NCBI GenBank assembly: GCA_027487555.1
Contig: JAIYDI010000018.1
Location: forward strand, 434,001-498,000
DNA length: 64,000 bases
Source: Hyphomicrobiales bacterium
Lineage (GTDB): Bacteria; Pseudomonadota; Alphaproteobacteria; Rhizobiales; Devosiaceae
Direction of reading: 5' to 3'
Shown here: piece by piece, positions 1 to 64,000 of the stretch
Numbering within the stretch: position 1 is the first letter of the stretch
How the letters are laid out: each line of letters begins with the position of its first letter
The notes under the pieces: model-generated
Database searches by the model: none
What the model was told of the DNA's origin: nothing
What the model saw: the letters and a program-made list of their open reading frames with translations, nothing else
Program-made: the position numbers and the translations under genes

Positions 1-1002
1 CATCACCGGCGCCAAGATCAGGAAGACGAAGTGGCATTTCGGGCAGCGGCCGCACCAGAGCGGGCCCTTGTGCCCGGCGAGCTTGAAATTCTCGTTGCAG
101 CTCGAAAACACGTCGTCGAAGCGGGTTTCCCGCGCAAACAAGGTCGCGATCTTCGCCTCGGAATAGGGCCTCAAGAGCGAGAAATAGCCGAGCGCGCCGC
201 CCGTCGCTCCTGCCAGCACCTCGGCGATCAACCGCTCGAAACCGATCGATTTCGAATGCTGGTGGTTGGCTTCGCGTCCATCGAACACGACATTGCCCTC
301 GCTCGCCGAGCGCTCGTTTGAAAGCACGATGCGGTTGAACGACCAGAGCAGCGCCGTCAGCGCCGCGATCATCGAGTTGATCGCCGTTGAGGGCACGTGG
401 CCGTTGTAAAAGCCGGGTTGCTTGCCGAGCCGGATCATTTCGGCGTCGAGCGTGCGCTTCACCGTCAGCGACGTCCGGCCGATCCTGTCGAACGACCCCA
501 GGATCGGGCCCTTTGCGTTCACAGCGAAGGGGGTGAAATCCAGCCCCGCCTTTTCGAGCAGTTGCACCGAAACCAGCGAATCCTTGCCGCCGCCGATCGG
601 CAGCAGCGCCCGGTCGCGCAGTGTCGGCGCCTCTGGTGCAGGGCCTGTGTCGTCAGGGGCCTCGATGATGATCTTCCCGAAGCGCTTCAACTCGTTGCGG
701 GCATAGAACTCGCCAAGGCCGTTCTCGTAGACGTCGAGCGCGAAGGCGCGTTCCTTGTCCGTCAGCGCGATGCCGGTACGGATGGTGAAGGGCGCGCGGA
801 GCTTGAAGTAGCTCACCCCGAGCACAATTGCGGTAAGCCCGAGCAGCTTCCCGAACGCGGGCGTATCGCGCACGGCCGCATCGAAGCCCAACGGAAACCC
901 GAGCGTTTCGGTGAAATGGTGTTCGCCGAGGCCATAGCCAAAGCTCGCGACGCCGGTCGCAGGGTCGAAGCGCGGCACATCGATCAGCAGGAATTTGGGC
1001 AC
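1..1002 (-). CDS. murL: UDP-MurNAc-L-Ala-L-Glu epimerase, MurL type (C-terminus cut by window edge)
   Basis: In the characterised family member, from Xanthomonas, this ATP-dependent enzyme inverts the terminal L-Glu of UDP-MurNAc-L-Ala-L-Glu to D-Glu during cytoplasmic peptidoglycan precursor synthesis. 334 residues are visible with no stop before the edge. I see a PP-loop-like nucleotide motif PIGGGKDS (residues 135-142), NGHVPSTAINS (200-210), LSNERSASEGN (227-237), YFSLLRP (273-279) and a Cys-rich WCGRCPKCHFVFL (316-328). This matches MurL as I remember it. The GTG start has GAGG six bases upstream and lies 8 bp after the phosphoesterase stop, so the two are probably cotranscribed. Other PP-loop ATPases are the alternative. 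The partner ligase MurD2 would be expected beyond the left edge. Confidence 0.72.
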   Translation of the reverse strand, partial: MPKFLLIDVPRFDPATGVASFGYGLGEHHFTETLGFPLGFDAAVRDTPAFGKLLGLTAIVLGVSYFKLRAPFTIRTGIALTDKERAFALDVYENGLGEFYARNELKRFGKIIIEAPDDTGPAPEAPTLRDRALLPIGGGKDSLVSVQLLEKAGLDFTPFAVNAKGPILGSFDRIGRTSLTVKRTLDAEMIRLGKQPGFYNGHVPSTAINSMIAALTALLWSFNRIVLSNERSASEGNVVFDGREANHQHSKSIGFERLIAEVLAGATGGALGYFSLLRPYSEAKIATLFARETRFDDVFSSCNENFKLAGHKGPLWCGRCPKCHFVFLILAPVM

Positions 1003-1010
1003 GGGCCGCC

Positions 1011-1904
1011 TCAGTAGATTCGCACGGAATTGCGCAGCACGATATCGGAACTGAGGCGCTGAAAGCCAAACTCCCGCATCGTGCACTGCCAGGCGGTGCC
1101 AAGCCGCTGGATCTGGAAGAGATTGTAGCGCGCCGGATCGTGCACCATCTGCTCGTGCTGCGCTGCACCGGCCGCCGCTACCCCGATCACCGGCACCTCG
1201 GCCTTGGGGCCTGCGATCGCGTAGATGCTCGATCGGTGGGTGTGGCCATGCAGCACCATTTCGGCGCCTGCTTCGGCGATCACCTTGCGGAATAACGGCG
1301 CCCCATAAAGGCCCAGGCGCGGATGGAAATTCTCGACGTTCGGCGGGTGGTGGATCAGCACCACACGGAAATATCCGCCATCGCCCAGGAGCCGCAGGAT
1401 TCGAGCCAGTCGCGCCGCCTGTGCCTTGTCGAAGCGACCGGTCGCGAGCCAGGGCGCTGTCGGCACCGCGCTCGAGCAACTGATGATCGCCACTTCCCCA
1501 ATGCGTCGGACGAAGGGGAAGGGGTTCAGGTCCACCGTTTCGCCGCGGATATAGCCGCCCCAGCGACGGATCGCCTTCTGCAACTGGCCCTTGACATAGG
1601 CATCGTGATTGCCAGGCGATACGCAGACGCGCAGCGGCTCGCCGAGCGTTTCGAGCCAGTTGTGCGCCACGTTGATTTCGGCATCGAGCGCCAGGTTCAC
1701 GAGGTCGCCGGTCACGGCGACAAAGTCCGGCCTCTGCTCGTTGAGGTGATGCACGAGCTTGACGAGCCCGTCGCCATCCAGGGTCCGCGCCCGCTTCAGT
1801 CGCCAGTTCAGGTAGCCTGTGATGCGCTTGCTGAACAGTTCGGTAAACCGAACCGGCGGCAATGGCGCAAGATGGGCGTCGGAAAGGTGTGCCAGGGTGA
1901 TCAT
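1011..1904 (-). CDS. calcineurin-like metallophosphoesterase
   Basis: A 297-residue cytoplasmic metal-dependent phosphoesterase. The family motifs are in order: DAH near residue 10 (D-x-H), GDLVN near 66, GNHD near 98 and GHTH near 220, which together bind a two-metal centre. No signal peptide is seen. The closest general resemblance is to the cyclic-nucleotide phosphodiesterase/Icc-like branch, but the substrate cannot be read from sequence. It is first in a two-gene unit with the MurL-like gene 8 bp downstream, and is divergent from the Nudix gene. A role in precursor metabolism is possible but only inferred from position. Confidence 0.85.
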   Translation of the reverse strand: MITLAHLSDAHLAPLPPVRFTELFSKRITGYLNWRLKRARTLDGDGLVKLVHHLNEQRPDFVAVTGDLVNLALDAEINVAHNWLETLGEPLRVCVSPGNHDAYVKGQLQKAIRRWGGYIRGETVDLNPFPFVRRIGEVAIISCSSAVPTAPWLATGRFDKAQAARLARILRLLGDGGYFRVVLIHHPPNVENFHPRLGLYGAPLFRKVIAEAGAEMVLHGHTHRSSIYAIAGPKAEVPVIGVAAAGAAQHEQMVHDPARYNLFQIQRLGTAWQCTMREFGFQRLSSDIVLRNSVRIY

Positions 1905-2016
1905 GCCATTCGCCTAATGCCACGAGCCTGTGCACATGGGAACGACTTAGTTGCGCGAAGGTGCCGATTCGGTCGATCCGAATGGTGCGGCGCCCATCGT
2001 TGGAGTTCAGTTGGCC

Positions 2017-2487
2017 ATGCATATGTCGCGTTGGCAAAGGGTGCGCACGTTCCTCCACCTCCTCCTTGTCGGTGTCCGGCGGCGCATGGTGCTGGGCGCA
2101 CGCCTGGTGCTGATCGTCGAGGGCAAGGTGCTGCTGCTCAAGCACACCTATATGCCCGGCTGGCACTTCCCCGGCGGAGGCGTCGAACCCGGCGAGACCG
2201 CCGCCGACTGCGCCCGGCGTGAAGGGCGGGAGGAAACCGGCTACGAGGCAGGGCCGCATCTGCAACTGCTTGGGCTCTATCTCAAGGTGTCCGAGGCGAC
2301 CAATCGTGATCATGTGGCGGTCTACGTCTCGCGTGAGGCCCGCAAGGCCGATGAGTTCCGCCCCAACGGCGAAATTGCCGCCATTGGCTGGTTCGCGCCC
2401 GATGGCCTGCCGGTCGAAATCGAGCCCGGTACGGCCGCGCGCATCCGCGAGATTTTCGAGGGCCTGCCAGTGATGGAGCGCTGGTAG
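2017..2487 (+). CDS. Nudix hydrolase
   Basis: A single-domain hydrolase of nucleoside diphosphates linked to another moiety. The Nudix box GGGVEPGET...REGREETGY carries the REEXGXXXEE-type Glu residues that bind Mg2+. The ATG at 2017 is chosen because GGAG lies 11 bp upstream, giving 156 residues; a longer in-frame start at 1951 and an ATG at 2023 are alternatives. It is divergent from the phosphoesterase. The substrate is unknown. Confidence 0.85.
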   Translation: MHMSRWQRVRTFLHLLLVGVRRRMVLGARLVLIVEGKVLLLKHTYMPGWHFPGGGVEPGETAADCARREGREETGYEAGPHLQLLGLYLKVSEATNRDHVAVYVSREARKADEFRPNGEIAAIGWFAPDGLPVEIEPGTAARIREIFEGLPVMERW

Positions 2488-2748
2488 GCCCGAAAATCCG
2501 CTTGTCAGCGGCGGTGCACGGGCGAATGCGAAGTTTTGTTGACCCTGACGCTTGAAAAAACTGTCGTCCGGGCCATTTAGGCTCTCGCGCCACAGCACAA
2601 CCGGTGCTAATGCGATTTTCAGACGTCAGGAGGCGTCCAGGATGGAGAAGGCTTTTACGATCACCCGACGACCCTGAGCGGTCGCCAAGCGGCTGTGCAT
2701 AACGGCCCATCGTAATGCTGCCTGCCATCTTCGAAGTGGATCGTCTCG

Positions 2749-3306
2749 ATGATCTCGCCCCTGACCGTCGCCGCTGACGCGGCCCCGCTCCAGCTTGGCC
2801 TGCCCACAATTCGGTTTGCCACACCCGCCGACGATGCATTCGTCGAGGAATTGCAGGCAACTGCGTTCGGGCCAGGCCGCTTTGCCCGAACGGCATTTCG
2901 GGTGCGCGAACGCTTCCCGATCGACACGTCGCTCAGCCTCATCGCCGAGGTCAACGGCACGCCCTGTGGTTCGGTGTGGATGACCCCGATCAGCGTCGGC
3001 GGCATCGACGGCTATATGCTCGGGCCGCTCGCCACGCATCCGGATTTCCGCAAGCGCGGTGCAGGCAAACTCCTCGCCAAGGAAGTCACCCGCATCGCGC
3101 TTGAGCGCGGGGAAGGCAGCTTCGTGTTGCTTGTCGGCGACCGCGATTATTACTGCCCGCTGGGCTGGGTGCCCACCGTCGAGGGCGCCGTGCAGTTCCC
3201 TGGCCCGGTCGATCCCAAGCGGGTGTTGGTCTATTCCAGCGATCCGACCATGGCGGCGCGGATCGCGGGTCCGATCCGGGCCTTCGGTGCCTCACGGGTG
3301 TCCTGA
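2749..3306 (+). CDS. GNAT family N-acetyltransferase (YhbS-like)
   Basis: A 185-residue acetyl-CoA-dependent acetyltransferase. The GNAT core begins near residue 20, with the acetyl-CoA loop RKRGAGKLL near 103-111 following LGPLATHPDF, and a YYCPLGW segment typical of the YhbS/COG3153 subgroup. No clear Shine-Dalgarno precedes the start, so a downstream start is possible. The substrate (small molecule or protein N-terminus) cannot be predicted. The 261 bp upstream (2488-2748) hold no recognisable gene. Confidence 0.8.
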   Translation: MISPLTVAADAAPLQLGLPTIRFATPADDAFVEELQATAFGPGRFARTAFRVRERFPIDTSLSLIAEVNGTPCGSVWMTPISVGGIDGYMLGPLATHPDFRKRGAGKLLAKEVTRIALERGEGSFVLLVGDRDYYCPLGWVPTVEGAVQFPGPVDPKRVLVYSSDPTMAARIAGPIRAFGASRVS

Positions 3307-3375
3307 GACGCTGAATCGCCGTCCGTGGTGCGCAGCGCTCTTGCACCGCGGCCGGCAACGCTTACCTTCGCTCCC

Positions 3376-4032
3376 ATGACCGAACGCGGAACAACAGGTC
3401 GACAGTATGGCGGTGTGCATCTTGTCGGGCGCATCCGGCAGCGGCTCATCGCCACGGAACCTGCCCCTGCGATCGACATCTTGCCGGACTGGCTGCCCGA
3501 ACAGCCGTTCGAACGGCCGCCAGTGCCCGCTGCGGTGCTTATCGCGCTCGTGGAGCGGCACAATGGCCTCTCGGTGCTCTATACCGAGCGTTCGCCGAGC
3601 CTCAGGTCGCATTCGGGACAGATCGCCTTTCCTGGTGGCAAGATTGATGCCACCGACGCCGACGCTGCGGATGCGGCATTGCGCGAAGCGGGCGAGGAGG
3701 TTGGTCTTCGGCGCGGTGATGCCGAGGTGCTTGGCTATCTGCCGGTTTACCAGACCGGCACCAATTACCTGATCACCCCTGTGGTCGCCCGGGTTTCGCC
3801 TAGTGCGCCCTTCATCCCCAACCCGGACGAGGTGCGTTCGGTCTTCGAGGTGCCGCTCGAGTACCTTATGGCGCCCGATTCCTACCTGCAGCAGCGCATC
3901 AGCCGCAATGGCCGCGACCACTCGTCGTGGCGTATTGAACATTCCGGGCTTGTCATCTGGGGGATTACGGCAAACCTTACCCGTATCTTCCATGACTTGG
4001 CGCTTGCGGCGGAGCAATCGTGGCGAAACTGA
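3376..4032 (+). CDS. Nudix hydrolase, CoA-pyrophosphatase type
   Basis: A 218-residue Nudix enzyme with the CoA-pyrophosphatase subfamily pattern: SLRSHSGQIAFPGG followed by the box ...ALREAGEEVGL. Such enzymes split CoA or its derivatives into 4'-phosphopantetheine and 3',5'-ADP. The ATG at 3376 aligns with the usual family start; a longer in-frame start exists at 3325. The 3' end overlaps the CCA-adding enzyme gene by 13 bp, a coupling common in alphaproteobacteria. Confidence 0.85.
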   Translation: MTERGTTGRQYGGVHLVGRIRQRLIATEPAPAIDILPDWLPEQPFERPPVPAAVLIALVERHNGLSVLYTERSPSLRSHSGQIAFPGGKIDATDADAADAALREAGEEVGLRRGDAEVLGYLPVYQTGTNYLITPVVARVSPSAPFIPNPDEVRSVFEVPLEYLMAPDSYLQQRISRNGRDHSSWRIEHSGLVIWGITANLTRIFHDLALAAEQSWRN

Positions 4033-5216
4033 CCGAAGTTGCGCGGCGCCTCAGGGAATCCGACTGGCTCATCCGGCCGGAAACACAAAGGCTGTTCGCA
4101 TTGCTGGATGGCGCGCTGTTTCGCACGCGCGCCGTCGGGGGCATCGTGCGCGACACAATACTCGCCATGCCGCGCGATCTGGCCGAAATCGACCTCGCGA
4201 CGGAACTGCCTCCGGCCGAAGTCATGCGCCGCGCCGCCGCGGCAGGCATTGCCGCCTATCCCACAGGCTTCGAGCACGGCACGGTGACGCTGCGGGTCGA
4301 TGCGCTCGTGGCGGAGGTGACGACGCTGCGCGAGGACATCGAGACCAATGGTCGTCACGCAGTCGTCCGCTTCGGCACCGATTGGGCGCGCGACGCGGCG
4401 CGGCGCGACTTCACCCTCAACGCGCTCTATGTCGGGCATGACGGCACGCTTTTCGATCCGCTTGGCGGCCTCGACGATTGCCTCGCGCGTCGGGTGCGCT
4501 TCATCGGCGATGCGGCGACCCGGATCGCCGAGGACCGATTGCGGGTCTATCGGTTCTTTCGGTTCTCAGCGAGCCATGCGGGCGAAGTGCTCGATCCATC
4601 AGGGCTTGCTGCCGCCATCGCCGCGGCGCCCGAGACAGCGCAGCTTGCCCGCGAAAGAGTGGGGGCGGAACTTCGCCGCATGCTTGCCGTACCGAAGGTG
4701 GCCCGCACGCTCAAGGCGATGGCCGAGGCCGGGCTGGTGCCGCTCTCGCGCGATGCACTGGCACTGCTGCGCGCCTATGAAAGCCAGTCGCGGCGGCCTG
4801 ATGGCGCTGCCCGCCTCGCGTTGATCCTTGTCGACTGCGACACCGACGCTCTGCAGGCGGAGTGGCGGCTCTCCAACGATGCGATCGCCGGGGCAGGGCG
4901 CCTGCTTGCCGCTGCACAGCTCCTCACCGATTTCGCCATCAACGAAGCGGCCTACCGCTATCCGGCGCTTCTGTCCGAAGCGGTGGATGTGGCGGCAACG
5001 CTGTCCGGCTGGACCGAAGCGGCGAAGCTCGCGCTGCGGGAGCAACTCGAGGCCCTGCAGGTGCCGCGCTTTCCGGTCACCGGCCGCGATCTGCTCGCCA
5101 GCGGCATGGCGCCCGGCCCGGCCGTGGGGCAGGCCCTCGACCGGCTCGAGCGGCAGTGGATCGACTCAGGCTTCGTACTCGAACGTGAGGCCCTGTTGGC
5201 GCAAGTTGCGCCGTGA
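4020..5216 (+). CDS. cca: CCA tRNA nucleotidyltransferase / poly(A) polymerase family
   Basis: A class II nucleotidyltransferase that adds or repairs the 3' CCA of tRNAs. The 398 residues include the N-terminal catalytic head GGIVRD (about residues 40-45), then AEIDLAT (about 56-62), RRDFTLNALY near 124 and the AEDRLRVYRFFRF region near 165-177 that selects nucleotides. The first catalytic carboxylate is Glu rather than the usual Asp of DxD, and the GG-to-carboxylate spacing looks two residues longer than typical. The GTG start overlaps the Nudix stop by 13 bp. Confidence 0.9.
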   Translation: MAKLTEVARRLRESDWLIRPETQRLFALLDGALFRTRAVGGIVRDTILAMPRDLAEIDLATELPPAEVMRRAAAAGIAAYPTGFEHGTVTLRVDALVAEVTTLREDIETNGRHAVVRFGTDWARDAARRDFTLNALYVGHDGTLFDPLGGLDDCLARRVRFIGDAATRIAEDRLRVYRFFRFSASHAGEVLDPSGLAAAIAAAPETAQLARERVGAELRRMLAVPKVARTLKAMAEAGLVPLSRDALALLRAYESQSRRPDGAARLALILVDCDTDALQAEWRLSNDAIAGAGRLLAAAQLLTDFAINEAAYRYPALLSEAVDVAATLSGWTEAAKLALREQLEALQVPRFPVTGRDLLASGMAPGPAVGQALDRLERQWIDSGFVLEREALLAQVAP

Positions 5217-5231
5217 GCGCGGGCTCTCCCG

Positions 5232-6122
5232 TCAGGGCCACTTCACCATGGGCGGCATGGAGGAGAGGATCGAGGTGACGTTGCCGCCGGTCTTCAGCCC
5301 GAAGGTCGTGCCCCGGTCGTAGAGCAGGTTGAACTCGACATAGCGGCCGCGACGCACCAACTGCTCGTCCCGGTCGGCCCCGGTCCATGGGCTCTCCATG
5401 TTGGCTTGCACCAGCGCCGGATAAACATCGAGGAAGGCCCGGCCGACATCCTGCGTGAACGCAAAATCCTTCTGCCAGTCGCCGGAATTGTGGTGGTCAT
5501 AGAAAATGCCGCCGATCCCGCGCGGCTCCTTGCGGTGCGCCAGCCAGAAATAGTCGTCGCACCATGCCTTGTAGCGCCCATAGTCGACGATATCGGCATG
5601 CGCCTCGCAGGCGCGCCGCATGGCGTCGTGGAAGGCTACCGAATCGGGGTCTTCCTGTGTCCGGCGCCGATCGAGCACCGGGGTCAGGTCGCCACCGCCG
5701 CCGAACCATTGCTTGCCCGTCACCACCATGCGCGTGTTCATGTGCGCGGCAGGTACATTCGGATTCATCGGATGGGCGATGAGCGAAATGCCCGAGGCCC
5801 AGAAGCTGGCGCCTTCCTCGGTGCCGGGCATCTGCTTGGCGAACTCGGGCGAAAACTGACCGTAAACCGTCGAGATATGTACGCCGATCTTCTCGAAGAC
5901 GCGGCCCTGCATCATGCTCATCTCGCCGCCGCCACCAGGCGCCCCGGTATGGTCGGTGCGCGACCAGGTCTCCCGCTCGAAATGTCCTGCCGCTCGCTCG
6001 GCACCCGGCCCGGCCAGCGCGTGCTCAAGCGCCTCGAAACGTGCGCAGAGCTCGTCCCGCAATTGCCGGAACCAGGCCGAGGCCATTTGCTTCTTTGATT
6101 CAATGTCCTCGGGCAGGCTCAT
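5232..6122 (-). CDS. hemF: oxygen-dependent coproporphyrinogen III oxidase
   Basis: Converts coproporphyrinogen III to protoporphyrinogen IX with O2 in haem biosynthesis. The 296 residues are full length, with family signatures [31 protein letters not shown] and the C-terminal [15 protein letters not shown]. The start ATG overlaps the trmL stop in an ATGA junction, so translation is likely coupled. It is convergent with cca, and trmL-hemF is divergent from the cytochrome bc1 operon. Haem supply beside bc1 makes functional sense. Confidence 0.97.
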
Positions 6123-6589
6123 GTCAGCGCTTCGAAATGTCCGGTCTGTCTCAGCGCTTCCCCTAGCACGAGGCTGGCCGCCACCGCCACGTTGAGGGAG
6201 CGCATTTGTGGTCGCATGGGAATGCGGATGCGGAGGTCTGCCGCCTCGGCTACGGCGTCGGGCACGCCGGCGCTCTCCCGGCCCATCATCAGAATATCGT
6301 TCGGCTCGAACCGTGCATGATACATCGAGCCGCTGGATTTGGTGGTGAGCAGCACCAGGCGCCGTCCAGACTCACGGCGAAACCGGTCAAAATCGACCCA
6401 GCTGTCATGTTCGGTAAACTCGGCCTCCTCGAAATAGTCGAGCGCACCGCGCTTCAGATTCTGGCGGGAAAATGGAAATCCCGTTGGATGGATGATATGC
6501 ACCCGCACGCCGAGGCACGCGCCGAGGCGCAGCAGTGTGCCGGTGTTCTGGGCAATGTCCGGCTGGTAAAGTGCAAGTTCTACGGGCAT
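6119..6589 (-). CDS. trmL: tRNA (cytidine(34)-2'-O)-methyltransferase
   Basis: A SPOUT-class enzyme that 2'-O-methylates the wobble base of tRNA-Leu isoacceptors using SAM. The 156 residues start [10 protein letters not shown] and carry the knot motifs [20 protein letters not shown] and [17 protein letters not shown]. The ATG at 6589 is chosen because GAGG lies 5-6 bp upstream and the family begins here; a longer in-frame start at 6682 adds unrelated residues. Overlaps hemF by ATGA. Confidence 0.95.
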
Positions 6590-6808
6590 TTCCGCCTCAT
6601 CCTCAGGGTTTGGCACGGGCGCTGCTATAGTGTCGCAGCGGCGGAAAGTCAGCCCGCGAGCGGCTGGACAATCGGGGAGCATAGTGCCAAAAGAACGCCA
6701 AATTCACGCGCCGTCGCGGGGCGCGTGCGCCCATTTGCGCGCAGACAAAAAAGTGCGCTAGTGGCGGGGGCTCACTGCGCGATCGACAGCAACGGACGGA
6801 ACCGAACC

Positions 6809-7351
6809 TTGGCGACCCAATCCAATCATGAACACGAGGATGTCCCCAATCCGGGGCGGCGCGATTTCCTGTTTATCGCTACTGGCGCAGTCGGCGCCGT
6901 GGGCGTGGCCGGTGTTGCGTGGCCGCTGATCAACCAGTTGAACCCTGACGCCTCGGTGCTGGCACTCGCCAGTATCGAAGTGGATCTGGCGAGCGTCCAG
7001 GAAGGGCAGTCGATCAAGGTGATGTGGCGCGGTAGCCCGCTTTTCATCCGGTATCGCACCCAGAAGGAGATCGACGAGGCCAAGGCCGTGCCGCTCGCGG
7101 ATCTGAAGGATCCGGAGACTGACGAGCAGCGTACCAAGCCCGGACACGAGCAGTGGCTGATCATGAAGGCCGCCTGTACGCATCTCGGCTGTATTCCTGT
7201 TGGTGAGTCGGGCGAGTACAATGGTTGGGCATGTCCCTGCCACGGGTCTCAGTTCGATACTGCCGGGCGTATTCGCAAGGGTCCGGCGCCCAAGAATTTG
7301 GTGTTGCCGCCCTATGAATTTCTGTCCGACACCAAAGTGAAGATCGGTTAA
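6809..7351 (+). CDS. petA: ubiquinol-cytochrome c reductase, Rieske iron-sulfur subunit
   Basis: Transfers an electron from ubiquinol through its 2Fe-2S cluster to cytochrome c1 in complex III. The 180 residues have a twin-Arg-type N-terminus ([11 protein letters not shown]) and one TM anchor. The cluster motifs are CTHLGC and CPCHGSQFD. The start is set at TTG (LATQS), because no ATG or GTG lies in frame close to the conserved N-terminus and related proteins begin MATQS. First gene of petABC. Confidence 0.95.
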
Positions 7352-7364
7352 GGGGGCCGCTCAG

Positions 7365-8636
7365 ATGTCCAGTCACGAATCCAGCTACGTCCCCGGAAGC
7401 GCCGTCGAGAAGTGGCTCGACGACCGCCTGCCGATCATCAGGTGGGGCAAGACCCACATGATGGATTTCCCAACACCGAAGAACCTCAATTATTGGTGGA
7501 CCTTCGGCGCCATCCTTGCGTTCATGCTCGTGGTGCAGATCATCACCGGCATCATCCTGGCAATGCACTACACGCCGCAGGTCGATCTCGCGTTCAACTC
7601 TGTGGAGCATATCCGCCGTGACGTGAATGGTGGTCGTATCATTCAGGCCACCCACGCCGTGGGCGCCTCCATGTTCTTCGCGGCAGTCTATATCCACATG
7701 TTCCGCGGGCTGTTCTTCGGCTCCTACAAGCAGCCGCGTGAAGTGCTCTGGATCCTCGGCGTGCTAATCTTCGTGCTGATGGTCACCACTGCATTCATGG
7801 GCTACGTCCTGCCCTGGGGCCAGATGAGCTACTGGGCGGCAACCGTGATCACCGAGATCGTCGGCGCCGTGCCCGTCGTTGGCAATCCCATCCTGCAGCT
7901 GCTGCGAGGTGGCTTCGGCGTCGATAACGCCACGCTCAACCGCTTCTTCTCGCTGCACTACCTGTTGCCGTTCGTCATTGCGGCAGTCGTCGCGCTTCAC
8001 ATCTGGGCTCTGCACGTGCCGGGCAACAACAACCCGGTGGGTGTTGAGGTAAAGTCGAGCCGCGACACAGTGCCTTTCCACCCGTACTACACGCTGAAGG
8101 ATCTCTTCGCGATCGTGGTGTTCTGCATCCCGTTCGCGTGGTTCGTGTTCTTCCTGCCCGATATTCTCGGTCATGCCGACAACTACATCATGGCGAACAG
8201 CCAGGTCACGCCGGCCCATATTGTTCCCGAGTGGTACTTCCTGCCTTTCTACGCCATCCTGCGCGCCATCGACTTCGGCATCCTGTTCCTTGACTCCAAG
8301 CTCCTGGGCGTCCTGTTCTTCGCCGGTTCGATCGTCGTGCTGTTCTTCGTTCCGTGGCTCGATACGTCGAAGGTCCGCTCCGGCTCGTTCCGGCCGATCT
8401 TCAAGTGGTTCTACGGCCTGTTCGTCGTGAACTTCATCATGCTGGCCTATCTTGGCGCATCTGCCGCAGATGGCGTGGTTCTGGGGATTTCGGTCGCAGA
8501 TTTCTCGAAGATCTGCACGGCCTACTACTTCGCCTACTTCCTGGTCGTCCTGCCGCTCCTCGGGCGGTTCGAGCGGACCAAGCCGCTGCCGACGTCGATA
8601 TCCGAACCGGTGCTCGCACCGGCCGCGGCCGAGTGA
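7365..8636 (+). CDS. petB: cytochrome b of the bc1 complex
   Basis: The quinol-oxidising and quinone-reducing core of complex III, with two b haems. The 423 residues are full length, with paired His ligands in [19 protein letters not shown] and [20 protein letters not shown], and the Qo-site motif [13 protein letters not shown]. About eight TM helices are evident. It lies 13 bp after petA and 20 bp before petC. Confidence 0.98.
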
Positions 8637-8656
8637 GAACCCCGGGGCAAAACGCA

Positions 8657-9523
8657 ATGAAAATGAGCAAAATCATCCTGGGCGCGCTGGCGATGTCGGC
8701 CCTTCTCGGCGCAAGCCCGTCGTTTGCGGCGGAGGCGGTTGCGGTCAAGCGCGAGCCATGGACTTTCGCTGGCATCTTCGGAACCTATGACAGGAACCAG
8801 CTGCAGCGCGGCTTCCAGGTGTTCCGCGAGGTCTGTGCCTCCTGCCACGGCGCCAATCTGATGGCCTTCCGCAACCTGGCGGAGCCGGGCGGTCCTGAGT
8901 TTTCCGAGGCGCAGGTCAAAGCACTTGCTGCCGAGTACGAGATCGTCGATCCGGCGGCCGAAGGCGGCAAGCGCCCCGGCATACTTGCCGACAGGTGGCC
9001 GGGAACCGGCCAGTCTGAGGCCGATCAGGTGGCCGCTTTCGGCATTGTTCCGCCCGATTTCTCCGTGCTCGCCAAGGCGCGCGGCACGCCGCAGTCGTTT
9101 CCGTGGTTCATTCTGAACTACTTCCCCGGTACCGCGTATGCGGAAGGTGGTCCGGACTACATCCACGCCCTCCTTACGGGGTACGAGGAGGAAGTCCCGG
9201 CAGATATCAAGAATGCCGATGGCACGCCATTCACCCTGCCTGAGGGCAAGTATTTCAACGAGTATTTCCCCGGCCACGCCATTGGCATGCCGTCGCCGAT
9301 GACGGATGGCCAGGTGGTCTATGCCGCCGCCGAGGATGGCTCGACCGTGCCGCAGACGGTGGACCAGTATTCCCGCGATGTGTCAGCCTTCATGATGTGG
9401 ATGGCTGAGCCGCACCTCGTGGCGCGCAAGCAGGCGGGTCTGCAGGTGATGCTGTTCCTCGTCCTGTTTGCGGGCCTTCTGTATGCCGTCAAGCGCCGGG
9501 TCTGGTCGAAGATCGAGCACTGA
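8657..9523 (+). CDS. petC: cytochrome c1 of the bc1 complex
   Basis: Receives electrons from the Rieske centre and passes them to soluble cytochrome c. The 288 residues have a cleavable signal peptide (to about AAEA, residue 25), the haem c site CASCH near residue 56, an axial Met candidate in HAIGMPSPM and a C-terminal TM anchor (LQVMLFLVLFAGLLYAV). An intrinsic terminator follows 28 bp after the stop and closes the operon. Confidence 0.96.
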   Translation: MKMSKIILGALAMSALLGASPSFAAEAVAVKREPWTFAGIFGTYDRNQLQRGFQVFREVCASCHGANLMAFRNLAEPGGPEFSEAQVKALAAEYEIVDPAAEGGKRPGILADRWPGTGQSEADQVAAFGIVPPDFSVLAKARGTPQSFPWFILNYFPGTAYAEGGPDYIHALLTGYEEEVPADIKNADGTPFTLPEGKYFNEYFPGHAIGMPSPMTDGQVVYAAAEDGSTVPQTVDQYSRDVSAFMMWMAEPHLVARKQAGLQVMLFLVLFAGLLYAVKRRVWSKIEH

Positions 9524-9550
9524 CAGGGTATCTGTGCGATCTGGGAGTTG

Positions 9551-9578
9551 GGGCGCCATTCTGGCGCCCTTTTTCTTT
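9551..9578 (+). terminator. intrinsic terminator of petABC
   Basis: An 8-bp perfect stem GGGCGCCA/TGGCGCCC with a 3-base loop, followed by TTTTTCTTT. It sits directly after petC. Confidence 0.88.
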
Positions 9579-9631
9579 GCCATCCGAGAGCGGTGCGGGG
9601 CTTCTGTCGACCCGCGGCGGGGGTCGATGAC

Positions 9632-9841
9632 ATGATGGGCATTATCGGTCGCGCCGCAGCTGCCGCGGCTCTGGCGCGCACGCTTGCCGGGCATCCGCTG
9701 CTTCAGGCCGGTATCGTGCTTGCGCCTCTCGCGCTGAGCCCGCGGTTTCGGGCCGCGGCGCGCGACGCGGCGCTCGAGGGTGCGTGGCGGGCCGGGGTGG
9801 CGGCACGGCAGGTGGTGGATCGGATGGCGCCTCGGGGCTAG
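9632..9841 (+). CDS. small Ala-rich hypothetical protein
   Basis: A 69-residue ORF, MMGIIGRAAAAA..., with a hydrophobic middle (GIVLAPLALS) and an Arg-rich tail. I do not recognise it. There is no convincing ribosome site, and the composition is what GC-rich noise can also give. It lies between petABC and apt and ends where a palindromic repeat begins. Confidence 0.35.
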   Translation: MMGIIGRAAAAAALARTLAGHPLLQAGIVLAPLALSPRFRAAARDAALEGAWRAGVAARQVVDRMAPRG

Positions 9842-9888
9842 AGCGCTTCCCCGACACGCTTCAGCACTTTTGCGGCTCGGAAGCGCGT
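9841..9888. repeat. palindromic intergenic repeat, family C, copy 1 (degenerate)
   Basis: Outer arms GCGCTTCC and GGAAGCGC enclose a decayed core. The same arrangement recurs near 21.9 kb and 59.3 kb, where the inner arms AAAAGT/ACTTTT are intact. Confidence 0.6.
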
Positions 9889-10030
9889 CGGCACAGAGTG
9901 TGTGTCCGTTTCAGCCTTTGGCCGGCAAGCTGAATTGACCTGTGGGCAGGCCAAGGCATCGGCCTCACTCTGGCGCGGAAGCATGGAATTGGCTACCACT
10001 TGCTGGTCTGTTCCTTCTACCGGCAGTGCC

Positions 10031-10561
10031 ATGCTTGAGCTCAAGTCCCTGATCCGTTCGATCCCCGACTATCCCAAGAAGGGGATCATGTTCCGTGACA
10101 TCACCACGCTGATCGAGCACCCCGAGGGTTTCCGGCAGAGTGTGGAGGAAATTGCCGCGGCGCATCGCGGGCTCGGCATCACCCATGTCGCCGGCATCGA
10201 GGCCCGCGGCTTCATTTTCGGCGCCGGTGTTGCCATCGCGCTGGGTGTCGGCTTCATCCCCGTGCGCAAGAAGGGCAAGCTGCCCGGTGAGACGATCGGC
10301 CAAAACTACGCGCTCGAATACGGCGTCGATACAATCGAGATCCACGCCGATGTCATCGGAGCCGGTGACAGCGTGCTGCTCGTCGATGACCTGATCGCGA
10401 CCGGAGGGACCGCGCTGGCTGCGGTGTCCTTGATTCGGCGCACCGGCGCCGAGATTTCGCGGGCGGGTTTTGTCATCGATCTTCTCGATCTGGGCGGCGC
10501 GGCCAAGCTCGCCGCTGTGGGTATCGATGTGTTCAAGCTCGTCGATTTCGAGGGGCACTGA
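10031..10561 (+). CDS. apt: adenine phosphoribosyltransferase
   Basis: Salvages adenine with PRPP to AMP. The 176 residues carry KGIMFRDIT near the N-terminus, GIEARGFIFG (adenine pocket) and the PRPP loop LLVDDLIATGGT near residues 117-128. The ATG at 10031 (MLELKSLIRS) fits the family start; upstream in-frame codons have no similarity. apt after petABC is a common rhizobial order. Confidence 0.97.
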   Translation: MLELKSLIRSIPDYPKKGIMFRDITTLIEHPEGFRQSVEEIAAAHRGLGITHVAGIEARGFIFGAGVAIALGVGFIPVRKKGKLPGETIGQNYALEYGVDTIEIHADVIGAGDSVLLVDDLIATGGTALAAVSLIRRTGAEISRAGFVIDLLDLGGAAKLAAVGIDVFKLVDFEGH

Positions 10562-10575
10562 CCGCTTCTTGTCCG

Positions 10576-10605
10576 AAGTTTGCTGGCCGGCGCGCCAGCA
10601 AACTT
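10576..10605 (+). terminator. strong stem-loop after apt, no U-tract
   Basis: A perfect 12-bp stem AAGTTTGCTGGC/GCCAGCAAACTT with a 6-base loop starts 15 bp after the apt stop. No T-run follows on either strand, so it may protect the 3' end or be an atypical terminator. Confidence 0.5.
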
Positions 10606-10668
10606 GAGTGGCAAATGAGTTGGGTGGTGCTCTTGCGCGGGGCGAGCCGAAAGGGAATCACTCGGCGC

Positions 10669-11397
10669 ATGAGCACTGCCAACACAATCCCCCATGCGCT
10701 TGTCGTCGATGACGACAAGCAGATCAGCCAACTGCTGGCTCGCTATCTTGGCGAGCAGGGCTTTCGCGTCACGACAGCCGGCTCGCGTCGCGAATGCCAG
10801 GCGGCCGTCGCGACCGAAAAGCTCGATATCGTCATCCTAGACGTCTTGCTGCCGGACGGTTCGGGTCTCGATATGTGCCGCGAGTTGCGGTCCCGTTCGC
10901 CGCACCTGCCGGTAATTCTGGTCACGGCGCTGCGCGAGGAGGTCGATCGCATCATCGGACTCGAGATCGGTGCCGACGACTATATCGGCAAGCCCTTCAA
11001 TCCGCGCGAGTTGCTGGCGCGCATGCGCGCCGTGCTGCGTCGGTCCGCAACGGCATCGCAGCCCGCAAGTCTCGATACTGTCTACCACTTCGCCGGGTTC
11101 CTTGCCGATCTCGGGTCCCGTGGCGTCACAGCCCCCAATGGCGACGATGTCGTGCTGACGGGCGCGGAGTTCGAACTCCTCAAGACTTTCCTCGACCGCC
11201 CCGGTCGCGTGCTTTCGCGGGATCAGTTGCTGGATCTGACGCAGGGGCGCGAGGCCGGCCCGGTCGACCGCTCGATCGATGTGCTGATGAGCCGCATTCG
11301 CCGCAAGCTGGGCGACCATACCAGCGAGGTTCTGTTCAAGACCGTCCGCAATGGCGGCTACCAGCTCGCGGTCCGAGTGGATCGCGGGGCGGGTTGA
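10669..11397 (+). CDS. OmpR-family response regulator
   Basis: A 242-residue two-component regulator. The receiver domain (about 8-125) has the acidic pocket VVDDD, phospho-acceptor Asp58 in VILDVLLPDG and Lys in GKPFNPREL. The winged-helix DNA-binding domain occupies about 150-238. The ATG at 10669 is chosen since the receiver begins shortly after; an in-frame start at 10615 would add 18 residues. It overlaps the kinase gene by TGATG. Target genes are unknown. Confidence 0.93.
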   Translation: MSTANTIPHALVVDDDKQISQLLARYLGEQGFRVTTAGSRRECQAAVATEKLDIVILDVLLPDGSGLDMCRELRSRSPHLPVILVTALREEVDRIIGLEIGADDYIGKPFNPRELLARMRAVLRRSATASQPASLDTVYHFAGFLADLGSRGVTAPNGDDVVLTGAEFELLKTFLDRPGRVLSRDQLLDLTQGREAGPVDRSIDVLMSRIRRKLGDHTSEVLFKTVRNGGYQLAVRVDRGAG

Positions 11398-12656
11398 TGC
11401 GCAGCACGCAGTTCAAGCTGGCATTGATCTTCATTACGTCGATGGTCGCCGTGGTCGTGATCGCGACCGTGGCGACGTTTGTGCTCATCTCTCAGAACGA
11501 ACCGCGCCGTATGCTGTTTCCGCTGTCGCGCAGCATCGAGATGGAGCTTGAGCGGCGCAGTGGCAAGGTCGAGCGGCCGCCGCGCCCCGACCGCATGGAA
11601 ATTCTGGCGGCACGGCCAGTTGGGCAACCGCGGCCGGATCTGACCGAGGGGCTAAGGGAGACTCTCGACGGCGCCGCCGCCGGTGCCCAGGTCGAAATTA
11701 TCGAACGTGCGCCCGGCGACATTGTCGCCGTGCTTCCCACACAGCAGGGGAAGTGGATGGTGTTCGAGGTGCAGCAACTGCAGGGGCCGCCGCTGCCGCC
11801 TCCGGTTTGGACGGCGCTGTGGGCCTGGCTCGGCATCATGCTGTTCGGTGTCTCGGGCGTGGCTTTCATGGTCGCCTGGCGCACCACCCGGCCGCTCAGC
11901 ATGGTGGAGAACGCCGTGGCCTCGATAGGTCCGGATGGCGTGCTGCCGCAGATACCGGTCAAGGGTGGTCCCGACTTGCGCCGTATGGCGCTCACGCTCA
12001 ACGCGCTGTCCGATCGCCTCAAGGGGACAATGGAGAGCCGGATGCGGCTTGTGGCGGCCGCTGGGCACGATCTGCGCACCCCCATGACGCGCATGCGGCT
12101 CCGCGCCGAATTCCTGCCAGACGAAGATCGCGCCGCGTGGCTCTCCGATCTCGATGAATTGGAGGCCATCGCCGATAGCGCCATCCGCCTCGTCAAGGAG
12201 GAAGGTGCAGGCGAGGATCGCGAACGTCTCTATCTCGACGCACTTGTGCGCGAAACCGCGCGTGACCTGCAGGCCGCGCGACTGTCGGTCTCGGTGGTTT
12301 CAGTCGAACCGGCGGCCGTGCGCGCCGGGCCGCTGGCGCTGCGCCGGGCGCTCCGCAACCTCATCACCAATGCAGCGACCCATGGCGGCGGCGCGCGCGT
12401 CAGCCTTGGCATTTCCGGCGACGAAGCACTGCTCGTCATCGAGGACGACGGACCGGGCATTCCGGAGCCGCTGATTCCGCGCGTCTTCGAACCCTTCTTC
12501 CGCGCCGATCCTGCGCGAATGCAGACCGTAAAGGGGGCCGGACTTGGCCTCGCGATTGCCCGCGAGATCATCGAGCGATTCGGCGGCGCCATCGAGATTT
12601 CCAACCGCCCCGAAGGTGGCTTGCGCCAGGTCGTCCGGCTCCCGCTGGTGGCTTAG
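11397..12656 (+). CDS. sensor histidine kinase, EnvZ-like
   Basis: A 419-residue inner-membrane kinase. TM helices lie at about 8-31 and 138-160, with a periplasmic loop of about 105 residues between that is Pro/Arg-rich. HAMP follows (about 160-212), then the phospho-acceptor H-box AGHDLRTPMTRMR (His224), N-box NLITNAATHGGG and G-boxes DDGPGIP and GAGLGLAIA. The start overlaps the regulator stop, so the pair is translationally coupled. The ligand is unknown. Confidence 0.92.
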   Translation: MRSTQFKLALIFITSMVAVVVIATVATFVLISQNEPRRMLFPLSRSIEMELERRSGKVERPPRPDRMEILAARPVGQPRPDLTEGLRETLDGAAAGAQVEIIERAPGDIVAVLPTQQGKWMVFEVQQLQGPPLPPPVWTALWAWLGIMLFGVSGVAFMVAWRTTRPLSMVENAVASIGPDGVLPQIPVKGGPDLRRMALTLNALSDRLKGTMESRMRLVAAAGHDLRTPMTRMRLRAEFLPDEDRAAWLSDLDELEAIADSAIRLVKEEGAGEDRERLYLDALVRETARDLQAARLSVSVVSVEPAAVRAGPLALRRALRNLITNAATHGGGARVSLGISGDEALLVIEDDGPGIPEPLIPRVFEPFFRADPARMQTVKGAGLGLAIAREIIERFGGAIEISNRPEGGLRQVVRLPLVA

Positions 12657-12708
12657 GCGCCGCCGTCGACCAGCATCCGGCCCGGATCAATGGCGACTTC
12701 ACCCCGGG

Positions 12709-12787
12709 CGTGTCGAAGGGCGATGTCGGTTCCACGCGCCCTCGTGGTTCGACACGCTCACCACAAGCTCCTGCGGCCTCGTGGTGT
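12709..12787. repeat. REP-like interspersed repeat, family B
   Basis: Contains GTGTCGAAGGGCG, then a copy of the family core (CTCGTGGTTCGACACGCTCA) and a second partial CCTCGTGGTG. Related copies occur near 20.8, 33.4 and 57.8 kb. It lies between convergent genes. Confidence 0.65.
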
Positions 12788-12793
12788 CCATCC

Positions 12794-13153
12794 TCAGCGC
12801 GGCGTGCAGGTCAGCACCGGCTTTTCCGATGTGAACAGCGTCAGCGTATCGCGGCCCTCGGCATCGAAACCCAGCGTGCCGCCGAGAATGCCGGCGCCAG
12901 CCAGCAGGTTGCCATCGAGGAAGGTCACGCCGTTCGATGCCATCTCCGCATTGCCGCTGCCCGATGCGACGCTGGCGAAATTCGCCGACGCATAGCCATA
13001 GGATCCGGCATAGATGGTCAGCAGCCCGGCCTTGGTGCCATCGATATTGGCGCGGCAGCCCCAATTGCCCTCGACGCCAACACCGGTGAGGGTTTGCGCA
13101 TGGGCGGGGAGCGCGCTGAGCGCGATCAGCAGCAGGGCAGCGAGCGTGCGCAT
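12794..13153 (-). CDS. small secreted hypothetical protein
   Basis: A 119-residue protein with a clear signal peptide, cleavage predicted after AHA near residue 19. The mature part is Gly/Ala-rich with two Cys (C33 and C116, the latter near the C-terminus), which could form a disulfide. I do not recognise a domain. It follows the first MaoC gene by 7 bp on the same strand, so it may be the last gene of that unit. Confidence 0.7.
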   Translation of the reverse strand: MRTLAALLLIALSALPAHAQTLTGVGVEGNWGCRANIDGTKAGLLTIYAGSYGYASANFASVASGSGNAEMASNGVTFLDGNLLAGAGILGGTLGFDAEGRDTLTLFTSEKPVLTCTPR

Positions 13154-13160
13154 CGGCGAT

Positions 13161-13727
13161 TCACCTCCGGTTCGCCCGCAATCTCTTCAATATGCCGATC
13201 CGGGTCAACGGCTTCAGTGCCGCGGCCAGCTTGCGCCCGAGCGGCATGCGATAGTCGCGCAGTTTCGAGAATGCGACCACCTCTGCATGGTACACCGGTT
13301 CGCCGCGCTGGTTGACTCCTTCGAGCCGGTTGATCAGCAGGCCCCAGCCGGGCAGCGACTGCGATGGCCGTTTCGATGTCACCGTCAGTGTGTACTCAAC
13401 CGTGTCGCCCGGTCGCACGGGCGTCCTGAACGCCATGGTGTTCACCCCGGGCGAGGGGCCCGAAACGCCAGGCTCGCCGCCCGCGGCCCTCAGCCTATTC
13501 GCCTCAACCTCGAGCGCATCGACCATCAGCCGGTGTCCAACCACCACTGTATGCCAGCCTGAGGCGATCAGTCCGCCGAAATGGCTGTGACGCGCCGCCA
13601 CCTCATCCAGGTGGAAGTATTGCGGGTCATAAAGCGCGGCAAAGCGCTTGATCGCCTCCGCGGAAAAGACATGGCTTCCGAGCGGGTAAGGGGCACCGAC
13701 CTCGATATCCTCGAACCAGCGCGTCAT
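13161..13727 (-). CDS. MaoC-like hot-dog fold hydratase (1)
   Basis: A 188-residue MaoC/(R)-hydratase-like protein. The probable catalytic segment YDPQYFHLD holds the Asp and His expected in hydratase-2 enzymes, followed by LIASGWHT. The start MTRWFEDIEVG overlaps the upstream MaoC gene by ATGA. Tandem MaoC genes often form heterodimers in acyl-CoA metabolism; that is inference here. The extended C-terminus after residue 150 is basic. Confidence 0.85.
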   Translation of the reverse strand: MTRWFEDIEVGAPYPLGSHVFSAEAIKRFAALYDPQYFHLDEVAARHSHFGGLIASGWHTVVVGHRLMVDALEVEANRLRAAGGEPGVSGPSPGVNTMAFRTPVRPGDTVEYTLTVTSKRPSQSLPGWGLLINRLEGVNQRGEPVYHAEVVAFSKLRDYRMPLGRKLAAALKPLTRIGILKRLRANRR

Positions 13728-14242
13728 GCGCGGCCGCTCCCATGCTCGGTACCATAGGGTTGCTGCGGCTGCGTCATCAGCACCTCCCGCCGCTCTATCA
13801 GGTTGGCGAGACGCATCGTCATCGCCCGCTCGCCTTTGTGGTTGGAAATGTCGAAGTCGATTTCCGCAATGCCCCATTCCGGGTGCGATTGCGACAGGCG
13901 CAGCGCGACGATGGTCGCCGTTCCGCCGATCGTGTCACCGGCCAGCACAGGCCGCCGCCACTTGAGGTCCGAGAAGCCGAGCCCGCCCGCCGAGGCGACA
14001 TGACCGAGGAACGCGTCGTTCAAGAGCCGCAGCGACAGGGCCGCCGTCTGCCAGCCGGAGGCGGCCAGCCCGCCCAGCAGCGACGCTTTTGCCGCCTCTT
14101 CATCAAGGTGGAACGGCAGGGGGTCGAACTCGCGGGCGAAGCTGATGATCATCTCGCGCGTCACTGTCACGCTGGCGAGCACCAGCACCTCGCCGACGGC
14201 GAGGTCTTCGAAATGCCGGCGGCCTGACGTGATCGGGTTCAT
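13724..14242 (-). CDS. MaoC-like hot-dog fold hydratase (2)
   Basis: A 172-residue paralogue of the downstream gene, with the matching segment FDPLPFHLDEEAA and GLAASGWQT. It is the first gene of the pair and begins immediately downstream of a near-perfect palindrome that covers its likely promoter. The substrate is probably an enoyl-CoA or related acyl thioester, on family knowledge only. Confidence 0.85.
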   Translation of the reverse strand: MNPITSGRRHFEDLAVGEVLVLASVTVTREMIISFAREFDPLPFHLDEEAAKASLLGGLAASGWQTAALSLRLLNDAFLGHVASAGGLGFSDLKWRRPVLAGDTIGGTATIVALRLSQSHPEWGIAEIDFDISNHKGERAMTMRLANLIERREVLMTQPQQPYGTEHGSGRA

Positions 14243-14264
14243 CGGTTGACGTATAGGTCAACCG
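14243..14264 (-). promoter_or_regulatory. palindromic operator overlapping the maoC promoter
   Basis: CGGTTGAC-CTATAC-GTCAACCG is a perfect 8-bp inverted repeat with a 6-base centre that itself resembles a -10 box. It ends one base before the maoC start codon, so a bound regulator would block transcription and the transcript would have almost no leader. The regulator family cannot be told from the site alone. Confidence 0.6.
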
Positions 14265-14282
14265 CTCCAACCCATCAAGCGG

Positions 14283-14705
14283 TCAGCTACCGCTCCACAC
14301 GATGATGATGCCGACGAGGCCCGCATAGCCGGTAAAGCTCATCACGCCGAGCCCGGTGAACCAGAAGGGCGCGCGGCGGTCTGCGTCGTTCGCCAGCATG
14401 CCCGTCCAGACCAGCAGCCCGGCAAGGCCGAGCACCAGCGCGAACAGCATGCCGAACCAGCCCATGCTGGCGCGGGCGAACCAGAGGATCGCGGGGCTCA
14501 GGCAGCCTGCGAGCGCCAGGGGCAGCAGCCAGCGGCCATGCGCCTCCGGGTGGCGGATGATCAGCACTGCTGCCACGAGCAAGAGCGCAAGCCCAAGCGT
14601 CCCCGCGACGCTCAGGAGGCTGATGCTGCCCGTCGCCAGGGTCCAGGGGGCGGTGATGAAGCTGAGGATGACGCTCCAGGTGAAGCCGAGAAATTCAAAA
14701 ATCAT
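14283..14705 (-). CDS. small multi-pass membrane protein
   Basis: A 140-residue hydrophobic protein with four probable TM helices (about 8-45, 60-78, 80-100 and 115-138). No domain is recognised. It ends 40 bp from the maoC operon and begins 9 bp after the ychF stop, so it may be transcribed with ychF. Confidence 0.65.
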   Translation of the reverse strand: MIFEFLGFTWSVILSFITAPWTLATGSISLLSVAGTLGLALLLVAAVLIIRHPEAHGRWLLPLALAGCLSPAILWFARASMGWFGMLFALVLGLAGLLVWTGMLANDADRRAPFWFTGLGVMSFTGYAGLVGIIIVWSGS

Positions 14706-14714
14706 GCAAAGGGC

Positions 14715-15812
14715 TCAAGTATTGAACTTGAACAGCATGACATCTCCGTCCTTCACCACGTAATCCTTACCTTCGTCGCGTGCCTTGCCCGCTTCCTTGG
14801 CCGGCACTTCGCCGCCAAGCGTCACGTAGTCGTCGAAGGCAATGGTCTGCGCGCGGATAAAGCCGCGTTCGAAATCGGTGTGGATCACGCCGGCGGCCTG
14901 CGGGGCGCGGTCGCCCTTGTGGATCGTCCAGGCGCGCGCCTCTTTGGGGCCGACCGTGAAATAGGTCTGCAAACCAAGCAGTTGGTAGGCTTCGCGGATC
15001 AATCGATTCAAGCCCGGCTCGTGCAATCCGAGCGATTCAAGGTACTCGGCCTGTTCAGCGTCGGGCAGTTGCGCCAGCTGGCTCTCGATCTCTGCCGAAA
15101 TAACGATCACCGCGGCATTGTGCTGGGCGGCATAGGTCTCGACCTGCTTGGTCATGGCATTGCCGGTCGCCGCCGAGCCTTCATCGACATTGCACACATA
15201 AAGCGCCGGCTTCGAGGTGAGCAGCTGCAGTTCGCGGAAGGCCTTCTCCTCGTCGTCCGAGCGCTGCACCAGCCGCGCGGACTTGCCGTCGCGCAAGAGC
15301 ACCAATGCGCGGTCGATCAGGTCGAGGGTCAGCTTGGCGTCCTTGTCGGCCTGCTTTGCCTTCTTTTCCACGCCGTTGCGGCGCTTCTCGAGGCTCTCGA
15401 GGTCGGCGAGCATCAGTTCGGTCTCGACCACTTCGGCGTCGGCCAGCGGATCGACCTTGTTGGCCACATGGATGATGTTGCCGTCCTCGAAGCAGCGCAG
15501 CACATAGGCAATGGCGTCGCATTCGCGGATATTGGCGAGGAACTGGTTGCCGAGGCCCTCGCCCTTGCTCGCGCCCTTCACCAGCCCGGCGATATCCACG
15601 AAGCTCATCCGCGCCGGGATGATCTGCTGGCTCTTGCCCACCTGTGCCAGCCTCTCGAGCCGGGCGTCCGGCACTGCCACTTCGCCGACATTCGGCTCGA
15701 TGGTGCAGAACGGGAAGTTCGCGGCCTGCGCGGCAGCGGTGCGGGTCAGCGCGTTGAACAGCGTCGACTTGCCGACATTCGGCAGGCCGACGATCCCCAT
15801 CTTGAAGCCCAT
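14715..15812 (-). CDS. ychF: redox-regulated/ribosome-binding ATPase YchF
   Basis: An Obg-family P-loop protein that prefers ATP and associates with ribosomes. The 365 residues include G1 [10 protein letters not shown]3 DIAGL, the family NVDE-type motif and the C-terminal TGS-like domain ending [16 protein letters not shown]. The start MGFKMGIVG has GGAGAG four bases upstream; a longer in-frame ATG at 15854 is less likely. It follows pth. Confidence 0.97.
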
Positions 15813-15890
15813 GGGTCTCTCCGGATTTTCGTTTCGCCACCCATCGGGCGGCACTCGGGTAAAGTCAATCGGAAACGGGGCAGGGCCCCG

Positions 15891-16625
15891 CTAGTCCTTC
15901 TTCAGCAGCTTTTTCAGCATCGCGGCCATCGGGCCGGTTTCCGGCAGTTTCACCTGCGGCTCGGGGCGGCGTGCGGCGCGGATATGGCTCTGGGCCGGCG
16001 CGGCCTTCTTGCGCGTCGGGTCGGGCATGTCCGGGCGTTCGGCCCGCGCCGCGCCATCGCCCTGCACGGCGATTGCCAGCTTGTTCATCAAGCCATTGTC
16101 GTCGCCCTTGACGACAAGCTCGGCGTTTCGTGCCAGGGCATCTAGCAGCGGCTCCAGCCATTCGCGGTCGGCCTTGGAGAAATCCCCCAGCACGTGGTGC
16201 ATCACCGCGTCCTTGTCGCCGGGATGCCCGACGCCGAGCCGCACGCGCCGATAGTCCTTGCCCACCTGCGGGTCGATGGAGCGGATGCCATTGTGCCCGC
16301 CATTGCCACCGCCGAGCTTGATCCGCACCTTGCCGGGCGCAAGGTCGATCTCGTCATAGATCACCGTCAGGTCAGCGGGTGCGAGCTTGTAGAACTTCAT
16401 CACCTGCTGGACGCTGTCGCCGGACGAATTCATGTACGTCTGCGGCTTCAGCAGCAGCACGCGCCCGCCGCCGATTTCGCCCTCGGCGATCTGGCCCAGA
16501 AACTTCTCGCGAAAAGCAGGATATCCGTGCCGCCGGGCGATTTCGTCGATCGCGAGGAAGCCGATATTGTGGCGGTTGAGCCGGTATTTTTCGCCCGGGT
16601 TGCCCAGGCCGACAATGAGCTGCAT
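15891..16625 (-). CDS. pth: peptidyl-tRNA hydrolase
   Basis: Releases tRNA from prematurely terminated peptidyl-tRNA. The N-terminus has GLGNPGEKY and the catalytic His in [12 protein letters not shown]. The core ends near residue 190, and about 50 extra residues rich in Pro, Arg and Lys follow (ending LKKLLKKD), as in many rhizobial homologues. It lies in the rplY-pth-ychF order, separated from rplY by a hairpin. Confidence 0.96.
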
Positions 16626-16641
16626 GGCGTCGCCTCAAATG

Positions 16642-16670
16642 AAAGAGGCGACCCGTGGGTCGCCTCGAAA
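16642..16670 (-). terminator. rplY-pth intercistronic hairpin
   Basis: A 9-bp stem GAGGCGACC/GGTCGCCTC with a 4-base loop, followed on the minus strand by TTTCATTT. It could partly terminate transcription after rplY, leaving less pth than rplY message. Confidence 0.55.
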
Positions 16671-16692
16671 CTCAGCTGATTGCCATGGCCGA

Positions 16693-17304
16693 TCAGGCCT
16701 TGGCACCACCACCGGCTGCGTCTTCCGACTTCAGGCCCGACGGGGCAACGATCGAAGCGATGGTCACATCGGCTTCGTGGCTGTGGTCGGTCGCGCCGGC
16801 CGGCAGCTTCACCGACGAGATATGGATGATGTCGCCGATATCCTTGCCCTCGAGATCGACCTCGACGAATTCCGGGATATTGGCCGCATCGACGGTCAGG
16901 TCGAGTGTGTGGTGCACGACGTTCAGCGTACCGCCGCGCTTCAGGCCCGGGGAGAGCTCTTCGTTGATGAAGCGCACCGGCACCTGCACGTTGAGCTTCG
17001 AGCCCTTCGCGATGCGGAGGAAGTCGACGTGCAGCGCCTTGTCCTTCACCGGATCGAGCTGGTAGTCGCGCGGAATCACCGAATGCTTCTCGCCATCAAC
17101 CTCGACGACGAGGCTGTGCGACAGGAAGCCACCGGCAAGGATGCGCTTCATGGCTTCGTTGTAGGAAATGGCGATCGGAAGCGGCGGCTTCTTGTCACCG
17201 TAGATGACGGCGGGAATGAGCCCCTCGCGACGCAGTGCCCGAGCGGCCCCCTTGCCCACCCCGGTACGCGCCTGAGCCTTGAGCTCTTTAGCAGCAGTAG
17301 CCAT
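16693..17304 (-). CDS. rplY: 50S ribosomal protein L25/Ctc
   Basis: The 5S rRNA-binding ribosomal protein with the longer Ctc-type C-terminal domain. The 203 residues have the N-terminal L25 domain (about 1-95, with [14 protein letters not shown] and PAVIYGD) and a beta-rich TL5/Ctc domain, with an Ala/Gly-rich tail. ATG at 17304 (MATAAKELK) is preferred; another in-frame ATG is four codons upstream. Confidence 0.96.
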
Positions 17305-17393
17305 GGAATTTTCCATTCATGGGTTGGTGTGAACTTTGACTGTCAAAGCTCACGCACCCGTCCTCCAGGGGTGACGGGTACTTCATGCGCGTC

Positions 17394-17422
17394 GCTATAG
17401 TGCACAAACCCCCGGCGGGCAA
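17394..17422 (-). promoter_or_regulatory. sigma-70-type promoter for rplY-pth-ychF
   Basis: TTGCCC and TATAGC on the minus strand are separated by exactly 17 bp, about 90 bp upstream of rplY. A palindrome CTTTGAC-T-GTCAAAG lies between it and the gene and may be an operator or 5' leader hairpin. Confidence 0.5.
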
Positions 17423-17426
17423 GGGA

Positions 17427-17921
17427 TCAGCGCGGCTTGCGGTGGAGGATCGCCTGCATTTGCTGGCACAAGTCGTCCGCCGCCTTGTAGCTGCCGAAAT
17501 CGCGGCTCGGAAATCTCGAGCCGTCGGCTATCGTCATTACCACACGGAAGCTCGATACCCCGTCGCCGGTATCCTCGCGGATATCGAAGCGCTCCACCTG
17601 ATGGGCGGCGATCCGGTGCGTCTTCCGCCCGAACGGGCTTGAAATGGTGATCTCGACCAGCCCCGGGACGATCCGCCAGCCGACCGATGGCGCAACGAGC
17701 CCGGCGCCGATCATCGGGGCCCCGACCAGCGCCGCGCCGACGATGATGGCGAGAAACGGCAGGCTGAAGAGATTGGGCGGCCACACGGCGCGCCACAGCT
17801 CCTGTCCGGTCAGGGCGAGGATCACGACGCCGCCACCGATCAGCAGCGCCCGCATCACCCAATGCGTCGGTACGTCATGGCGAAGTACGCCATCCGGTCC
17901 CAATCCATCCATCCCGACCAA
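17427..17921 (-). CDS. two-TM membrane protein, PH-like domain possible
   Basis: A 164-residue hypothetical protein with TM helices at about 24-42 and 52-80, then a soluble C-terminal half (IVPGLVEITISSPFGRKTHRIA...) that looks like the bacterial PH-like/YdbT-type membrane domain. Function is unknown. It stands alone between rplY and the ECF sigma gene. Confidence 0.65.
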   Translation of the reverse strand: MVGMDGLGPDGVLRHDVPTHWVMRALLIGGGVVILALTGQELWRAVWPPNLFSLPFLAIIVGAALVGAPMIGAGLVAPSVGWRIVPGLVEITISSPFGRKTHRIAAHQVERFDIREDTGDGVSSFRVVMTIADGSRFPSRDFGSYKAADDLCQQMQAILHRKPR

Positions 17922-18003
17922 CCCCCGGCAACTCTTGCGAGCTTCGCACGGTCCCGATGAAGCCTCCCTTGCCGCGATCGCGACAATTGCGCTTGTCCCG
18001 CGC

Positions 18004-19242
18004 TCAATCAGCCGGCAGCGCGCGCCGCTTTTGTTGGAGATACGCCCGCACCGCCGGGTCGGTCGCGAGCCCCATGGCGACGGTCAGCGCCTCATGCGCT
18101 TCGGCGCGATGTCCGGCTTCGGCATGCAGGTGCCCGAGCGTCGCCCAATAGGGCTGATAGCTCTGCATGCGCCGGTCGTCGGATAACGGCGCGATGGCAG
18201 CCAGTGCCGCCTCGGCGCCCTCGGTATGGGCCAGCGCCGCGGCATGGTTCAACTGCGCTACTGGCGAGCCGGTCAGTCGCACCAGATGCGCGTAGAGCGC
18301 GGTTATCGCCGGCCAGGTGTCGTTGCCGGTCAGCCGCCTATGCACATGCGCCGACTGGATCGCCGCCTCGAGCTGGTAGCGGCCCGACAGGCCCACGCCA
18401 TTGGCCTGCCGCAGCGCGTCGTTCGCCTGGCGGATCAGCGAGTCGTTCCAAAGCGCAACGTCCTGAGCTTCGAGCGGCACGTAAGCACCGTCGGCCGTGC
18501 GGCGGGCAGGCCGCCGCGCCTCGGCGAAGCCCATCAGCGCCACGAGGCCCAGCGCTTCGGGCGCATCGGGCAGCAGGCGCGCCAGCAACTGGCCGAGCCA
18601 GATCGCCTCGCCCGCCATGCTCTCCTTGCCGTCCTCCTCCCATTCGCTCCAGCCCTTGCCGTAGATGGCGTAGACAGCGTCGAGCACCGCCTCGAGCCGC
18701 TCGGCCATTTCCGCACGCGGCGGAATGGCGAAGGGAATACCGGCATCGCGCAGCCGCGTCTTGGCGCGCACCAGCCGCTGTCCCATGGTCGCGGGCGGAA
18801 TGAGAAAGGCCGCGGCGATATCGATGGCGTTGAAGCCGAGCAGCGTCTGCAGGATCAGCGGCGCGCGCAGGCCGCGCTCGATCGCCGGATGCGCACAGGC
18901 GAACATCAGCCCGAGCCGCCGGTCGGGAATGTCGCCATCGTCGCCACCTTCGGCAGTCTCGTCGGCCAGCAGCATCAGCGTCGGCTCTCCGGCCCTTTGC
19001 GTGCCCCGCCGCCGCAATTGATCAGTCTGGCGGCGGCGCGCCACGGTCAGCAACCACGCATCGGGGTTTTGCGGCACGCCTTCGATGGGCCAGATCCGGA
19101 GCGCGGTGGCAAACGCCTCGCCGAGCGCGTCCTCTGCCCCGGCGAGGTCCCGCGTCCGGGCCGAGAGATAGGCGACGAGGCGGCCATAGCTGTCGCGCGC
19201 CACACGCTCGGCTGCGTGCCTTGCCTCATCGGCTTCTCTCAC
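18004..19242 (-). CDS. ECF sigma factor of the ECF42 type with TPR-like C-terminal domain
   Basis: A 412-residue sigma factor, much longer than the usual 200. The sigma-2 region is at about 16-80 (DSYGRLVAYLSARTRDLAGAED) and sigma-4 at about 115-165. About 230 residues of helical, TPR-like repeats follow. The ECF42 group is known for this extension and for neighbouring DGPF/YCII genes instead of an anti-sigma factor. Here it overlaps a DGPF gene by ATGA and sits last in a four-gene unit. Its promoter targets are probably its own operon, as in studied cases; that is inference. Confidence 0.9.
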   Translation of the reverse strand: MREADEARHAAERVARDSYGRLVAYLSARTRDLAGAEDALGEAFATALRIWPIEGVPQNPDAWLLTVARRRQTDQLRRRGTQRAGEPTLMLLADETAEGGDDGDIPDRRLGLMFACAHPAIERGLRAPLILQTLLGFNAIDIAAAFLIPPATMGQRLVRAKTRLRDAGIPFAIPPRAEMAERLEAVLDAVYAIYGKGWSEWEEDGKESMAGEAIWLGQLLARLLPDAPEALGLVALMGFAEARRPARRTADGAYVPLEAQDVALWNDSLIRQANDALRQANGVGLSGRYQLEAAIQSAHVHRRLTGNDTWPAITALYAHLVRLTGSPVAQLNHAAALAHTEGAEAALAAIAPLSDDRRMQSYQPYWATLGHLHAEAGHRAEAHEALTVAMGLATDPAVRAYLQQKRRALPAD

Positions 19243-19595
19243 TTCCAGCCGCCTGCCGGCGGGATATAGACCGGGCGGATCTCGATTGACCCGTAGCGCG
19301 ACGATGGGCAGCGCTTGGCCCAGGCGACGGCGTCCTCCGGCGTCTCGGCATCAACGAAGAAATAGCCGGCCAGTTGTTCCTTGGCGTCGATATGGGGCCC
19401 GTCCAACACCTCGGTATTGTCCATCCGCATGCGCACCGTTGTTGCCTTGCTCGATGGTTCGAGGCGGATGCCGCTCTCGCCATTCGCCTTCGTGAGGGCC
19501 TCGTTGAAGGCGGCATAGTCCTGCCAGAGCTGCTGCTGCGGCGCGGCGGCGAGCGCCGCCTCGTCATGGTGGATCAGCATCATGTAGCGCATCAT
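19239..19595 (-). CDS. YCII/DGPF-domain protein (1)
   Basis: A 118-residue single-domain protein beginning MRYMMLIHHDE, with the DGPF-like motif LDGPH and the conserved ending WAKRCPSSRYGSIEIRP. These small dimeric proteins are conserved neighbours of ECF42 sigma factors, and some are required for sigma activity. It is the third DGPF gene and overlaps the sigma gene by 4 bp. Confidence 0.88.
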   Translation of the reverse strand: MMRYMMLIHHDEAALAAAPQQQLWQDYAAFNEALTKANGESGIRLEPSSKATTVRMRMDNTEVLDGPHIDAKEQLAGYFFVDAETPEDAVAWAKRCPSSRYGSIEIRPVYIPPAGGWK

Positions 19596-19686
19596 TCACA
19601 TCCCTTGCTCCCGAGCACAATCGCCCGATGCCGGCATGTCGCGCGGACCGGGCCGGTTTCGACCGAGGTCCGCGCGAGGGAGGCGA

Positions 19687-20043
19687 TTATTGCCGGCGTA
19701 TCGGCCAGATGGGGCGCACCTCGACGGTGCCAAACTGCGCCGCCGGGCAGGCCTTGGCCCATTCGAGCGCCTTGTCGAGGTCATCCGCCTCGATCAGGTA
19801 ATAGCCGCCCAGCTGCTCCTGCGTGTCGGCATAGGGCCCGTCGAGGATCACTGCCTTCTGGTCACGCACCCTGACGCTCGTCGCGGCACTGGTGGGCCTG
19901 AGCCGCTCGCCGCCGCGCATTGCGCCTGCCTTGATCAGCGCCTGGTTGAAGGCATGGTAGTCCGGGCTCATGCCAGTGTCCTCGACTTCCGTCGCTGCAT
20001 TCATTTTCGCTTCGTCGCCATAGATCAGCAGCATGTACTGCAT
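19687..20043 (-). CDS. YCII/DGPF-domain protein (2)
   Basis: A 118-residue paralogue with MQYMLLIYGDE, LDGPYADTQEQLGGYYLIEA and WAKACPAAQFGTVEVRPI. It lies 91 bp upstream of the next DGPF gene. It retains the closest match to the family motif of the three. Confidence 0.88.
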   Translation of the reverse strand: MQYMLLIYGDEAKMNAATEVEDTGMSPDYHAFNQALIKAGAMRGGERLRPTSAATSVRVRDQKAVILDGPYADTQEQLGGYYLIEADDLDKALEWAKACPAAQFGTVEVRPIWPIRRQ

Positions 20044-20143
20044 TCATCATCTCCCTGATGCGCCGGGCGCCATGCCCGGTCAGTGCGATGACGCGGGCAG
20101 GGGAGAGGTTTCTACAAAACGGCGACGAAATAAATGTGCGGCT

Positions 20144-20548
20144 TCAAAAGCCGGGCTTCATCGCGCGGATTTCGATGCTGCCCCATTGGGCGGCCGGGCA
20201 TTGCCGCGCCCACGCGACGGCCTCGTCCATGTCGGCCGCCTCGATGATGAAGAAGCCGCCGAGCTGCTCGAGCGTGTCGGCATAGGGTCCGCTCACCACC
20301 TGCAGTTCGCCGCCTTCGTTGCTGAAGGCGGGGCCATCGGCACCTTGCGCAACCTTGATCTCTCCTCCTCTTGGCCGCAGCGTCCGCGCGTTGCGGGTGC
20401 GGTCGAGCGGCGCGGTCATCACGAAGGCATCGGCCTTTTCGAGTGCCGCCTGGTAGGCGCCCATATCCTCCATCACCCGGGCCATCTGCTCGGGCGGGAT
20501 CTTCAGGCCCTCGGCTTCACGGGCATAGAGCATCAGCATGTAGTGCAT
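20144..20548 (-). CDS. YCII/DGPF-domain protein (3)
   Basis: A 134-residue paralogue with MHYMLMLYARE, then a longer middle section, then SGPYADTLEQLGGFFIIEA and WARQCPAAQWGSIEIRAM. The start at 20548 has GGAGG six bases upstream. It is first in the operon and the most divergent, with VSGPY where the others have LDGP. Confidence 0.86.
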   Translation of the reverse strand: MHYMLMLYAREAEGLKIPPEQMARVMEDMGAYQAALEKADAFVMTAPLDRTRNARTLRPRGGEIKVAQGADGPAFSNEGGELQVVSGPYADTLEQLGGFFIIEAADMDEAVAWARQCPAAQWGSIEIRAMKPGF

Positions 20549-20877
20549 TTCGCGCCTCCTCACGCCCACCATAGGGCCTCAGCCCAATGTCGCGCGAAGG
20601 GCGCAGATTTCGACAGCAAAGAGCGGAAAAAGAGCCGCGGGAGCCCAAGAACCTCACTCTGAGCTTGTCGACTTCGCAGGCATCCGGCAAAGCCGGCGCA
20701 AGGCTCCAGTGGAGCCCTTGCGAGCCAAGAAGGCCATGAGACTTCGAGGGAGCAGAAATCGGTCCGGTGGAGCGATTTCCCTGAGAAGGCTCGAATGGCG
20801 ACCAGGTGCGTACCACAAAGCCAGCGATCTCGTGGTTCGACAGGCTCACCATGAGGTCGGCTGGTCAGCGACCTATG
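20549..20877. other. 329-bp gap between the DGPF operon and prs, mostly repeats
   Basis: No credible gene. It contains GAGCTTGTCGACTTCG near 20658, a segment GAGCGATTTCCCTGAGAAGG near 20770 that recurs almost exactly near 25.87 kb, and a full family B repeat core at 20828-20856. Confidence 0.6.
20649..20856. repeat. composite REP-like repeat (family B plus long form)
   Basis: A roughly 200-bp composite sharing blocks with 25817-25980: GAGCTTGTCGA, CTTCGAG, AGAAATCG and GGAGCGATTTCC, in the same order, then the 29-bp family B core with TGGTTCGACAGGCTCACC. Confidence 0.6.
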
Positions 20878-21810
20878 TTAGTCCAAGAGGCTCGAAACGC
20901 TCTGCTCGCTGGCGGTGCGGGCGATGGCCTCGCCGATCAGCGGGGCGATCGAAATGCGGCGGATATTCTTGGTCGCGAGCGTCGCTTCTGTCGCCATGAT
21001 GGAATCGGTGATCACCAGTTCCTTCAGCTTCGATTTCCCGATCCGCTCGGCGGCGCCATCCGACAGCACGCCATGGGTCAGGTAGGCCGAAACTTCCGTC
21101 GCGCCGGCCCTGATCAGTGCCTCGGCGGCGTTCACCAGCGTGCCGCCCGAGTCGACGATATCGTCGATGAGGATGCAGGCATGGCCTGCCACGTCGCCGA
21201 TGATGTTCATCACTTCCGACACGCCGGCGCGCGGGCGGCGCTTGTCGACTATGGCGAGATCGGCGCCGATGCGCTGCGCCGTGGCGCGGGCACGGGCTAC
21301 GCCGCCGACGTCGGGCGAAACGATCATCACATTGTCCGACTTGTAGCGTTCCTGGATGTCGCGCACCATCACCGGCGCGCCATAGAGGTTGTCGGTGGGG
21401 ATATCGAAGAAGCCCTGGATCTGCGCAGCGTGCAGGTCGAGCGTCACCACGCGGTTGACGCCGGATTCCGTGATGAGGTTCGCCACCAGCTTGGCCGAGA
21501 TCGGTGTGCGCGAGGCCGATTTGCGGTCCTGTCGTGCATAGCCGAAATAGGGGATCACCGCGGTGATGCGACGGGCCGACGAGCGACGCAGCGCATCCGA
21601 CAGGATCAGCAGCTCCATCAGGTTGTCATTGGCCGGATACGAGGTCGATTGCAGGATGAACACGTCCTCGCCGCGAACGTTCTCGTGGATCTCGACAAAG
21701 ATTTCCTTGTCGTTGAAGCGTTTGACCGTGCAGTCGGTCAGCGGCAGTTCGAGATAGGATGCGACAGCCTCGGCCAGCGCGCGGTTTGAATTGCCGGTGA
21801 CGAGTTTCAC
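20878..21810 (-). CDS. prs: ribose-phosphate pyrophosphokinase
   Basis: Makes PRPP from ribose 5-phosphate and ATP for nucleotide, His and Trp synthesis. The 310 residues are full length, with the ATP region [11 protein letters not shown] near 96-106 and the PRPP-binding loop [12 protein letters not shown] near 215-226. Usually next to rplY-pth-ychF in Rhizobiales; here the ECF42 block lies between. Confidence 0.97.
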
Positions 21811-21897
21811 TTGGGCGCGCTCCGATCGGGACCTGAAGAGTGGTTATGTGACGATGTGCGGCTCATAGCCCCGCGCCGCGCCTGAGTCTACCGGTTA

Positions 21898-21945
21898 GAG
21901 CGCTTTCGGGAAAAGTTGCATGACTTTTCTGGTGCGAAAGCGCGG
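21898..21945. repeat. palindromic intergenic repeat, family C, copy 2 (intact)
   Basis: Nested inverted repeats: GCGCTTTCG/CGAAAGCGC outside and AAAAGT/ACTTTT inside. This is the best-preserved of three copies. Confidence 0.75.
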
Positions 21946-22020
21946 GCAGACACGGACTGAGCTCACTTCTGCGTTTCATTTGAAACGTGAAATGATCTGG
22001 ATCGGGGATCGCTACGGATT

Positions 22021-22791
22021 TCACACCATTCCTATGACGCTGAGCTGCCGTCCGGTCTGAATACCCTGATGCGTTGCATAGCGATGCGAGAAGAATTTCT
22101 TCGGGCTGTCATAGGTGCACAGCCCGAGGTCTTCGACGAGCCCGACGCCCGCCGCGCTCAACCGGTCGAACACGAAGCCCGGCAGGTCGAAATGCTCGCG
22201 CATTCCGTCGGGACGGCTGATGCGGTTTTCCGCATCGCGGTGCTGGGCGAGGAGGTTCGCCGTGAATTCCGGGCCCACCTCGTAGTTCGCGAGCGAAATC
22301 GTCGGCCCGATCGCAGCGATGATCCGCTCGCGGCGCGCGCCGAGCTCTTCCATCACCCCCACGGTCGCTTCGGCAATGCCGCCCAGCGCGCCCTTCCAGC
22401 CAGCGTGGGCGGCGCCGATGACCCCGGCCTCGGCATCAGCGAACAGGATCGGCGTGCAATCGGCCGTCAACACCCCCAGGAGCAAGCCCGGCACATTGGT
22501 CACCAACGCATCGCCCTCGGGCTTTTCGACATCACCGGGCCTCCGCGTTACCTGCAGAACCGTGGTCGAGTGCACCTGCTTGATGGTCACCAACGCGCTC
22601 GCATCGAAGCCGGAAAGCCCGGCAATCGCCGCGCGGTTCTCCGCGACATGCGCCGGCTTGTCGCCGGCCGATTCCGATACGTTCAGCGAGGCAAACAGCC
22701 CGGTGGAAAAACCGCCGCGCCGACCGAAGAAGCCGTGCCGGAGGTTGCCGAGCCGTTCGAGCGCCCGGCTCGTGTCATAGGGAATGCTCAT
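22021..22791 (-). CDS. pgeF: PgeF/YfiH-family multicopper-like oxidoreductase (DUF152)
   Basis: A 256-residue protein of the laccase-domain family. Members act as purine nucleoside phosphorylase/adenosine deaminase or as a peptidoglycan-editing factor. The conserved metal ligands are visible: His in KQVHS, Cys in DCTPILF and His in GAAHAGWKGAL. The start overlaps the midA stop by ATGA. The lgt-midA-pgeF order is typical of this group. Confidence 0.92.
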   Translation of the reverse strand: MSIPYDTSRALERLGNLRHGFFGRRGGFSTGLFASLNVSESAGDKPAHVAENRAAIAGLSGFDASALVTIKQVHSTTVLQVTRRPGDVEKPEGDALVTNVPGLLLGVLTADCTPILFADAEAGVIGAAHAGWKGALGGIAEATVGVMEELGARRERIIAAIGPTISLANYEVGPEFTANLLAQHRDAENRISRPDGMREHFDLPGFVFDRLSAAGVGLVEDLGLCTYDSPKKFFSHRYATHQGIQTGRQLSVIGMV

Positions 22792-23879
22792 GTGTCCGCA
22801 AAGCCCACCGGTTCGATCCCACCCGCACTGGCGCAGAATGCCTTGAACAGCGTGCCCATCTCGTCTTCGTGCGTCAGGCGCTTGAGCGCCGCTGACAAGT
22901 GCTCGAGATGGGCGGGATTTGCCCGCGCCAGCATAGTCGCGCGCTCGACAATGCCGAGCCGCCCGAGGAAATCCCGCTGCGTCGCCAGCGGGGCGACATC
23001 GAGCCCGGCCGCCGCGGCCACACGCGCCAGCGCCCCGAAATCGACATGCGAGGACAGATCCACTTCGCCCGGCCGCTCCAGCACATCGGCAAATCTGTGC
23101 CGGCTGACGCCCTGCAGCGTCTCGCCGGCCTGCGTTGTCCCATAGCCATAGTCGATGGCGATGAGCGCGCCTTTCTGCGCCTTGATCCTCGTGGCGAGCC
23201 GCTGCATCGCGTCGGCGGCCGCGAGTCCTATTTCGGCTATCGTGCCATCATCGGCGCCGTGAAAAGCCTCGGGCAGCGTGCTTTCGGGGATCGGCGTCGG
23301 CGACAGCCCGAAGGCGCGCTTGCCGTCGCGCAGCCCCACCAGCCGCTCGTGCCAGCCGTCCTTGCCCTTCACGAACTGGCGGATCGGCAGCGCGTCGAAG
23401 AACTCGTTGGCGACGACGAAGACCGGGTCGCCCTCGGCCACCGCATCGATCTCGTCGGCCCAATAGGGGTTGTACTGGTCGAGTCGCTGCTTCTGCGCCA
23501 AGCGCAGCGCCGGATTCGCCTCGAACAGCTGCAGATGCAGCGAATCGAGGAAGCCCTCGGCCTTGGCCGCTACCCGCAGCGCATCCTGCATCAGCGTACC
23601 GCGTCCAGGCCCGAGCTCGAGCAGCGTGAAGCTCGCGGGTTCGCCCAGCTGCTGCCAGCAATTCACGATAAAGAACCCGACCAGCTCCCCGAACATCTGG
23701 CTGATCTCGGGCGCGGTGATGAAGTCACCCTTCGTGCCGAGTGGATCGCCTTCGGCATAATAGCCGCGCGCCGGATAGGACAGGGCGAGGCCCATATAGG
23801 TCGCGATCGACATCGGTCCCGTGGCGCGGATCTGTGCGTCGATCAGGTCTTCTAGGCTCGGGGCAGACCTGTCGGCCAT
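22788..23879 (-). CDS. class I SAM-dependent methyltransferase, MidA/NDUFAF7 family
   Basis: A 363-residue methyltransferase homologous to the mitochondrial complex I assembly factor NDUFAF7, which methylates an arginine of NDUFS2. The SAM site LLELGPGRGTLMQDALR is near residues 83-99 and NEFFDALP is near 150. MADRSAP at 23879 begins one base after the lgt stop. A role in complex I assembly is inference by family. Confidence 0.9.
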   Translation of the reverse strand: MADRSAPSLEDLIDAQIRATGPMSIATYMGLALSYPARGYYAEGDPLGTKGDFITAPEISQMFGELVGFFIVNCWQQLGEPASFTLLELGPGRGTLMQDALRVAAKAEGFLDSLHLQLFEANPALRLAQKQRLDQYNPYWADEIDAVAEGDPVFVVANEFFDALPIRQFVKGKDGWHERLVGLRDGKRAFGLSPTPIPESTLPEAFHGADDGTIAEIGLAAADAMQRLATRIKAQKGALIAIDYGYGTTQAGETLQGVSRHRFADVLERPGEVDLSSHVDFGALARVAAAAGLDVAPLATQRDFLGRLGIVERATMLARANPAHLEHLSAALKRLTHEDEMGTLFKAFCASAGGIEPVGFADT

Positions 23880-23880
23880 C

Positions 23881-24696
23881 TCAAGCCCTCCGATTGCGGG
23901 TGAGTGCGTAGGCGACAAGCCCGATGCCTCCGGCAAGCACCGGCAGGCTCAGCGCCATGCCCATGGTCAGCCAGCCCCCGAAAAGATAGCCGATCTGCTC
24001 ATCGGGCAGGCGGAAGAATTCGACGAAGATGCGGCCCACGGCATAGCCGATGCCGAAAACGCCGGCGACGAGCCCGGGCTTTCTCAGCGCGTCGAGCCGA
24101 TGCGTCAGGATGCGGATGACGATAAAGACCAGAATGCCTTCCAGCACTGCCTCATAGAGCTGGCTCGGGTGCCGGCTCAGCTGCAAGGGGTCTGTCGGGA
24201 AGACCACGCCCCAGGGCAGGTCGGTCGGCGCGCCGAACAGCTCGCCATTGATGAAATTGGCGATGCGCCCCAAAAACAGCCCGATCGTGCCGATTGCGCC
24301 CAACAGGTCGAAGCCCGAGAGGATGTTGCCGCCCTTGAACCGGGTGAACAGCGCCATCGCCAGCATGATGCCGGCGAGCCCGCCATGGAAGCTCATGCCG
24401 CCATCCCACAGCGCGAAAACTCCCATCGGGTTCGCCACGTAGACCGGCAGGTTGTAGAAGAGCACATAGCCGAGCCGTCCGCCCACCACGATGCCGATGA
24501 TCGCCCAGAAGGCGAAATCCCAGATCGCGCCCGGCTCGAAGGGCGGCCGGTTGTCCCGCCAGAGCCCGTGCCTTTTCAGCAGCGCCTGGCCATAGGCAGC
24601 GCCCAGGACCACCCCCAGCAGGTAAGCAAGGGCGTACCAGCGCACCACGATGGGGCCGATTGCGAAGGCGACGGGGTCGATGGCGGGAAAGGGCAA
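23881..24696 (-). CDS. lgt: prolipoprotein diacylglyceryl transferase
   Basis: Transfers diacylglycerol to the lipobox Cys of prolipoproteins at the inner membrane. The signature GRIANFINGELFG lies near residues 138-150, and seven hydrophobic segments are seen. The TTG at 24696 is preferred because AAGGAG lies six bases upstream and the protein then starts MPFPAIDPVAFAIGP, giving 271 residues. An in-frame ATG at 24822 would add an unrelated 42-residue tail. Confidence 0.95.
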   Translation of the reverse strand: MPFPAIDPVAFAIGPIVVRWYALAYLLGVVLGAAYGQALLKRHGLWRDNRPPFEPGAIWDFAFWAIIGIVVGGRLGYVLFYNLPVYVANPMGVFALWDGGMSFHGGLAGIMLAMALFTRFKGGNILSGFDLLGAIGTIGLFLGRIANFINGELFGAPTDLPWGVVFPTDPLQLSRHPSQLYEAVLEGILVFIVIRILTHRLDALRKPGLVAGVFGIGYAVGRIFVEFFRLPDEQIGYLFGGWLTMGMALSLPVLAGGIGLVAYALTRNRRA

Positions 24697-24831
24697 GTCT
24701 CGCTCCTTCTGGCCGCGCAACCAACGCGGCGATATGGCAGACCTTTTAGGCGATAGCGCCCTCTGGTCAAGGCAGGGTGGGGGGCCTAAATAGACCGCAG
24801 TCATAGCCACCGCGATGCCCAAGGGGACGAG

Positions 24832-25080
24832 ATGAGCCAGCCGAACCGCATATTCGACGAACTGGGCAAGCTGATGAACAATGCCGCCGGCCTCGCCGAT
24901 GGTGTGCGGCGCGAAGTCGAGACAGTGGTCAACGCGCAGCTCGAGCGCCTTGTGGGCGAAATGGATCTGGTCAAGCGCGAGGATTACGACGCGCTGCGCG
25001 AGCTCGTGCAGGCACAGGGCCAGGAACTCAAGGCGCTGAAGGCTGAACTCGATGCCCTGAAATCCCCGCCCTCCGCCTGA
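24832..25080 (+). CDS. ubiK: ubiquinone biosynthesis accessory factor UbiK
   Basis: An 82-residue membrane-associated helper of the ubiquinone-biosynthetic complex (COG2960, BMFP). It shows two helices, the second a coiled coil (YDALRELVQAQGQELKALKAELDAL), which mediates trimerisation in the family. Divergent from lgt, as usual in Rhizobiales. Confidence 0.92.
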   Translation: MSQPNRIFDELGKLMNNAAGLADGVRREVETVVNAQLERLVGEMDLVKREDYDALRELVQAQGQELKALKAELDALKSPPSA

Positions 25081-25091
25081 TCGTCCCGCAC

Positions 25092-25793
25092 GTGAAACTC
25101 GCGGTCATCTCCGACATCCACGGCAATCTCGCCGCGCTCGATGCCGTGCTCGAAGACATCGGGCATGAGCGTGTCGACGCAATCCTCAATCTCGGGGACG
25201 CGCTTTCAGGGCCGCTCGATGGTCCCGAGGTCGCGGCACGGCTGATGGATATCGGCACCATCAATGTGCGCGGCAATCACGACCGGCACATCCTCGAAGG
25301 CCGCGAGAAGGACTGGCATGTCGATGCTCAGGTCCGAGCCGGGCTCACCTCTGAGCAGACCGCGTGGCTCGCCACCCATCCGGCGACCCTGCTCCACGAG
25401 GGCGTGGTGCTGCTCACCCATGGCACGCCGCAATCCGATTCCATCGGGTGGATGGACGAGGCCGCCAGCCGCCGTCCGCGCGATTTCATCGAGGCACAGG
25501 CCGAGGGCGTCGATGCCGAAGTGCTGCTGTGCGGCCACACGCATGTCTCGCGGCTGATGCGGGTCCGTGGCGACCGGCTGCTGGTCAATCCGGGCAGTGT
25601 CGGGCTGCCCTTCGATATCGGCGCGCCCGATCCGCGCTACGCCATCATCGAGAAACGCCGCTTGGGCTGGCACGCGTCGCTCAAGTCGGTGCATTACGAT
25701 CGCGAAGCCCAGGCCCGCCGGGCCGACGAAATGGGCCTCCCCGTCTGGGCCGAGGCCTATCGCGAGGGCTGGGTGCTGCCCAAGGGGCTCTGA
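25092..25793 (+). CDS. YfcE/MJ0936-type metallophosphoesterase
   Basis: A 233-residue phosphodiesterase. SDIHGN is at residues 7-12, then LGDALSGP, GNHDRH near 61, THGTPQ and GHTH near 148, with NPGSVGLPF closing the site. It lies 11 bp after ubiK, so the two are probably cotranscribed. The substrate is unknown. Confidence 0.88.
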   Translation: MKLAVISDIHGNLAALDAVLEDIGHERVDAILNLGDALSGPLDGPEVAARLMDIGTINVRGNHDRHILEGREKDWHVDAQVRAGLTSEQTAWLATHPATLLHEGVVLLTHGTPQSDSIGWMDEAASRRPRDFIEAQAEGVDAEVLLCGHTHVSRLMRVRGDRLLVNPGSVGLPFDIGAPDPRYAIIEKRRLGWHASLKSVHYDREAQARRADEMGLPVWAEAYREGWVLPKGL

Positions 25794-26317
25794 GCTTCTC
25801 TCCACCCAAGGTCAGATAGGACCTAGGGTGAGCTTGTCGAACTTCGAGCGGCAAGAAATCGCTCGGGCGGAGCGATTTCCGCGAGAAGGCCATGAGAGCT
25901 GCGCTCGAATGGCAGAGGTCCGCAAGCGCAATCGATAGGCGCCGCGTGTTTCGACACGCCCACCATGGGGCGCGGCGGGGCTCGTGTGCGCCCGAAGGGC
26001 CTCTGACGGCGGCGCCAAACGTCCTCGACAATCACAGGCTTGCTCATCTTCGCCACGCCGTCCCGAAATCGCTGCAAAGCGGTGGGGACAGACTCAGGCA
26101 ATTAAGGCCCTGTTAACCCTTCGAGCCGGATCATCCACAACAGAAAGCCTTGGAAGCTGCTTCGGCCGCGTGTCCCGGAATCAGAACCGGGGTGTAGCGT
26201 CGGGTCCAAGAGGTCGATTCGAAGGCTTTCCGCGTGCGGCTGGTTTTTGCGTACCCGCGCGGGTTCGGGCATTGCCCGGATTTGCCTTGCTCATATCGCC
26301 CAATGGGACGCGAAACT
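25794..26317. other. 524-bp intergenic region with repeats
   Basis: No gene is supported. The first 190 bp are REP-like. The stretch 26105-26317 is AT-richer around CCTGTTAACCC and GGAATCAGAACCGGGG and probably holds the ybjN-proC promoter, but I cannot name elements with confidence. Confidence 0.5.
25817..25980. repeat. composite REP-like repeat, second long-form copy
   Basis: Shares GAGCTTGTCGAACTTCGAG, AAGAAATCG, GGAGCGATTTCC and GAGAAGGC with 20649-20856. It ends in a degenerate family B core (GTTTCGACACGCCCACCATGG). Confidence 0.55.
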
Positions 26318-26821
26318 ATGACACATCTGCTGGAAATCGAGCCCGATCGCGCGGCACACCCGGTCGACCTGATCGAGCACATCGCGTCGATCAACGACTG
26401 GACGTTCGAGCGCCAGGATGCCGATGAGATTTCCATTTCCGTGCGCGGCAACTGGTCGGACTACCATGTGTCGTTCAACTGGATGGAAGACCTTGAGTCG
26501 CTGCATATCGCCTCGGCCTTCGATCTGCGCGTGCCGGAAGGCCGCCGCTCGGAGATCAAGCAACTGATCTCGCTGATCAACGAGCAGCTCTGGATCGGGC
26601 ACTTCGATATGTGGAGCAACGAGGGCGTCGTGCTGTTCCGCAACTCGCACCTGCTGACCGGCGGCGCCGATGTCAGCCCGCAGCAATGCGAGGCGCTGCT
26701 CCGCTCGGCGACCGACAGTTGCGATCTCTACTATCAGGCCTTCCAGTTCGTGATATGGGCAGGCAAGAACGCGCAGGACGCGCTCACCCAGGTCATGTTC
26801 GAAACGGTAGGCGAAGCGTGA
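26318..26821 (+). CDS. YbjN-domain protein
   Basis: A 167-residue cytoplasmic protein with the YbjN/DUF1790 pattern: DISISVRGNWSDYHVSFNW-like strands and RRSEIKQLISLINEQLWIGHFDMW. YbjN proteins are linked to stress and motility regulation, and the fold resembles type III secretion chaperones. ATG at 26318 is preferred; in-frame starts at 26303 and 26234 exist. Overlaps proC by GTGA. Confidence 0.88.
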   Translation: MTHLLEIEPDRAAHPVDLIEHIASINDWTFERQDADEISISVRGNWSDYHVSFNWMEDLESLHIASAFDLRVPEGRRSEIKQLISLINEQLWIGHFDMWSNEGVVLFRNSHLLTGGADVSPQQCEALLRSATDSCDLYYQAFQFVIWAGKNAQDALTQVMFETVGEA

Positions 26822-27633
26822 TTCTCTCCGATATCGGTCCCGTCCTTCTGGTTGGGGCCGGCAAGATGGGTCTGTCCCTCGCACGCGGGTGGATCGAGGG
26901 CGGCCTGCCGCCATCGGCGCTGGTGCTGGTCGACCCTACCGCGTCAGACGACGCCAAGTCGTTCTCCGCAAAGCACGGCGTCCGCCTGCAGCTGAGCCCC
27001 GAGGGCGTCCTCACTCATGTGCTCGTGCTCGCGGTCAAGCCGCAGATCATCTCGTCCGTTATGGTCGAGGTCGAACCGGTCGTCGGCCCGCATACGCTGG
27101 TCCTCTCCATCGCAGCCGGCATTTCGCTCGCGCAATTGAGCGAGGGGCTGGGCACCAAGCGCATCGTCCGCACCATGCCCAATACGCCCGCCCAGCTCGG
27201 CAAAGGCATCACCGGCGCCGTGCCTCTTTCCATTTCCGATGCCGATCACGATGTGGTCGATGCGCTGCTCTCCGCCGTCGGCGCGGTCGAATGGTTTGCC
27301 GAGGAAAGTGCCATCGATGGCGTCACCGCCGTGTCCGGTTCGGGCCCGGCCTATGTGTTCTACATGGTCGAGGCGCTCGCCGCCGCCGCCGAGCAGCAGG
27401 GCTTCGATCCCGAGCAGGCCATGCGGCTCGCCCGCGCCACGATCATAGGGGCAGCCGCTTTGCTTGATGCCGATCCGGCTCCGGCGTCGCAATTGCGCAA
27501 GAACGTTACCTCACCCAATGGCACCACTGCCGCCGCGCTCGAGGTGCTGATGGGTCCCGATGGCCTCGCGCCGGTGCTGGCCAAGGCCGTTGCCGCCGCC
27601 CGCCGCCGCTCCGAGGAGCTGGGCAAGCGCTGA
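26818..27633 (+). CDS. proC: pyrroline-5-carboxylate reductase
   Basis: Last step of proline synthesis, NAD(P)H-dependent. The 271 residues have LLVGAGKMG (nucleotide loop), AVKPQ, RTMPNTPAQLGKG and the C-terminal signature QLRKNVTSPNGTTAAAL. The GTG start overlaps the ybjN stop. Confidence 0.96.
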   Translation: MILSDIGPVLLVGAGKMGLSLARGWIEGGLPPSALVLVDPTASDDAKSFSAKHGVRLQLSPEGVLTHVLVLAVKPQIISSVMVEVEPVVGPHTLVLSIAAGISLAQLSEGLGTKRIVRTMPNTPAQLGKGITGAVPLSISDADHDVVDALLSAVGAVEWFAEESAIDGVTAVSGSGPAYVFYMVEALAAAAEQQGFDPEQAMRLARATIIGAAALLDADPAPASQLRKNVTSPNGTTAAALEVLMGPDGLAPVLAKAVAAARRRSEELGKR

Positions 27634-27634
27634 T

Positions 27635-27976
27635 ATGGCCGATACCATCAGCTTCGACGATTTCCTCAAGGTCGATATCCGCGCCGGCACCATCCTTGAG
27701 GCGCGGGTGTTCCCCGAGGCGCGGAAGCCGGCTTACATCCTGCTCATCGATTTCGGCGCCGAGCTTGGCATCAAGAAAAGCTCTGCGCAGATCACCGTGC
27801 ACTACACGCCCGAAACGCTGGTCGGCCGGCAGGTCATGGCGGTGGTCAATTTCCCGCCGCGCCAGATCGGCCCAGTGCGCTCGGAAGTGCTGACCCTCGG
27901 CTACGAAGACGCGAACGGCGCCATTGTCCTCGCTGCACTCGAGCGCCCGGTGCCCAACGGCCAGCGGCTGATGTAG
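27635..27976 (+). CDS. csaA: tRNA-binding chaperone-like protein CsaA
   Basis: A 113-residue OB-fold protein of the CsaA/Trbp111 family, with DIRAGTILEARVFPEARKPAY, SSAQIT and VNFPPRQIGPVRSEVL. CsaA has export-chaperone activity in Bacillus. ATG at 27635 lies 1 bp after the proC stop. Confidence 0.93.
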   Translation: MADTISFDDFLKVDIRAGTILEARVFPEARKPAYILLIDFGAELGIKKSSAQITVHYTPETLVGRQVMAVVNFPPRQIGPVRSEVLTLGYEDANGAIVLAALERPVPNGQRLM

Positions 27977-28079
27977 GGATCCCTGCTGCTTCCGACGCGT
28001 CGGCTCTTTCGCCCCCTTACCCCTCAGGGGAGAGGTAACGTGGCTCCACTCGTCTTGGGGACGGCGGCCGCTGCCGCCC

Positions 28080-28604
28080 TCACAAATTCTCCGTCAGCCT
28101 CAACTGGTCGAGCAGCGCGCGGTCTTCGGCTTCCACCATGCCGACGAAGAAACGCAGCACCGTAGACCGACCTTCGGGGGGCAGGGCGGCGATGGCCGCC
28201 TCGATGCGCGATTGCTGCGTCGCCGACAGCGTCTCAAACAGCGCGCGACCCTTGTCGGTGGCGTAGAGCAGCCGCTGGCGCCGGTCGATTTCGCCGGTTT
28301 TCTGCTCGATATAGCCGTTGTCCACCAGCTGCCGCAGCACCCGCGCCAGGCTCTGCTTGGTGATCTTCAGGATGTCGAGCAGGTCGGCTACCGGCATGCC
28401 GGGCTTGATGTTGACGAAATACAGCACGCGGTGGTGCGCACGGCCAAAGCCCTGCCGCTCCAGCAGCGCATCAGCGTCGCCCACGAAGTCCCTGTAGGCG
28501 AAGAAGAACAGCCCCATGACGTCGAGCGGCAGCGACGGGTTGGCGTCCCGCAGCGAATTTATGTCAGCCTTGTTGACATTTATCGGTGCTGGTGCCATCA
28601 TCAT
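28080..28604 (-). CDS. MarR-family transcriptional regulator (1)
   Basis: A 174-residue winged-helix regulator. The recognition region is DLLDILKITKQSLARVLRQL, with the wing EIDRRQRLLYAT. It is divergent from ilvE with a 135-bp gap, so it may regulate ilvE or itself. The ligand is unknown. Confidence 0.88.
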   Translation of the reverse strand: MMMAPAPINVNKADINSLRDANPSLPLDVMGLFFFAYRDFVGDADALLERQGFGRAHHRVLYFVNIKPGMPVADLLDILKITKQSLARVLRQLVDNGYIEQKTGEIDRRQRLLYATDKGRALFETLSATQQSRIEAAIAALPPEGRSTVLRFFVGMVEAEDRALLDQLRLTENL

Positions 28605-28739
28605 CCCATTGAAAGCGCGGTTCCGAGCCTTATCACAAAGCCGTTCCGGTTTGCCAAGGGCGTGTGCCTGAGGCAGGATTGCGCCTCATACAACCTCAAG
28701 CAGCCAAAGGCTGCGCGATCTGCGAGTGGGAGAAGCAAA

Positions 28740-29630
28740 ATGGCAGGCGTGCCGATGGACCAGCGCGAAGGCTGGATCTGGTTCGATGGCGAACTCGTTC
28801 CGTGGAAGGAGGCGAAACTGCATGTGCTGACGCATGGCCTCCACTACGCGTCGAGCGTGTTCGAGGGCGAGCGGGCCTATGGCGGCGAGATCTTCAAGTC
28901 GCGCCAGCACACCGAGCGGCTCATCCAGTCCGGCAAGACGCTCGATTTCACCATTCCCTACTCCGTCGAGGAGATCGAGGCGGCCAAGCGGCTGGTGCTC
29001 AAGGAGAACGGCCTTGTCGATGCCTATGTGCGCCCGGTGGCGTGGCGCGGCTCCGAGGAGCTCTCGGTGCCCGGCCGCAACAACAAGGTGCATCTGGCCA
29101 TCGCCGCCTGGGTCTGGCCGTCCTATTTCTCCGTCGAGGAGAAACTGAAGGGCATCCGCCTCGAGTGGAGCCGCTGGAAGCGCCCGAGCCCAGAGACCAT
29201 TCCGTGCACAGCCAAGGCGGCCGGCCTCTACATGATCTGCACCCTCTCCAAGGACGCAGCCATGGCGAACGGCTATTCCGATGCGCTGATGCTCGACTAC
29301 CGCGGCCTCGTCGCCGAGGCGACCGGTGCCAACGTGTTCTTCATCAAGGGCAAGGAAATCCACACCCCGGCGCCCGATTGCTTCCTTAACGGCATCACCC
29401 GCCAGACGCTGATCCAGCTTGCCCGCGAGAATGGCTTTACCGTCACCGAGCGGCATATCCAGCCGGAAGAACTCAGCAATTTCGACGAGTGCTTCCTTAC
29501 CGGCACCGCTGCGGAAGTCACCCCGGTCAGTGAGATCGGCACCTACCGCTTCACGCCCGCCGAAGGCTGCCGCACGCTGATCGCGGCCTATACCGATGCC
29601 GTGACACCCAAGCAGGCGGCAGCCGAGTAA
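28740..29630 (+). CDS. ilvE: branched-chain amino acid aminotransferase
   Basis: A fold-type IV PLP enzyme interconverting Leu, Ile and Val with their keto acids. The 296 residues have LHYASSVFEGERAY, the PLP Lys region PCTAKAAGLY near 154-163 and TGANVFFIKG. The start MAGVPMDQREGWIWFDGE is preferred over upstream in-frame codons. No leucine-rich leader peptide is visible upstream. Confidence 0.95.
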   Translation: MAGVPMDQREGWIWFDGELVPWKEAKLHVLTHGLHYASSVFEGERAYGGEIFKSRQHTERLIQSGKTLDFTIPYSVEEIEAAKRLVLKENGLVDAYVRPVAWRGSEELSVPGRNNKVHLAIAAWVWPSYFSVEEKLKGIRLEWSRWKRPSPETIPCTAKAAGLYMICTLSKDAAMANGYSDALMLDYRGLVAEATGANVFFIKGKEIHTPAPDCFLNGITRQTLIQLARENGFTVTERHIQPEELSNFDECFLTGTAAEVTPVSEIGTYRFTPAEGCRTLIAAYTDAVTPKQAAAE

Positions 29631-29634
29631 TTCG

Positions 29635-30774
29635 GTGACGCCCTCCGACGCCAGCACGCCGCTTCACCTGCATATCGCCGGGTGGAGCGGCACCTCGCAT
29701 TCGATTGCGCTCGTCAACCAGTGGCAGGCGCTGGCGCTCAGTCGGCGGCCGGATGTGCGCCTTTCCAAATGCGATATCGCAACACCTGCCCGCGCGGATG
29801 AAGTGTTTTCACTCGCTGAGAGGCAGCGGCTGAATGCCATCCCAGCCTTGCCGGACGGCAGCTCGGGGTTCACGGAACTGCGCACGCCGTTTGTGCCGGA
29901 TGGACAGGCCGCATCGCATCCCGTGCTCGGATTCCTGGTCAGCGAATTCCATGGCCGTGACTATATCGAGAAGCTGGGTCCACCGGAGGCGCGGCGTCGC
30001 TACGAGCGGCTGAACTACCATGTCCCGTCCAACTGGGTTCGTCTCGGACTGATCGAGGCTGGCGCGCCGCCAGATCGAATCTTTGTCATTCCTCATGGCG
30101 TCGACACCAGGGTCTTTCGGCCAACGCCGGCCACACGTGACAGGCTCCGCCGACAGCTCGGCCTGGACCGCTTCACCTTCATGCATGTTGGCGGGATGGT
30201 GCTCGCCAAAGGCATCGACGTGCTTCTGCGGGCCTTTGTTGCGGTCCGGCAGCGCGGCCTCAAGGCGCAATTGCTTCTGAAGGGCCACGATGCCGTCTAT
30301 GACTCCAGGGGAGGGTTGGGCCGCTTCCTGAACGAGCTACCGGAATCAGCGCGCAGTCTCGTCAATGAGAGCACCGTCTATCTCGGCGACTCCTTCGACA
30401 TGCCGACCATGGCCGCGCTCTATGGGGCGGCCGACGCCTATGTTGCGCCTTATCGTGCAGAAGGTTTCTGCATGCCCGTCCTCGAGGCGGCGGCAAGTGG
30501 TCTGCCCTTGATAGCGACGCAAGGCGGTGCCACCGGCGACTTCACAACCAACGATTTCCGCTGGGCAGTCGACTCGCGCCCGCAGGAGACACGTCCCGGC
30601 AGTCATGGCCTCGAGCCAGATCTCGATCATCTCATCGAGCTGATGTCGCGCATGGTCACCGCGCGCGACTTCCACAACCGAGCGTCCAAGGCCGGGCCAA
30701 GGCACGTCGCGGCCAACTATACCTGGGATCACGTCGCCGGGCGGATCGTCGAGGTCGTGCGCAATCTGTCCTGA
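29635..30774 (+). CDS. glycosyltransferase family 4 protein
   Basis: A 379-residue retaining GT-B transferase. The nucleotide-sugar region GGMVLAKGIDVLLRAF is near residues 184-199 and the E-x7-E motif EGFCMPVLEAAASGLP is near 280. The GTG start is 4 bp after ilvE. Its N-terminus (HLHIAGWSGTSHSIALVNQ) resembles GTs acting on surface glycans. Acceptor unknown; no polysaccharide cluster surrounds it. Confidence 0.85.
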   Translation: MTPSDASTPLHLHIAGWSGTSHSIALVNQWQALALSRRPDVRLSKCDIATPARADEVFSLAERQRLNAIPALPDGSSGFTELRTPFVPDGQAASHPVLGFLVSEFHGRDYIEKLGPPEARRRYERLNYHVPSNWVRLGLIEAGAPPDRIFVIPHGVDTRVFRPTPATRDRLRRQLGLDRFTFMHVGGMVLAKGIDVLLRAFVAVRQRGLKAQLLLKGHDAVYDSRGGLGRFLNELPESARSLVNESTVYLGDSFDMPTMAALYGAADAYVAPYRAEGFCMPVLEAAASGLPLIATQGGATGDFTTNDFRWAVDSRPQETRPGSHGLEPDLDHLIELMSRMVTARDFHNRASKAGPRHVAANYTWDHVAGRIVEVVRNLS

Positions 30775-30781
30775 CGCGCCC

Positions 30782-31258
30782 TCAACGGCCGATGTTCTTC
30801 CGGTGCATCGCCTCGATCCGGTCGGCGAGCGAGAGGTCCGGGCCATCTACTTCGATGCCTGGTACCAGCGCTGCGATCGGCAGAATGGTCACTGGGGTGG
30901 GCGGCAGGCCAAACCCGGCGAGCCATTTGCCGAGCTGTTCCGACGAGCTCGCATAGACGATCTTGCCCAGGCCCACCCAGCCATGCGCCGCCGAGCACAT
31001 CGGGCAGTGTTCACCCGAGGTATAGACCACCGCAGCCCGCCGCACCTCCGGCGACAGGTGCCGTGCAGCCCATTGCGCAACCAGCAGTTCCGGATGCCGC
31101 GTTTCGTCACCGCCCGCCGTCTCGTTCCGCGCTTCGTACAGCACCTCGCCCGTGGCGCTGACCAGCAGTGTCCCGAATGGATCATTGCCGCCGGCGAGCG
31201 CCTCTTCCGCCAGTTCCACCGCCCGCACCAGGTGCTTGTGGTCGGTCCCGTCCATCAT
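30782..31258 (-). CDS. CDA-fold nucleoside/guanine deaminase
   Basis: A 158-residue zinc-dependent deaminase. The active site reads HPELLVAQWA (HPE in place of the usual HAE) and SGEHCPMCSAAH (CPMC kept, the preceding Pro replaced by His). The ligands His, Cys and Cys and the catalytic Glu are present, so it is likely active on a purine or related base. ATG at 31258 overlaps the VOC gene stop by ATGA. Confidence 0.85.
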   Translation of the reverse strand: MMDGTDHKHLVRAVELAEEALAGGNDPFGTLLVSATGEVLYEARNETAGGDETRHPELLVAQWAARHLSPEVRRAAVVYTSGEHCPMCSAAHGWVGLGKIVYASSSEQLGKWLAGFGLPPTPVTILPIAALVPGIEVDGPDLSLADRIEAMHRKNIGR

Positions 31259-31701
31259 TTCGTCTCCCATGTCCGGCCATCGGGATAGACCGCAGGGCCC
31301 TTGAGCTCGAGCTTGTTACCCCACGGGTCGCGCACATAAAACGAGTTGCCCATGCCGCGTGCCCCCCCATGCAGAGCTTCGCGTTCGATGCTGACACCAT
31401 GCGCCGCGAGGTGAGCCCGCATGTCATCCTCCGCAAAGGGGCTCAATGCGATGCAGATATGGTCGACATTCCGCCCGCCCATGACCGGCGGCACCGCCGC
31501 CGCCGCGCCCGGATGCGTGATATCCCACAGCACGATCAGCGCCGCGCCGCACCAGACCTGCTCCATCCCCAGCGTCGGGTAGGAATAGCCGGGCTGGCAG
31601 CCGAGCACATCGGCATACCAGTTCACCGCCTTGTCGAGATCGTCGACGATGAACACCACATGGTCGATGCCCACCAGCGAGAAGGGCGGCTTGTTCGTCA
31701 T
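31255..31701 (-). CDS. VOC (glyoxalase/dioxygenase) family protein
   Basis: A 148-residue VOC protein. The betaalphabetabetabeta repeats are marked by GIDHVVFIVDDLDKAVNWYADVLG and VDHICIALS, with metal ligands His, His and Glu plausible in DHV, DHI and KLELKGP. The ATG at 31701 has GGAGG five bases upstream and shares one base with the moaE stop. Confidence 0.88.
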   Translation of the reverse strand: MTNKPPFSLVGIDHVVFIVDDLDKAVNWYADVLGCQPGYSYPTLGMEQVWCGAALIVLWDITHPGAAAAVPPVMGGRNVDHICIALSPFAEDDMRAHLAAHGVSIEREALHGGARGMGNSFYVRDPWGNKLELKGPAVYPDGRTWETK

Positions 31702-32150
31702 CAGGTCCTCCACCTGTCGCGCGCGGCGTCGTCGGCGGGCTTCGCCTCCACCCAGCGCGCGCCTTCAGCCGTCGCTTCCTTCTTCCAGAACGGCGCGTCG
31801 GTCTTCAAATAGTCCATCAGGAATTCGGCGCCCTCGAAGGCCGCCTGCCGGTGCCCGGCGAGCGCCATCACCTGCACGATCGGCTCACCCGGCGTCAGCG
31901 TCCCATAGCGGTGGATCACCGCCGCGCGGATCAGGCCAAAGCGGGAAATCGCCTCCGCAACCGCCTTTTCAATCTGGGCGATGGCAAGTTCCGGATAGGC
32001 CTCGAGCGTCAGGCTTGCGACCTCATCGCCCGGCGAGGAGCGTACGAGCCCGGTGAAGGTCACCGCCGCACCGGCGCCATACGCATCGCGCAGAAATCGG
32101 TTGGTCTCGGCGCCCGGCTCGAACGGTGCCTCCTCGACGCGGACGGTCAT
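31701..32150 (-). CDS. moaE: molybdopterin synthase catalytic subunit
   Basis: Transfers sulfur from MoaD to precursor Z to make molybdopterin. The 149 residues include the conserved HRYGTLTPGEPIVQVMALAGHR and the Lys in DYLKTDAPFWKKE. It begins one base after moaD. Confidence 0.95.
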   Translation of the reverse strand: MTVRVEEAPFEPGAETNRFLRDAYGAGAAVTFTGLVRSSPGDEVASLTLEAYPELAIAQIEKAVAEAISRFGLIRAAVIHRYGTLTPGEPIVQVMALAGHRQAAFEGAEFLMDYLKTDAPFWKKEATAEGARWVEAKPADDAARDRWRT

Positions 32151-32151
32151 C

Positions 32152-32403
32152 TCAGCCGCCCGTCATCGGCGGAAACAGCGCAATCACCTTCGCTCCGGCA
32201 ATGGGGGCGGTATGCGGCACGATCTCGGTATCGATCGCGGCCTTGATCAGGCTCGGCTTCTGCATGGCGAGGTCGGTTGCTTCGTCGCGGGCGCGCAACC
32301 ACTGGATGAGATCGGCGACCGTCACCACCTCGGCGGGCGGATCGACCTCCTCCTCGCCGCGGTTCAGCCGTTCACGCAGCCAGGCGAAATAGCGCAGCTT
32401 CAT
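32152..32403 (-). CDS. moaD: molybdopterin synthase sulfur-carrier subunit
   Basis: An 83-residue ubiquitin-fold carrier ending in Gly-Gly (FPPMTGG), which is thiocarboxylated for sulfur transfer. It overlaps pgsA by ATGA and is followed by moaE. Confidence 0.95.
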   Translation of the reverse strand: MKLRYFAWLRERLNRGEEEVDPPAEVVTVADLIQWLRARDEATDLAMQKPSLIKAAIDTEIVPHTAPIAGAKVIALFPPMTGG

Positions 32404-32969
32404 AGCTCATTGCCCGCAAGGTAGGGCCAGGTCGCGCGCAGATACTCCCACCCGGTCCAGATGGTCATCGCGGCGGCAATCCACAGCACGAAATGCGCGA
32501 TACCGATGAGGCCCACCAGCATCGGGGCAGCGATCAGCAGACCTAGTGCCACCAGTTGCGCGGTGGTCTTCCACTTGGCGAGCAGGCTCACCGGCACCTC
32601 GATCGCCTGCTTGCCGAGATATTCGCGCAATCCTGCGATGAACATCTCGCGCATCAGGATTGCGATCGCGGGGATCAGGTCGAGTGCGCCAAGGTCCCGT
32701 GTCCATGCGAGCGTCACCAGCAGCCCGCCGACCAAGAGCTTGTCGGCGATGGGGTCGAGCATCTTGCCCAAAGCCGAATTGAGCTTCATCCGCCGCGCGA
32801 GGAAGCCGTCGAGCCAGTCGGTAATGGCGGCAGCGATATAGAGCAGCAGCGCAATCCAGCGCAGCCACTCCCAGCCGGAAGCGACAAACAGACAGATCAC
32901 TGGCACCGCGACGATGCGCGAGAGTGTGAGCTGGTTGGGAAGTGTCATCAGTTGGCTGGGGATCTGCAT
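32400..32969 (-). CDS. pgsA: CDP-diacylglycerol-glycerol-3-phosphate 3-phosphatidyltransferase
   Basis: Makes phosphatidylglycerol phosphate. The CDP-alcohol phosphotransferase motif is complete (DWLDGFLARR...GKMLDPIADK), near residues 46-71 of 189, with about five TM helices. GAGTGAG supports the ATG at 32969; a second ATG lies seven codons inside. It heads the pgsA-moaD-moaE-VOC-deaminase unit. Confidence 0.95.
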   Translation of the reverse strand: MQIPSQLMTLPNQLTLSRIVAVPVICLFVASGWEWLRWIALLLYIAAAITDWLDGFLARRMKLNSALGKMLDPIADKLLVGGLLVTLAWTRDLGALDLIPAIAILMREMFIAGLREYLGKQAIEVPVSLLAKWKTTAQLVALGLLIAAPMLVGLIGIAHFVLWIAAAMTIWTGWEYLRATWPYLAGNEL

Positions 32970-33100
32970 TTGGGCAACTCACTCCATCGCGCGGTCGAGG
33001 TCAAGCGGCGGGCGCGGCCGCGGGGTCCATTTGGAACCGTCTGGTGCAACCCTTGGGCCGCGCATCGGGTTTCCCCTGTTCACAGCAGATGGAGACGATC

Positions 33101-33307
33101 ATGGCTTCGAACCAGACCGATACCAGCAAACAGAAGCGGAAATCAGGCACCGATCCGCAGCCCGCCGAGCCCGGCTTCCGTCCGGTGCGCCCCGCCGGCC
33201 CAGAATCGATGAAATATGATGAGAAGACGCCGTGGATCGCGGTCGACGAAGCGTCCGACGAATCCTTCCCCGCGAGCGATCCGCCGGCCGGCCATCACAT
33301 CACGTGA
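33101..33307 (+). CDS. small hydrophilic conserved hypothetical protein
   Basis: 68 residues, polar N-terminus and a conserved-looking C-terminal half TPWIAVDEASDESFPASDPPAGH, a signature I know from short uncharacterised alphaproteobacterial proteins. GGAG precedes the ATG by 8 bp. Function unknown. Confidence 0.75.
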   Translation: MASNQTDTSKQKRKSGTDPQPAEPGFRPVRPAGPESMKYDEKTPWIAVDEASDESFPASDPPAGHHIT

Positions 33308-33309
33308 TC

Positions 33310-33400
33310 ACCGATCGCCTTACCCTCAGCTTGTCGAAGGGCGAGGCGATCGATCCTGGGTGCCTGCAGCCTCGTGGTTCGACGGGCTCACCATGAGGCT
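33310..33400. repeat. REP-like repeat pair (families D and B)
   Basis: First a hairpin GATCGCC...GGCGATC enclosing CCCTCAGCTTGTCGAAGGG, then a 29-bp family B core (33370-33398). It lies between two convergent genes. Confidence 0.65.
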
Positions 33401-33415
33401 GCTGTCTGGCGCCGC

Positions 33416-34492
33416 TCACGCTACCAGTTGCCCTGTTACGTTCCGCCGCGTCACCACGGCTTCGGCGAGGTTGCGCAGCGCAGTGACCGTCGAGTCCCAG
33501 TCGATGCAACCATCGGTGATCGACTGCCCATAGACCAGCGCCTTACCCGGCACGAGGTCCTGCCGGCCAGCGACGAGGTTCGATTCCGCCATCACGCCGA
33601 TGATCCGGCGGTCGCCTGCGCGCAGCTGGTCGGCGACATCGGTCAGCACGAGGGGCTGGTTCTCCGGCTTCTTCGAGGAATTGGCGTGGCTCGCGTCGAT
33701 CATCACGATCGGGCGCTGCGCCGATTTCTCGGCTTCCTTCGCCGCCGCATCGACGCTCGCCGCGTCATAATTCGTCGCCTTCGAGCCGCCGCGCAGGATG
33801 ATGTGGCAATCCTCGTTGCCGCTTGTCGTGGCGATCGCCGACCGTCCGGATTTCGTCACCGCCAGGAAATGGTGCGGCTGGCTCGCCGATTTCACCGCGT
33901 CGAGTGCAATCCGCACATTGCCGTCGGTGCCGTTCTTGAAGCCGACCGGGCAGGAAAGGCCCGAGGCGAGTTCACGATGGATCTGGCTTTCTGTCGTCCT
34001 CGCCCCGATGGCGCCCCACGAGACGAGATCAGCGAAATACTGCGGGGTCGTCATGTCGAGGAATTCGCAGCCCGCCGGCAGGCCGAGATTGTTCACATCG
34101 AGCAGCAGCGAGCGGGCGAGCCGCAGGCCCTGGTCGATATGGAAGCTGCCGTCGAGGTCGGGGTCGTTGATCAGCCCTTTCCAGCCCACCGTCGTCCGCG
34201 GCTTCTCGAAATACACCCGCATGACGATCTCGAGCTCGCCCGCCAGCTCCTCGCGCAGGGCCGCAAGCCGCTTCGCGTAGTCGATCGCCGCTTTCGGGTC
34301 GTGGATGGAGCAGGGGCCCACCACCACCACTAGGCGGTCGTCATGGCCGGAGAGGATATTGTGGATCGCGTGGCGCGAGGTCAGCACGGTGCGGGTCGCC
34401 GCATCTGTGCGCGGGCACTCGCGGATCACCTCCTCGGGCGATCTGAGTTCGCGGATTTCGGTGATGCGCAGGTCGTCGGTGGATTTCAGCAT
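33416..34492 (-). CDS. aroG: 3-deoxy-7-phosphoheptulonate (DAHP) synthase, class I
   Basis: The first enzyme of the shikimate pathway, joining PEP and erythrose 4-phosphate. The 358 residues show the AroF/G/H pattern: VVVGPCSIHDPKAAIDYA, RVYFEKPRTTVGWKG, SCPVGFKNGTDG, MIDASHANSSKKPENQ. It is preceded by a short aromatic-rich leader ORF and an intrinsic terminator, so expression is likely set by charged Phe, Tyr and Trp tRNAs as well as any allosteric feedback. Confidence 0.95.
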   Translation of the reverse strand: MLKSTDDLRITEIRELRSPEEVIRECPRTDAATRTVLTSRHAIHNILSGHDDRLVVVVGPCSIHDPKAAIDYAKRLAALREELAGELEIVMRVYFEKPRTTVGWKGLINDPDLDGSFHIDQGLRLARSLLLDVNNLGLPAGCEFLDMTTPQYFADLVSWGAIGARTTESQIHRELASGLSCPVGFKNGTDGNVRIALDAVKSASQPHHFLAVTKSGRSAIATTSGNEDCHIILRGGSKATNYDAASVDAAAKEAEKSAQRPIVMIDASHANSSKKPENQPLVLTDVADQLRAGDRRIIGVMAESNLVAGRQDLVPGKALVYGQSITDGCIDWDSTVTALRNLAEAVVTRRNVTGQLVA

Positions 34493-34527
34493 GTCGTCGG
34501 CTCCTCGGAGTTCTGGGGCACCGGCGA

Positions 34528-34560
34528 CGAAAAAGCCGCCAGGTGGCTGGCGGCTTTTCG
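34528..34560 (-). terminator. attenuator terminator ahead of aroG
   Basis: AAAAGCCGCCA/TGGCGGCTTTT, an 11-bp stem with a 6-base loop followed by a T-tract on the minus strand. It lies 36 bp before aroG and 26 bp after the leader ORF stop. GCTGGC at 34607-34612 in the leader can pair with GCCAGC in the terminator 5' arm, giving a candidate antiterminator. Confidence 0.82.
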
Positions 34561-34586
34561 GGTAACTTGGCGTTTGGCTTTTCAGA

Positions 34587-34661
34587 TCAAACGTTCCCCT
34601 CCGGCTGCCAGCGGCTTCCGTTGCTAAAATACCAATAGAAGAAGGTGGCGCGGAGGTTCAT
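34587..34661 (-). CDS. aromatic leader peptide of aroG (attenuation)
   Basis: A 24-codon ORF, MNLRATFFYWYFSNGSRW..., ending NV-TGA. Codons 7-12 are Phe-Phe-Tyr-Trp-Tyr-Phe, with a further Trp at codon 18: seven aromatic residues in 24. It ends 26 bp upstream of the terminator stem. Shortage of any charged aromatic tRNA should stall the ribosome and allow the antiterminator. The ribosome site is poor (AGGCCTC), and the transcript may start at or very near this ATG, as reported for rhizobial trpL. Confidence 0.82.
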   Translation of the reverse strand: MNLRATFFYWYFSNGSRWQPEGNV

Positions 34662-34669
34662 GAGGCCTG

Positions 34670-34698
34670 TGTGTAATGGAGGAGGCCAGCTTTGTCAC
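34670..34698 (-). promoter_or_regulatory. candidate promoter for the aroG leader
   Basis: GTGACA and TACACA are spaced 17 bp apart on the minus strand, and a start 7 bp later would fall at about 34663, two bases before the leader ATG. The -10 match is weak. The -35 overlaps the stop codon of the upstream MarR gene. Confidence 0.35.
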
Positions 34699-35159
34699 GC
34701 AGGAATCGCGGCATCCTGTTCGGCCGCCGCGGCCTTGATCGCGGCGAACACCTTCATCGCACCCTCGATGTCGCTGACTTCAAGTCCCTTGAATACTTCG
34801 GCGCGGATGCCACGCAGGTCATCCGCTACCGCACGCACAACCTCGATGCCATAGGCGGTAAGCGACACGATATTCGCGCGCCGGTCCGTTGGGTCCGGCT
34901 CGCGACGCACCAGGCTCAATCCTTCGAGTTCATCAATCAGCCGCACCAATGAGGCGCCTTCGATGCCGCATGCCTCCGCCAGTACGTTCTGGCGCACATT
35001 GTCGCCCAACCTTTCGATCCAGGTGAGTGGCGAACTCGCGGCCTCCGACATTCCGTGTCGAGCCGCCGCTGCGCGCGCGATCTTCCGCCAGAGCCGGCCT
35101 GTCAACAGCAGGTCTCGCGTCATCTCGCGCAGCTGATAGGCGTTGTCACGCGTCGGCAT
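34695..35159 (-). CDS. MarR-family transcriptional regulator (2)
   Basis: A 154-residue winged-helix regulator. The DNA-binding region is VLAEACGIEGASLVRLIDELEGLSLVRREPDPTDRRANIVSLT. It ends 34 bp before the aroG leader ORF. Regulators of this type are often near a transporter they control, but none is adjacent here. Confidence 0.9.
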   Translation of the reverse strand: MPTRDNAYQLREMTRDLLLTGRLWRKIARAAAARHGMSEAASSPLTWIERLGDNVRQNVLAEACGIEGASLVRLIDELEGLSLVRREPDPTDRRANIVSLTAYGIEVVRAVADDLRGIRAEVFKGLEVSDIEGAMKVFAAIKAAAAEQDAAIPA

Positions 35160-35449
35160 TGATGAGCATCCTGATCATATTGCCATCCGTCATGGCGGTT
35201 TTCCTTCGCGGCGCCGCCGACCACCCAAGACATGACCGAGACGGTTCACAACCACAAGGGAGTGGTGGCTGCTGTTCTCCATCGGCAGGCTTGGCAGGCA
35301 TCCTGGCCGCCTATGCCAATGCCCAATGGAAACTTAATCACGGTTAATCTTGTATGCTCTCTGTGCATGGCTTGGTTGAGCAAAGTGCCACTGCTCGTTT
35401 CAAGGGGGCGGGCCTATATGTTGGTCATCAAACAGAAGGGGACCACCAA
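35160..35449. other. 290-bp upstream region of the DUF1127 gene
   Basis: No gene is supported. The last 130 bp are AT-richer (AAACTTAATCACGGTTAATC, then TTGTATGCT) and probably carry the promoter of the small DUF1127 gene; the hexamers are not clear enough to assign. Confidence 0.5.
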
Positions 35450-35593
35450 ATGAACATCCGTCAGAAATTCGCTCAGTTTGCCGCCTACAACCGCACCGTC
35501 CGCGAACTGAAGCAGCTCAGCACAAACCAGCTGCGTGATCTTGGCATCGATGCCGCCGACATCAAGATTGTGGCTAAGGCAGCTGTGCTCTAA
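35450..35593 (+). CDS. DUF1127 small protein
   Basis: 47 residues, MNIRQKFAQFAAYNRTVREL then KQLSTNQLRDLGIDAADI, the classic DUF1127 (YjiS-like) pattern. Such proteins are abundant in alphaproteobacteria, and studied members affect RNA turnover and phosphate or stress responses. AGGGGA precedes the ATG, and a strong terminator follows 32 bp after the stop, so it is monocistronic. Confidence 0.93.
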   Translation: MNIRQKFAQFAAYNRTVRELKQLSTNQLRDLGIDAADIKIVAKAAVL

Positions 35594-35625
35594 GCACAAC
35601 GTGCAGAACGGTTTGCTCTGCCAAC

Positions 35626-35658
35626 AAAGGCGCCCCCATCGGGCGCCTTTTGTTTTTG
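35626..35658 (+). terminator. intrinsic terminator of the DUF1127 gene
   Basis: A 10-bp stem AAAGGCGCCC/GGGCGCCTTT with a 5-base loop, followed by TGTTTTT. Confidence 0.9.
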
Positions 35659-35697
35659 ACGATTGATTTGCATTTTGGCGTGATCTCTCCCCGCACG

Positions 35698-35806
35698 CGG
35701 TGTCACCCCGGCGCAGGCCGGGGCCCATCCTGAGATTTCGCATTTCCCACCTGGCGGCTGCGGCTCCATCTCAGGCTGGGTGCCGGCCTTCGCCGGCATG
35801 ACACCG
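35698..35806. repeat. inverted pair of REP-like elements, family A
   Basis: The left arm contains GTGTCACCCCGGCGCAGGCC and the right arm is its inverse (GGCCTTCGCCGGCATGACAC), about 39 bp each around a 31-bp spacer. A third copy lies at 55541-55577. The pair can fold into one long hairpin. Confidence 0.75.
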
Positions 35807-35896
35807 TGTTTGCCGCAGGCCTGGTGACAGACCAAACCTCAGGCCACCTTGCCCCACCCGTCGCCGCATGCTCCGGTCTTGCCCAAGCTCAAGACC

Positions 35897-37039
35897 ATGC
35901 CGGAGAATCAGGTGTCCCTCGCCGCCCGTATCGACCGCGTCATCGACGACGCCATTGCCCGCCAGTCCATCGTCGGTGCGGTGGTCCTCGTCTGCAAGCA
36001 TGGCGAGGAGATCTATGCGCGGACGGCAGGGCACGCGGATCGGGAGGCGGGCATTCCCGTCCACGCCGACACGATCTTCCGGCTCGCCTCTGTCACCAAG
36101 CCCTTCGTTGCAGCCACCGCGCTGGCGATGATCGCAGAGGGCAAGATCGGCCTCGAGGATCAGGTGCGCGATTACCTGCCGTGGTTCCACCCGTTGACGC
36201 CAGGGGGCGATGCGGCGCGCATCACCATCCGCCACCTCCTCACGCATACTTCGGGCCTTGGGTACGATGCGGCGCAGGAGCAGCGCGGGCCCGGCAAGTC
36301 GGTCACGCTCGGCATCGTCGATACCGATCTCGACTACGAGACCAACTTCCGCCCGCTCAACGAGTTCCCGCTCGCCTTCGCGCCCGGCGAAGCCTGGAGC
36401 TATTCGATCGGCACCGACATTCTGGGCGCGCTGCTCGCCGCGGTGCATGGCGCGACGCTCGAAGCAACGATTGCCCACTATGTCACCGGCCCGCTCGGCC
36501 TCGGCGACTGCGCCTTCCACGTCACCGATCGCAACCGCCTTGCCAAGGCCTATGCCGATAACGCCGTTCCCGGCGAACCAGCCATCATCATGCCTGAGCC
36601 CTATCATGCGCCGGGCGAGGCGGGTTGGAAGGCCGGGTTCTCGCCCAATCGCCTTTTCAACCTCAAGGCCTTCCAGTCGGGCGGTGCAGGCATGGTCGGC
36701 ACGGCGCCTCAGGTAATGCTGTTTCTCGACACGCTGGCACGCGGCGGCGGATCGATACTGCCGGCCGAGCTTGCCGCGGCGGGGTTCGCCAACCAGATCG
36801 GCGATATCGAGAGCGAGCCGGGCATGCGCTTCGGCTATTTCGGCGCCGTCTGTCACGACCCCATCGCCGCGAATTCTCCGCTACCGGTCGGTGCCGTGCA
36901 ATGGGGCGGTGTCTACGGCAATACCTGGCTCGTCGATCGCGAACGCGGTCTCACTATGGTGTCGCTTTCCAACACTGCGCTTGAGGGCTGCATGGGTCCC
37001 TTCACCGACCACTTGCGGCGCGCGATCTATGCCGGCTGA
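35897..37039 (+). CDS. serine beta-lactamase-like hydrolase (class C/EstB type)
   Basis: A 380-residue serine hydrolase of the COG1680 family. The nucleophile motif SVTK is near residue 66, with HTSGLGYD and the Tyr in WSYSIGTDILG near 170. There is no signal peptide, which argues for a cytoplasmic esterase or peptidase rather than a resistance enzyme. ATG at 35897 is preferred; an in-frame ATG at 35849 adds 16 residues. It is preceded by a repeat pair. Confidence 0.85.
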   Translation: MPENQVSLAARIDRVIDDAIARQSIVGAVVLVCKHGEEIYARTAGHADREAGIPVHADTIFRLASVTKPFVAATALAMIAEGKIGLEDQVRDYLPWFHPLTPGGDAARITIRHLLTHTSGLGYDAAQEQRGPGKSVTLGIVDTDLDYETNFRPLNEFPLAFAPGEAWSYSIGTDILGALLAAVHGATLEATIAHYVTGPLGLGDCAFHVTDRNRLAKAYADNAVPGEPAIIMPEPYHAPGEAGWKAGFSPNRLFNLKAFQSGGAGMVGTAPQVMLFLDTLARGGGSILPAELAAAGFANQIGDIESEPGMRFGYFGAVCHDPIAANSPLPVGAVQWGGVYGNTWLVDRERGLTMVSLSNTALEGCMGPFTDHLRRAIYAG

Positions 37040-37379
37040 GCCGCCGACAGGTTCCGTTCATCAATACGGACGACCTGTGGCGAAACCCGCGCTTTTTTGC
37101 GGTTCACGCCCTGATCGCCCCGGGCGCCACCGCTCCGCAGAGGGGCGAAACCGGGCCGATGGCCTCGTCGCGACCAGCGCAAGCCGCTGATATTACAGCT
37201 TTTTCAACTTATCCCCGCGCTTCCCTGCCATGCAATAATGGCTTCGTTGGAAGAGACAGTGCAGCGGGGCAGAAAAACCCGTTCATCTTGGTTTCGCACT
37301 GGGTCCGAAACCTGGTTCTTTTTCCCGTTCAGGTGTCGAAAGGCAGCTGCGTTGAGTGCGGAAGAGGGGGCTCTACCCG
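37040..37379. other. 340-bp gap between convergent genes
   Basis: No gene is supported. A candidate plus-strand terminator is GGTTTCG/CGAAACC at 37290-37312 followed by TGGTTCTTTTT, which may serve the beta-lactamase-like gene. Confidence 0.45.
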
Positions 37380-39263
37380 TCAGTTTCCGCCATTGAAATG
37401 GTCGTAGATCTGCTGGGCGAGCGCGCTCGAAACGCCGGGTACCGAGGCGAGGTCGGCCAGCGCGGCGCGGGAGACAGCCTTGGCCGAACCGAAGCGTTGC
37501 AGCAATGCGCGCTTGCGTGCCGGCCCGATCCCCTCGATGTCATCGAGCGGGTTCTTGGTGATGTCCTTCTTGCGACGCGCCCTGTGCGTACCGATGGCAA
37601 ATCGATGCGCTTCGTCCCGCAGGCGTTGTACATAATAGAGCACCGGGTCGCGGTGCGGCAGCATGAAGGCCTCGCGGCCCTCAATGTGGAACTTCTCGCG
37701 GCCTGCATCGCGTTCCTCGCCCTTGGCGATGCCGATAAAGGTCACCTCGCGCGGCAGATTGAGTTCCGCAATCACCTCGCGCACGGCGTTCAGCTGCCCC
37801 GCGCCGCCGTCGATGAACACCACGTCCGGCCAGTCGGGCATGCCGGATTGGTCGTCGTCACTATCGAGCGGGCTCTCATTGGCAAGACGCGTGAAGCGGC
37901 GGGTCAGTACTTCGCGCATCATGCCGAAATCGTCGCCGGGCGCGATGTCGGTGCTCTTGATGTTGAAGGTGCGGTAGTGCTTTTTCGACAGGCCTTCCTC
38001 GCCCGCGACAATCATCGCGCCCACGGCATTGGTGCCCGAGATATGCGAGTTGTCGTAAACCTCGATGCGGCGGGGCGGGTCGTCGAGCCCGAACAGCGTC
38101 GCAACGCCATCAAGCAGCGTCTTCTGCGTTGCGCCCTCGGCCAGCTGCCGGCCCAGCGCCTCGCGGGCATTGGTCAGCGCGTGGCCAACAAGTTCCTTCT
38201 TTTCTCCGCGCTGCGGCGTCTGGATATGGACACGGTATCCGGCCCGCGCCGACAGCGCCTCCTCGATCAGCTCGCGTTCGGCCAGCTCATGCGAGATCAG
38301 AATCAGCCGGGGTGGCAGGCGATCTTCGTAGAACTGGCTGAGGAACGCCTCGAGCACCTCGGCTTCCGGCAGCGATGCGTCGGCCCGCGGGCGAAAGGCG
38401 TGGTTGCCCCAGTTCTGATAGGCGCGGAAGAAGAACACCTGCACGCAGAATTGCCCGGCCTCGTGTGAGATGGCGAAGACATCCGCCTCCTCGACCGAAC
38501 GGGCGACGACATCCCCTGTGGATTGCACCAACGCCAGCGCGCTCAAGCGGTCGCGGAGCAGGGCGGCTCTTTCGAAATCAAGGTTCTCGGCAGCAGCGTT
38601 CATGTCGCTGGCAAGGTGCTCCTGGACCACCTTTGACTTGCCGGAGAGGAACTGCCGCGCCTCGCTTACCAGTTCGTTGTAGTCGGCAATCGAGATCTCG
38701 CTGGTACACGGGGCCGAACAGCGCTTGATCTGGTGCAGCATGCAGGGCCGGGTTCGGGCCCTGTAGAAGCTGTCGGAGCAGGTGCGGAGCAGGAAGGCGC
38801 GCTGCAGCGCATTGATGGTGCGCTTCACTGCGAGGGCAGAGGCGAAGGGACCGAAGTAGTGCCCCTGCTTGCTACGAGAGCCACGGTGCTTCCGCAGCTC
38901 CGCTGCCTCGTGTTCAGTGGCGATCAGGATGTAGGGGAAGCTCTTGTCGTCCCTGAGCAGCACGTTGAAGCGGGGCTTCAGCCGCTTGATCAGGTTTGCC
39001 TCGAGCAGCAGCGCTTCGGCTTCTGTCTCGGTGCGCACGAATTCCATGTTCCGTGTCGCATCGATCATCCGCCGAATGCGGAGGTCGAGGCCTTCGGGGC
39101 GCGTGTAATTGGTCACCCGCGCCTTCAGGTTGCGGGCCTTGCCGACATAAACGACTTCGCCCTCCCCATCGTACATGCGGTAGACGCCCGGGCTGGCCGG
39201 CAGGGTCTTCACGAAGTTGCGGATGATGTCGGCGCCCGAAAGCGGTGCGGTATCGTCGGTCAT
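37380..39263 (-). CDS. uvrC: excinuclease ABC subunit C
   Basis: Makes both incisions in nucleotide excision repair. The 627 residues have the GIY-YIG domain (GVYRMYD...VVYVGKA near 25-45), a UVR motif near 205-240, the RNase H-like nuclease domain ([28 protein letters not shown]) and C-terminal HhH repeats ([18 protein letters not shown]). ATG at 39263 overlaps the SDR stop by ATGA; a longer in-frame ATG is 12 codons upstream. Confidence 0.97.
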
Positions 39264-40051
39264 TTTTTGCGTGTGGTCGGTCCGCGGCGGTCGGGCCATT
39301 CGAGATGCTCGCCGCCATCTAGAGCCAGCATCTGGCCGGTGAAACTGGGGAGGGAGAGGATCGCCATCAAGCCGTCGGCGAGGCCTTCGGCATCGGCGGC
39401 GTGCTGCAATGGCAACTCGGCCAGCCGCTTCTCGTGTGCGTCCCTGGACACGCCGGGCGGCGGTACGGCGGGGCCAGGCGAGAGCGCATTCACCCGAATT
39501 CGCGGTGCCAGGGATTGCGCCAGCGTCCGCGTCAGCGTCCAGAGTGCCGACTTGCTGGCAGTGTAGCTGAAATAGGCGGGGCTGAGGTCGAGCACGCGGG
39601 CATCAATGATGTTGACGATGTCGCCAGTGGTTCCATCCGGCAACTGCGCGGCGAAATCCCGCGCGAGGAAGGCCGGAGCTTCGGCATGGATGGCGAAGTG
39701 CCGGTCCCAGATCGCCTCGTCAAGGTCTGTCACCGCATCGCGCTCGAACATCGATGCATTGTTCACGAGCAGGGTCAATGATCCCACAGCTTCCCTTGCC
39801 TCAGCAATGAGCGCCGCGCGTTGATTTCGATCCTGAAGGTCGGCCTGCACGGTCCGCGCCACTCCGCCCCCAGCGGCAATCGCCTTTGCCAAGGCATCAG
39901 CCTTGTCTGCCGATCGGCGGTAGTGGATGGCAACGGCCCAGCCGCTGCGTGCAAGACGACGCGCCATGGCTGCGCCGATCCTGTCCGCTGCGCCGGTGAT
40001 GAGGGCCGCGCGGTGTCCGCCAGCCTGGGTTGAGTTCGAGGTCGATGTCAT
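39260..40051 (-). CDS. SDR oxidoreductase, pteridine reductase/FolM-like
   Basis: A 263-residue short-chain dehydrogenase. The cofactor loop is TGAADRIG; the Arg in TGxxxRxG is the mark of PTR1/FolM-type enzymes that prefer NADPH. NNAS is near 97, and the catalytic pair sits in YTASK near 162. It is coupled to uvrC by ATGA. Pterin reduction is inference from the loop. Confidence 0.86.
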
Positions 40052-40200
40052 CAGTCACCTGCCAGTCTATGGTGTGGCCAGTTCATCTGCAAACCGGGTC
40101 GACCTTTGCCCCATTGCGCCGGGCCTGCACTTGCCTATGCTCCGCCATCATCCCCGTCCGGCGGCAACGCGCTGCCTGCGGCCAACCCCGGACTTTTCCC

Positions 40201-41145
40201 GTGACTTCCGTATCAAACGCGACTCCGCGCCGCACCGTCGACAATGTGGCCCTCGGCATTACCCTATCAATAGCGGCCACAGTCATCTTTGGCGTTCAGG
40301 ACGCCATGGCGAAGCTGCTCGTTCAGGACTATTCGCCCTTCCAATTGGCAATGATCCGTTTCTGGGCCTTTGCCGCCTTCTCCTTGTTTCTCGTGGCGCG
40401 GCAAGGACGCCTGCGTACGGCTTTCCACTCGAAGCAACCGGTCACGCAGTTGATACGCGCGACCCTTCTGGTCGTCGATATCTGGCTTTTCGCAGCGGCA
40501 TTGAAGACGGTTCCGCTGGCGGAGTTGCAGGCTATTGTTCTGATATATCCACTGCTCGCTACACTCGCTGCCATCCCGCTCCTCGGCGAGAAGGTCGGAC
40601 TCTTCCGCTTTGCTGCTGTCGCCGTGGGTTTTCTCGGGGCGCTGGTCATTGTTCGTCCCGGCGGGCTGCCTCTCGACCTTGGCGTGCTGTATGCGGTCCT
40701 CTCGGCGATCTGCTACGCACTCTATATCGCGCTGACCCGAAAGGTGTCAGCAACAGACAGTACCGCAACCAGCATGCTCTATGTCGGAACGGTTGGTCTC
40801 GTCCTTACGACGGCGGTCGGCTTGTTCTTCTGGCAGCCAGTGGATTGGCAATCAGTGCCCCTTCTGGCGGGGGTTATGGTCACGACAGTTTCCGCCCATG
40901 GCATCATGATGGTTGCACTTTCGCGCGCGCCTGCGAGCACCCTGCAGCCGTTCAACTATTTTTCTCTACCTTGGGGGATACTGCTAAGCTGGACGATCTT
41001 CGGCCACCTTATCGATCCCATTGCCTTGGTCGGCGCCCTCGTCATCGCCGGCGCTGGTCTAGCGGTCATGACCCGGGAACGACAGATCTCCGTGCAGCGC
41101 AGGAAAGATGGAAAGCCGACGACTGCCGAGCGCGCTCCGCGCTAA
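40201..41145 (+). CDS. DMT/EamA-family exporter
   Basis: A 314-residue inner-membrane protein with ten predicted TM helices in two EamA halves (GITLSIAATVIFGVQDAMAKLL and DLGVLYAVLSAICYALYIALTRK). The GTG at 40201 is my best start; the upstream in-frame stretch is unrelated. The substrate is unknown. Convergent with the DUF2177 gene, overlapping by 4 bp. Confidence 0.88.
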   Translation: MTSVSNATPRRTVDNVALGITLSIAATVIFGVQDAMAKLLVQDYSPFQLAMIRFWAFAAFSLFLVARQGRLRTAFHSKQPVTQLIRATLLVVDIWLFAAALKTVPLAELQAIVLIYPLLATLAAIPLLGEKVGLFRFAAVAVGFLGALVIVRPGGLPLDLGVLYAVLSAICYALYIALTRKVSATDSTATSMLYVGTVGLVLTTAVGLFFWQPVDWQSVPLLAGVMVTTVSAHGIMMVALSRAPASTLQPFNYFSLPWGILLSWTIFGHLIDPIALVGALVIAGAGLAVMTRERQISVQRRKDGKPTTAERAPR

Positions 41146-41570
41146 TTCCCGATTTTCAGCAGGTTTACGATCAGGACACCGCCTGCGGCACTCACGGCTG
41201 TAACGAACGTGCCCCATGACATATCGATGATCGCCACTGTGGGCGTGAACCCGCGTATCGTGGCAAGGTTCGTGAGGTCGTAAGTTCCATAGGCCACAAG
41301 CCCGAACAATGCGCCCATCCATAGTGCCTTGCCGACATTGCCTTCGGCCGGGTTCGAGACGAGCACGACGAGACCGAGCACATAGATGAGATAGAACCCG
41401 GCGGCGATGGCAAGGTTTGGTTCGGCGAGCAGCAGGTTGCCGATTTCCTTCCGATAGATCGGACCTGTGCTCAGCGACAGCCACACGAAGTCGAGCGCAA
41501 AGAAGATCACGGCGGTGGCAGCGTAGAGGGAAAGGTTGCGGGTCACATCGTTCTCTGCGTTTCGGGTCAC
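41142..41570 (-). CDS. DUF2177 membrane protein
   Basis: A 142-residue four-TM protein with the DUF2177 landmarks LDFVWLSL, YLIYVLGLVVLV, GTYDLTNLATIRGF and DMSWGTFVTAV. Function unknown in the family. Confidence 0.9.
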   Translation of the reverse strand: MTRNAENDVTRNLSLYAATAVIFFALDFVWLSLSTGPIYRKEIGNLLLAEPNLAIAAGFYLIYVLGLVVLVSNPAEGNVGKALWMGALFGLVAYGTYDLTNLATIRGFTPTVAIIDMSWGTFVTAVSAAGGVLIVNLLKIGN

Positions 41571-41670
41571 GTTTGGGGTGAACGTTGACGACCCTTCGAA
41601 AGATCACCCAGCTTGCACTTGAATTCCGTGCGAGCACAAGTCACCTCATGTGTCGATTGTGGAGCATGTG

Positions 41671-42111
41671 ATGTTCATCGTTCTTGAAGTGCTGATTGTG
41701 CTTGGCCTGATCGCCTTGGCGGTCAGCTACCTGATGCGCGGACGCCGCGACGCGGTTCGGCAGGAGCTTACCGCACAGCGCGTCGAGGCCTATATGCAGA
41801 CCATCAGGCGGGAAGGGGCCGGTCATCCACTCAACATCATGACAGATGACGAGTTGCGGGACGTGCTGGCCGCGACGGCAAGGAACCTGCGCATCCAGTC
41901 CGAGCGTCGGTGGTATCTGTTGGTGGCAGCGACGGCGCTTGGCTTCTTTACAGCCATCATGATCGGCACCCAGGATGGGTCGCGCGGTTTCGCCATCGCT
42001 CTCGTCGTGGTCGGTTTAGTCGTCTATGGGCTCAACGAATATGCGGGCCGCCGGATGCGGCAGCCCCTTGAAGCGCGCGGGATAGATCCGGAGCGCCTCA
42101 AGGTCGAGTAG
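41671..42111 (+). CDS. hypothetical three-TM membrane protein
   Basis: 146 residues: TM at about 2-22, a cytoplasmic helical linker, then TM pair at about 87-105 and 112-130. The linker motif PLNIMTDDELRDVLAATARNLR is not one I recognise. ATG at 41671 has GGAG seven bases upstream and is preferred over the GTG at 41650. Confidence 0.7.
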   Translation: MFIVLEVLIVLGLIALAVSYLMRGRRDAVRQELTAQRVEAYMQTIRREGAGHPLNIMTDDELRDVLAATARNLRIQSERRWYLLVAATALGFFTAIMIGTQDGSRGFAIALVVVGLVVYGLNEYAGRRMRQPLEARGIDPERLKVE

Positions 42112-42139
42112 GCTGATGACGGTCTAGTGGGTCGCGGCC

Positions 42140-42550
42140 TCAATCGGAAATGCAGAACGAGGCATTGCTCCCGCCTACACAAATCTGACTATTGTAACCT
42201 GGGTGTCCCCAGTATGGACGATGGAAGTGCGGGCGGAAGACGGGACGCGGGCGTTCGATGTAGTAATAGCCCTCGTCTTCGTCGTCATAGCGGCTTTGCG
42301 TCAGAAAATTGGCGTTGACCCAACCGTTCGGGCCAGGCTTCGACACAAAGCACCACGCGCCCCTGCAATACTCGACGTCGACCCGCTCGCCTCGGCGCAG
42401 CACGTCGAGTACCGGATAGCCGGTGCCGTTTCCGGCGCGCACGTTGACTGTCGATGACGCCCATGCAGCAGCGGCCTGTGCGGTTGCCGCACAGCCAAAC
42501 ATAGCTGCAATGGTGACTAGAACGGCGAGACTAGAGCGTTTCCATGCCAT
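42140..42550 (-). CDS. secreted SH3-like domain protein (1)
   Basis: 136 residues with a signal peptide (cleavage near AQA, residue 27), then a bacterial SH3-like domain (TVNVRAGNGTGYPVLDVLRRGERVDV, GWVNANFL) and a His/Tyr/Pro-rich tail ending ICVGGSNASFCISD. AAGGAG supports the start. It shares the tail with the next gene, so both come from one duplication. Confidence 0.9.
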   Translation of the reverse strand: MAWKRSSLAVLVTIAAMFGCAATAQAAAAWASSTVNVRAGNGTGYPVLDVLRRGERVDVEYCRGAWCFVSKPGPNGWVNANFLTQSRYDDEDEGYYYIERPRPVFRPHFHRPYWGHPGYNSQICVGGSNASFCISD

Positions 42551-42633
42551 TTCGGAACTCCTTGGCGTAAGTCTTGAATCGTCCCCAGCCCACACGCGAC
42601 GGATTGTCGTCTCCACGAGATGAACCAAAGCTG

Positions 42634-42668
42634 AACAAAAGCCGCCGCCGGAGTTATCCGGCGGCGGT
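42634..42668 (-). terminator. intrinsic terminator of SH3 gene (2)
   Basis: A perfect stem CCGCCGCCGG/CCGGCGGCGG with a 6-base loop followed on the minus strand by CTTTTGTT, 31 bp after the gene. Confidence 0.8.
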
Positions 42669-42698
42669 CTTTGCGGACCCAAAAAGGGTCGGTTGGAC

Positions 42699-43061
42699 TT
42701 AGTGGAAGCTGCCCAGGCAGAACGAAGCGTTGTCGCCACCCACGCAGACCGAGCCGCCGATATGCGGGTGGCCAGGGTGATCCGGATAGTCCCAGTACTC
42801 GGGGTCGAAGTCGAGAACGCTGGCGCGGACCCAACCGTCGGTGCCCGGGATCTTGATCTTGTACCAGCTGCCCCATGCAGCGATCACGCGGACCTTGTCC
42901 CCTTCGTCAACGGAGTTGACGCCAGGCGAACTGGATTTGTGGTTGAGCCGCACGACGGCGTCACGTTCGACCCAAGCCCACTGAGCGGCGAAGCTGGCGC
43001 CTGCGGTGGCGATTGTCAGGAGGGTAGCGATCGAAACGGCTTTCAGCGAACGAGTGAACAT
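42699..43061 (-). CDS. secreted SH3-like domain protein (2)
   Basis: 120 residues, with signal peptide (cleavage near SFA, residue 25), an SH3-like domain (VVRLNHKSSSPGVNSVDEGDKVRVI, GWVRASVL) and the shared tail SVCVGGDNASFCLGSFH. AAAGGA supports the start. Periplasmic or cell-wall binding is inferred from family. Confidence 0.9.
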   Translation of the reverse strand: MFTRSLKAVSIATLLTIATAGASFAAQWAWVERDAVVRLNHKSSSPGVNSVDEGDKVRVIAAWGSWYKIKIPGTDGWVRASVLDFDPEYWDYPDHPGHPHIGGSVCVGGDNASFCLGSFH

Positions 43062-43144
43062 TTCGTGTCCTTTCAGGGTGCTTGGCATCACTGCCTTGAC
43101 AACCACCCTATTGCCGGCTGCCTGAATGGCTGCTGAATTGCCCG

Positions 43145-43504
43145 TTAAGGTGTCGGCTTCCCAACGGGCTTTCTTGGCCACCCATCGCGGAACGGATCGA
43201 ATAGTGGCCTCCACGGCGTAACCTGTGCCTTGGCGCTGACACCGCTCAGCCGATCCGCCTCAACCCAACCGATCGCTTGGCCCCGCTTGTTTACGATGAG
43301 GCACCAGCCGTGCTCGTGCGTGCAGGTCCTTAGGGCGAAGGTCGCACCGTTTCTCACCCCACCTATCACGGCAGATCGCCAACTTGGACCGGCACGCAGG
43401 TCGACATTGCCCATGACTTTCGCCTGGTATTTCGAATCTGAAATGGACGGTGTTACCGCCAGCGTACCGAGCGCCAAACCTGCAAGAATGGCCACACGCA
43501 ACAT
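43145..43504 (-). CDS. secreted SH3-like domain protein (3)
   Basis: 119 residues, hydrophobic N-terminus (signal peptide or anchor, about 2-20), then an SH3-like domain (NVDLRAGPSWRSAVIGGVRNGATF, GWVEADRL) with paired Cys. The tail differs from the other two. GGAGG precedes ATG at 43504. Confidence 0.88.
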   Translation of the reverse strand: MLRVAILAGLALGTLAVTPSISDSKYQAKVMGNVDLRAGPSWRSAVIGGVRNGATFALRTCTHEHGWCLIVNKRGQAIGWVEADRLSGVSAKAQVTPWRPLFDPFRDGWPRKPVGKPTP

Positions 43505-43661
43505 TCGCCTGCCTCCAAAGCCCTGCACAAAAATGAGACGCAAGCGCAGTTCCATGCCGATCAGAATACTACATCAGCGCCAAGCGCAAACCGCGTCACA
43601 AAGCCTTGCGGAGGCTGTGAGGTCGAAGTGGGATGTGGTACGGCATGGTCATAGGTGACAC

Positions 43662-45587
43662 ATGCGTTTCAGCGACACATTTCTCGAAGAGATCAGACAG
43701 CGTATCCCGATCTCGCAAGTGGTCGGCGAGCTTGTGATTTGGGATAAGCGCAAGAGTCAGCCCAACCGTGGGGACTTCTGGGCGTGTTGCCCGTTCCACG
43801 GCGAAAAGACCCCGAGCTTCCACGCAGACGACCGAAAGGGCATCTATCACTGCTTCGGTTGCGGCGTGACCGGGGATCATTTCCGCTTTCTGACGGAGCG
43901 GGGCGGCATGAGCTTTCCCGAGGCCGTGGAGAAGCTTGCTGGGATGGCAGGCTTGTCCATGCCAGCGCGTGACGCACGGGAAGAGGCGCGCGAGGAAGTC
44001 CGTCGTACACTGTACGACGTGATGGAGATCGCCACCCGATTCTTCGAGGCGGCGCTGGCCCACAATGTCGGTGCGCGGGCGCGTGGCTACCTCGCCGGGC
44101 GCGGGGTCAGCGTATCCGCGCAGGCGCGGTTCCGCCTTGGCTTCGCTCCTGACAATTCGAACGGATTGAAGGAGCATCTTGCTGCCAATGGGGTTTCAGC
44201 GGAAGAGATGGTCGCAGCGGGTCTGGTGGTCAATCGCGAGGACAGTCCGCTGTCGTACGATCGGTTCCGCAACCGGGTCATGTTTCCGATTTCCGATTTC
44301 CGTGGCCGTGTTATCGCCTTCGGTGGACGCGCAATGTCCCCTGATGTACCCGCGAAGTATCTCAACTCGCCGGAGACCGAGCTTTTTCATAAACGTAGTA
44401 CCCTGTATAACGGCGACAAGGCGCGAGAGGCGGCGCGCAACGGCCGGGAGGTTATCGTCGTCGAGGGATACCTCGATGTCATCTCGGCAGTCGTGGCTGG
44501 CTTCGAGGGCACCGTCGCGCCGTTGGGGACTGCACTCACGGAGGAGCACATCCAGATGCTCTGGAAGATGAGTGACGGGCCAATTTTGTGCTTCGACGGC
44601 GATGCGGCCGGGCAGCGGGCAACTGCCCGTGCCGCGGAACTTGTGCTTCCAGTCTTGCAGCCAGGAAAGACTGTTCGGATTGCTACCTTGCCGGACGGAC
44701 AGGATCCGGATGACCTGATAAAGGCGGCTGGCCGGGGCGCCTTCGAAGACGTGATTTCGCGGGCGCGGTCTCTTTCGGACGTTCTGTGGGCGATCGAAAC
44801 GGGTGGCATTGTGCCCGAAACACCCGAGGCGCGCGCTGCGCTTGAAGGCCGGCTGCGTAGCAAGGCAGCGTCTATCGCCGACCAATCGGTACGGCGACAC
44901 TACCAGCAGGCTTTCGACGAGCGCTTGCGGGCTTTTTTCACGCCTATCCGAACCAGAAGCTGGGACGCACGCGGGACTTCCCACAACCCGGCCGGGCGGT
45001 TGGGTGGTAGTCGTGCCTCGCCCAAGCTGGTGATTTCCGACAGTCTCAAGAACTCGCGCCTGATGCGATCGGGGAGCAATGTCGACATCACGCCGCGAGA
45101 GGCTGCTATTCTACTGGCCCTCGCGCACCACCCCTCGCTTTGCGAGAGCCGTCTGGAGGATCTGGCGGACCTTGAGCTGTCGTCTGAAACCGGCCGCCGC
45201 ATGCTGTCAACCATGCTTGAGCTGGTCACCCATGACCATGACCTCACGGAAGGGGGGCTGCGCGCTGCGCTGGAACTCCGTGGGTTCGGTCAGTTGCTCG
45301 ACCGTATGCGCGAGTTGCTGTCGCGCCAGGGCATATGGCAGGTGGCAGTCGACGTGGCCGATGCTGACGCTGAGATCGGGCTAAAGCACGCGTTGGCCTT
45401 GCATTACAAATCGGTTGAGCTAAATAGGGCTCTTAGATCAGCCGAAGTTGCGCTGGGCGATGACCCGAGCGAAGAGACATTCGAACGGCTGCGAGACATT
45501 CAGAACCAGATTACCACTGTCGATGGCACAGAGGCATTGATCGAAGGGTTTGGTTCGTTATCAGGACGCGCGACACGCAGCTTCTAG
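43662..45587 (+). CDS. dnaG: DNA primase
   Basis: Synthesises primers at the replication fork. The 641 residues have the zinc ribbon CPFHGEKTPSF...HCFGCG (about 42-67), the TOPRIM domain with VVEGYLDVI near 265 and CFDGDAAGQ, and the C-terminal DnaB-binding domain. Followed 175 bp later by rpoD, a widespread pair. Confidence 0.98.
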   Translation: MRFSDTFLEEIRQRIPISQVVGELVIWDKRKSQPNRGDFWACCPFHGEKTPSFHADDRKGIYHCFGCGVTGDHFRFLTERGGMSFPEAVEKLAGMAGLSMPARDAREEAREEVRRTLYDVMEIATRFFEAALAHNVGARARGYLAGRGVSVSAQARFRLGFAPDNSNGLKEHLAANGVSAEEMVAAGLVVNREDSPLSYDRFRNRVMFPISDFRGRVIAFGGRAMSPDVPAKYLNSPETELFHKRSTLYNGDKAREAARNGREVIVVEGYLDVISAVVAGFEGTVAPLGTALTEEHIQMLWKMSDGPILCFDGDAAGQRATARAAELVLPVLQPGKTVRIATLPDGQDPDDLIKAAGRGAFEDVISRARSLSDVLWAIETGGIVPETPEARAALEGRLRSKAASIADQSVRRHYQQAFDERLRAFFTPIRTRSWDARGTSHNPAGRLGGSRASPKLVISDSLKNSRLMRSGSNVDITPREAAILLALAHHPSLCESRLEDLADLELSSETGRRMLSTMLELVTHDHDLTEGGLRAALELRGFGQLLDRMRELLSRQGIWQVAVDVADADAEIGLKHALALHYKSVELNRALRSAEVALGDDPSEETFERLRDIQNQITTVDGTEALIEGFGSLSGRATRSF

Positions 45588-45690
45588 TTGAGGCGGCGGG
45601 CCGGCGCGAGTTCGCTTATGGGCGAATCAGTTGCCTGGTGACGGACTCGTGACGGCCACGACGAAACCGTCGGGCATGCGCGCTCTTTAC

Positions 45691-45716
45691 CTTGTTTCAA
45701 GCCGGAACCACTTAAC
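45691..45716 (+). promoter_or_regulatory. possible heat-shock-type promoter of rpoD
   Basis: CTTG and CTTAAC separated by 16 bp resemble an alphaproteobacterial sigma-32 promoter, and rpoD carries such a promoter in several species. The match is partial. Confidence 0.28.
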
Positions 45717-45762
45717 GAGTATGGCGCCCGGTTAGTCGGGCCCCCGGAGAGCAGCAAGCCAG

Positions 45763-47838
45763 ATGGCCAGCAAGGCAGCGACCCAGCAGAAATCGAAAGA
45801 AACGGAAAAGCCGGAGGCCGGTGCGGTAACCGAAGCGCCCGATAGCCCGCTGCTCGATCTATCGGATGCGGCGGTCAAGAAGCTCATTAAGGTCGCCAAG
45901 AAGCGGGGCTATGTCACCTATGAAGAGGTGAATGCAGTCCTGCCATCCGAAGAGGTGTCGCCCGATCAGATCGAAGACATCATGGCTATGTTCTCGGACA
46001 TGGGCATCAATGTCATCGACGAAGACGAGGTGGAGGAGCCGGAGCCTGATACGGCCGAGGAAGAAAGTACCGAAGTCGCTGAGCGCACCGGTACAGCAGT
46101 CGCGTCAAAGTCCAATACGCGCGAGGGGAGCGACCGGACTGATGATCCGGTGCGCATGTATCTGCGCGAGATGGGCTCGGTCGAACTGTTGTCGCGCGAG
46201 GGCGAAATCGCCATCGCCAAGCGTATCGAAGCCGGCCGCGAGACGATGATCGAAGGGCTTTGCGAAAGCCCGCTTACTTTCCAGGCCATCATCATCTGGC
46301 GCGATCAGCTGGCAAACGCCGAAATTCTGCTGCGCGACATCATCGACCTCGAAGCGACCTATGCCGGCCCTGACGCAAAGCAGGCGGCCCCGATGCCGCA
46401 TGAGATCGAGCGTCCGTCTGACAAGCGCGAGGATCCCAAGGCCGCGGTCAAGCCGAAGCCAGCGCCCAAGGCGCGAGCCGCCGGTGACGATGAGGACGAC
46501 TATGTTCCCGAGGAGCCCGAAGCTCCGCAGGATCCGGTCGAGGAAGAAGACGACGATTTCGAAAACTCGTTGTCCCTTTCAGCGATGGAAGCCGAACTGA
46601 AGCCGCAGGTTGTGGCCACGTTCGATCGTATCGCAGATGCCTATGGCCGTATGCGCAAGCTGCAGGACAAGCACGCTGAAGATCGGATCGCCAACAACCA
46701 GAAGGCCAGCGTTGCGGACCTGAAGCTGCTCGACGGACTGCGGTCTGAGGTGATCGCGGATGTGAAGTCGCTCAGCCTCAACGCCTCGCGTATCGAGAGC
46801 CTGGTTGAGCAACTCTATGACATAAACAAGCGGTTGGTGCGTCTGGAGGGGCGTCTGCTGCGCCTCGCCGAAAGCTATGGCGTCAAGCGCGAGGTTTTCC
46901 TTGAGAACTACTATGGCCACGAACTCGAGAACAATTGGCTCGAGTATGTGACTGGCCTGCCCGGCAAGGGCTGGGCAGAGTTCGCTCGACGGGAAGCCGA
47001 CACGGTCCGCGATCTCCGTAACGAGATTCAGACGCTTGCGACAGAGACCGGCCTCGATATCGTCGAATATCGCCGTATTGTGCACAAGGTGCAGAAAGGT
47101 GAGCGGGAAGCCGCGATCGCGAAGAAGGAAATGGTCGAGGCGAACCTGCGCCTCGTGATTTCGATCGCGAAGAAATACACCAATCGTGGCCTGCAGTTCC
47201 TCGACCTTATCCAGGAAGGGAACATCGGGTTGATGAAGGCGGTCGACAAGTTCGAGTACCGTCGCGGCTACAAGTTCTCAACCTACGCGACCTGGTGGAT
47301 TCGACAGGCAATCACCCGGTCGATCGCCGATCAGGCCCGGACCATCCGTATCCCGGTGCACATGATCGAAACGATCAACAAGATCGTTCGTACCAGCCGC
47401 CAGATGCTGCACGAGATCGGCCGTGAGCCGACGCCGGAAGAGCTGTCCGAAAAGCTGCAGATGCCGCTCGACAAGGTGCGGAAGGTCCTGAAGATCGCCA
47501 AGGAGCCGATCAGCCTTGAAACGCCGATTGGTGACGAGGAAGATTCGAACCTCGGGGATTTCATTCCGGATGTGAATGCGATCCAGCCGATCGATGCCGC
47601 GATCCAGAGCAACTTGCGCGAGACAACAACACGCGTTCTGGCTTCGCTGACGCCGCGTGAAGAGCGCGTCCTGCGAATGCGCTTTGGCATTGGCATGAAC
47701 ACCGACCACACGCTGGAAGAGGTTGGGCAGCAGTTCTCGGTGACGCGTGAACGCATTCGCCAAATCGAAGCGAAGGCCTTGCGGAAGCTCAAGCATCCAA
47801 GCCGGAGTCGCAAATTGCGGAGTTTCCTCGACAACTGA
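45763..47838 (+). CDS. rpoD: RNA polymerase primary sigma factor
   Basis: The housekeeping sigma. The 691 residues have region 1.1 (about 30-110), [12 protein letters not shown] at the start of 1.2, a large acidic non-conserved region with [19 protein letters not shown] near 248-266, then regions 2-4, including [32 protein letters not shown] and [20 protein letters not shown]. An intrinsic terminator follows. Confidence 0.98.
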
Positions 47839-47863
47839 GGCAGCAGGATAACCGGCGGATGGC

Positions 47864-47892
47864 AAAAAGGGGCGCGCGAGCGTCCCTTTTTC
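47864..47892 (+). terminator. intrinsic terminator of rpoD
   Basis: AAAAAGGGGCG/CGTCCCTTTTT with a 6-base loop, one G-T pair, then TTC. It begins 25 bp after the stop. Confidence 0.88.
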
Positions 47893-47954
47893 TTGACATC
47901 TCTCAAGGCTGACAGGCCAGACTACGTTAGTGTGATTTCCGGGGAGGAGGGGTC

Positions 47955-48623
47955 ATGCAAACGGAACAGCTAGACCTGCGGAAAGTTGCCGCCCGCTATG
48001 TGCCGACAACGCCTGGTGAGATGGAAGTCGTGGATATTCCGCCATTCCCTTATCTGATGGTCGATGGCACTGGTGATCCTGAGACGTCGGTTGCTTTCTC
48101 CGCGGCGCTCAATTGGCTCTATGGCGTTTCCTACAGGCTGAAGTTCGCGGCCAAGGCCCAGGGGCGTGATTTCCATGTGGGATCGCTTGAAGGCTTGTGG
48201 CGTGCTGAAGCCTTGGACGATTTCCGTGCCGGCCGCCGAAATCGGTGGGGCTGGACGATCATGATCATGCAGCCGGACTTTGTGTTGGCCGATGACGTGG
48301 CTGCTGCGGTGTCGGCCATATCGGGCAAGCTCGGGCAGCCACCCGCTACACTTCGCCTCGCAGAATATGCCGACGGACTTTGCGCGCAAGTGCTGCATGT
48401 CGGGCCGTTTTCCGAGGAGGGCCCGGTTATTGCGCAACTACATGGACAGTTCCTGCCGTCGCAACAGCTGCAGGCGCGGGGCGATCACCACGAGATCTAT
48501 CTTGCTGATCCGCGCCGGGTGCAGCCTTCGAAGATGCGGACCGTCCTGCGGCAACCGGTGCGGCGTCTGGTCCAGGACGGCGCCAGCGGGCAAATCGTGG
48601 ACAAAACGGCCACACTTGCATAA
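47955..48623 (+). CDS. GyrI-like small-molecule-binding protein
   Basis: A 222-residue protein of the GyrI-like/SRPBCC-related fold (COG4832), with YLMVDGTGDPETSVAFSAALNWLYGVSYRLKF and HVGPFSEEGPVIAQLH. There is no DNA-binding domain. Such proteins bind hydrophobic ligands. The start has GGGGAGGAGG just upstream. Confidence 0.88.
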   Translation: MQTEQLDLRKVAARYVPTTPGEMEVVDIPPFPYLMVDGTGDPETSVAFSAALNWLYGVSYRLKFAAKAQGRDFHVGSLEGLWRAEALDDFRAGRRNRWGWTIMIMQPDFVLADDVAAAVSAISGKLGQPPATLRLAEYADGLCAQVLHVGPFSEEGPVIAQLHGQFLPSQQLQARGDHHEIYLADPRRVQPSKMRTVLRQPVRRLVQDGASGQIVDKTATLA

Positions 48624-48652
48624 AGCCCTACAGTGAGTTGCAGGAGACGGCG

Positions 48653-48949
48653 ATGAGCTTTTGGAAATCCCTTTTTGGTGGTGGCGACAAACCGGCGGCC
48701 GAGGCTGGCGAACCCCAGACGATCGGCGAGGAAAACTACAAGGGCCACATGATCCGCGGGCTTGTGATGGCCAACGGCAGCGAGTTCCAACTGGCTGGGC
48801 TCATCGAGAAGGAAATCGGTGGGGAAAAGAAGAGCTATCGTTTCGTCCGCGCCGACCGCTTCTCGTCGAAGGATGACATGGCTGCCTTTGCCATCACCAA
48901 GGGAAGGCAGATCATCGACGAACAGGGCGACGGCATCTACCGCCCATAA
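48653..48949 (+). CDS. HlyU-family protein
   Basis: 98 residues, MSFWKSLFGGG then KGHMIRGLVMANGSEFQLAG and RFVRADRFSSKDDMAAFAI, as in the HlyU-like family (COG5453) whose fold differs from the ArsR-type HlyU of Vibrio. Despite the name, a regulatory role is not established here. CAGGAG precedes the ATG. Confidence 0.85.
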   Translation: MSFWKSLFGGGDKPAAEAGEPQTIGEENYKGHMIRGLVMANGSEFQLAGLIEKEIGGEKKSYRFVRADRFSSKDDMAAFAITKGRQIIDEQGDGIYRP

Positions 48950-49017
48950 CCGACGCGTCATCGACGCGTTACGACATGTGAATAGCTTGCGTCAGGCTTC
49001 GCTTTCGGGGACTGACC

Positions 49018-49965
49018 ATGAAATCCGCATATATCGCAGCTGCCTTCCTCTCGCTTGCACCAATGCCAGCCGCCGCCACCGAATTGACGGTGATGAGCTT
49101 CAACATCTGGGGCGGGGGCGCAAACGTTGGCAAGACTGTTGATGAAACGGTCGCCGTCATCCGAAAGGTCAATCCGGACATCGTCGGCATACAGGAGACG
49201 ATGACCGAAGGCGATACCTGCACAGCCGACGTCTGCCCACCGAAAGGCGAGAGCCTTGCAAGGGCCCTGGCGAATGCGCTCGGCTACTACTACGTCGATC
49301 AGACAGCGACCAACCCCGCTCTATGGGCCAATGCCATCCTGAGCCGATACCCGATCGGTCCGCTTACGGAGAACAGCCTGGGTGCACCGATCCTGGTGAA
49401 TGGGCGACAAGTCTATGCCTACAATATTCACCTCGATGACTCGCCATATCAGCCCTACCAGTTGATGGGGATCCCGTACGGAGACTCGCCGTTTCTTACT
49501 ACCGAAGCCGAGGCGGTGGCCGCTGCGAAAGCCACACGCAGTGCGGCTCTCGATCTGCTTGAGGCCGATCTCAGGACCGCGCAGTTGGCCGACCTGACCC
49601 TGATATTTGGCGACTTCAACGAGCCGAGCAATCTCGATTGGACCGAGGCGGCGGTGAAGGCTGGACTCCAGCCGCTCAAGGTCGCGTTTCCGACCACGCA
49701 GCGGATCGAGGGCTGGGGGTTCGTCGACCTGTTCAGGGCGGTCTATCCCGACGTGGCCAGCAAGCCGGGCTTCACCTGGACCCCGACAACGTCACCCGAT
49801 GACCCGGAAGACCATCACGACCGGATCGACTTCACTTTTGCCCGCGGAACGAGTGTGACAGCCCTGTCGGCGGGAATTGTCGGTGAGAAGGCACCCGAGG
49901 CCGATATCGTCGTTAGCCCCTGGCCGTCCGATCATCGCGCGAGCTTTGCACGGATTCAGTTCTAG
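49018..49965 (+). CDS. secreted endonuclease/exonuclease/phosphatase-family hydrolase
   Basis: 315 residues with a signal peptide (cleavage near AAA, residue 20). The EEP motifs are MSFNIWGGG, GIQET (catalytic Glu), IFGDFNEPSN and a final SDHRA. A four-Cys-free catalytic core with two Cys in TCTADVCPPKG near residue 64. Likely a periplasmic or extracellular phosphodiesterase; substrate unknown. Confidence 0.88.
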   Translation: MKSAYIAAAFLSLAPMPAAATELTVMSFNIWGGGANVGKTVDETVAVIRKVNPDIVGIQETMTEGDTCTADVCPPKGESLARALANALGYYYVDQTATNPALWANAILSRYPIGPLTENSLGAPILVNGRQVYAYNIHLDDSPYQPYQLMGIPYGDSPFLTTEAEAVAAAKATRSAALDLLEADLRTAQLADLTLIFGDFNEPSNLDWTEAAVKAGLQPLKVAFPTTQRIEGWGFVDLFRAVYPDVASKPGFTWTPTTSPDDPEDHHDRIDFTFARGTSVTALSAGIVGEKAPEADIVVSPWPSDHRASFARIQF

Positions 49966-50056
49966 CCGACCACTGTCGACTGATCGATCTGGACAGGGCA
50001 CAGACGACGGCATAAGGGTTGCGCCCCAATGCCGGGTAGACCGTCGGAGAAAACGA

Positions 50057-50281
50057 ATGGCCAAGAAGCCTGCTGCACGCAATGAGTTCGTGCTGTTCGA
50101 CGTCGTCTACACCGATGGCAGTCAGCGCTCCAACCGCAAGGTTCCGGCCGAACTTCTGGGAGGCCTTGATGGTGACGAGCCGGCCAAGATCGAGATAGAG
50201 GCCCAGGACCGCTCGATCTCCGAGAAGTCCGGCTTGCCGCCGCTCGCCATCAAGTCGATCCGACGTTCCAGCGGGAAGTAG
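50057..50281 (+). CDS. small hypothetical protein
   Basis: 74 residues starting MAKKPAARNEFVLFDVVYTDG and ending KSIRRSSGK. GGAG precedes the ATG. It is a short basic-acidic-basic protein that I do not recognise, well formed and in codon usage like its neighbours. Confidence 0.7.
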   Translation: MAKKPAARNEFVLFDVVYTDGSQRSNRKVPAELLGGLDGDEPAKIEIEAQDRSISEKSGLPPLAIKSIRRSSGK

Positions 50282-50286
50282 TGACT

Positions 50287-51342
50287 TCAGGCTGCCTTCG
50301 CTTCACTGCGTGGCAGTGCCTGGTCGATCGCTGGCTTGACAACGGTGCCATAGAGCTCGATGGCCTTCATCACGTGCTTGTGGGGGAGGGTGCCGACGCT
50401 GAGCTGCAAAGCAAAGCGATCGTGCCTGAACCACTCGTGCTGCAGCAGGATCTTGTCGATGACCTGCTGCGGAGAGCCCATGAAATACGCGCCGCGCGGG
50501 CTGGCGCCAAGATCGAACTGCTCGCGAGACGTGGGGCCCCAGCCGCGCTCGCGGCCAATGCGGTTCATCGCCTCCGAATGCGCCGGATAGGCGATATCGA
50601 GTGCGTCCTGCGAGTTCTCTGAAATGAAGCCATGCGAGCCGATCCCGATCGGTGTCGCGGGGTTCTGCCCCATTTTTTCAGCTGTCGCGCGGTAGAGGTC
50701 CACCAGCGGCTGGAACTGTTGTGGCCGCCCCCCGATAATGGCGATGACCATGGGCAGGCCATAGAACGCGGCGCGAGCCACCGAATTGGGCGTGCCGCCA
50801 ACGGCAATCCACACAGGCAGGCTTGGCTGCACGGGCTTGGGATAGATCTCCAGGGCAGGGATAGGGCGCGTATGGACGCTACCTTCCCAAGCCACCTTGC
50901 CGCCCTCGCGGATTTTCAGCAACTGCGCGAGCTTTTCCTCGAAGAGATCGTCGTAGTCGTCGAGATTGTAGCCAAACAGCGGGAAGCTCTCGATGAACGA
51001 GCCACGGCCGGCCATGATCTCGGCTCGTCCGCCCGAAATGAGATCGAGAGTGGAGAATTGTTGCCAGACCCGGACCGGGTCTTCGGAGCTGAGCACGGTA
51101 ACGGCGGTGGAGAGCCGGATATTCTTCGTCATCGCTGCAGCGGCCGCGAGGATGGTCACGGGCGCCGACGCAACGAAATCGGCGCGGTGATGCTCGCCGA
51201 GGCCGAAGAAATCCAGCCCCAGTTCATCGGCGAGGCGAATCTCCTCGAAGAGATCCTTGAGCCGTTCTGCCGGCGACTGCAGGCGCCCCCCTTCGAGCGG
51301 GTTTGGCGTGTTCTCGGCGAAGGAGTAGAGCCCCAGTTTCAT
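50287..51342 (-). CDS. LLM-class flavin-dependent oxidoreductase
   Basis: A 351-residue luciferase-like TIM-barrel monooxygenase with KLGLYSFAENTP, GLGEHHRADFVASAP, RLSTAVTVLSSEDPVRV and AEIMAGRGSF, as in the COG2141 group. ATG at 51342 is preferred over an in-frame start at 51435. Substrate unknown. Confidence 0.88.
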   Translation of the reverse strand: MKLGLYSFAENTPNPLEGGRLQSPAERLKDLFEEIRLADELGLDFFGLGEHHRADFVASAPVTILAAAAAMTKNIRLSTAVTVLSSEDPVRVWQQFSTLDLISGGRAEIMAGRGSFIESFPLFGYNLDDYDDLFEEKLAQLLKIREGGKVAWEGSVHTRPIPALEIYPKPVQPSLPVWIAVGGTPNSVARAAFYGLPMVIAIIGGRPQQFQPLVDLYRATAEKMGQNPATPIGIGSHGFISENSQDALDIAYPAHSEAMNRIGRERGWGPTSREQFDLGASPRGAYFMGSPQQVIDKILLQHEWFRHDRFALQLSVGTLPHKHVMKAIELYGTVVKPAIDQALPRSEAKAA

Positions 51343-51804
51343 CTCGGCAGTCCCCAGTTGCAATGTTGCCGCCAAAGTGGGGCTGGGGCCCATGTGCGGC
51401 AAGTACGCACAGGCTTGATACCGCTCAAGGGTCAACCTGAACGGCTGAAAACTGCTGCTTCATTCCTCTATTCCCTGCCTTATTTCGACGAGGGCATTAT
51501 CGCACGAACCGAGGGGGCGGGGATTGATTTGTGGGAGCCGCAAAGCCCCGCGGTTTCTGGGGACTTGGCGCGTAGAATGGCGCGAAATACCCCCACCGCA
51601 AGGTCGGCTATGGACCGGCTCCACAGGTGCCTTGCCACCAAAAAGACACCGCCGCTGCAAGAAGATGAACGCGTTCTGAAGCAGTTTGCGCCCCCGGCGG
51701 GGGCGGAGCGAAGCGCATGAAAAAGCCCCCCGGGCCGAGAGGCGCGGAGAGCCTTGACGTGCTGCATAGGGAGGCCTGTAGCCTCAGGTCTGGCGATCCC
51801 GGCG
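51343..51804. other. 462-bp intergenic region
   Basis: No gene is supported. An open plus-strand stretch ends at 51720 but has no start signal or family match. GC-rich palindromes (CGCCCCCGGCGGGGGCG near 51690) and AAAAAGCCCCCCGGGCC near 51722 may act in 3'-end formation of the downstream minus-strand gene. Confidence 0.4.
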
Positions 51805-52194
51805 TTACGGAGAGGTCGTGGCCGGGGCTGCCGGGGCAGTATCGACCGCCGGAGCGGTGGAAGTGCTGGATTCAGCCGGAGCGGTCGTCCCGGCGGCCGG
51901 CGCCATCGCATCAGTGCTCGTCGCCGGAGCCATGGTAGCGCCTTCGGTCGACGTGCTGTTCATTGGCTGCGTCGAAGTGTCGGCCGGGGCTGTCACCGCC
52001 GGGGTATTGTTGATGGTGGTGCTGCTATTGGTCGCCGGGCCTGAACTGGCCGAGAAGACCAGGTAGCCGATGGCGAGTAGCGCAACCGCGACCACGATGC
52101 CCACGAACCAGCCCGTGGTACTCGATCCGCGGGTATGGACGTGCTGGTTCAGCTGGCTGGCAGAGTAGGCGGCGTCTTGATCAGGAACAGCCAT
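51805..52194 (-). CDS. single-TM protein with long Thr/Ala/Pro-rich tail
   Basis: 129 residues: short cytoplasmic N-terminus, one TM helix (about 28-48, GWFVGIVVAVALLAIGYLVF), then about 75 residues of low-complexity Ser/Thr/Ala/Pro, probably periplasmic. It is preceded by an EcfG-type promoter, suggesting general stress control. AAAGGAG precedes the ATG. Confidence 0.82.
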   Translation of the reverse strand: MAVPDQDAAYSASQLNQHVHTRGSSTTGWFVGIVVAVALLAIGYLVFSASSGPATNSSTTINNTPAVTAPADTSTQPMNSTSTEGATMAPATSTDAMAPAAGTTAPAESSTSTAPAVDTAPAAPATTSP

Positions 52195-52226
52195 GTCAAT
52201 CTCCTTTGTTTCTACCGTATGGATTG

Positions 52227-52253
52227 AAAACGCAGGAGGGTGCGATGGGTTCC
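52227..52253 (-). promoter_or_regulatory. EcfG (general stress sigma) promoter
   Basis: GGAAC-N16-CGTTTT on the minus strand, with the -10 33 bp before the start codon of the TM protein. This matches the alphaproteobacterial EcfG consensus. Confidence 0.68.
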
Positions 52254-52320
52254 GTCAATGAGAACTCAGCTTTTGGGCGTTGAATGTGTTTCCTTTTGGA
52301 CAGGCTTATTGCCCGAACAC

Positions 52321-52881
52321 TCAGAAGCCGCCGCTGCTCGACTTCTCAGGCTTGGCCGTATCACCCTTGAGCGTCTTTCCAATCAGCTTTGTCGAGGCGC
52401 TGATGCGATCAATCCAGGCGAGAAACACCGCCGATACCACGAAGGCGAGGTGGATGACGGTGAACCAGATGAGCTTTTCGACCGTGTATTTCTCGATGTT
52501 GAGAAAGACCTGAAGCAGGTGGATCGAGGAGATGGCGATGATGGTGGAGGCGACCTTTATCTTCAGCGACCCGGCGTCGATTTCGCCCAGCCAGTGAACC
52601 GAGCCCTCGTTGTCGAACCGGGACACGTAGCTTTCGTAGCCCGAGATGATGACCATGACGACGAGGCTGGCCACCAGCGCCGCATCAATAAGGCCCAGCA
52701 TCTTGAGAATGGCGTCCGCGTCATCGAGGCTGAAGACGCTGGTGAAGAAGGTGAAGAGCTTGATGCCGAAGCTCACGGCATAGAGGCCCAGGGCGATCGC
52801 AAGGCCGACATAGAAGATGACGAGCAGCCAGCGCGAGGCGAGGATGATGGCTTCGATGGCCAGTTCGAGCTTCTTCGGCAT
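52321..52881 (-). CDS. UPF0114 (YqhA/TIGR00645) membrane protein
   Basis: 186 residues with four TM helices. The family landmarks ASRWLLVIFYVGLAIAL, DAALVASLVVMVIISGYESYVSRFD and ASTIIAISSIHLLQVFLN are clear. ATG at 52881 has GGAG 6 bp upstream. Function unknown. Confidence 0.9.
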   Translation of the reverse strand: MPKKLELAIEAIILASRWLLVIFYVGLAIALGLYAVSFGIKLFTFFTSVFSLDDADAILKMLGLIDAALVASLVVMVIISGYESYVSRFDNEGSVHWLGEIDAGSLKIKVASTIIAISSIHLLQVFLNIEKYTVEKLIWFTVIHLAFVVSAVFLAWIDRISASTKLIGKTLKGDTAKPEKSSSGGF

Positions 52882-53063
52882 AGGCAACTCCGCAAGTACG
52901 ACGCGCTTCATCGATAGCGAAGTTCCTGCTTCGATCAAGAGTGTGCGATGCAGACCGGCTTCTCACAAAAGCGCAGGGCCGGAGCGCTGGCCCCGGCCCG
53001 TGCAGTATCTGACCCTCCAGGCCCCATCAATGGCGCCCGTCCTGCGACGAGCTCAGCGCACGC

Positions 53064-53097
53064 TCCCGGGCTCGGGGCTTGGTCGCTGAGCCCGGGA
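53064..53097 (-). terminator. strong hairpin after the OmpA-family gene
   Basis: TCCCGGGCTC/GAGCCCGGGA, a 10-bp stem 24 bp after the stop, without a U-tract. It probably stabilises or ends the transcript. Confidence 0.5.
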
Positions 53098-53120
53098 TAG
53101 TGTTGCTAAGGCGATCGGCC

Positions 53121-55169
53121 TTACTGGTTGTCCGACACGGTAATGAGCGGCGTGATGCGCTTGATCGACACGCGGCGGTTCAGCCGCTCGGCATCATCGG
53201 TCTTCACCTTGAGATAGCGCTCACCATAGCCCTGGGTGGTCAGGTTCTCCGGCGGGACATCATAGAAATCGGTGAGGATCCTCGCGACAGTTGCCGCACG
53301 CGAGTCGGAGAGCACGAGGTTGGCCTGATCCGAACCGACCGCATCGGTATGGCCTTCGATGAGGAAGGTCTCGGCAGGGTTGTCCTCAAGCATGGCCAGC
53401 ATGGCGTTGGCGACCTTTGACAGGGCGCCGATCTGGTCACGCGCGATGGTGGCCTTGCCCGAATCGAAGGTCAGCCCACCGACTTCGATGCGTCGCACGG
53501 AATCACGCAGACGCGCCGACCGCTTGACGTCGTCGATGGAGTAGATCTTGCGGATCTGCTCGACCGGCGGCTTGCGGAAGAACAGCTCCACCTCATCCTC
53601 ATCGGCCTCATCGGCATCGAGAATATAGTCCCGCACGGCGATGGTCAGGCGCAGCGGTGGCAGGTCGTCACCCGGATCGCGCCAAGTAAAGAAGTCATCC
53701 TCGTCGGCGCTGTCATCGTAGTAGGCGAGAATGTACTCGCGCCCATCCGGTGTGATGCGCGAGCGCTTCAGCACCTCGCCATACCTGTTGCGAATGGTGA
53801 CGATCTGGACGCCGTTCGGGCGTTCGACCGTCTCCTTGACGCGGCCATTCGACAGGCGCTCGTAGTAGACGAAATCCTCGTCGTCATCGCTGATCCGGTC
53901 GAAGTCCGAAGCCGGGTTCGAGAAGACAAGATTGACGCCGATCTGGAAGATGAAGCCGGAATTTGTATAGTTCGGCGTATCATCGACAGGGCGAGGCGGC
54001 CTCGGCGCGGAGCCGTCATTGTTGATGACAGTCGTGTTGTTCACGACGTTCACATTTGTCACGTTGTTGATGACGATGACGTTCTGCGGCACCTCAACCG
54101 TCGGCAGCGCTTCGGCGTCAAACTTGTCGCCCTGCTCGGAATTCAGTGACTGCACGTCGACCGGGGCAATATCCGACTGTGCGGCCTGGTCGTTCTCCGG
54201 CGGCGGTGCGGCCGGCTCTTCGGGCTGTTCGGTGCCCGGCTGCCCGGGATCGGCGGAGCCATCGAGAATATCCTTGGCGCTGTCGAGGATCGGGGCGGCC
54301 TCGCCCGTCACGTCTTCCGGCAACACTTCGGTGGTCTCGGGCAACACGGTATTGTCGGCGCCGGGCAGCTCGGAGATCGGCTTGCCCTCCGACGGCTTGG
54401 GCTCGACCGGCGTGGCCGGCAGCGGCGGAAGCTCGATCCCAAACTCGGCAAGGCACTGTGCGACGTCGGCGAAGCCGAGCGCCGCGCAAAGCTCCGCAAA
54501 TTGGGCGTTGGCGGCCTCGATGGTCGACTGCCCGGCCGAATCGCCGGCATCAAGCTGATCCACACCAACCTGGTAGACCTCCGCGGCCTTCTGCAACTGC
54601 TCAATGGCGGCCTGCATCGGATCGGGCTCGGCGGGCTGTTCGGCGGCGGGTGGCTCCGCGGGAGCCGGTTCCTCGGCAGGCACGGGTTCTTCCACAGGCA
54701 CAAGTTCTTGTTCGGGGGCTGGCTCTTCAGCGCTGGGCTCTTCGGTGGCCGGGGCCTCCATCGCTGGCTGCTCGGGAGCCGGCTCTTCAGCCTGCGGCTC
54801 CTCGGCGGCAGGCTGTTCCGGAAGTGGCTCTTCCACCGCGGGCTGCTCAGGCGCCGGCTCTTCGGCAGCTGGCTGTTCGGCCTGCGGCTCTTCTGGCAGC
54901 GCCGGCTCCTCCACCCGCGGTTCCTCAATCGGGGCGACTGTCGTGTCGCCGCCCTGTATGGCGGCCATACAGGCATCCATCGAGCCGAACCCGGCTGCGG
55001 CACAGGCGTCGTTAAAGGCCTGCTCGGCGGCCGACATGGCGTCGGCATCGCCGGACTGCTGAGCTTCCAGCAGGGCGCGGAATTCCGCCTCCTGCGCCTG
55101 GGCGACGGTTGGCAGCACAAGCAACGCGGCGATGCTGGTGCTTGTCAGGAGCCAGTTGCGAAGTCGCAT
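53121..55169 (-). CDS. OmpA-family protein with Glu/Pro-rich repeats
   Basis: 682 residues: signal peptide (cleavage near AQA, residue 25), a Cys-containing domain (CAAAGFGSMDACMAAI), about 120 residues of EEP/EQP repeats, a second copy of the Cys domain (LCAALGFADVAQCLAEF), an acidic linker, an Asn/Val-rich stretch (NNVTNVNVVNNTTVINN), a beta-rich region and a C-terminal OmpA/peptidoglycan-binding domain (TFLIEGHTDAVGSDQANLVLS, NLTTQGYGERY). Long repeats suggest it spans the periplasm. An EcfG-type promoter lies upstream. Confidence 0.9.
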   Translation of the reverse strand: MRLRNWLLTSTSIAALLVLPTVAQAQEAEFRALLEAQQSGDADAMSAAEQAFNDACAAAGFGSMDACMAAIQGGDTTVAPIEEPRVEEPALPEEPQAEQPAAEEPAPEQPAVEEPLPEQPAAEEPQAEEPAPEQPAMEAPATEEPSAEEPAPEQELVPVEEPVPAEEPAPAEPPAAEQPAEPDPMQAAIEQLQKAAEVYQVGVDQLDAGDSAGQSTIEAANAQFAELCAALGFADVAQCLAEFGIELPPLPATPVEPKPSEGKPISELPGADNTVLPETTEVLPEDVTGEAAPILDSAKDILDGSADPGQPGTEQPEEPAAPPPENDQAAQSDIAPVDVQSLNSEQGDKFDAEALPTVEVPQNVIVINNVTNVNVVNNTTVINNDGSAPRPPRPVDDTPNYTNSGFIFQIGVNLVFSNPASDFDRISDDDEDFVYYERLSNGRVKETVERPNGVQIVTIRNRYGEVLKRSRITPDGREYILAYYDDSADEDDFFTWRDPGDDLPPLRLTIAVRDYILDADEADEDEVELFFRKPPVEQIRKIYSIDDVKRSARLRDSVRRIEVGGLTFDSGKATIARDQIGALSKVANAMLAMLEDNPAETFLIEGHTDAVGSDQANLVLSDSRAATVARILTDFYDVPPENLTTQGYGERYLKVKTDDAERLNRRVSIKRITPLITVSDNQ

Positions 55170-55280
55170 GGGGTTATCCTCTTTTGACTCGGTTTATTCG
55201 GTTAGTCCTGCAAGGGCAGGTTCTTGACTGAACCTCGCCTGAACAAAAAATCAGGACCGCAGGCAGACGAATTCGGTTCG

Positions 55281-55307
55281 AAACGCGGCACGGGCCAGCC
55301 TGGTTCC
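55281..55307 (-). promoter_or_regulatory. EcfG-type promoter for the OmpA-family gene
   Basis: GGAAC-N17-CGTTTC on the minus strand, 112 bp before the start codon. The leader is long but uninterrupted. Confidence 0.55.
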
Positions 55308-55540
55308 GCGTAGTGGGCATGGCGTTGAACAAGACAAGGAAAGTGCGGCAATTTCAGGAAACGCCGAAACGTGCCAGCGGCGCCTGCATCGCCGCCGGAT
55401 CGTCGTGCACGTGCTGGGGGAGTAGGGGCATTACAGGACTCTTCCTCGTCCATCGACGGGCTCAGAATGCGGAAGAGATGGGCTCAGGGTACGGAAGGCC
55501 TTGCGATGGACTGCGGCCACTTTGCGGCTGGGAGGTCGTC

Positions 55541-55606
55541 TCGGGATAGGCCCCGGCCGCCGCCGGGGCGACCCGGTGGAGGTGGCGTGATCCTGCCACT
55601 TCCACC
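55541..55606. repeat. REP-like element, family A, plus adjoining hairpin
   Basis: The minus strand reads GGGTCGCCCCGGCGGCGGCC then GGGGCC, like the copies near 35.7 kb. Beside it GGTGGAGGTGGC/GCCACTTCCACC forms a 12-bp stem 15 bp past the SIMPL stop. Confidence 0.6.
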
Positions 55607-55620
55607 CTGCCAATCCGGAC

Positions 55621-56361
55621 TCAGTACGCGACGTTCCAGATGACGTTGACGTCGACCTGGAAATCCAGGCTACCGGCGGCGACGGGCACGGGGGCGGCGT
55701 CGGCGGCAGCCGACATGGCCTTCATCAGGTAAGGCTGCGGCGAGCTGTAGCCCTGCATTTCGGTAATGGACACCAGCGGCCCGAGTTCCTCGCCGGCGGC
55801 GGTGGCATAGAGCTCAGCCTTGCGCTTGGCGTCCTCGAAGGCGTGCTTGCGGGCCTCGTCGAGCAACGCGCTCGGATCGTTGACGCCGAAGCTGATGCCG
55901 TTGATGGTGTTGGCGCCGACGGTCACCTGCTTGTCGAGCACGGCGCCGAGCTGGGTGAGATCGCGAATGGTGACATTCACGGTGTTGAAGACCACATAGC
56001 CATCGATCCGGGGCGGCAGGGTGTAGCCATTGGCGTCACGCAGATCGGAATAGATGTAGTTCGGGTTCACCGAGAAGTTCGAGGTTTGCACATCCTTGTC
56101 GGCGATGCCGGCAGCGGTGAGCGCCGCGAGCAGATCGGCCATCGCCTTGGAGTTGGCCGCGAGAGCCTCGCCTGCGGTCGGGCCTTGCGTGGTGACGCCC
56201 GAGGTGACGGTCGCCATGTCGGGTGTGGCGGAGACGATGCCCGTGCCCGTGACCGACAGTGTCGCGGGGTCGGCTGCATGGGTCGGGGCTGATGCGGCGA
56301 GTGCGCCGAAGGTGACGGTTCCGAGCATGAGGGCAGTGGCGATAATGCGGGTGTGGCGCAT
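55621..56361 (-). CDS. SIMPL (DUF541) periplasmic protein
   Basis: 246 residues: signal peptide (cleavage near HAA, residue 30), then the SIMPL domain with LSVTGTGIVSATPDMATVTSGV, TSNFSVNPNYIY and GANTINGISFGVND. Members occur in the periplasm and are linked to oxidative stress. GGAG precedes ATG at 56361. Confidence 0.9.
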   Translation of the reverse strand: MRHTRIIATALMLGTVTFGALAASAPTHAADPATLSVTGTGIVSATPDMATVTSGVTTQGPTAGEALAANSKAMADLLAALTAAGIADKDVQTSNFSVNPNYIYSDLRDANGYTLPPRIDGYVVFNTVNVTIRDLTQLGAVLDKQVTVGANTINGISFGVNDPSALLDEARKHAFEDAKRKAELYATAAGEELGPLVSITEMQGYSSPQPYLMKAMSAAADAAPVPVAAGSLDFQVDVNVIWNVAY

Positions 56362-56577
56362 GGGGCGCTCCTCTCCAGGTGTTGTTTCGGCCTGACGTGC
56401 CGATATGGTTTGGCACCTGAACGTGGTTTGAACAGGGCAGTTGAGGATTTGACGATAGCTGCCACGGAAACCTTGGGCCGGAATCAGCATTAAGTCGCAG
56501 ATTGCCTTGCGGTCCGCCGCTGGACAGGCCGGGTGGCAGGGGCTATCGAACCGCATCCCCAAAAGTGGAGGCAGGGC

Positions 56578-57732
56578 ATGAGCGTTGCATTGGTTCCAGC
56601 CGAGGGCGTACTGCTCGGCCGCGCGATGGTGCCGGGTTTCCTCTATCCACGCGTGGTGACGGTGCGCGGTGGCCGGGTGCTCGACATCACCGCACAGGTG
56701 GCGCCGACCTCGCGCGATATCTGCGAACAGGATGACCCGGCGGCTTACGTCGCGGGTGCCGCGGGCACCGATATCGGCGCCATCGACGTGATTGTCGCCA
56801 ATAGCTGGGCGGCGAAAAGCGACGCGCGCCTGCCGGCGCTGCTGTCGCCCATCGATCTGCAGGCGGTGAAGGCGGCTGGGGTAACTTTCGTCGTTTCGCT
56901 GCTGGAGCGGGTGATAGAGGAGCAGGCGCGCGGCGACAAGAGCCGGGCCGATGCGCTGCGCAAGGATATTCTCGCGCTGGTCGGCACCGATTTGAGCCAG
57001 CTCGAGCCGGGCTCGCCGGCCGCGATGGGGGTGAAGCAGACGCTGATCGCCCGCGGCGTGTGGAGCCAGTATCTCGAGGTGGGCATCGGGCCCGATGCGG
57101 AGATTTTCACCAAGTGCCAGCCGATGGCCTCGGTGGGGTTTGGCGCCGATGTGGGCATCCTGCCGATTTCGGAGTGGAATAACCCCGAGCCGGAAGTCGC
57201 GATGGTGGTGGCCTCCACGGGCCGCATCGTCGGGGCGACGCTGGGCAATGATGTGAACCTGCGCGATGTCGAGGGCCGCTCGGCGCTGCTGCTCGGCAAG
57301 GCCAAGGACAATAATGCCTCGGCCTCGCTCGGGCCGTTCATCCGGCTGTTCGACGGGCAGTTCACCATCGAGACGGTGAAGGCGGCCGATATCGCGCTGC
57401 GCGTCGAGGGCGAGGATGGCTTCGTGCTCGAGGGCGTGTCGAACATGAGCCAGATTTCGCGCTCGCCCGAGGCGCTGGTGAAAGCGGCGATCGGGCGGCA
57501 CCACCAATATCCGGACGGGTTCGTGCTGTACCTCGGCACCATGTTCGCGCCGGTGAAGGATCGCGGCGGCGTAGGCAAGGGCTTCACGCACAAGGGCGGC
57601 GACGTGGTGTCGGTGTCGACGGCGAGCCTCGGCACCCTCTCCAACATCGTGCGGCTCTCGACGGAAGCCAAGCCCTGGACCTATGGTGCGAGCCATTTGA
57701 TGCGCGATCTCGCCAAGGCGGGATTGCTGTAA
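56578..57732 (+). CDS. xylX: 2-keto-3-deoxy-D-xylonate dehydratase (FAH family)
   Basis: A 384-residue FAH-superfamily enzyme that dehydrates 2-keto-3-deoxy-xylonate (or -arabonate) to 2-ketoglutarate semialdehyde in oxidative pentose breakdown. It shares with Caulobacter XylX the blocks VTFVVSLLERVIEE, WSQYLEVGIGPDAEIFTK, WNNPEPEV, LGNDVNLRDVEGRSALLL and GTMFAPVKDRG. GGAGGCAGGGC precedes the ATG. The downstream dehydrogenase would take the product to 2-oxoglutarate. Confidence 0.92.
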   Translation: MSVALVPAEGVLLGRAMVPGFLYPRVVTVRGGRVLDITAQVAPTSRDICEQDDPAAYVAGAAGTDIGAIDVIVANSWAAKSDARLPALLSPIDLQAVKAAGVTFVVSLLERVIEEQARGDKSRADALRKDILALVGTDLSQLEPGSPAAMGVKQTLIARGVWSQYLEVGIGPDAEIFTKCQPMASVGFGADVGILPISEWNNPEPEVAMVVASTGRIVGATLGNDVNLRDVEGRSALLLGKAKDNNASASLGPFIRLFDGQFTIETVKAADIALRVEGEDGFVLEGVSNMSQISRSPEALVKAAIGRHHQYPDGFVLYLGTMFAPVKDRGGVGKGFTHKGGDVVSVSTASLGTLSNIVRLSTEAKPWTYGASHLMRDLAKAGLL

Positions 57733-57750
57733 GCTTTCGAATTTCCCGCC

Positions 57751-57854
57751 CCTCGTGGTTCGACAGGCTCACAATGAGGGGCTCATTTCTTGCAGGGGCC
57801 GCAGTGGTCACCTCATCTCAGTAGCCCTCATGGTGAGCCTGCCGAACCACGAGG
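57751..57854. repeat. inverted pair of family B repeats between xylX and the dehydrogenase gene
   Basis: Two near-exact copies of the 29-bp core in opposite orientation (57751-57779 and 57826-57854), spaced 46 bp. In the mRNA they would pair in a long intercistronic hairpin ending 22 bp before the dehydrogenase start. Confidence 0.75.
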
Positions 57855-57876
57855 ACGTGGCACAGAAGGAACGACA

Positions 57877-59316
57877 ATGACCGAACTGCACCAGAACCTG
57901 ATCAATGGCGAATGGGTCGCGGGCGAGGGGGTGAACAATATCAACCCATCGAACCTCGGCGACGTGGTGGGCGTCTATGCCCGCGCGACAAAGGACGACA
58001 CGCTCGCGGCCATCGCGGCGGCGAAGGCGGCGTTCCCGGCCTGGTCGCGCTCCGGCATCATGGAGCGCTGGCAGGTGCTGTCGAAGACCGCGCACGAAAT
58101 CTTCGCGCGGAAGGAAGAACTGGGGCGCCTGTTGAGCCGCGAAGAGGGCAAGACGCTGGCCGAGGGCATCGGCGAAGTCACCCGCGCCGGGCAGATCTTC
58201 GAGTTTTTCGCCGGTGAGGCGCTGCGCCTTTCGGGCGAGACCGTGCCGTCGGTGCGGCCGGGCGTCGGCGTCGAGATGACGCGCGAGGCCGTGGGCGTCG
58301 TCGGCATCATCACGCCGTGGAACTTCCCCATCGCCATTCCGGCCTGGAAGATCGCGCCGGCGCTGTGCCACGGCAATACCGTGGTGTTCAAGCCGGCTGA
58401 CCTCGTGCCGGGCTGCTCGTGGGCCATCGTCGAGATCCTGCACCGCAATGGCCTGCCCAAGGGCGTGCTCAACCTGGTGATGGGCAAGGGCTCGGTGGTG
58501 GGCCAGGTGCTGCTCGACAGCCCCGATGTCAACGCGCTCACTTTCACCGGCTCGGTCGGCACAGGCCGCCGCGTCGCGGAAGCCAGCGTCAAGGTGATGC
58601 GGAAGTTCCAGCTCGAAATGGGCGGCAAGAACCCGACCATCGTGCTCGACGACGCGGACCTGAAGGTGGCGGTGGAAACCGTGGCGCAATCAGCGTTCTT
58701 CTCGACCGGCCAGCGCTGCACCGCCACCTCGCGCGTGATCGTGACCGAGGGCATCCATGATGCCTTCGTCGATGCGCTGTGCGAGCGGACCAAGAACCTG
58801 CGCGTCGGCGATGCGCTGGCAAAGGAAACCGAGATCGGCCCGGTGGTCGATGCCGGCCAGCTCAAGCAGGACATGGACTATATCGATATCGGCCAACAGG
58901 AAGGCGCGAAGCTGCGCGTCGGCGGACAGCGGGTCAACCGCGAGACCGAAGGCTATTACCTGCAGCCGGCGCTGTTCACCGAGGTGAGCCCGGCCATGCG
59001 TATCGCGCGCGAGGAAATCTTCGGGCCGGTGGCGGCGGTGATCCGCGTGAAGAACTACGAGGAAGCGCTCGCGGTGGCCAACGACACTGAGTTCGGGCTT
59101 TCGGCCGGCATCGTCACCACCTCGCTCAAGTATGCGACGCATTTCAAGCGCAATGCCGAGGCCGGCATGGTGATGGTGAACGTGCCGACGGCCGGCGTCG
59201 ATTTCCACGTGCCGTTCGGCGGGCGCAAGGGCTCGAGCTACGGTCCGAAGGAGCAGGGCAAGTACGCGGCCGAGTTCTTCACGCAGGTGAAGACGGCCTA
59301 TACCGCCGCCGGCTGA
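57877..59316 (+). CDS. 2,5-dioxovalerate (alpha-ketoglutarate semialdehyde) dehydrogenase
   Basis: A 479-residue aldehyde dehydrogenase. PWNFPIAIPAWK near 152, the Glu in LEMGGKNP near 249 and catalytic Cys in GQRCTATSR near 284 are present. The neighbouring xylX makes the semialdehyde assignment likely, though ALDH substrate cannot be read from sequence alone. AAGGAA precedes the ATG. Confidence 0.88.
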   Translation: MTELHQNLINGEWVAGEGVNNINPSNLGDVVGVYARATKDDTLAAIAAAKAAFPAWSRSGIMERWQVLSKTAHEIFARKEELGRLLSREEGKTLAEGIGEVTRAGQIFEFFAGEALRLSGETVPSVRPGVGVEMTREAVGVVGIITPWNFPIAIPAWKIAPALCHGNTVVFKPADLVPGCSWAIVEILHRNGLPKGVLNLVMGKGSVVGQVLLDSPDVNALTFTGSVGTGRRVAEASVKVMRKFQLEMGGKNPTIVLDDADLKVAVETVAQSAFFSTGQRCTATSRVIVTEGIHDAFVDALCERTKNLRVGDALAKETEIGPVVDAGQLKQDMDYIDIGQQEGAKLRVGGQRVNRETEGYYLQPALFTEVSPAMRIAREEIFGPVAAVIRVKNYEEALAVANDTEFGLSAGIVTTSLKYATHFKRNAEAGMVMVNVPTAGVDFHVPFGGRKGSSYGPKEQGKYAAEFFTQVKTAYTAAG

Positions 59317-59326
59317 GGCCTCGCCG

Positions 59327-59375
59327 GAGTGCTTTCCAGGAAAAGTTGCAAGACTTTTCCGCCTCGAAAGCGCGG
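59327..59375. repeat. palindromic intergenic repeat, family C, copy 3
   Basis: GTGCTTTC/GAAAGCGC outer arms and AAAAGT/ACTTTT inner arms. It starts 10 bp after the dehydrogenase stop. Confidence 0.75.
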
Positions 59376-59405
59376 CAAGGCAGAGACTTCGGATCAACAG
59401 GCTTT

Positions 59406-59450
59406 CCAGCGCCGCCATCCCTTGCTAAGAGGCGGCGGCGCTGGATTATT
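59406..59450 (+). terminator. stem-loop between the dehydrogenase gene and tRNA
   Basis: CCAGCGCCGCC/GGCGGCGCTGG, an 11-bp stem with a 17-base loop followed by ATTATT. It may end the xylX transcript. Confidence 0.42.
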
Positions 59451-59458
59451 CGTCCGGC

Positions 59459-59534
59459 GGGCCTATAGCTCAATGGTTAGAGCCGACCGCTCATAACGGT
59501 CTGGTTCCAGGTTCGAGTCCTGGTGGGCCCACCA
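59459..59534 (+). tRNA. tRNA with CAU anticodon, probably tRNA-Ile2
   Basis: A 76-nt cloverleaf with acceptor GGGCCTA/TGGGCCC, D arm GCTC/GAGC, anticodon stem GACCG/CGGTC with loop CTCATAA, T arm CCAGG/CCTGG and encoded CCA. The CAU anticodon with this body looks like alphaproteobacterial tRNA-Ile2, whose C34 is modified to lysidine to read AUA, rather than a Met tRNA. Automatic annotation may call it Met. Confidence 0.93.
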
Positions 59535-59592
59535 TTTTCCTTGTGTTGCGCGGTTATGAGCGGTGTGCTTTGCCTCTCGCCGGCGGGCTGGC

Positions 59593-59641
59593 CATAACGG
59601 TCTCCGTCCAGGTTCGAGTCCTGGTGGGCCCACCATTTTTT
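59593..59641 (+). repeat. duplicated 3' half of the tRNA (att-like scar)
   Basis: A direct repeat of 59492-59538, 101 bp downstream: CATAACGGTCT, then TCCAGGTTCGAGTCCTGG and TGGGCCCACCATTTT, with three or four mismatches. Anticodon-loop to CCA is kept but the 5' half is absent, as left by integration or loss of an element at a tRNA 3' end. Confidence 0.8.
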
Positions 59642-59744
59642 CCTGTGTTGCGGTACCACAAGTGCGCGAAGTGCTTCCTCGCGCTCGATGAACCGATCAC
59701 CCGTCATCATGGCCCCATGCATTTCGCTGCAGCTATGTGTGGGT

Positions 59745-61052
59745 TCACTGAAGAGCTTTGTGCCGTAGCCCTGCAGCCACGCTGTTTATGTGCGCGTCCG
59801 ACACCCCTGCTTCCGCGGCAAAATCCGGCCATTTGGCCACCGCCTCGATGACCGCGTCCAGCAGTTCATTGACGCGGACGAGTTTCAGATCAGCAGCCTT
59901 GCCGAAGGCCACCAGGTCTTCGCGGCTGAAGGCATCGCGCTTTCCATTGAGGCTCATCTGGTGCCTGTCGGTCCACGATCCACTGGGATTGTAGGCGTAT
60001 GCGATATCGAATGCCGGTGACAGCCGCCACTTGCCGGCGCGATCCATCAGGTAGGCGATGTTCTTGGGGTGGTCGTCCTGGTTTCGGCCCACGACATTGA
60101 ACAGCGCCCGCATTACCTGTTGTTCGACGTCATGCCTTCCCGCGTCCAGTTGCTTCAGCACCTGCACCGCCTGCTCGTAAGAATAGGCGCCGGCCACATT
60201 GAAGTCGTAGTGCATCATTGCAGTGAGCGATTGCATGTGGAGTTTGTCGCCGCCATCCGGCCGATCGAAGCGGCGGGTCATGAAGTGAGCCCGGCCATTC
60301 TCGACATGCAGTCGGCAACGTGTCATCTCGATTCCCGCCGCCACTGCCATCTTGTGGTAGGCAAACTCGATGCGGCCGAAGCCCTGGGGATCGGCGAGCT
60401 CCTTGTCTGCGTTCTTGGAAACGCCATCAAACTTCAGCAGCCAATGCGCGAACCCCGGATCAGCGCCGACCTGACCGGAGCGGAATTCTCCCGTGGATTC
60501 GTTCCACGACAGCACGGCCTTTGCGCGTGCGCCACCCGCAGAGGTGCCGACCCGCAAGATGTGCTCGAGGGCGTGCATGTCCTCGGCCTTGCCGGAAAGC
60601 TTGCCGGAGAACTGGTTGCGTTCGTCGAGGATCCGGTTGGCCAGGGTGACGAGCTCTGCAATATCGACGCTGCTCGAGCCTCGGATTGCCCCGGTTGCGG
60701 CAGGCTCGAATTCAAGGGCGCCGATGCCGCGTGTGCCGATGTAGCAGAGGCGCTCGACCGGATTGAAGGATGCCGGAGACCGGCCCTGGCGCGCCAGCCA
60801 GGTGTCGATGAGCTGGTTCCCATACTTGTCCGGGAGGGAATCGGCGAGGAGGCCTGGCAGCCCCTTGAAGGTCTCTCGCGATAGCGCCGGAAAGGAATAG
60901 GGCAAGGCTCTGGTGGGCATCATCAGCGGAGCGATTTCGATGCCCGAGCCGACGATCTCGGGAGCGTACTGGAAAACGCCGTACCTGCGAGCCTCGTCCC
61001 ACGAGACCGCGCCGACCTGTGTGCCCCACAGTTTCACAGATGCATTGGTCAT
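59745..61052 (-). CDS. hipA: HipA-family serine/threonine kinase toxin
   Basis: 435 residues. HipA N-terminal subdomain (about 5-110), Gly-rich loop GTSAGGARAKA near 169-179 with the regulatory Ser, catalytic loop GRNQDDHPKN near 322-331 and metal site LSPAFDIAY near 344-352. Kinases of this family phosphorylate aminoacyl-tRNA synthetases such as GltX and cause growth arrest. Overlaps hipB by ATGA. Lies beside the tRNA scar. Confidence 0.93.
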   Translation of the reverse strand: MTNASVKLWGTQVGAVSWDEARRYGVFQYAPEIVGSGIEIAPLMMPTRALPYSFPALSRETFKGLPGLLADSLPDKYGNQLIDTWLARQGRSPASFNPVERLCYIGTRGIGALEFEPAATGAIRGSSSVDIAELVTLANRILDERNQFSGKLSGKAEDMHALEHILRVGTSAGGARAKAVLSWNESTGEFRSGQVGADPGFAHWLLKFDGVSKNADKELADPQGFGRIEFAYHKMAVAAGIEMTRCRLHVENGRAHFMTRRFDRPDGGDKLHMQSLTAMMHYDFNVAGAYSYEQAVQVLKQLDAGRHDVEQQVMRALFNVVGRNQDDHPKNIAYLMDRAGKWRLSPAFDIAYAYNPSGSWTDRHQMSLNGKRDAFSREDLVAFGKAADLKLVRVNELLDAVIEAVAKWPDFAAEAGVSDAHINSVAAGLRHKALQ

Positions 61053-61402
61053 CTGTCACCCCAACGGAAGGGCAGCTTGCCGATTGGGGTCTTGGGCGCA
61101 CGCGCCCTTCGTCGTTCGTGCCCTTTCAGGTTAACACGTTCCATTGGCCGAATGGCGGGATCAGGAAGCAGGGCCTCGAGATGTGATGTGAGGCCGAGCG
61201 CCGTCATCACTCGAACCATGATGTCTATCGTTCCGCCTTGCCCCGCCTCGAGGCGCGCCAATGTGCGGGTTCCGATGCCCGCCCGCTCCGCGAGGTCGGA
61301 CTGCGTGACGTTTGACGCAAGGCGCAACTGGGCCAGCCGGCGGCCCATGTCCGCTAAAATCTGCTCGGTACTTGCGAGCGTATAATCGACGTTATCAGCC
61401 AT
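61049..61402 (-). CDS. hipB: HipB-type antitoxin, XRE family
   Basis: 117 residues with an HTH at about 20-72 (LAQLRLASNVTQSDLAERAGIGTRTLARLE-type core) and a basic tail ending GKLPFRWGDR. It should neutralise HipA and repress the operon through repeats in the promoter region. Confidence 0.9.
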   Translation of the reverse strand: MADNVDYTLASTEQILADMGRRLAQLRLASNVTQSDLAERAGIGTRTLARLEAGQGGTIDIMVRVMTALGLTSHLEALLPDPAIRPMERVNLKGHERRRARAPKTPIGKLPFRWGDR

Positions 61403-61515
61403 TTATGACGCCATAGATCTTGTAGTGCGTCATTAGATGCCAATTATGGCTGATAATGTCAATGTGCATTATGTGGCTGATTATTGGCTCATGTCCCGCA
61501 TAAAGTGCCGATAAT
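61392..61515 (-). promoter_or_regulatory. hipBA operator/promoter region with repeated half-sites
   Basis: TGGCTGATAA occurs at 61392-61401 (inverted), 61447-61456 and, as TGGCTGATTA, at 61474-61483, with a looser GCCGATAATG near 61507. The region is AT-rich compared with its surroundings. Repeated sites are typical of HipB-type operators. Confidence 0.6.
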
Positions 61516-61609
61516 GACGTATTAAGTCTCGCCGCGCCCTAAGTGGCGAGCCGCCGGCGATGCTGCCGGGTGCCGTTTTGTGTGTCACCTGCTCCGGACA
61601 CTGGTAAGC

Positions 61610-61746
61610 TCACCGCGCCCTATAGCCGCCATCGATCACGTGCGCTTCGCCTGTGACATAGGACGAGGCCGGGCTGCAGAGGTAGAGCGCGCCGGCGGCG
61701 ATTTCGTCCACGGTGCCGGCGCGGCCCATGGGCGTCATGTGTCGTC
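61610..61746 (-). pseudogene. truncated SDR dehydrogenase, C-terminal fragment
   Basis: The minus strand encodes [20 protein letters not shown] and then [16 protein letters not shown]-stop, the classic C-terminus of a sugar-type SDR. An in-frame TGA lies three codons before this ATG, and the rest of the gene is missing. It is a remnant between hipB and the DeoR regulator. Confidence 0.75.
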
Positions 61747-61769
61747 AGAGCGGATTGCCATCGTCCCCG

Positions 61770-62606
61770 CTACTCCGCGATCACCACTTCGACGCCGCGG
61801 CGTTCGAGTTCGCGGCGGTCGGCATCGGTGATGCCGTCGTCGGTGATGAGGGTGTGCACCATTTCCACCCCGCCCAGCGCCGAAAAGGAGACCCGGCCGA
61901 TCTTGGTGGAATCGGCGAGGAGATAGACGCGCGAGGCCGACTTGATCATGGCGCGCTTCACGTAGATGTCGCCGATGGCGGGATAGGTGAGCCCCGCATC
62001 GAAGGAAATGCCAGCGGTGGCAAGGAACAGCTTCTCGGCGAAGATGCCGACGAAGAAATCGGCGCTCTTTTCGCCGCTGAGCGACAGGGTGGGGGCCTTG
62101 AACTGCCCGGCGGGCATGTGGACACTGTTGGTGGGGATGGCCCCGAGCATCAGTGCGATGTTGAGCGCGTTGGTGATGATGTTGAGATTGTTGCGCTCGC
62201 GCAGGTTCTCGGCGAACTCTGTGGTGGTGGTGCCCGAGTCGATGATGATGGTCTCGTTGTCGCGCACGAAGGCAGCCGCTGCGATGCCAATGCGCTGCTT
62301 GCGGTCCATGTTCTGACCGTGCTGCAGGGACATGGACTTGACCTGCTGCGGCACCGACTTGAGATAGGCGCCACCATGCTCGCGCGTGATGTGGCCGTCG
62401 AGTTCAAGCCGTTCGAGATCCGTGCGGATCGTCGCCTCGGACACGGCAAAGGCGGCAGACAGGTCGCGCACGCGGGCGCTGCCTTCTTCCTGCAGCCATT
62501 CGAGAATCTTCATCCGGCGCGGCTCGGCCAGCAGGTGCGGTCGCGCACCCGTGGCCGATGTGGCCCGACGTGGCCTGGGAGATCGCGGAAGGCGCGGCTT
62601 CGTCAT
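61770..62606 (-). CDS. DeoR/GlpR-family transcriptional regulator
   Basis: 278 residues. The HTH lies at about 31-80 (RRMKILEWLQEEGSARVRDL, VSEATIRTDLERLE), and the sugar-phosphate sensor domain has DSGTTTTEFAENLRE and FLATAGISFDAGL. It is next to a broken SDR gene and near xylX, so it probably once controlled, or controls, a sugar pathway. Confidence 0.92.
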   Translation of the reverse strand: MTKPRLPRSPRPRRATSATGARPHLLAEPRRMKILEWLQEEGSARVRDLSAAFAVSEATIRTDLERLELDGHITREHGGAYLKSVPQQVKSMSLQHGQNMDRKQRIGIAAAAFVRDNETIIIDSGTTTTEFAENLRERNNLNIITNALNIALMLGAIPTNSVHMPAGQFKAPTLSLSGEKSADFFVGIFAEKLFLATAGISFDAGLTYPAIGDIYVKRAMIKSASRVYLLADSTKIGRVSFSALGGVEMVHTLITDDGITDADRRELERRGVEVVIAE

Positions 62607-63069
62607 GGACAGGTCTCGAAAGCACCGGGCGTGCCGGGGTCTCCGGCGATCTCCTGTGTGTCACCGCGCCCGGAGCTTTGCAACGGCAGCAACGGAGTGG
62701 TGCACGGCCATAACCGGTCCGTCGCTGGGCCAGTCACGCTTCAAATGAAGCGTCCAGAGAGCCCAAGTCGTTGCCTTGTGGCGCTTCAGAAGCGGAACAT
62801 GGGTGCCATTCTTCCTGGAAGCGCCCTCGCAACCAGGTTGGCATGCCTGGCCCGGCGGCAACCCCGCGGGCAACCGATGCGCGCAGGGCCCCGCCGCGCA
62901 GAAACCGGGCATCGAAGCGGGCTTTTCCCCGTTCACAAGTCGAACGAAACGCTATAGGTTCCGCGCCATTTCGGAGCCGGGGAGGCGCGTGGCCAAGCTG
63001 GACCGAAGGTATGGCTTTACCCCCGCGGACCGGACCAGTTGGCCAGTCTCCGGGCATCCAGGAGAGACA
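62607..63069. other. 463-bp region upstream of infA
   Basis: No gene is supported. GTTCAC at 62931 and TATAGG at 62953, 16 bp apart, are a possible infA promoter. A long GC-rich leader then runs to the AGGAGAGACA ribosome site. Confidence 0.4.
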
Positions 63070-63288
63070 ATGGCCAAGGAAGACGTGCTCGAGTTTCAAG
63101 GCGTGGTGACGGAATTGCTGCCCAACGCCACTTTCCGCGTCAAGCTCGACAACGGTCACGAGATCATCGCGCACACTGCCGGCAAGCTGCGGCAGAATCG
63201 CATCCGCGTGCTCGCGGGTGACAAGGTGCTGTGCCAGATGACGCCGTACGACCTCACCAAGGGTCGTCTCACCTATCGTTTCCGCTGA
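63070..63288 (+). CDS. infA: translation initiation factor IF-1
   Basis: 72 residues, [19 protein letters not shown] through ...[10 protein letters not shown], full-length OB-fold IF-1. AGGAGAG precedes the ATG. The stop lies in a hairpin. Confidence 0.97.
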
Positions 63289-63304
63289 GGGCTCGCGCCC
63301 TCAG
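63285..63304 (+). terminator. hairpin overlapping the infA stop codon
   Basis: CTGAGGGC/GCCCTCAG with a 4-base loop, no U-tract. It may protect the short infA mRNA. Confidence 0.4.
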
Positions 63305-63330
63305 CCATATTCGCCGAATGTCCGTACTTG

Positions 63331-63660
63331 TCAGCCGCCCGTCTGCGTGGTGTCGCGCAGGCTGTCGCGCTCGGCTTCCGCCGCGAGCGCCCGATCGCGC
63401 CATTCGGCGATGGTGAGGCCATCCAGCCGCGCCTCTTCGGCGGGTACGGCCGCGAGAACTTCCTCCTCGGGCGGCGTGCCGCTGAGTTTGCCGTGCAGTG
63501 CGATGATATAGTCCGCATCGTCGGGGTGGAGCGTGCCGGCGCGGAATTCATCCAGCATGCGCCGCAGGTCGGCCGCCGTGTCCTCGTTCAGGGTTTCCGA
63601 AGCGAGCATCTGCTGGATCAGTTCGTCTGGCTGCACCGTCACATCTCCCGGTTTGTTCAT
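63331..63660 (-). CDS. hypothetical acidic protein
   Basis: 109 residues, MNKPGDVTVQPDELIQQMLA then LHPDDADYIIALHGKLSG and a helical tail. Predicted mostly helical and soluble. I do not recognise it; a longer in-frame start at 63774 is unlikely. Confidence 0.65.
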   Translation of the reverse strand: MNKPGDVTVQPDELIQQMLASETLNEDTAADLRRMLDEFRAGTLHPDDADYIIALHGKLSGTPPEEEVLAAVPAEEARLDGLTIAEWRDRALAAEAERDSLRDTTQTGG

Positions 63661-63713
63661 CGGCGCGGACCCTAAACAAACTCGTCGCGATAGGAAACCC
63701 GTCGCGCAGCCAT

Positions 63714-64000
63714 TCACGCGGTTTTGGGGAAGGACCGGCTGACAAAGCGCGAGCCCCGGATGCCGAAGCGCCATGGGATGTCGATGGCCTTGCTGATGCC
63801 GATGCGCGGCCCGATGACGATATCGGGCTCGGCGTTGGCCAGCCTCAGGCGCAGCGCCGATTGCTCGATCGGCAGCGTGTCGAGGGATTTGTCGATGGCG
63901 AGAGCCGCAGTGAGCTTACCGGGGCCGGAGCAGAGCCGGCGCGGATCAGCGAGGCCGCGACGGGCCGCCATGAGCTCCAGCCCCGCGATGGGCTCGAGCG
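63714..64000 (-). CDS. 3-methyladenine DNA glycosylase (AAG/Mpg), partial
   Basis: The C-terminal 95 residues are visible; the gene runs off the right edge. EPIAGLELMAARRGL, then GPGKLTAALAIDKSLDTLP and the ending RIGISKAIDIPWRF are AAG-family signatures. It excises alkylated purines in base excision repair. Confidence 0.9.
   Translation of the reverse strand, partial: LEPIAGLELMAARRGLADPRRLCSGPGKLTAALAIDKSLDTLPIEQSALRLRLANAEPDIVIGPRIGISKAIDIPWRFGIRGSRFVSRSFPKTA

Follow-up and report, generated by a model that had tools for sequence, protein, structure and literature searches.

An open reading frame (ORF) of 24 codons lying just upstream of aroG in the window (the whole 64,000-nucleotide stretch of DNA that was analysed) appears to be the leader of a ribosome-mediated transcription attenuator controlling aroG, a reading to which we assign a probability of about 0.9. 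The locus has a short leader ORF with clustered codons for amino acids that are products of the pathway, an intrinsic terminator between this ORF and the gene (by sequence and folding) and, as judged computationally, an antiterminator that excludes the terminator and becomes available when a ribosome stalls at the control codons. A preliminary description of this DNA had proposed an attenuator with Phe/Tyr/Trp control codons ahead of aroG, and that proposal now has strong support from conservation, from the pairing of the RNA and from its geometry; the 24-codon ORF on which it was based, with Phe-Phe-Tyr-Trp-Tyr-Phe at codons 7–12, was confirmed at 34661–34587. The attenuation mechanism itself is classical and of a kind already known. 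The order on the minus strand is MarR-family gene, promoter-like GTGACA/ATTACA, 24-codon ORF, terminator hairpin and aroG, and the individual elements are as follows:

34695–35159, minus strand: MarR-family regulator gene, directly upstream of the leader (Pfam MarR_2, 41.5 bits)
34693–34698, minus strand: −35 like element GTGACA, which includes the TGA stop (34695–34697) of the marR-type gene (from conservation)
34672–34677, minus strand: −10 like element ATTACA, 10 nt before the leader ATG (position similar in relatives, by eye)
34587–34661, minus strand: leader ORF, 24 codons, ATG...TGA, MNLRATFFYWYFSNGSRWQPEGNV (ORF reading, letters checked)
34651–34656, minus strand: segment 1 (CCUCCG), pairing with CGGAGG at 34603–34598 within segment 2 (from the fold)
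34626–34643, minus strand: putative control codons Phe-Phe-Tyr-Trp-Tyr-Phe, codons 7–12, TTC TTC TAT TGG TAT TTT (from conservation in relatives)
34596–34612, minus strand: segment 2 (GCUGGCAGCCGGAGGGG), predicted antiterminator strand inside the ORF (from its duplex with segment 3)
34560–34562, minus strand: CCC, extending the antiterminator via GGG of segment 2 (from the duplex)
34546–34554, minus strand: segment 3 (GCCGCCAGC), terminator 5′ arm and antiterminator partner (from folding and the duplex)
34531–34558, minus strand: intrinsic terminator hairpin (segments 3:4), AAAAGCCGCCAG-CCAC-CTGGCGGCTTTT, with a T-run to 34530 (from sequence and folding)
33416–34492, minus strand: aroG, class I 3-deoxy-7-phosphoheptulonate (DAHP) synthase, the putatively regulated gene (TIGR00034, 528 bits against a cutoff of 173)

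DAHP synthase is the entry step to the aromatic amino acids. The aroG product scores 549 bits against the AroG equivalog NF006723, slightly below its cutoff of 568, and its best named match (among the best 80 of at least 591 stretches, from named genomes) is that of Devosia insulae at 85% identity, which makes it probable that the genome belongs to the Devosia family. The leader had been described as preceding the first shikimate enzyme, which is right in that aroG encodes a DAHP synthase, but this is one of two such enzymes: a class II DAHP synthase family match was present in 58 of 61 genomes, that of the window included (56 above the cutoff), and as the class II enzyme is encoded elsewhere in the genome the switch in the window would govern one isozyme of the two. 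For the 30 best class II upstreams, class II DAHP synthase was rejected as a second attenuated gene, as none of them had five or more aromatic codons in eight and one had four or more (gene starts approximated, the window genome's own class II gene not included); another scan window gave two weak matches in 30. The product of the MarR-family gene scores 57 bits against NCBIfam SlyA, below the cutoff of 120. A 47-residue ORF of the DUF1127 family lies at 35450–35593 on the plus strand (Pfam PF06568, 42.6 bits); after it a GC-rich inverted repeat with T-run was noted by eye.

When the 420 nt ahead of aroG in the window were dinucleotide-shuffled, an ORF with six aromatic codons in eight arose in 0/1000 shuffles and one with five or more in 1/1000. 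The 4.53-Mb assembly contains the pattern [FY][FY][FY]W[FY][FY] a single time, at the leader ORF. Five or more aromatic codons in eight were found in 126 of 150 distinct aroG upstreams from many genomes against 8 of 750 shuffles, and in 109 of the 132 fetched by aroG protein. These results bear on the idea that the hairpin is merely the ordinary terminator of the marR-type gene, the ORF a product of chance and the aroG promoter located after the hairpin. The marR-type gene does lie directly upstream on the same strand, with its stop at 34695–34697, but the shuffles argue against a chance ORF, a conserved promoter-like motif precedes the leader in relatives scanned within 60 nt of its ATG, and as the upstream gene is listed as divergent in one Paracoccus record the hairpin there is not that gene's terminator. 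We consider this explanation very improbable.

Class I aroG was found by AroG protein search in 30 of the 61 genomes, that of the window included (31 places, 30 fetched), and the upstream regions of the 30 loci (the window's own and 29 others) were aligned. The conservation check called for in the preliminary description did not refute it, as a short ORF with at least four aromatic codons in eight lies upstream of aroG in 30/30 loci. A covariance model of the leader built from 27 of the 30 loci matches 111 of 136 family genomes at E≤0.01, the weakest matches being terminator-end pieces. In a 397-genome sample of the order every one of the 59 class I aroG genes is preceded, 33–62 nt before the protein match, by a full-length match to the leader (worst E 6.8e-12), and there are at least seven other full-length matches: three before tyrS, one second copy and three weak. 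The model matches 13 of 289 genomes of a class sample at E≤1e-4 (eight at 1e-13 or better, that of the window included) and 31 of 299 genomes of a phylum sample at E≤1e-6, irrespective of the downstream gene; 18 of these 31 are genomes of the window's order or class, its own included. Two loci in relatives may be recorded in their own right. In a relative with a 2.0-Mb genome (G138) a drifted leader precedes an aroG that has in-frame stops (L243:928–1481). At the second leader copy, in G471 (L237), the first codons past the leader look, by eye, like the AroG N terminus, and tblastn for an aroG remnant at this copy gave no aroG match.

The composition of the aromatic block was compared across 87 distinct alphaproteobacterial leaders and 40 from elsewhere. 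Trp followed by F or Y (once N) is present in 81 of the 87; the codon columns were anchored on Trp, so that its constancy within the 81 is by construction. The codon after Trp is Tyr in 77/81 (TAC 40, TAT 37), the second after it is Phe in 77/81 (TTT 75, TTC 2), and the codon before it is Y in 37 and F in 36; overall F or Y occupies positions −1, +1 and +2 in 73, 80 and 78 of the 81. Judged by these TAC/TAT swaps at kept Tyr and by the interchange of F and Y, the aromatic block is conserved at the codon level. All three amino acids are represented in the block in 82 of the 87 alphaproteobacterial leaders and 21 of the 40 others, of which a further 18 have Phe and Tyr without Trp and one has Phe and Trp; W is present in all nine xanthomonad peptides listed. 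The second Trp of the preliminary description is indeed present (TGG at codon 18), but its role as a control codon did not survive comparison, because the CGCTGGC in which it lies is kept at the RNA level while its reading frame differs between leaders: in 55 leaders with CGCTGGC(A/G)G the frame gives RWQP in 16, is another (PLA, SLA etc.) in 38 and is the third in one. From the aligned sequences, then, conservation of CGCTGGC after the block is at the RNA level with the reading frame not kept, and the second Trp codon is no sensor. None of five leader peptides tried had a match in Pfam or NCBIfam. As an observation apart, the block (34643–34626 and relatives) favours the Phe codon TTT (145 against 37 TTC), a codon that aroG itself rarely uses (35 against 513 TTC in 89 alphaproteobacterial genes). 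Codon bias within attenuators is the subject of an earlier paper (PMC1183508, seen in part); the TTT excess may serve sensitivity or else keep the RNA unstructured.

The terminator had been described as an 11-bp hairpin with a T-tract; hairpin and T-run stand, and the stem has 12 Watson–Crick pairs including A-U ends (13 pairs with a terminal G-U when folded) rather than 11. A promoter/terminator scan of 34400–34900 returned neither, which is a limit of the consensus used by that scan. The whole-leader fold has an energy of −65.5 kcal/mol (z −3.26; as good in 2/200 shuffles). Pairing of part of the leader, GCTGGC (34612–34607), with the terminator 5′ arm was also borne out, as it matches GCCAGC at 34551–34546; the segment 2:3 duplex of the window has an energy of −20.4 kcal/mol, and the three pairs of the CCC:GGG extension form in 76.5% of the cells counted. 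Covariation of 1:2 in the 27-row alignment of close relatives (A1) exceeds that in shuffles (0.223 against 0.144, 1/500), while for 2:3 and 3:4 it is at or near the controls because of little variation among the 27 close relatives: in the terminator core four of eight pairs are invariant and one shows A-U for G-C in two relatives. Covariation as proof of 2:3 in close relatives was therefore set aside as uninformative. Across the wider set a leader's own 2:3 pairing is stronger than permuted pairings (mean −18.13 against −17.27 kcal/mol, 0/5000 permutations, shared ancestry uncorrected), and the own pair beats a foreign one in 9300 of 15778 single comparisons (58.9%), a modest effect. Of 129 leaders, 109 have a GCGG/CCGC core; the other 20, the window's included, were dropped from the position count. 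The first position beside the core is G-C in 103 and A-U in four, and the second is U-A in 67, C-G in five, A-U in two, U-G in two and unpaired in 33, in a count for which the best-pairing core was chosen and which leans towards pairing. A GTCGCCGG-like stretch past the T-run (34528–34521) can pair with segment 4, the terminator 3′ arm. In 87 alphaproteobacterial loci this duplex averages −12.2 kcal/mol against −8.0 for shuffled downstream sequence, and it is weak in 40 other loci (−7.5 against −6.6); it is perhaps a 4:5 hairpin of the readthrough RNA.

The effect of ribosome position was modelled by folding each transcript through segment 3 while masking 27 nt as the ribosome footprint (an equilibrium model with an assumed footprint). 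Over 127 distinct transcripts the mean probability that segment 3 is sequestered fell from 0.72 with the ribosome on the aromatic codons to 0.33 once it stood on later ones; at the stop it was 0.38, and without a ribosome 0.47. The aromatic codons score above the stop in 115/127 and above no ribosome in 117/127, and the stop scores as high as or above them in 12/127. As codons ahead of the block reach much the same score, it is codon identity alone that marks the aromatic codons as the sensor. The model fits the classical order in which readthrough would give way to termination as the ribosome leaves the block. Transcription would begin at or just upstream of the leader AUG and a ribosome would load onto the nearly leaderless RNA and begin translation. 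When charged tRNA for Phe, Tyr or Trp is scarce the ribosome would stall on codons 7–12, covering segment 1 and leaving segment 2 free to pair with segment 3 as this emerges from RNA polymerase, and the 2:3 pairing would block terminator 3:4 so that aroG is transcribed. When aromatic amino acids are plentiful the ribosome would pass segment 2 and reach the stop codon; segment 2, masked by the ribosome or captured by segment 1 after release, would be unavailable, and the terminator would form and end transcription before aroG. The codons suggest in vivo sensing of all three amino acids, and a response to each of them singly is predicted, so that the attenuator would act as an OR-gate with aroG on when any one aromatic amino acid is short.

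An alternative is that the attenuator senses only part of this set, mainly Trp or Trp and Phe, and that the other aromatic codons are passengers. Trp is kept in 81/87 alphaproteobacterial leaders while F and Y interchange beside it, and in the window leader modelled stalling is weak at the final two aromatic codons: sequestration is 0.86 at F7, F8, Y9 and W10, 0.50 at Y11, 0.13 at F12 and 0.11 without a ribosome, so that Y11 and F12 may not act. Against this, F or Y is held at the three positions around Trp through synonymous changes, as counted above, and the 18 of 40 non-alphaproteobacterial leaders with Phe and Tyr only indicate that F and Y codons are maintained without Trp. Partial sensing seems to us the less probable reading, at about one chance in four, and sensing of all three amino acids is preferred.

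The preliminary description had also placed the transcript start at or within a few bases of the leader ATG. Of 88 alphaproteobacterial loci, 68 have TGACA no more than 60 nt from the leader ATG, against 0/88 shuffled, and 62 of these sites lie at −34 to −36; this spacing points to a start at or within a few bases of the AUG in alphaproteobacteria. The −10 like element is GCTACA or GCTATA in relatives. Outside the alphaproteobacteria TGACA was found in 2/40 loci, i.e. the motif was not seen there. A Shine–Dalgarno energy of −5 kcal/mol or lower is found for three of 88 alphaproteobacterial leaders against 68 of 89 aroG starts, and the attenuator transcript is probably leaderless in this class. 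As described in the parts of the literature available, Sinorhizobium meliloti trpL/rnTrpL is a leaderless leader ORF with a terminator in an alphaproteobacterium, and has Trp codons and controls trpE(G) (PMC7298713, PMC10117765). A small ORF at the presumed transcript start followed by a terminator is the layout of rnTrpL/peTrpL in these same sources, which would favour a second role in trans for the products of the aroG attenuator, with the peptide serving as a regulator and the terminated transcript as a small RNA. From one relative to another, however, the C-terminal half of the peptide is read in different frames, and we regard such action as unlikely.

Of the 80 named loci, kept as the best of at least 591 stretches, 61 have leader plus terminator ahead of aroG, and named genera with leader counterparts include Bradyrhizobium, Mesorhizobium, Methylosinus, Xanthomonas, Massilia and Paraburkholderia. 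The combination was not found in the other 19 of these 80 (L189, L190, L192, L200, L208, L209, L211, L216, L218, L223, L226, L228, L229 and L231–L236), among which are Pantoea, Enterovibrio, Photobacterium, Colwellia, Chitinimonas, Thauera and Ferrovum; the upstream of L211 is only 52 nt, and L229 has the aromatic ORF with the hairpin absent by the rule used. No leader preceded aroG at the small number of enteric, Vibrio-type and Colwellia loci in the sample (L226, L228, L231, L233, L236). In all, 171 loci gave 150 distinct upstreams, of which 130 have leader plus terminator (113 of 132 when 18 upstreams from leader-model loci are excluded); L124 has a leader-model match and no ORF by the rule used, and L120 has no aroG match. 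On a tree of 99 AroG proteins (the 80 named and 19 chosen, those 19 all with leaders) leader presence needs seven changes (L211 not counted), and one side of a branch with an SH-aLRT of 99 holds 48 rows, alphaproteobacteria and xanthomonads, all with the leader. Four of 91 matching records were looked at: both Paracoccus records, which are plasmids, have the leader with an SFYWF block (the small ORF is not listed there, in a gene table that is incomplete), and the second aroG genes that Cupriavidus sp. EM10 and Caballeronia sp. NK8 carry on large plasmid records show no aromatic leader.

We lean towards the view that these leaders form an old, undescribed attenuator family by which alpha-, beta- and xanthomonad proteobacteria control class I DAHP synthase by default, with the sensed set retuned by lineage. 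If so, the set would be Phe, Tyr and Trp in alphaproteobacteria and xanthomonads and Phe and Tyr with or without Trp in Burkholderiales, the leaders would form a natural series in which the sensed set changed, and one leader would integrate all three end products where the shikimate pathway begins. In lineages spread across these three groups, with Bradyrhizobium and Mesorhizobium as legume symbionts among them, all three products appear to be read together by a single RNA switch. In the available parts of the sources the E. coli DAHP synthase isozyme genes are repressed by TyrR and TrpR (PMC5343134, PMC11802643), and some lineages of the enteric, Vibrio-type and Colwellia kind have TyrR or TrpR as a known or predicted regulator (PMC5343134); the attenuator would offer control of aroG without these repressors.

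The preliminary description doubted that this was a standard annotated element, which holds for Rfam, as neither the leader nor any of 20 relative loci matches a family at gathering, but not for the idea of attenuating a DAHP synthase gene, which is already known. Nor does the leader match a T-box or known riboswitch family, the whole window at Rfam gathering giving only a tRNA (59459–59531). The E. coli pheL type (RF01859, Phe_leader) is likewise a leader peptide attenuator of an aromatic gene, but with Phe codons and pheA as target (PMC11878033, in the part available). The window has a weak full-length match to RF01859 (23.3 bits, E 0.072), one of eight weak Rfam matches of which the unrelated RNAI has a better E (0.024), and membership was rejected as the score is far below the gathering score of 55. 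The other known systems are compared as given in the available portions of the sources, the first two below being the nearest precedents. The Corynebacterium glutamicum aroR-aroF attenuator, credited to Neshat 2014 (PMC11802643) and predicted in PMC4046766, also has an aromatic leader peptide attenuating a DAHP synthase gene and acts under Phe limitation (PMC11802643); compared by description, it differs in having Phe-Tyr-Phe with no Trp named and in belonging to another phylum. Acholeplasma aroF uORFC-13-1 is a predicted uORF with a Phe codon and a terminator before a DAHP synthase gene, but comprises 24 sequences from Acholeplasma and unassigned environmental sequences only, with at least one Phe codon and no Tyr or Trp codon named in that account (PMC8632094). 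Attenuation is listed for aroF of E. coli and Shewanella, that of Shewanella annotated as ‘Attenuator sensing tyr-tRNA’ citing Camakaris 1980 (PMC2659441), and a 2005 table gives predicted attenuators, from Merino's website, before aroA-Iα-Y/tyrA of two Vibrio species (PMC1173090). These cases share with ours a proposal of attenuation for a gammaproteobacterial class I type DAHP synthase gene, but are from other lineages and no Phe-Tyr-Trp leader is given in the parts available. In such parts a proteobacterial regulon survey names attenuation for trp and pheA, and Naville and Gautheret 2010 (PMC2965389) mentions no DAHP synthase; the terms sought were absent from the main text of a Burkholderia cenocepacia start-site paper. 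Among the matches listed from open-licence full-text literature we recognised no account of a Phe-Tyr-Trp leader before aroG, and a pan-aromatic leader ahead of the class I DAHP synthase gene of alpha-, beta- and xanthomonad proteobacteria seems not to have been described.

A further observation concerns the leader-model matches before tyrS. In three genomes of one genus in the window's order, Tyr/Phe-rich leaders (e.g. MTKMSASFVYFYYVTDIPAAA) with a terminator lie directly before the gene for tyrosyl-tRNA synthetase:

L238:926–1045: tyrS leader (leader-model match)
L239, 3235–3353, minus strand: tyrS leader (leader-model match)
L240:909–1027: tyrS leader (leader-model match)

The ORF at L238 scores 350 bits against TIGR00234 (cutoff 114), and tyrS at L239 and L240 was identified by eye. 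These leaders probably constitute a separate attenuator.
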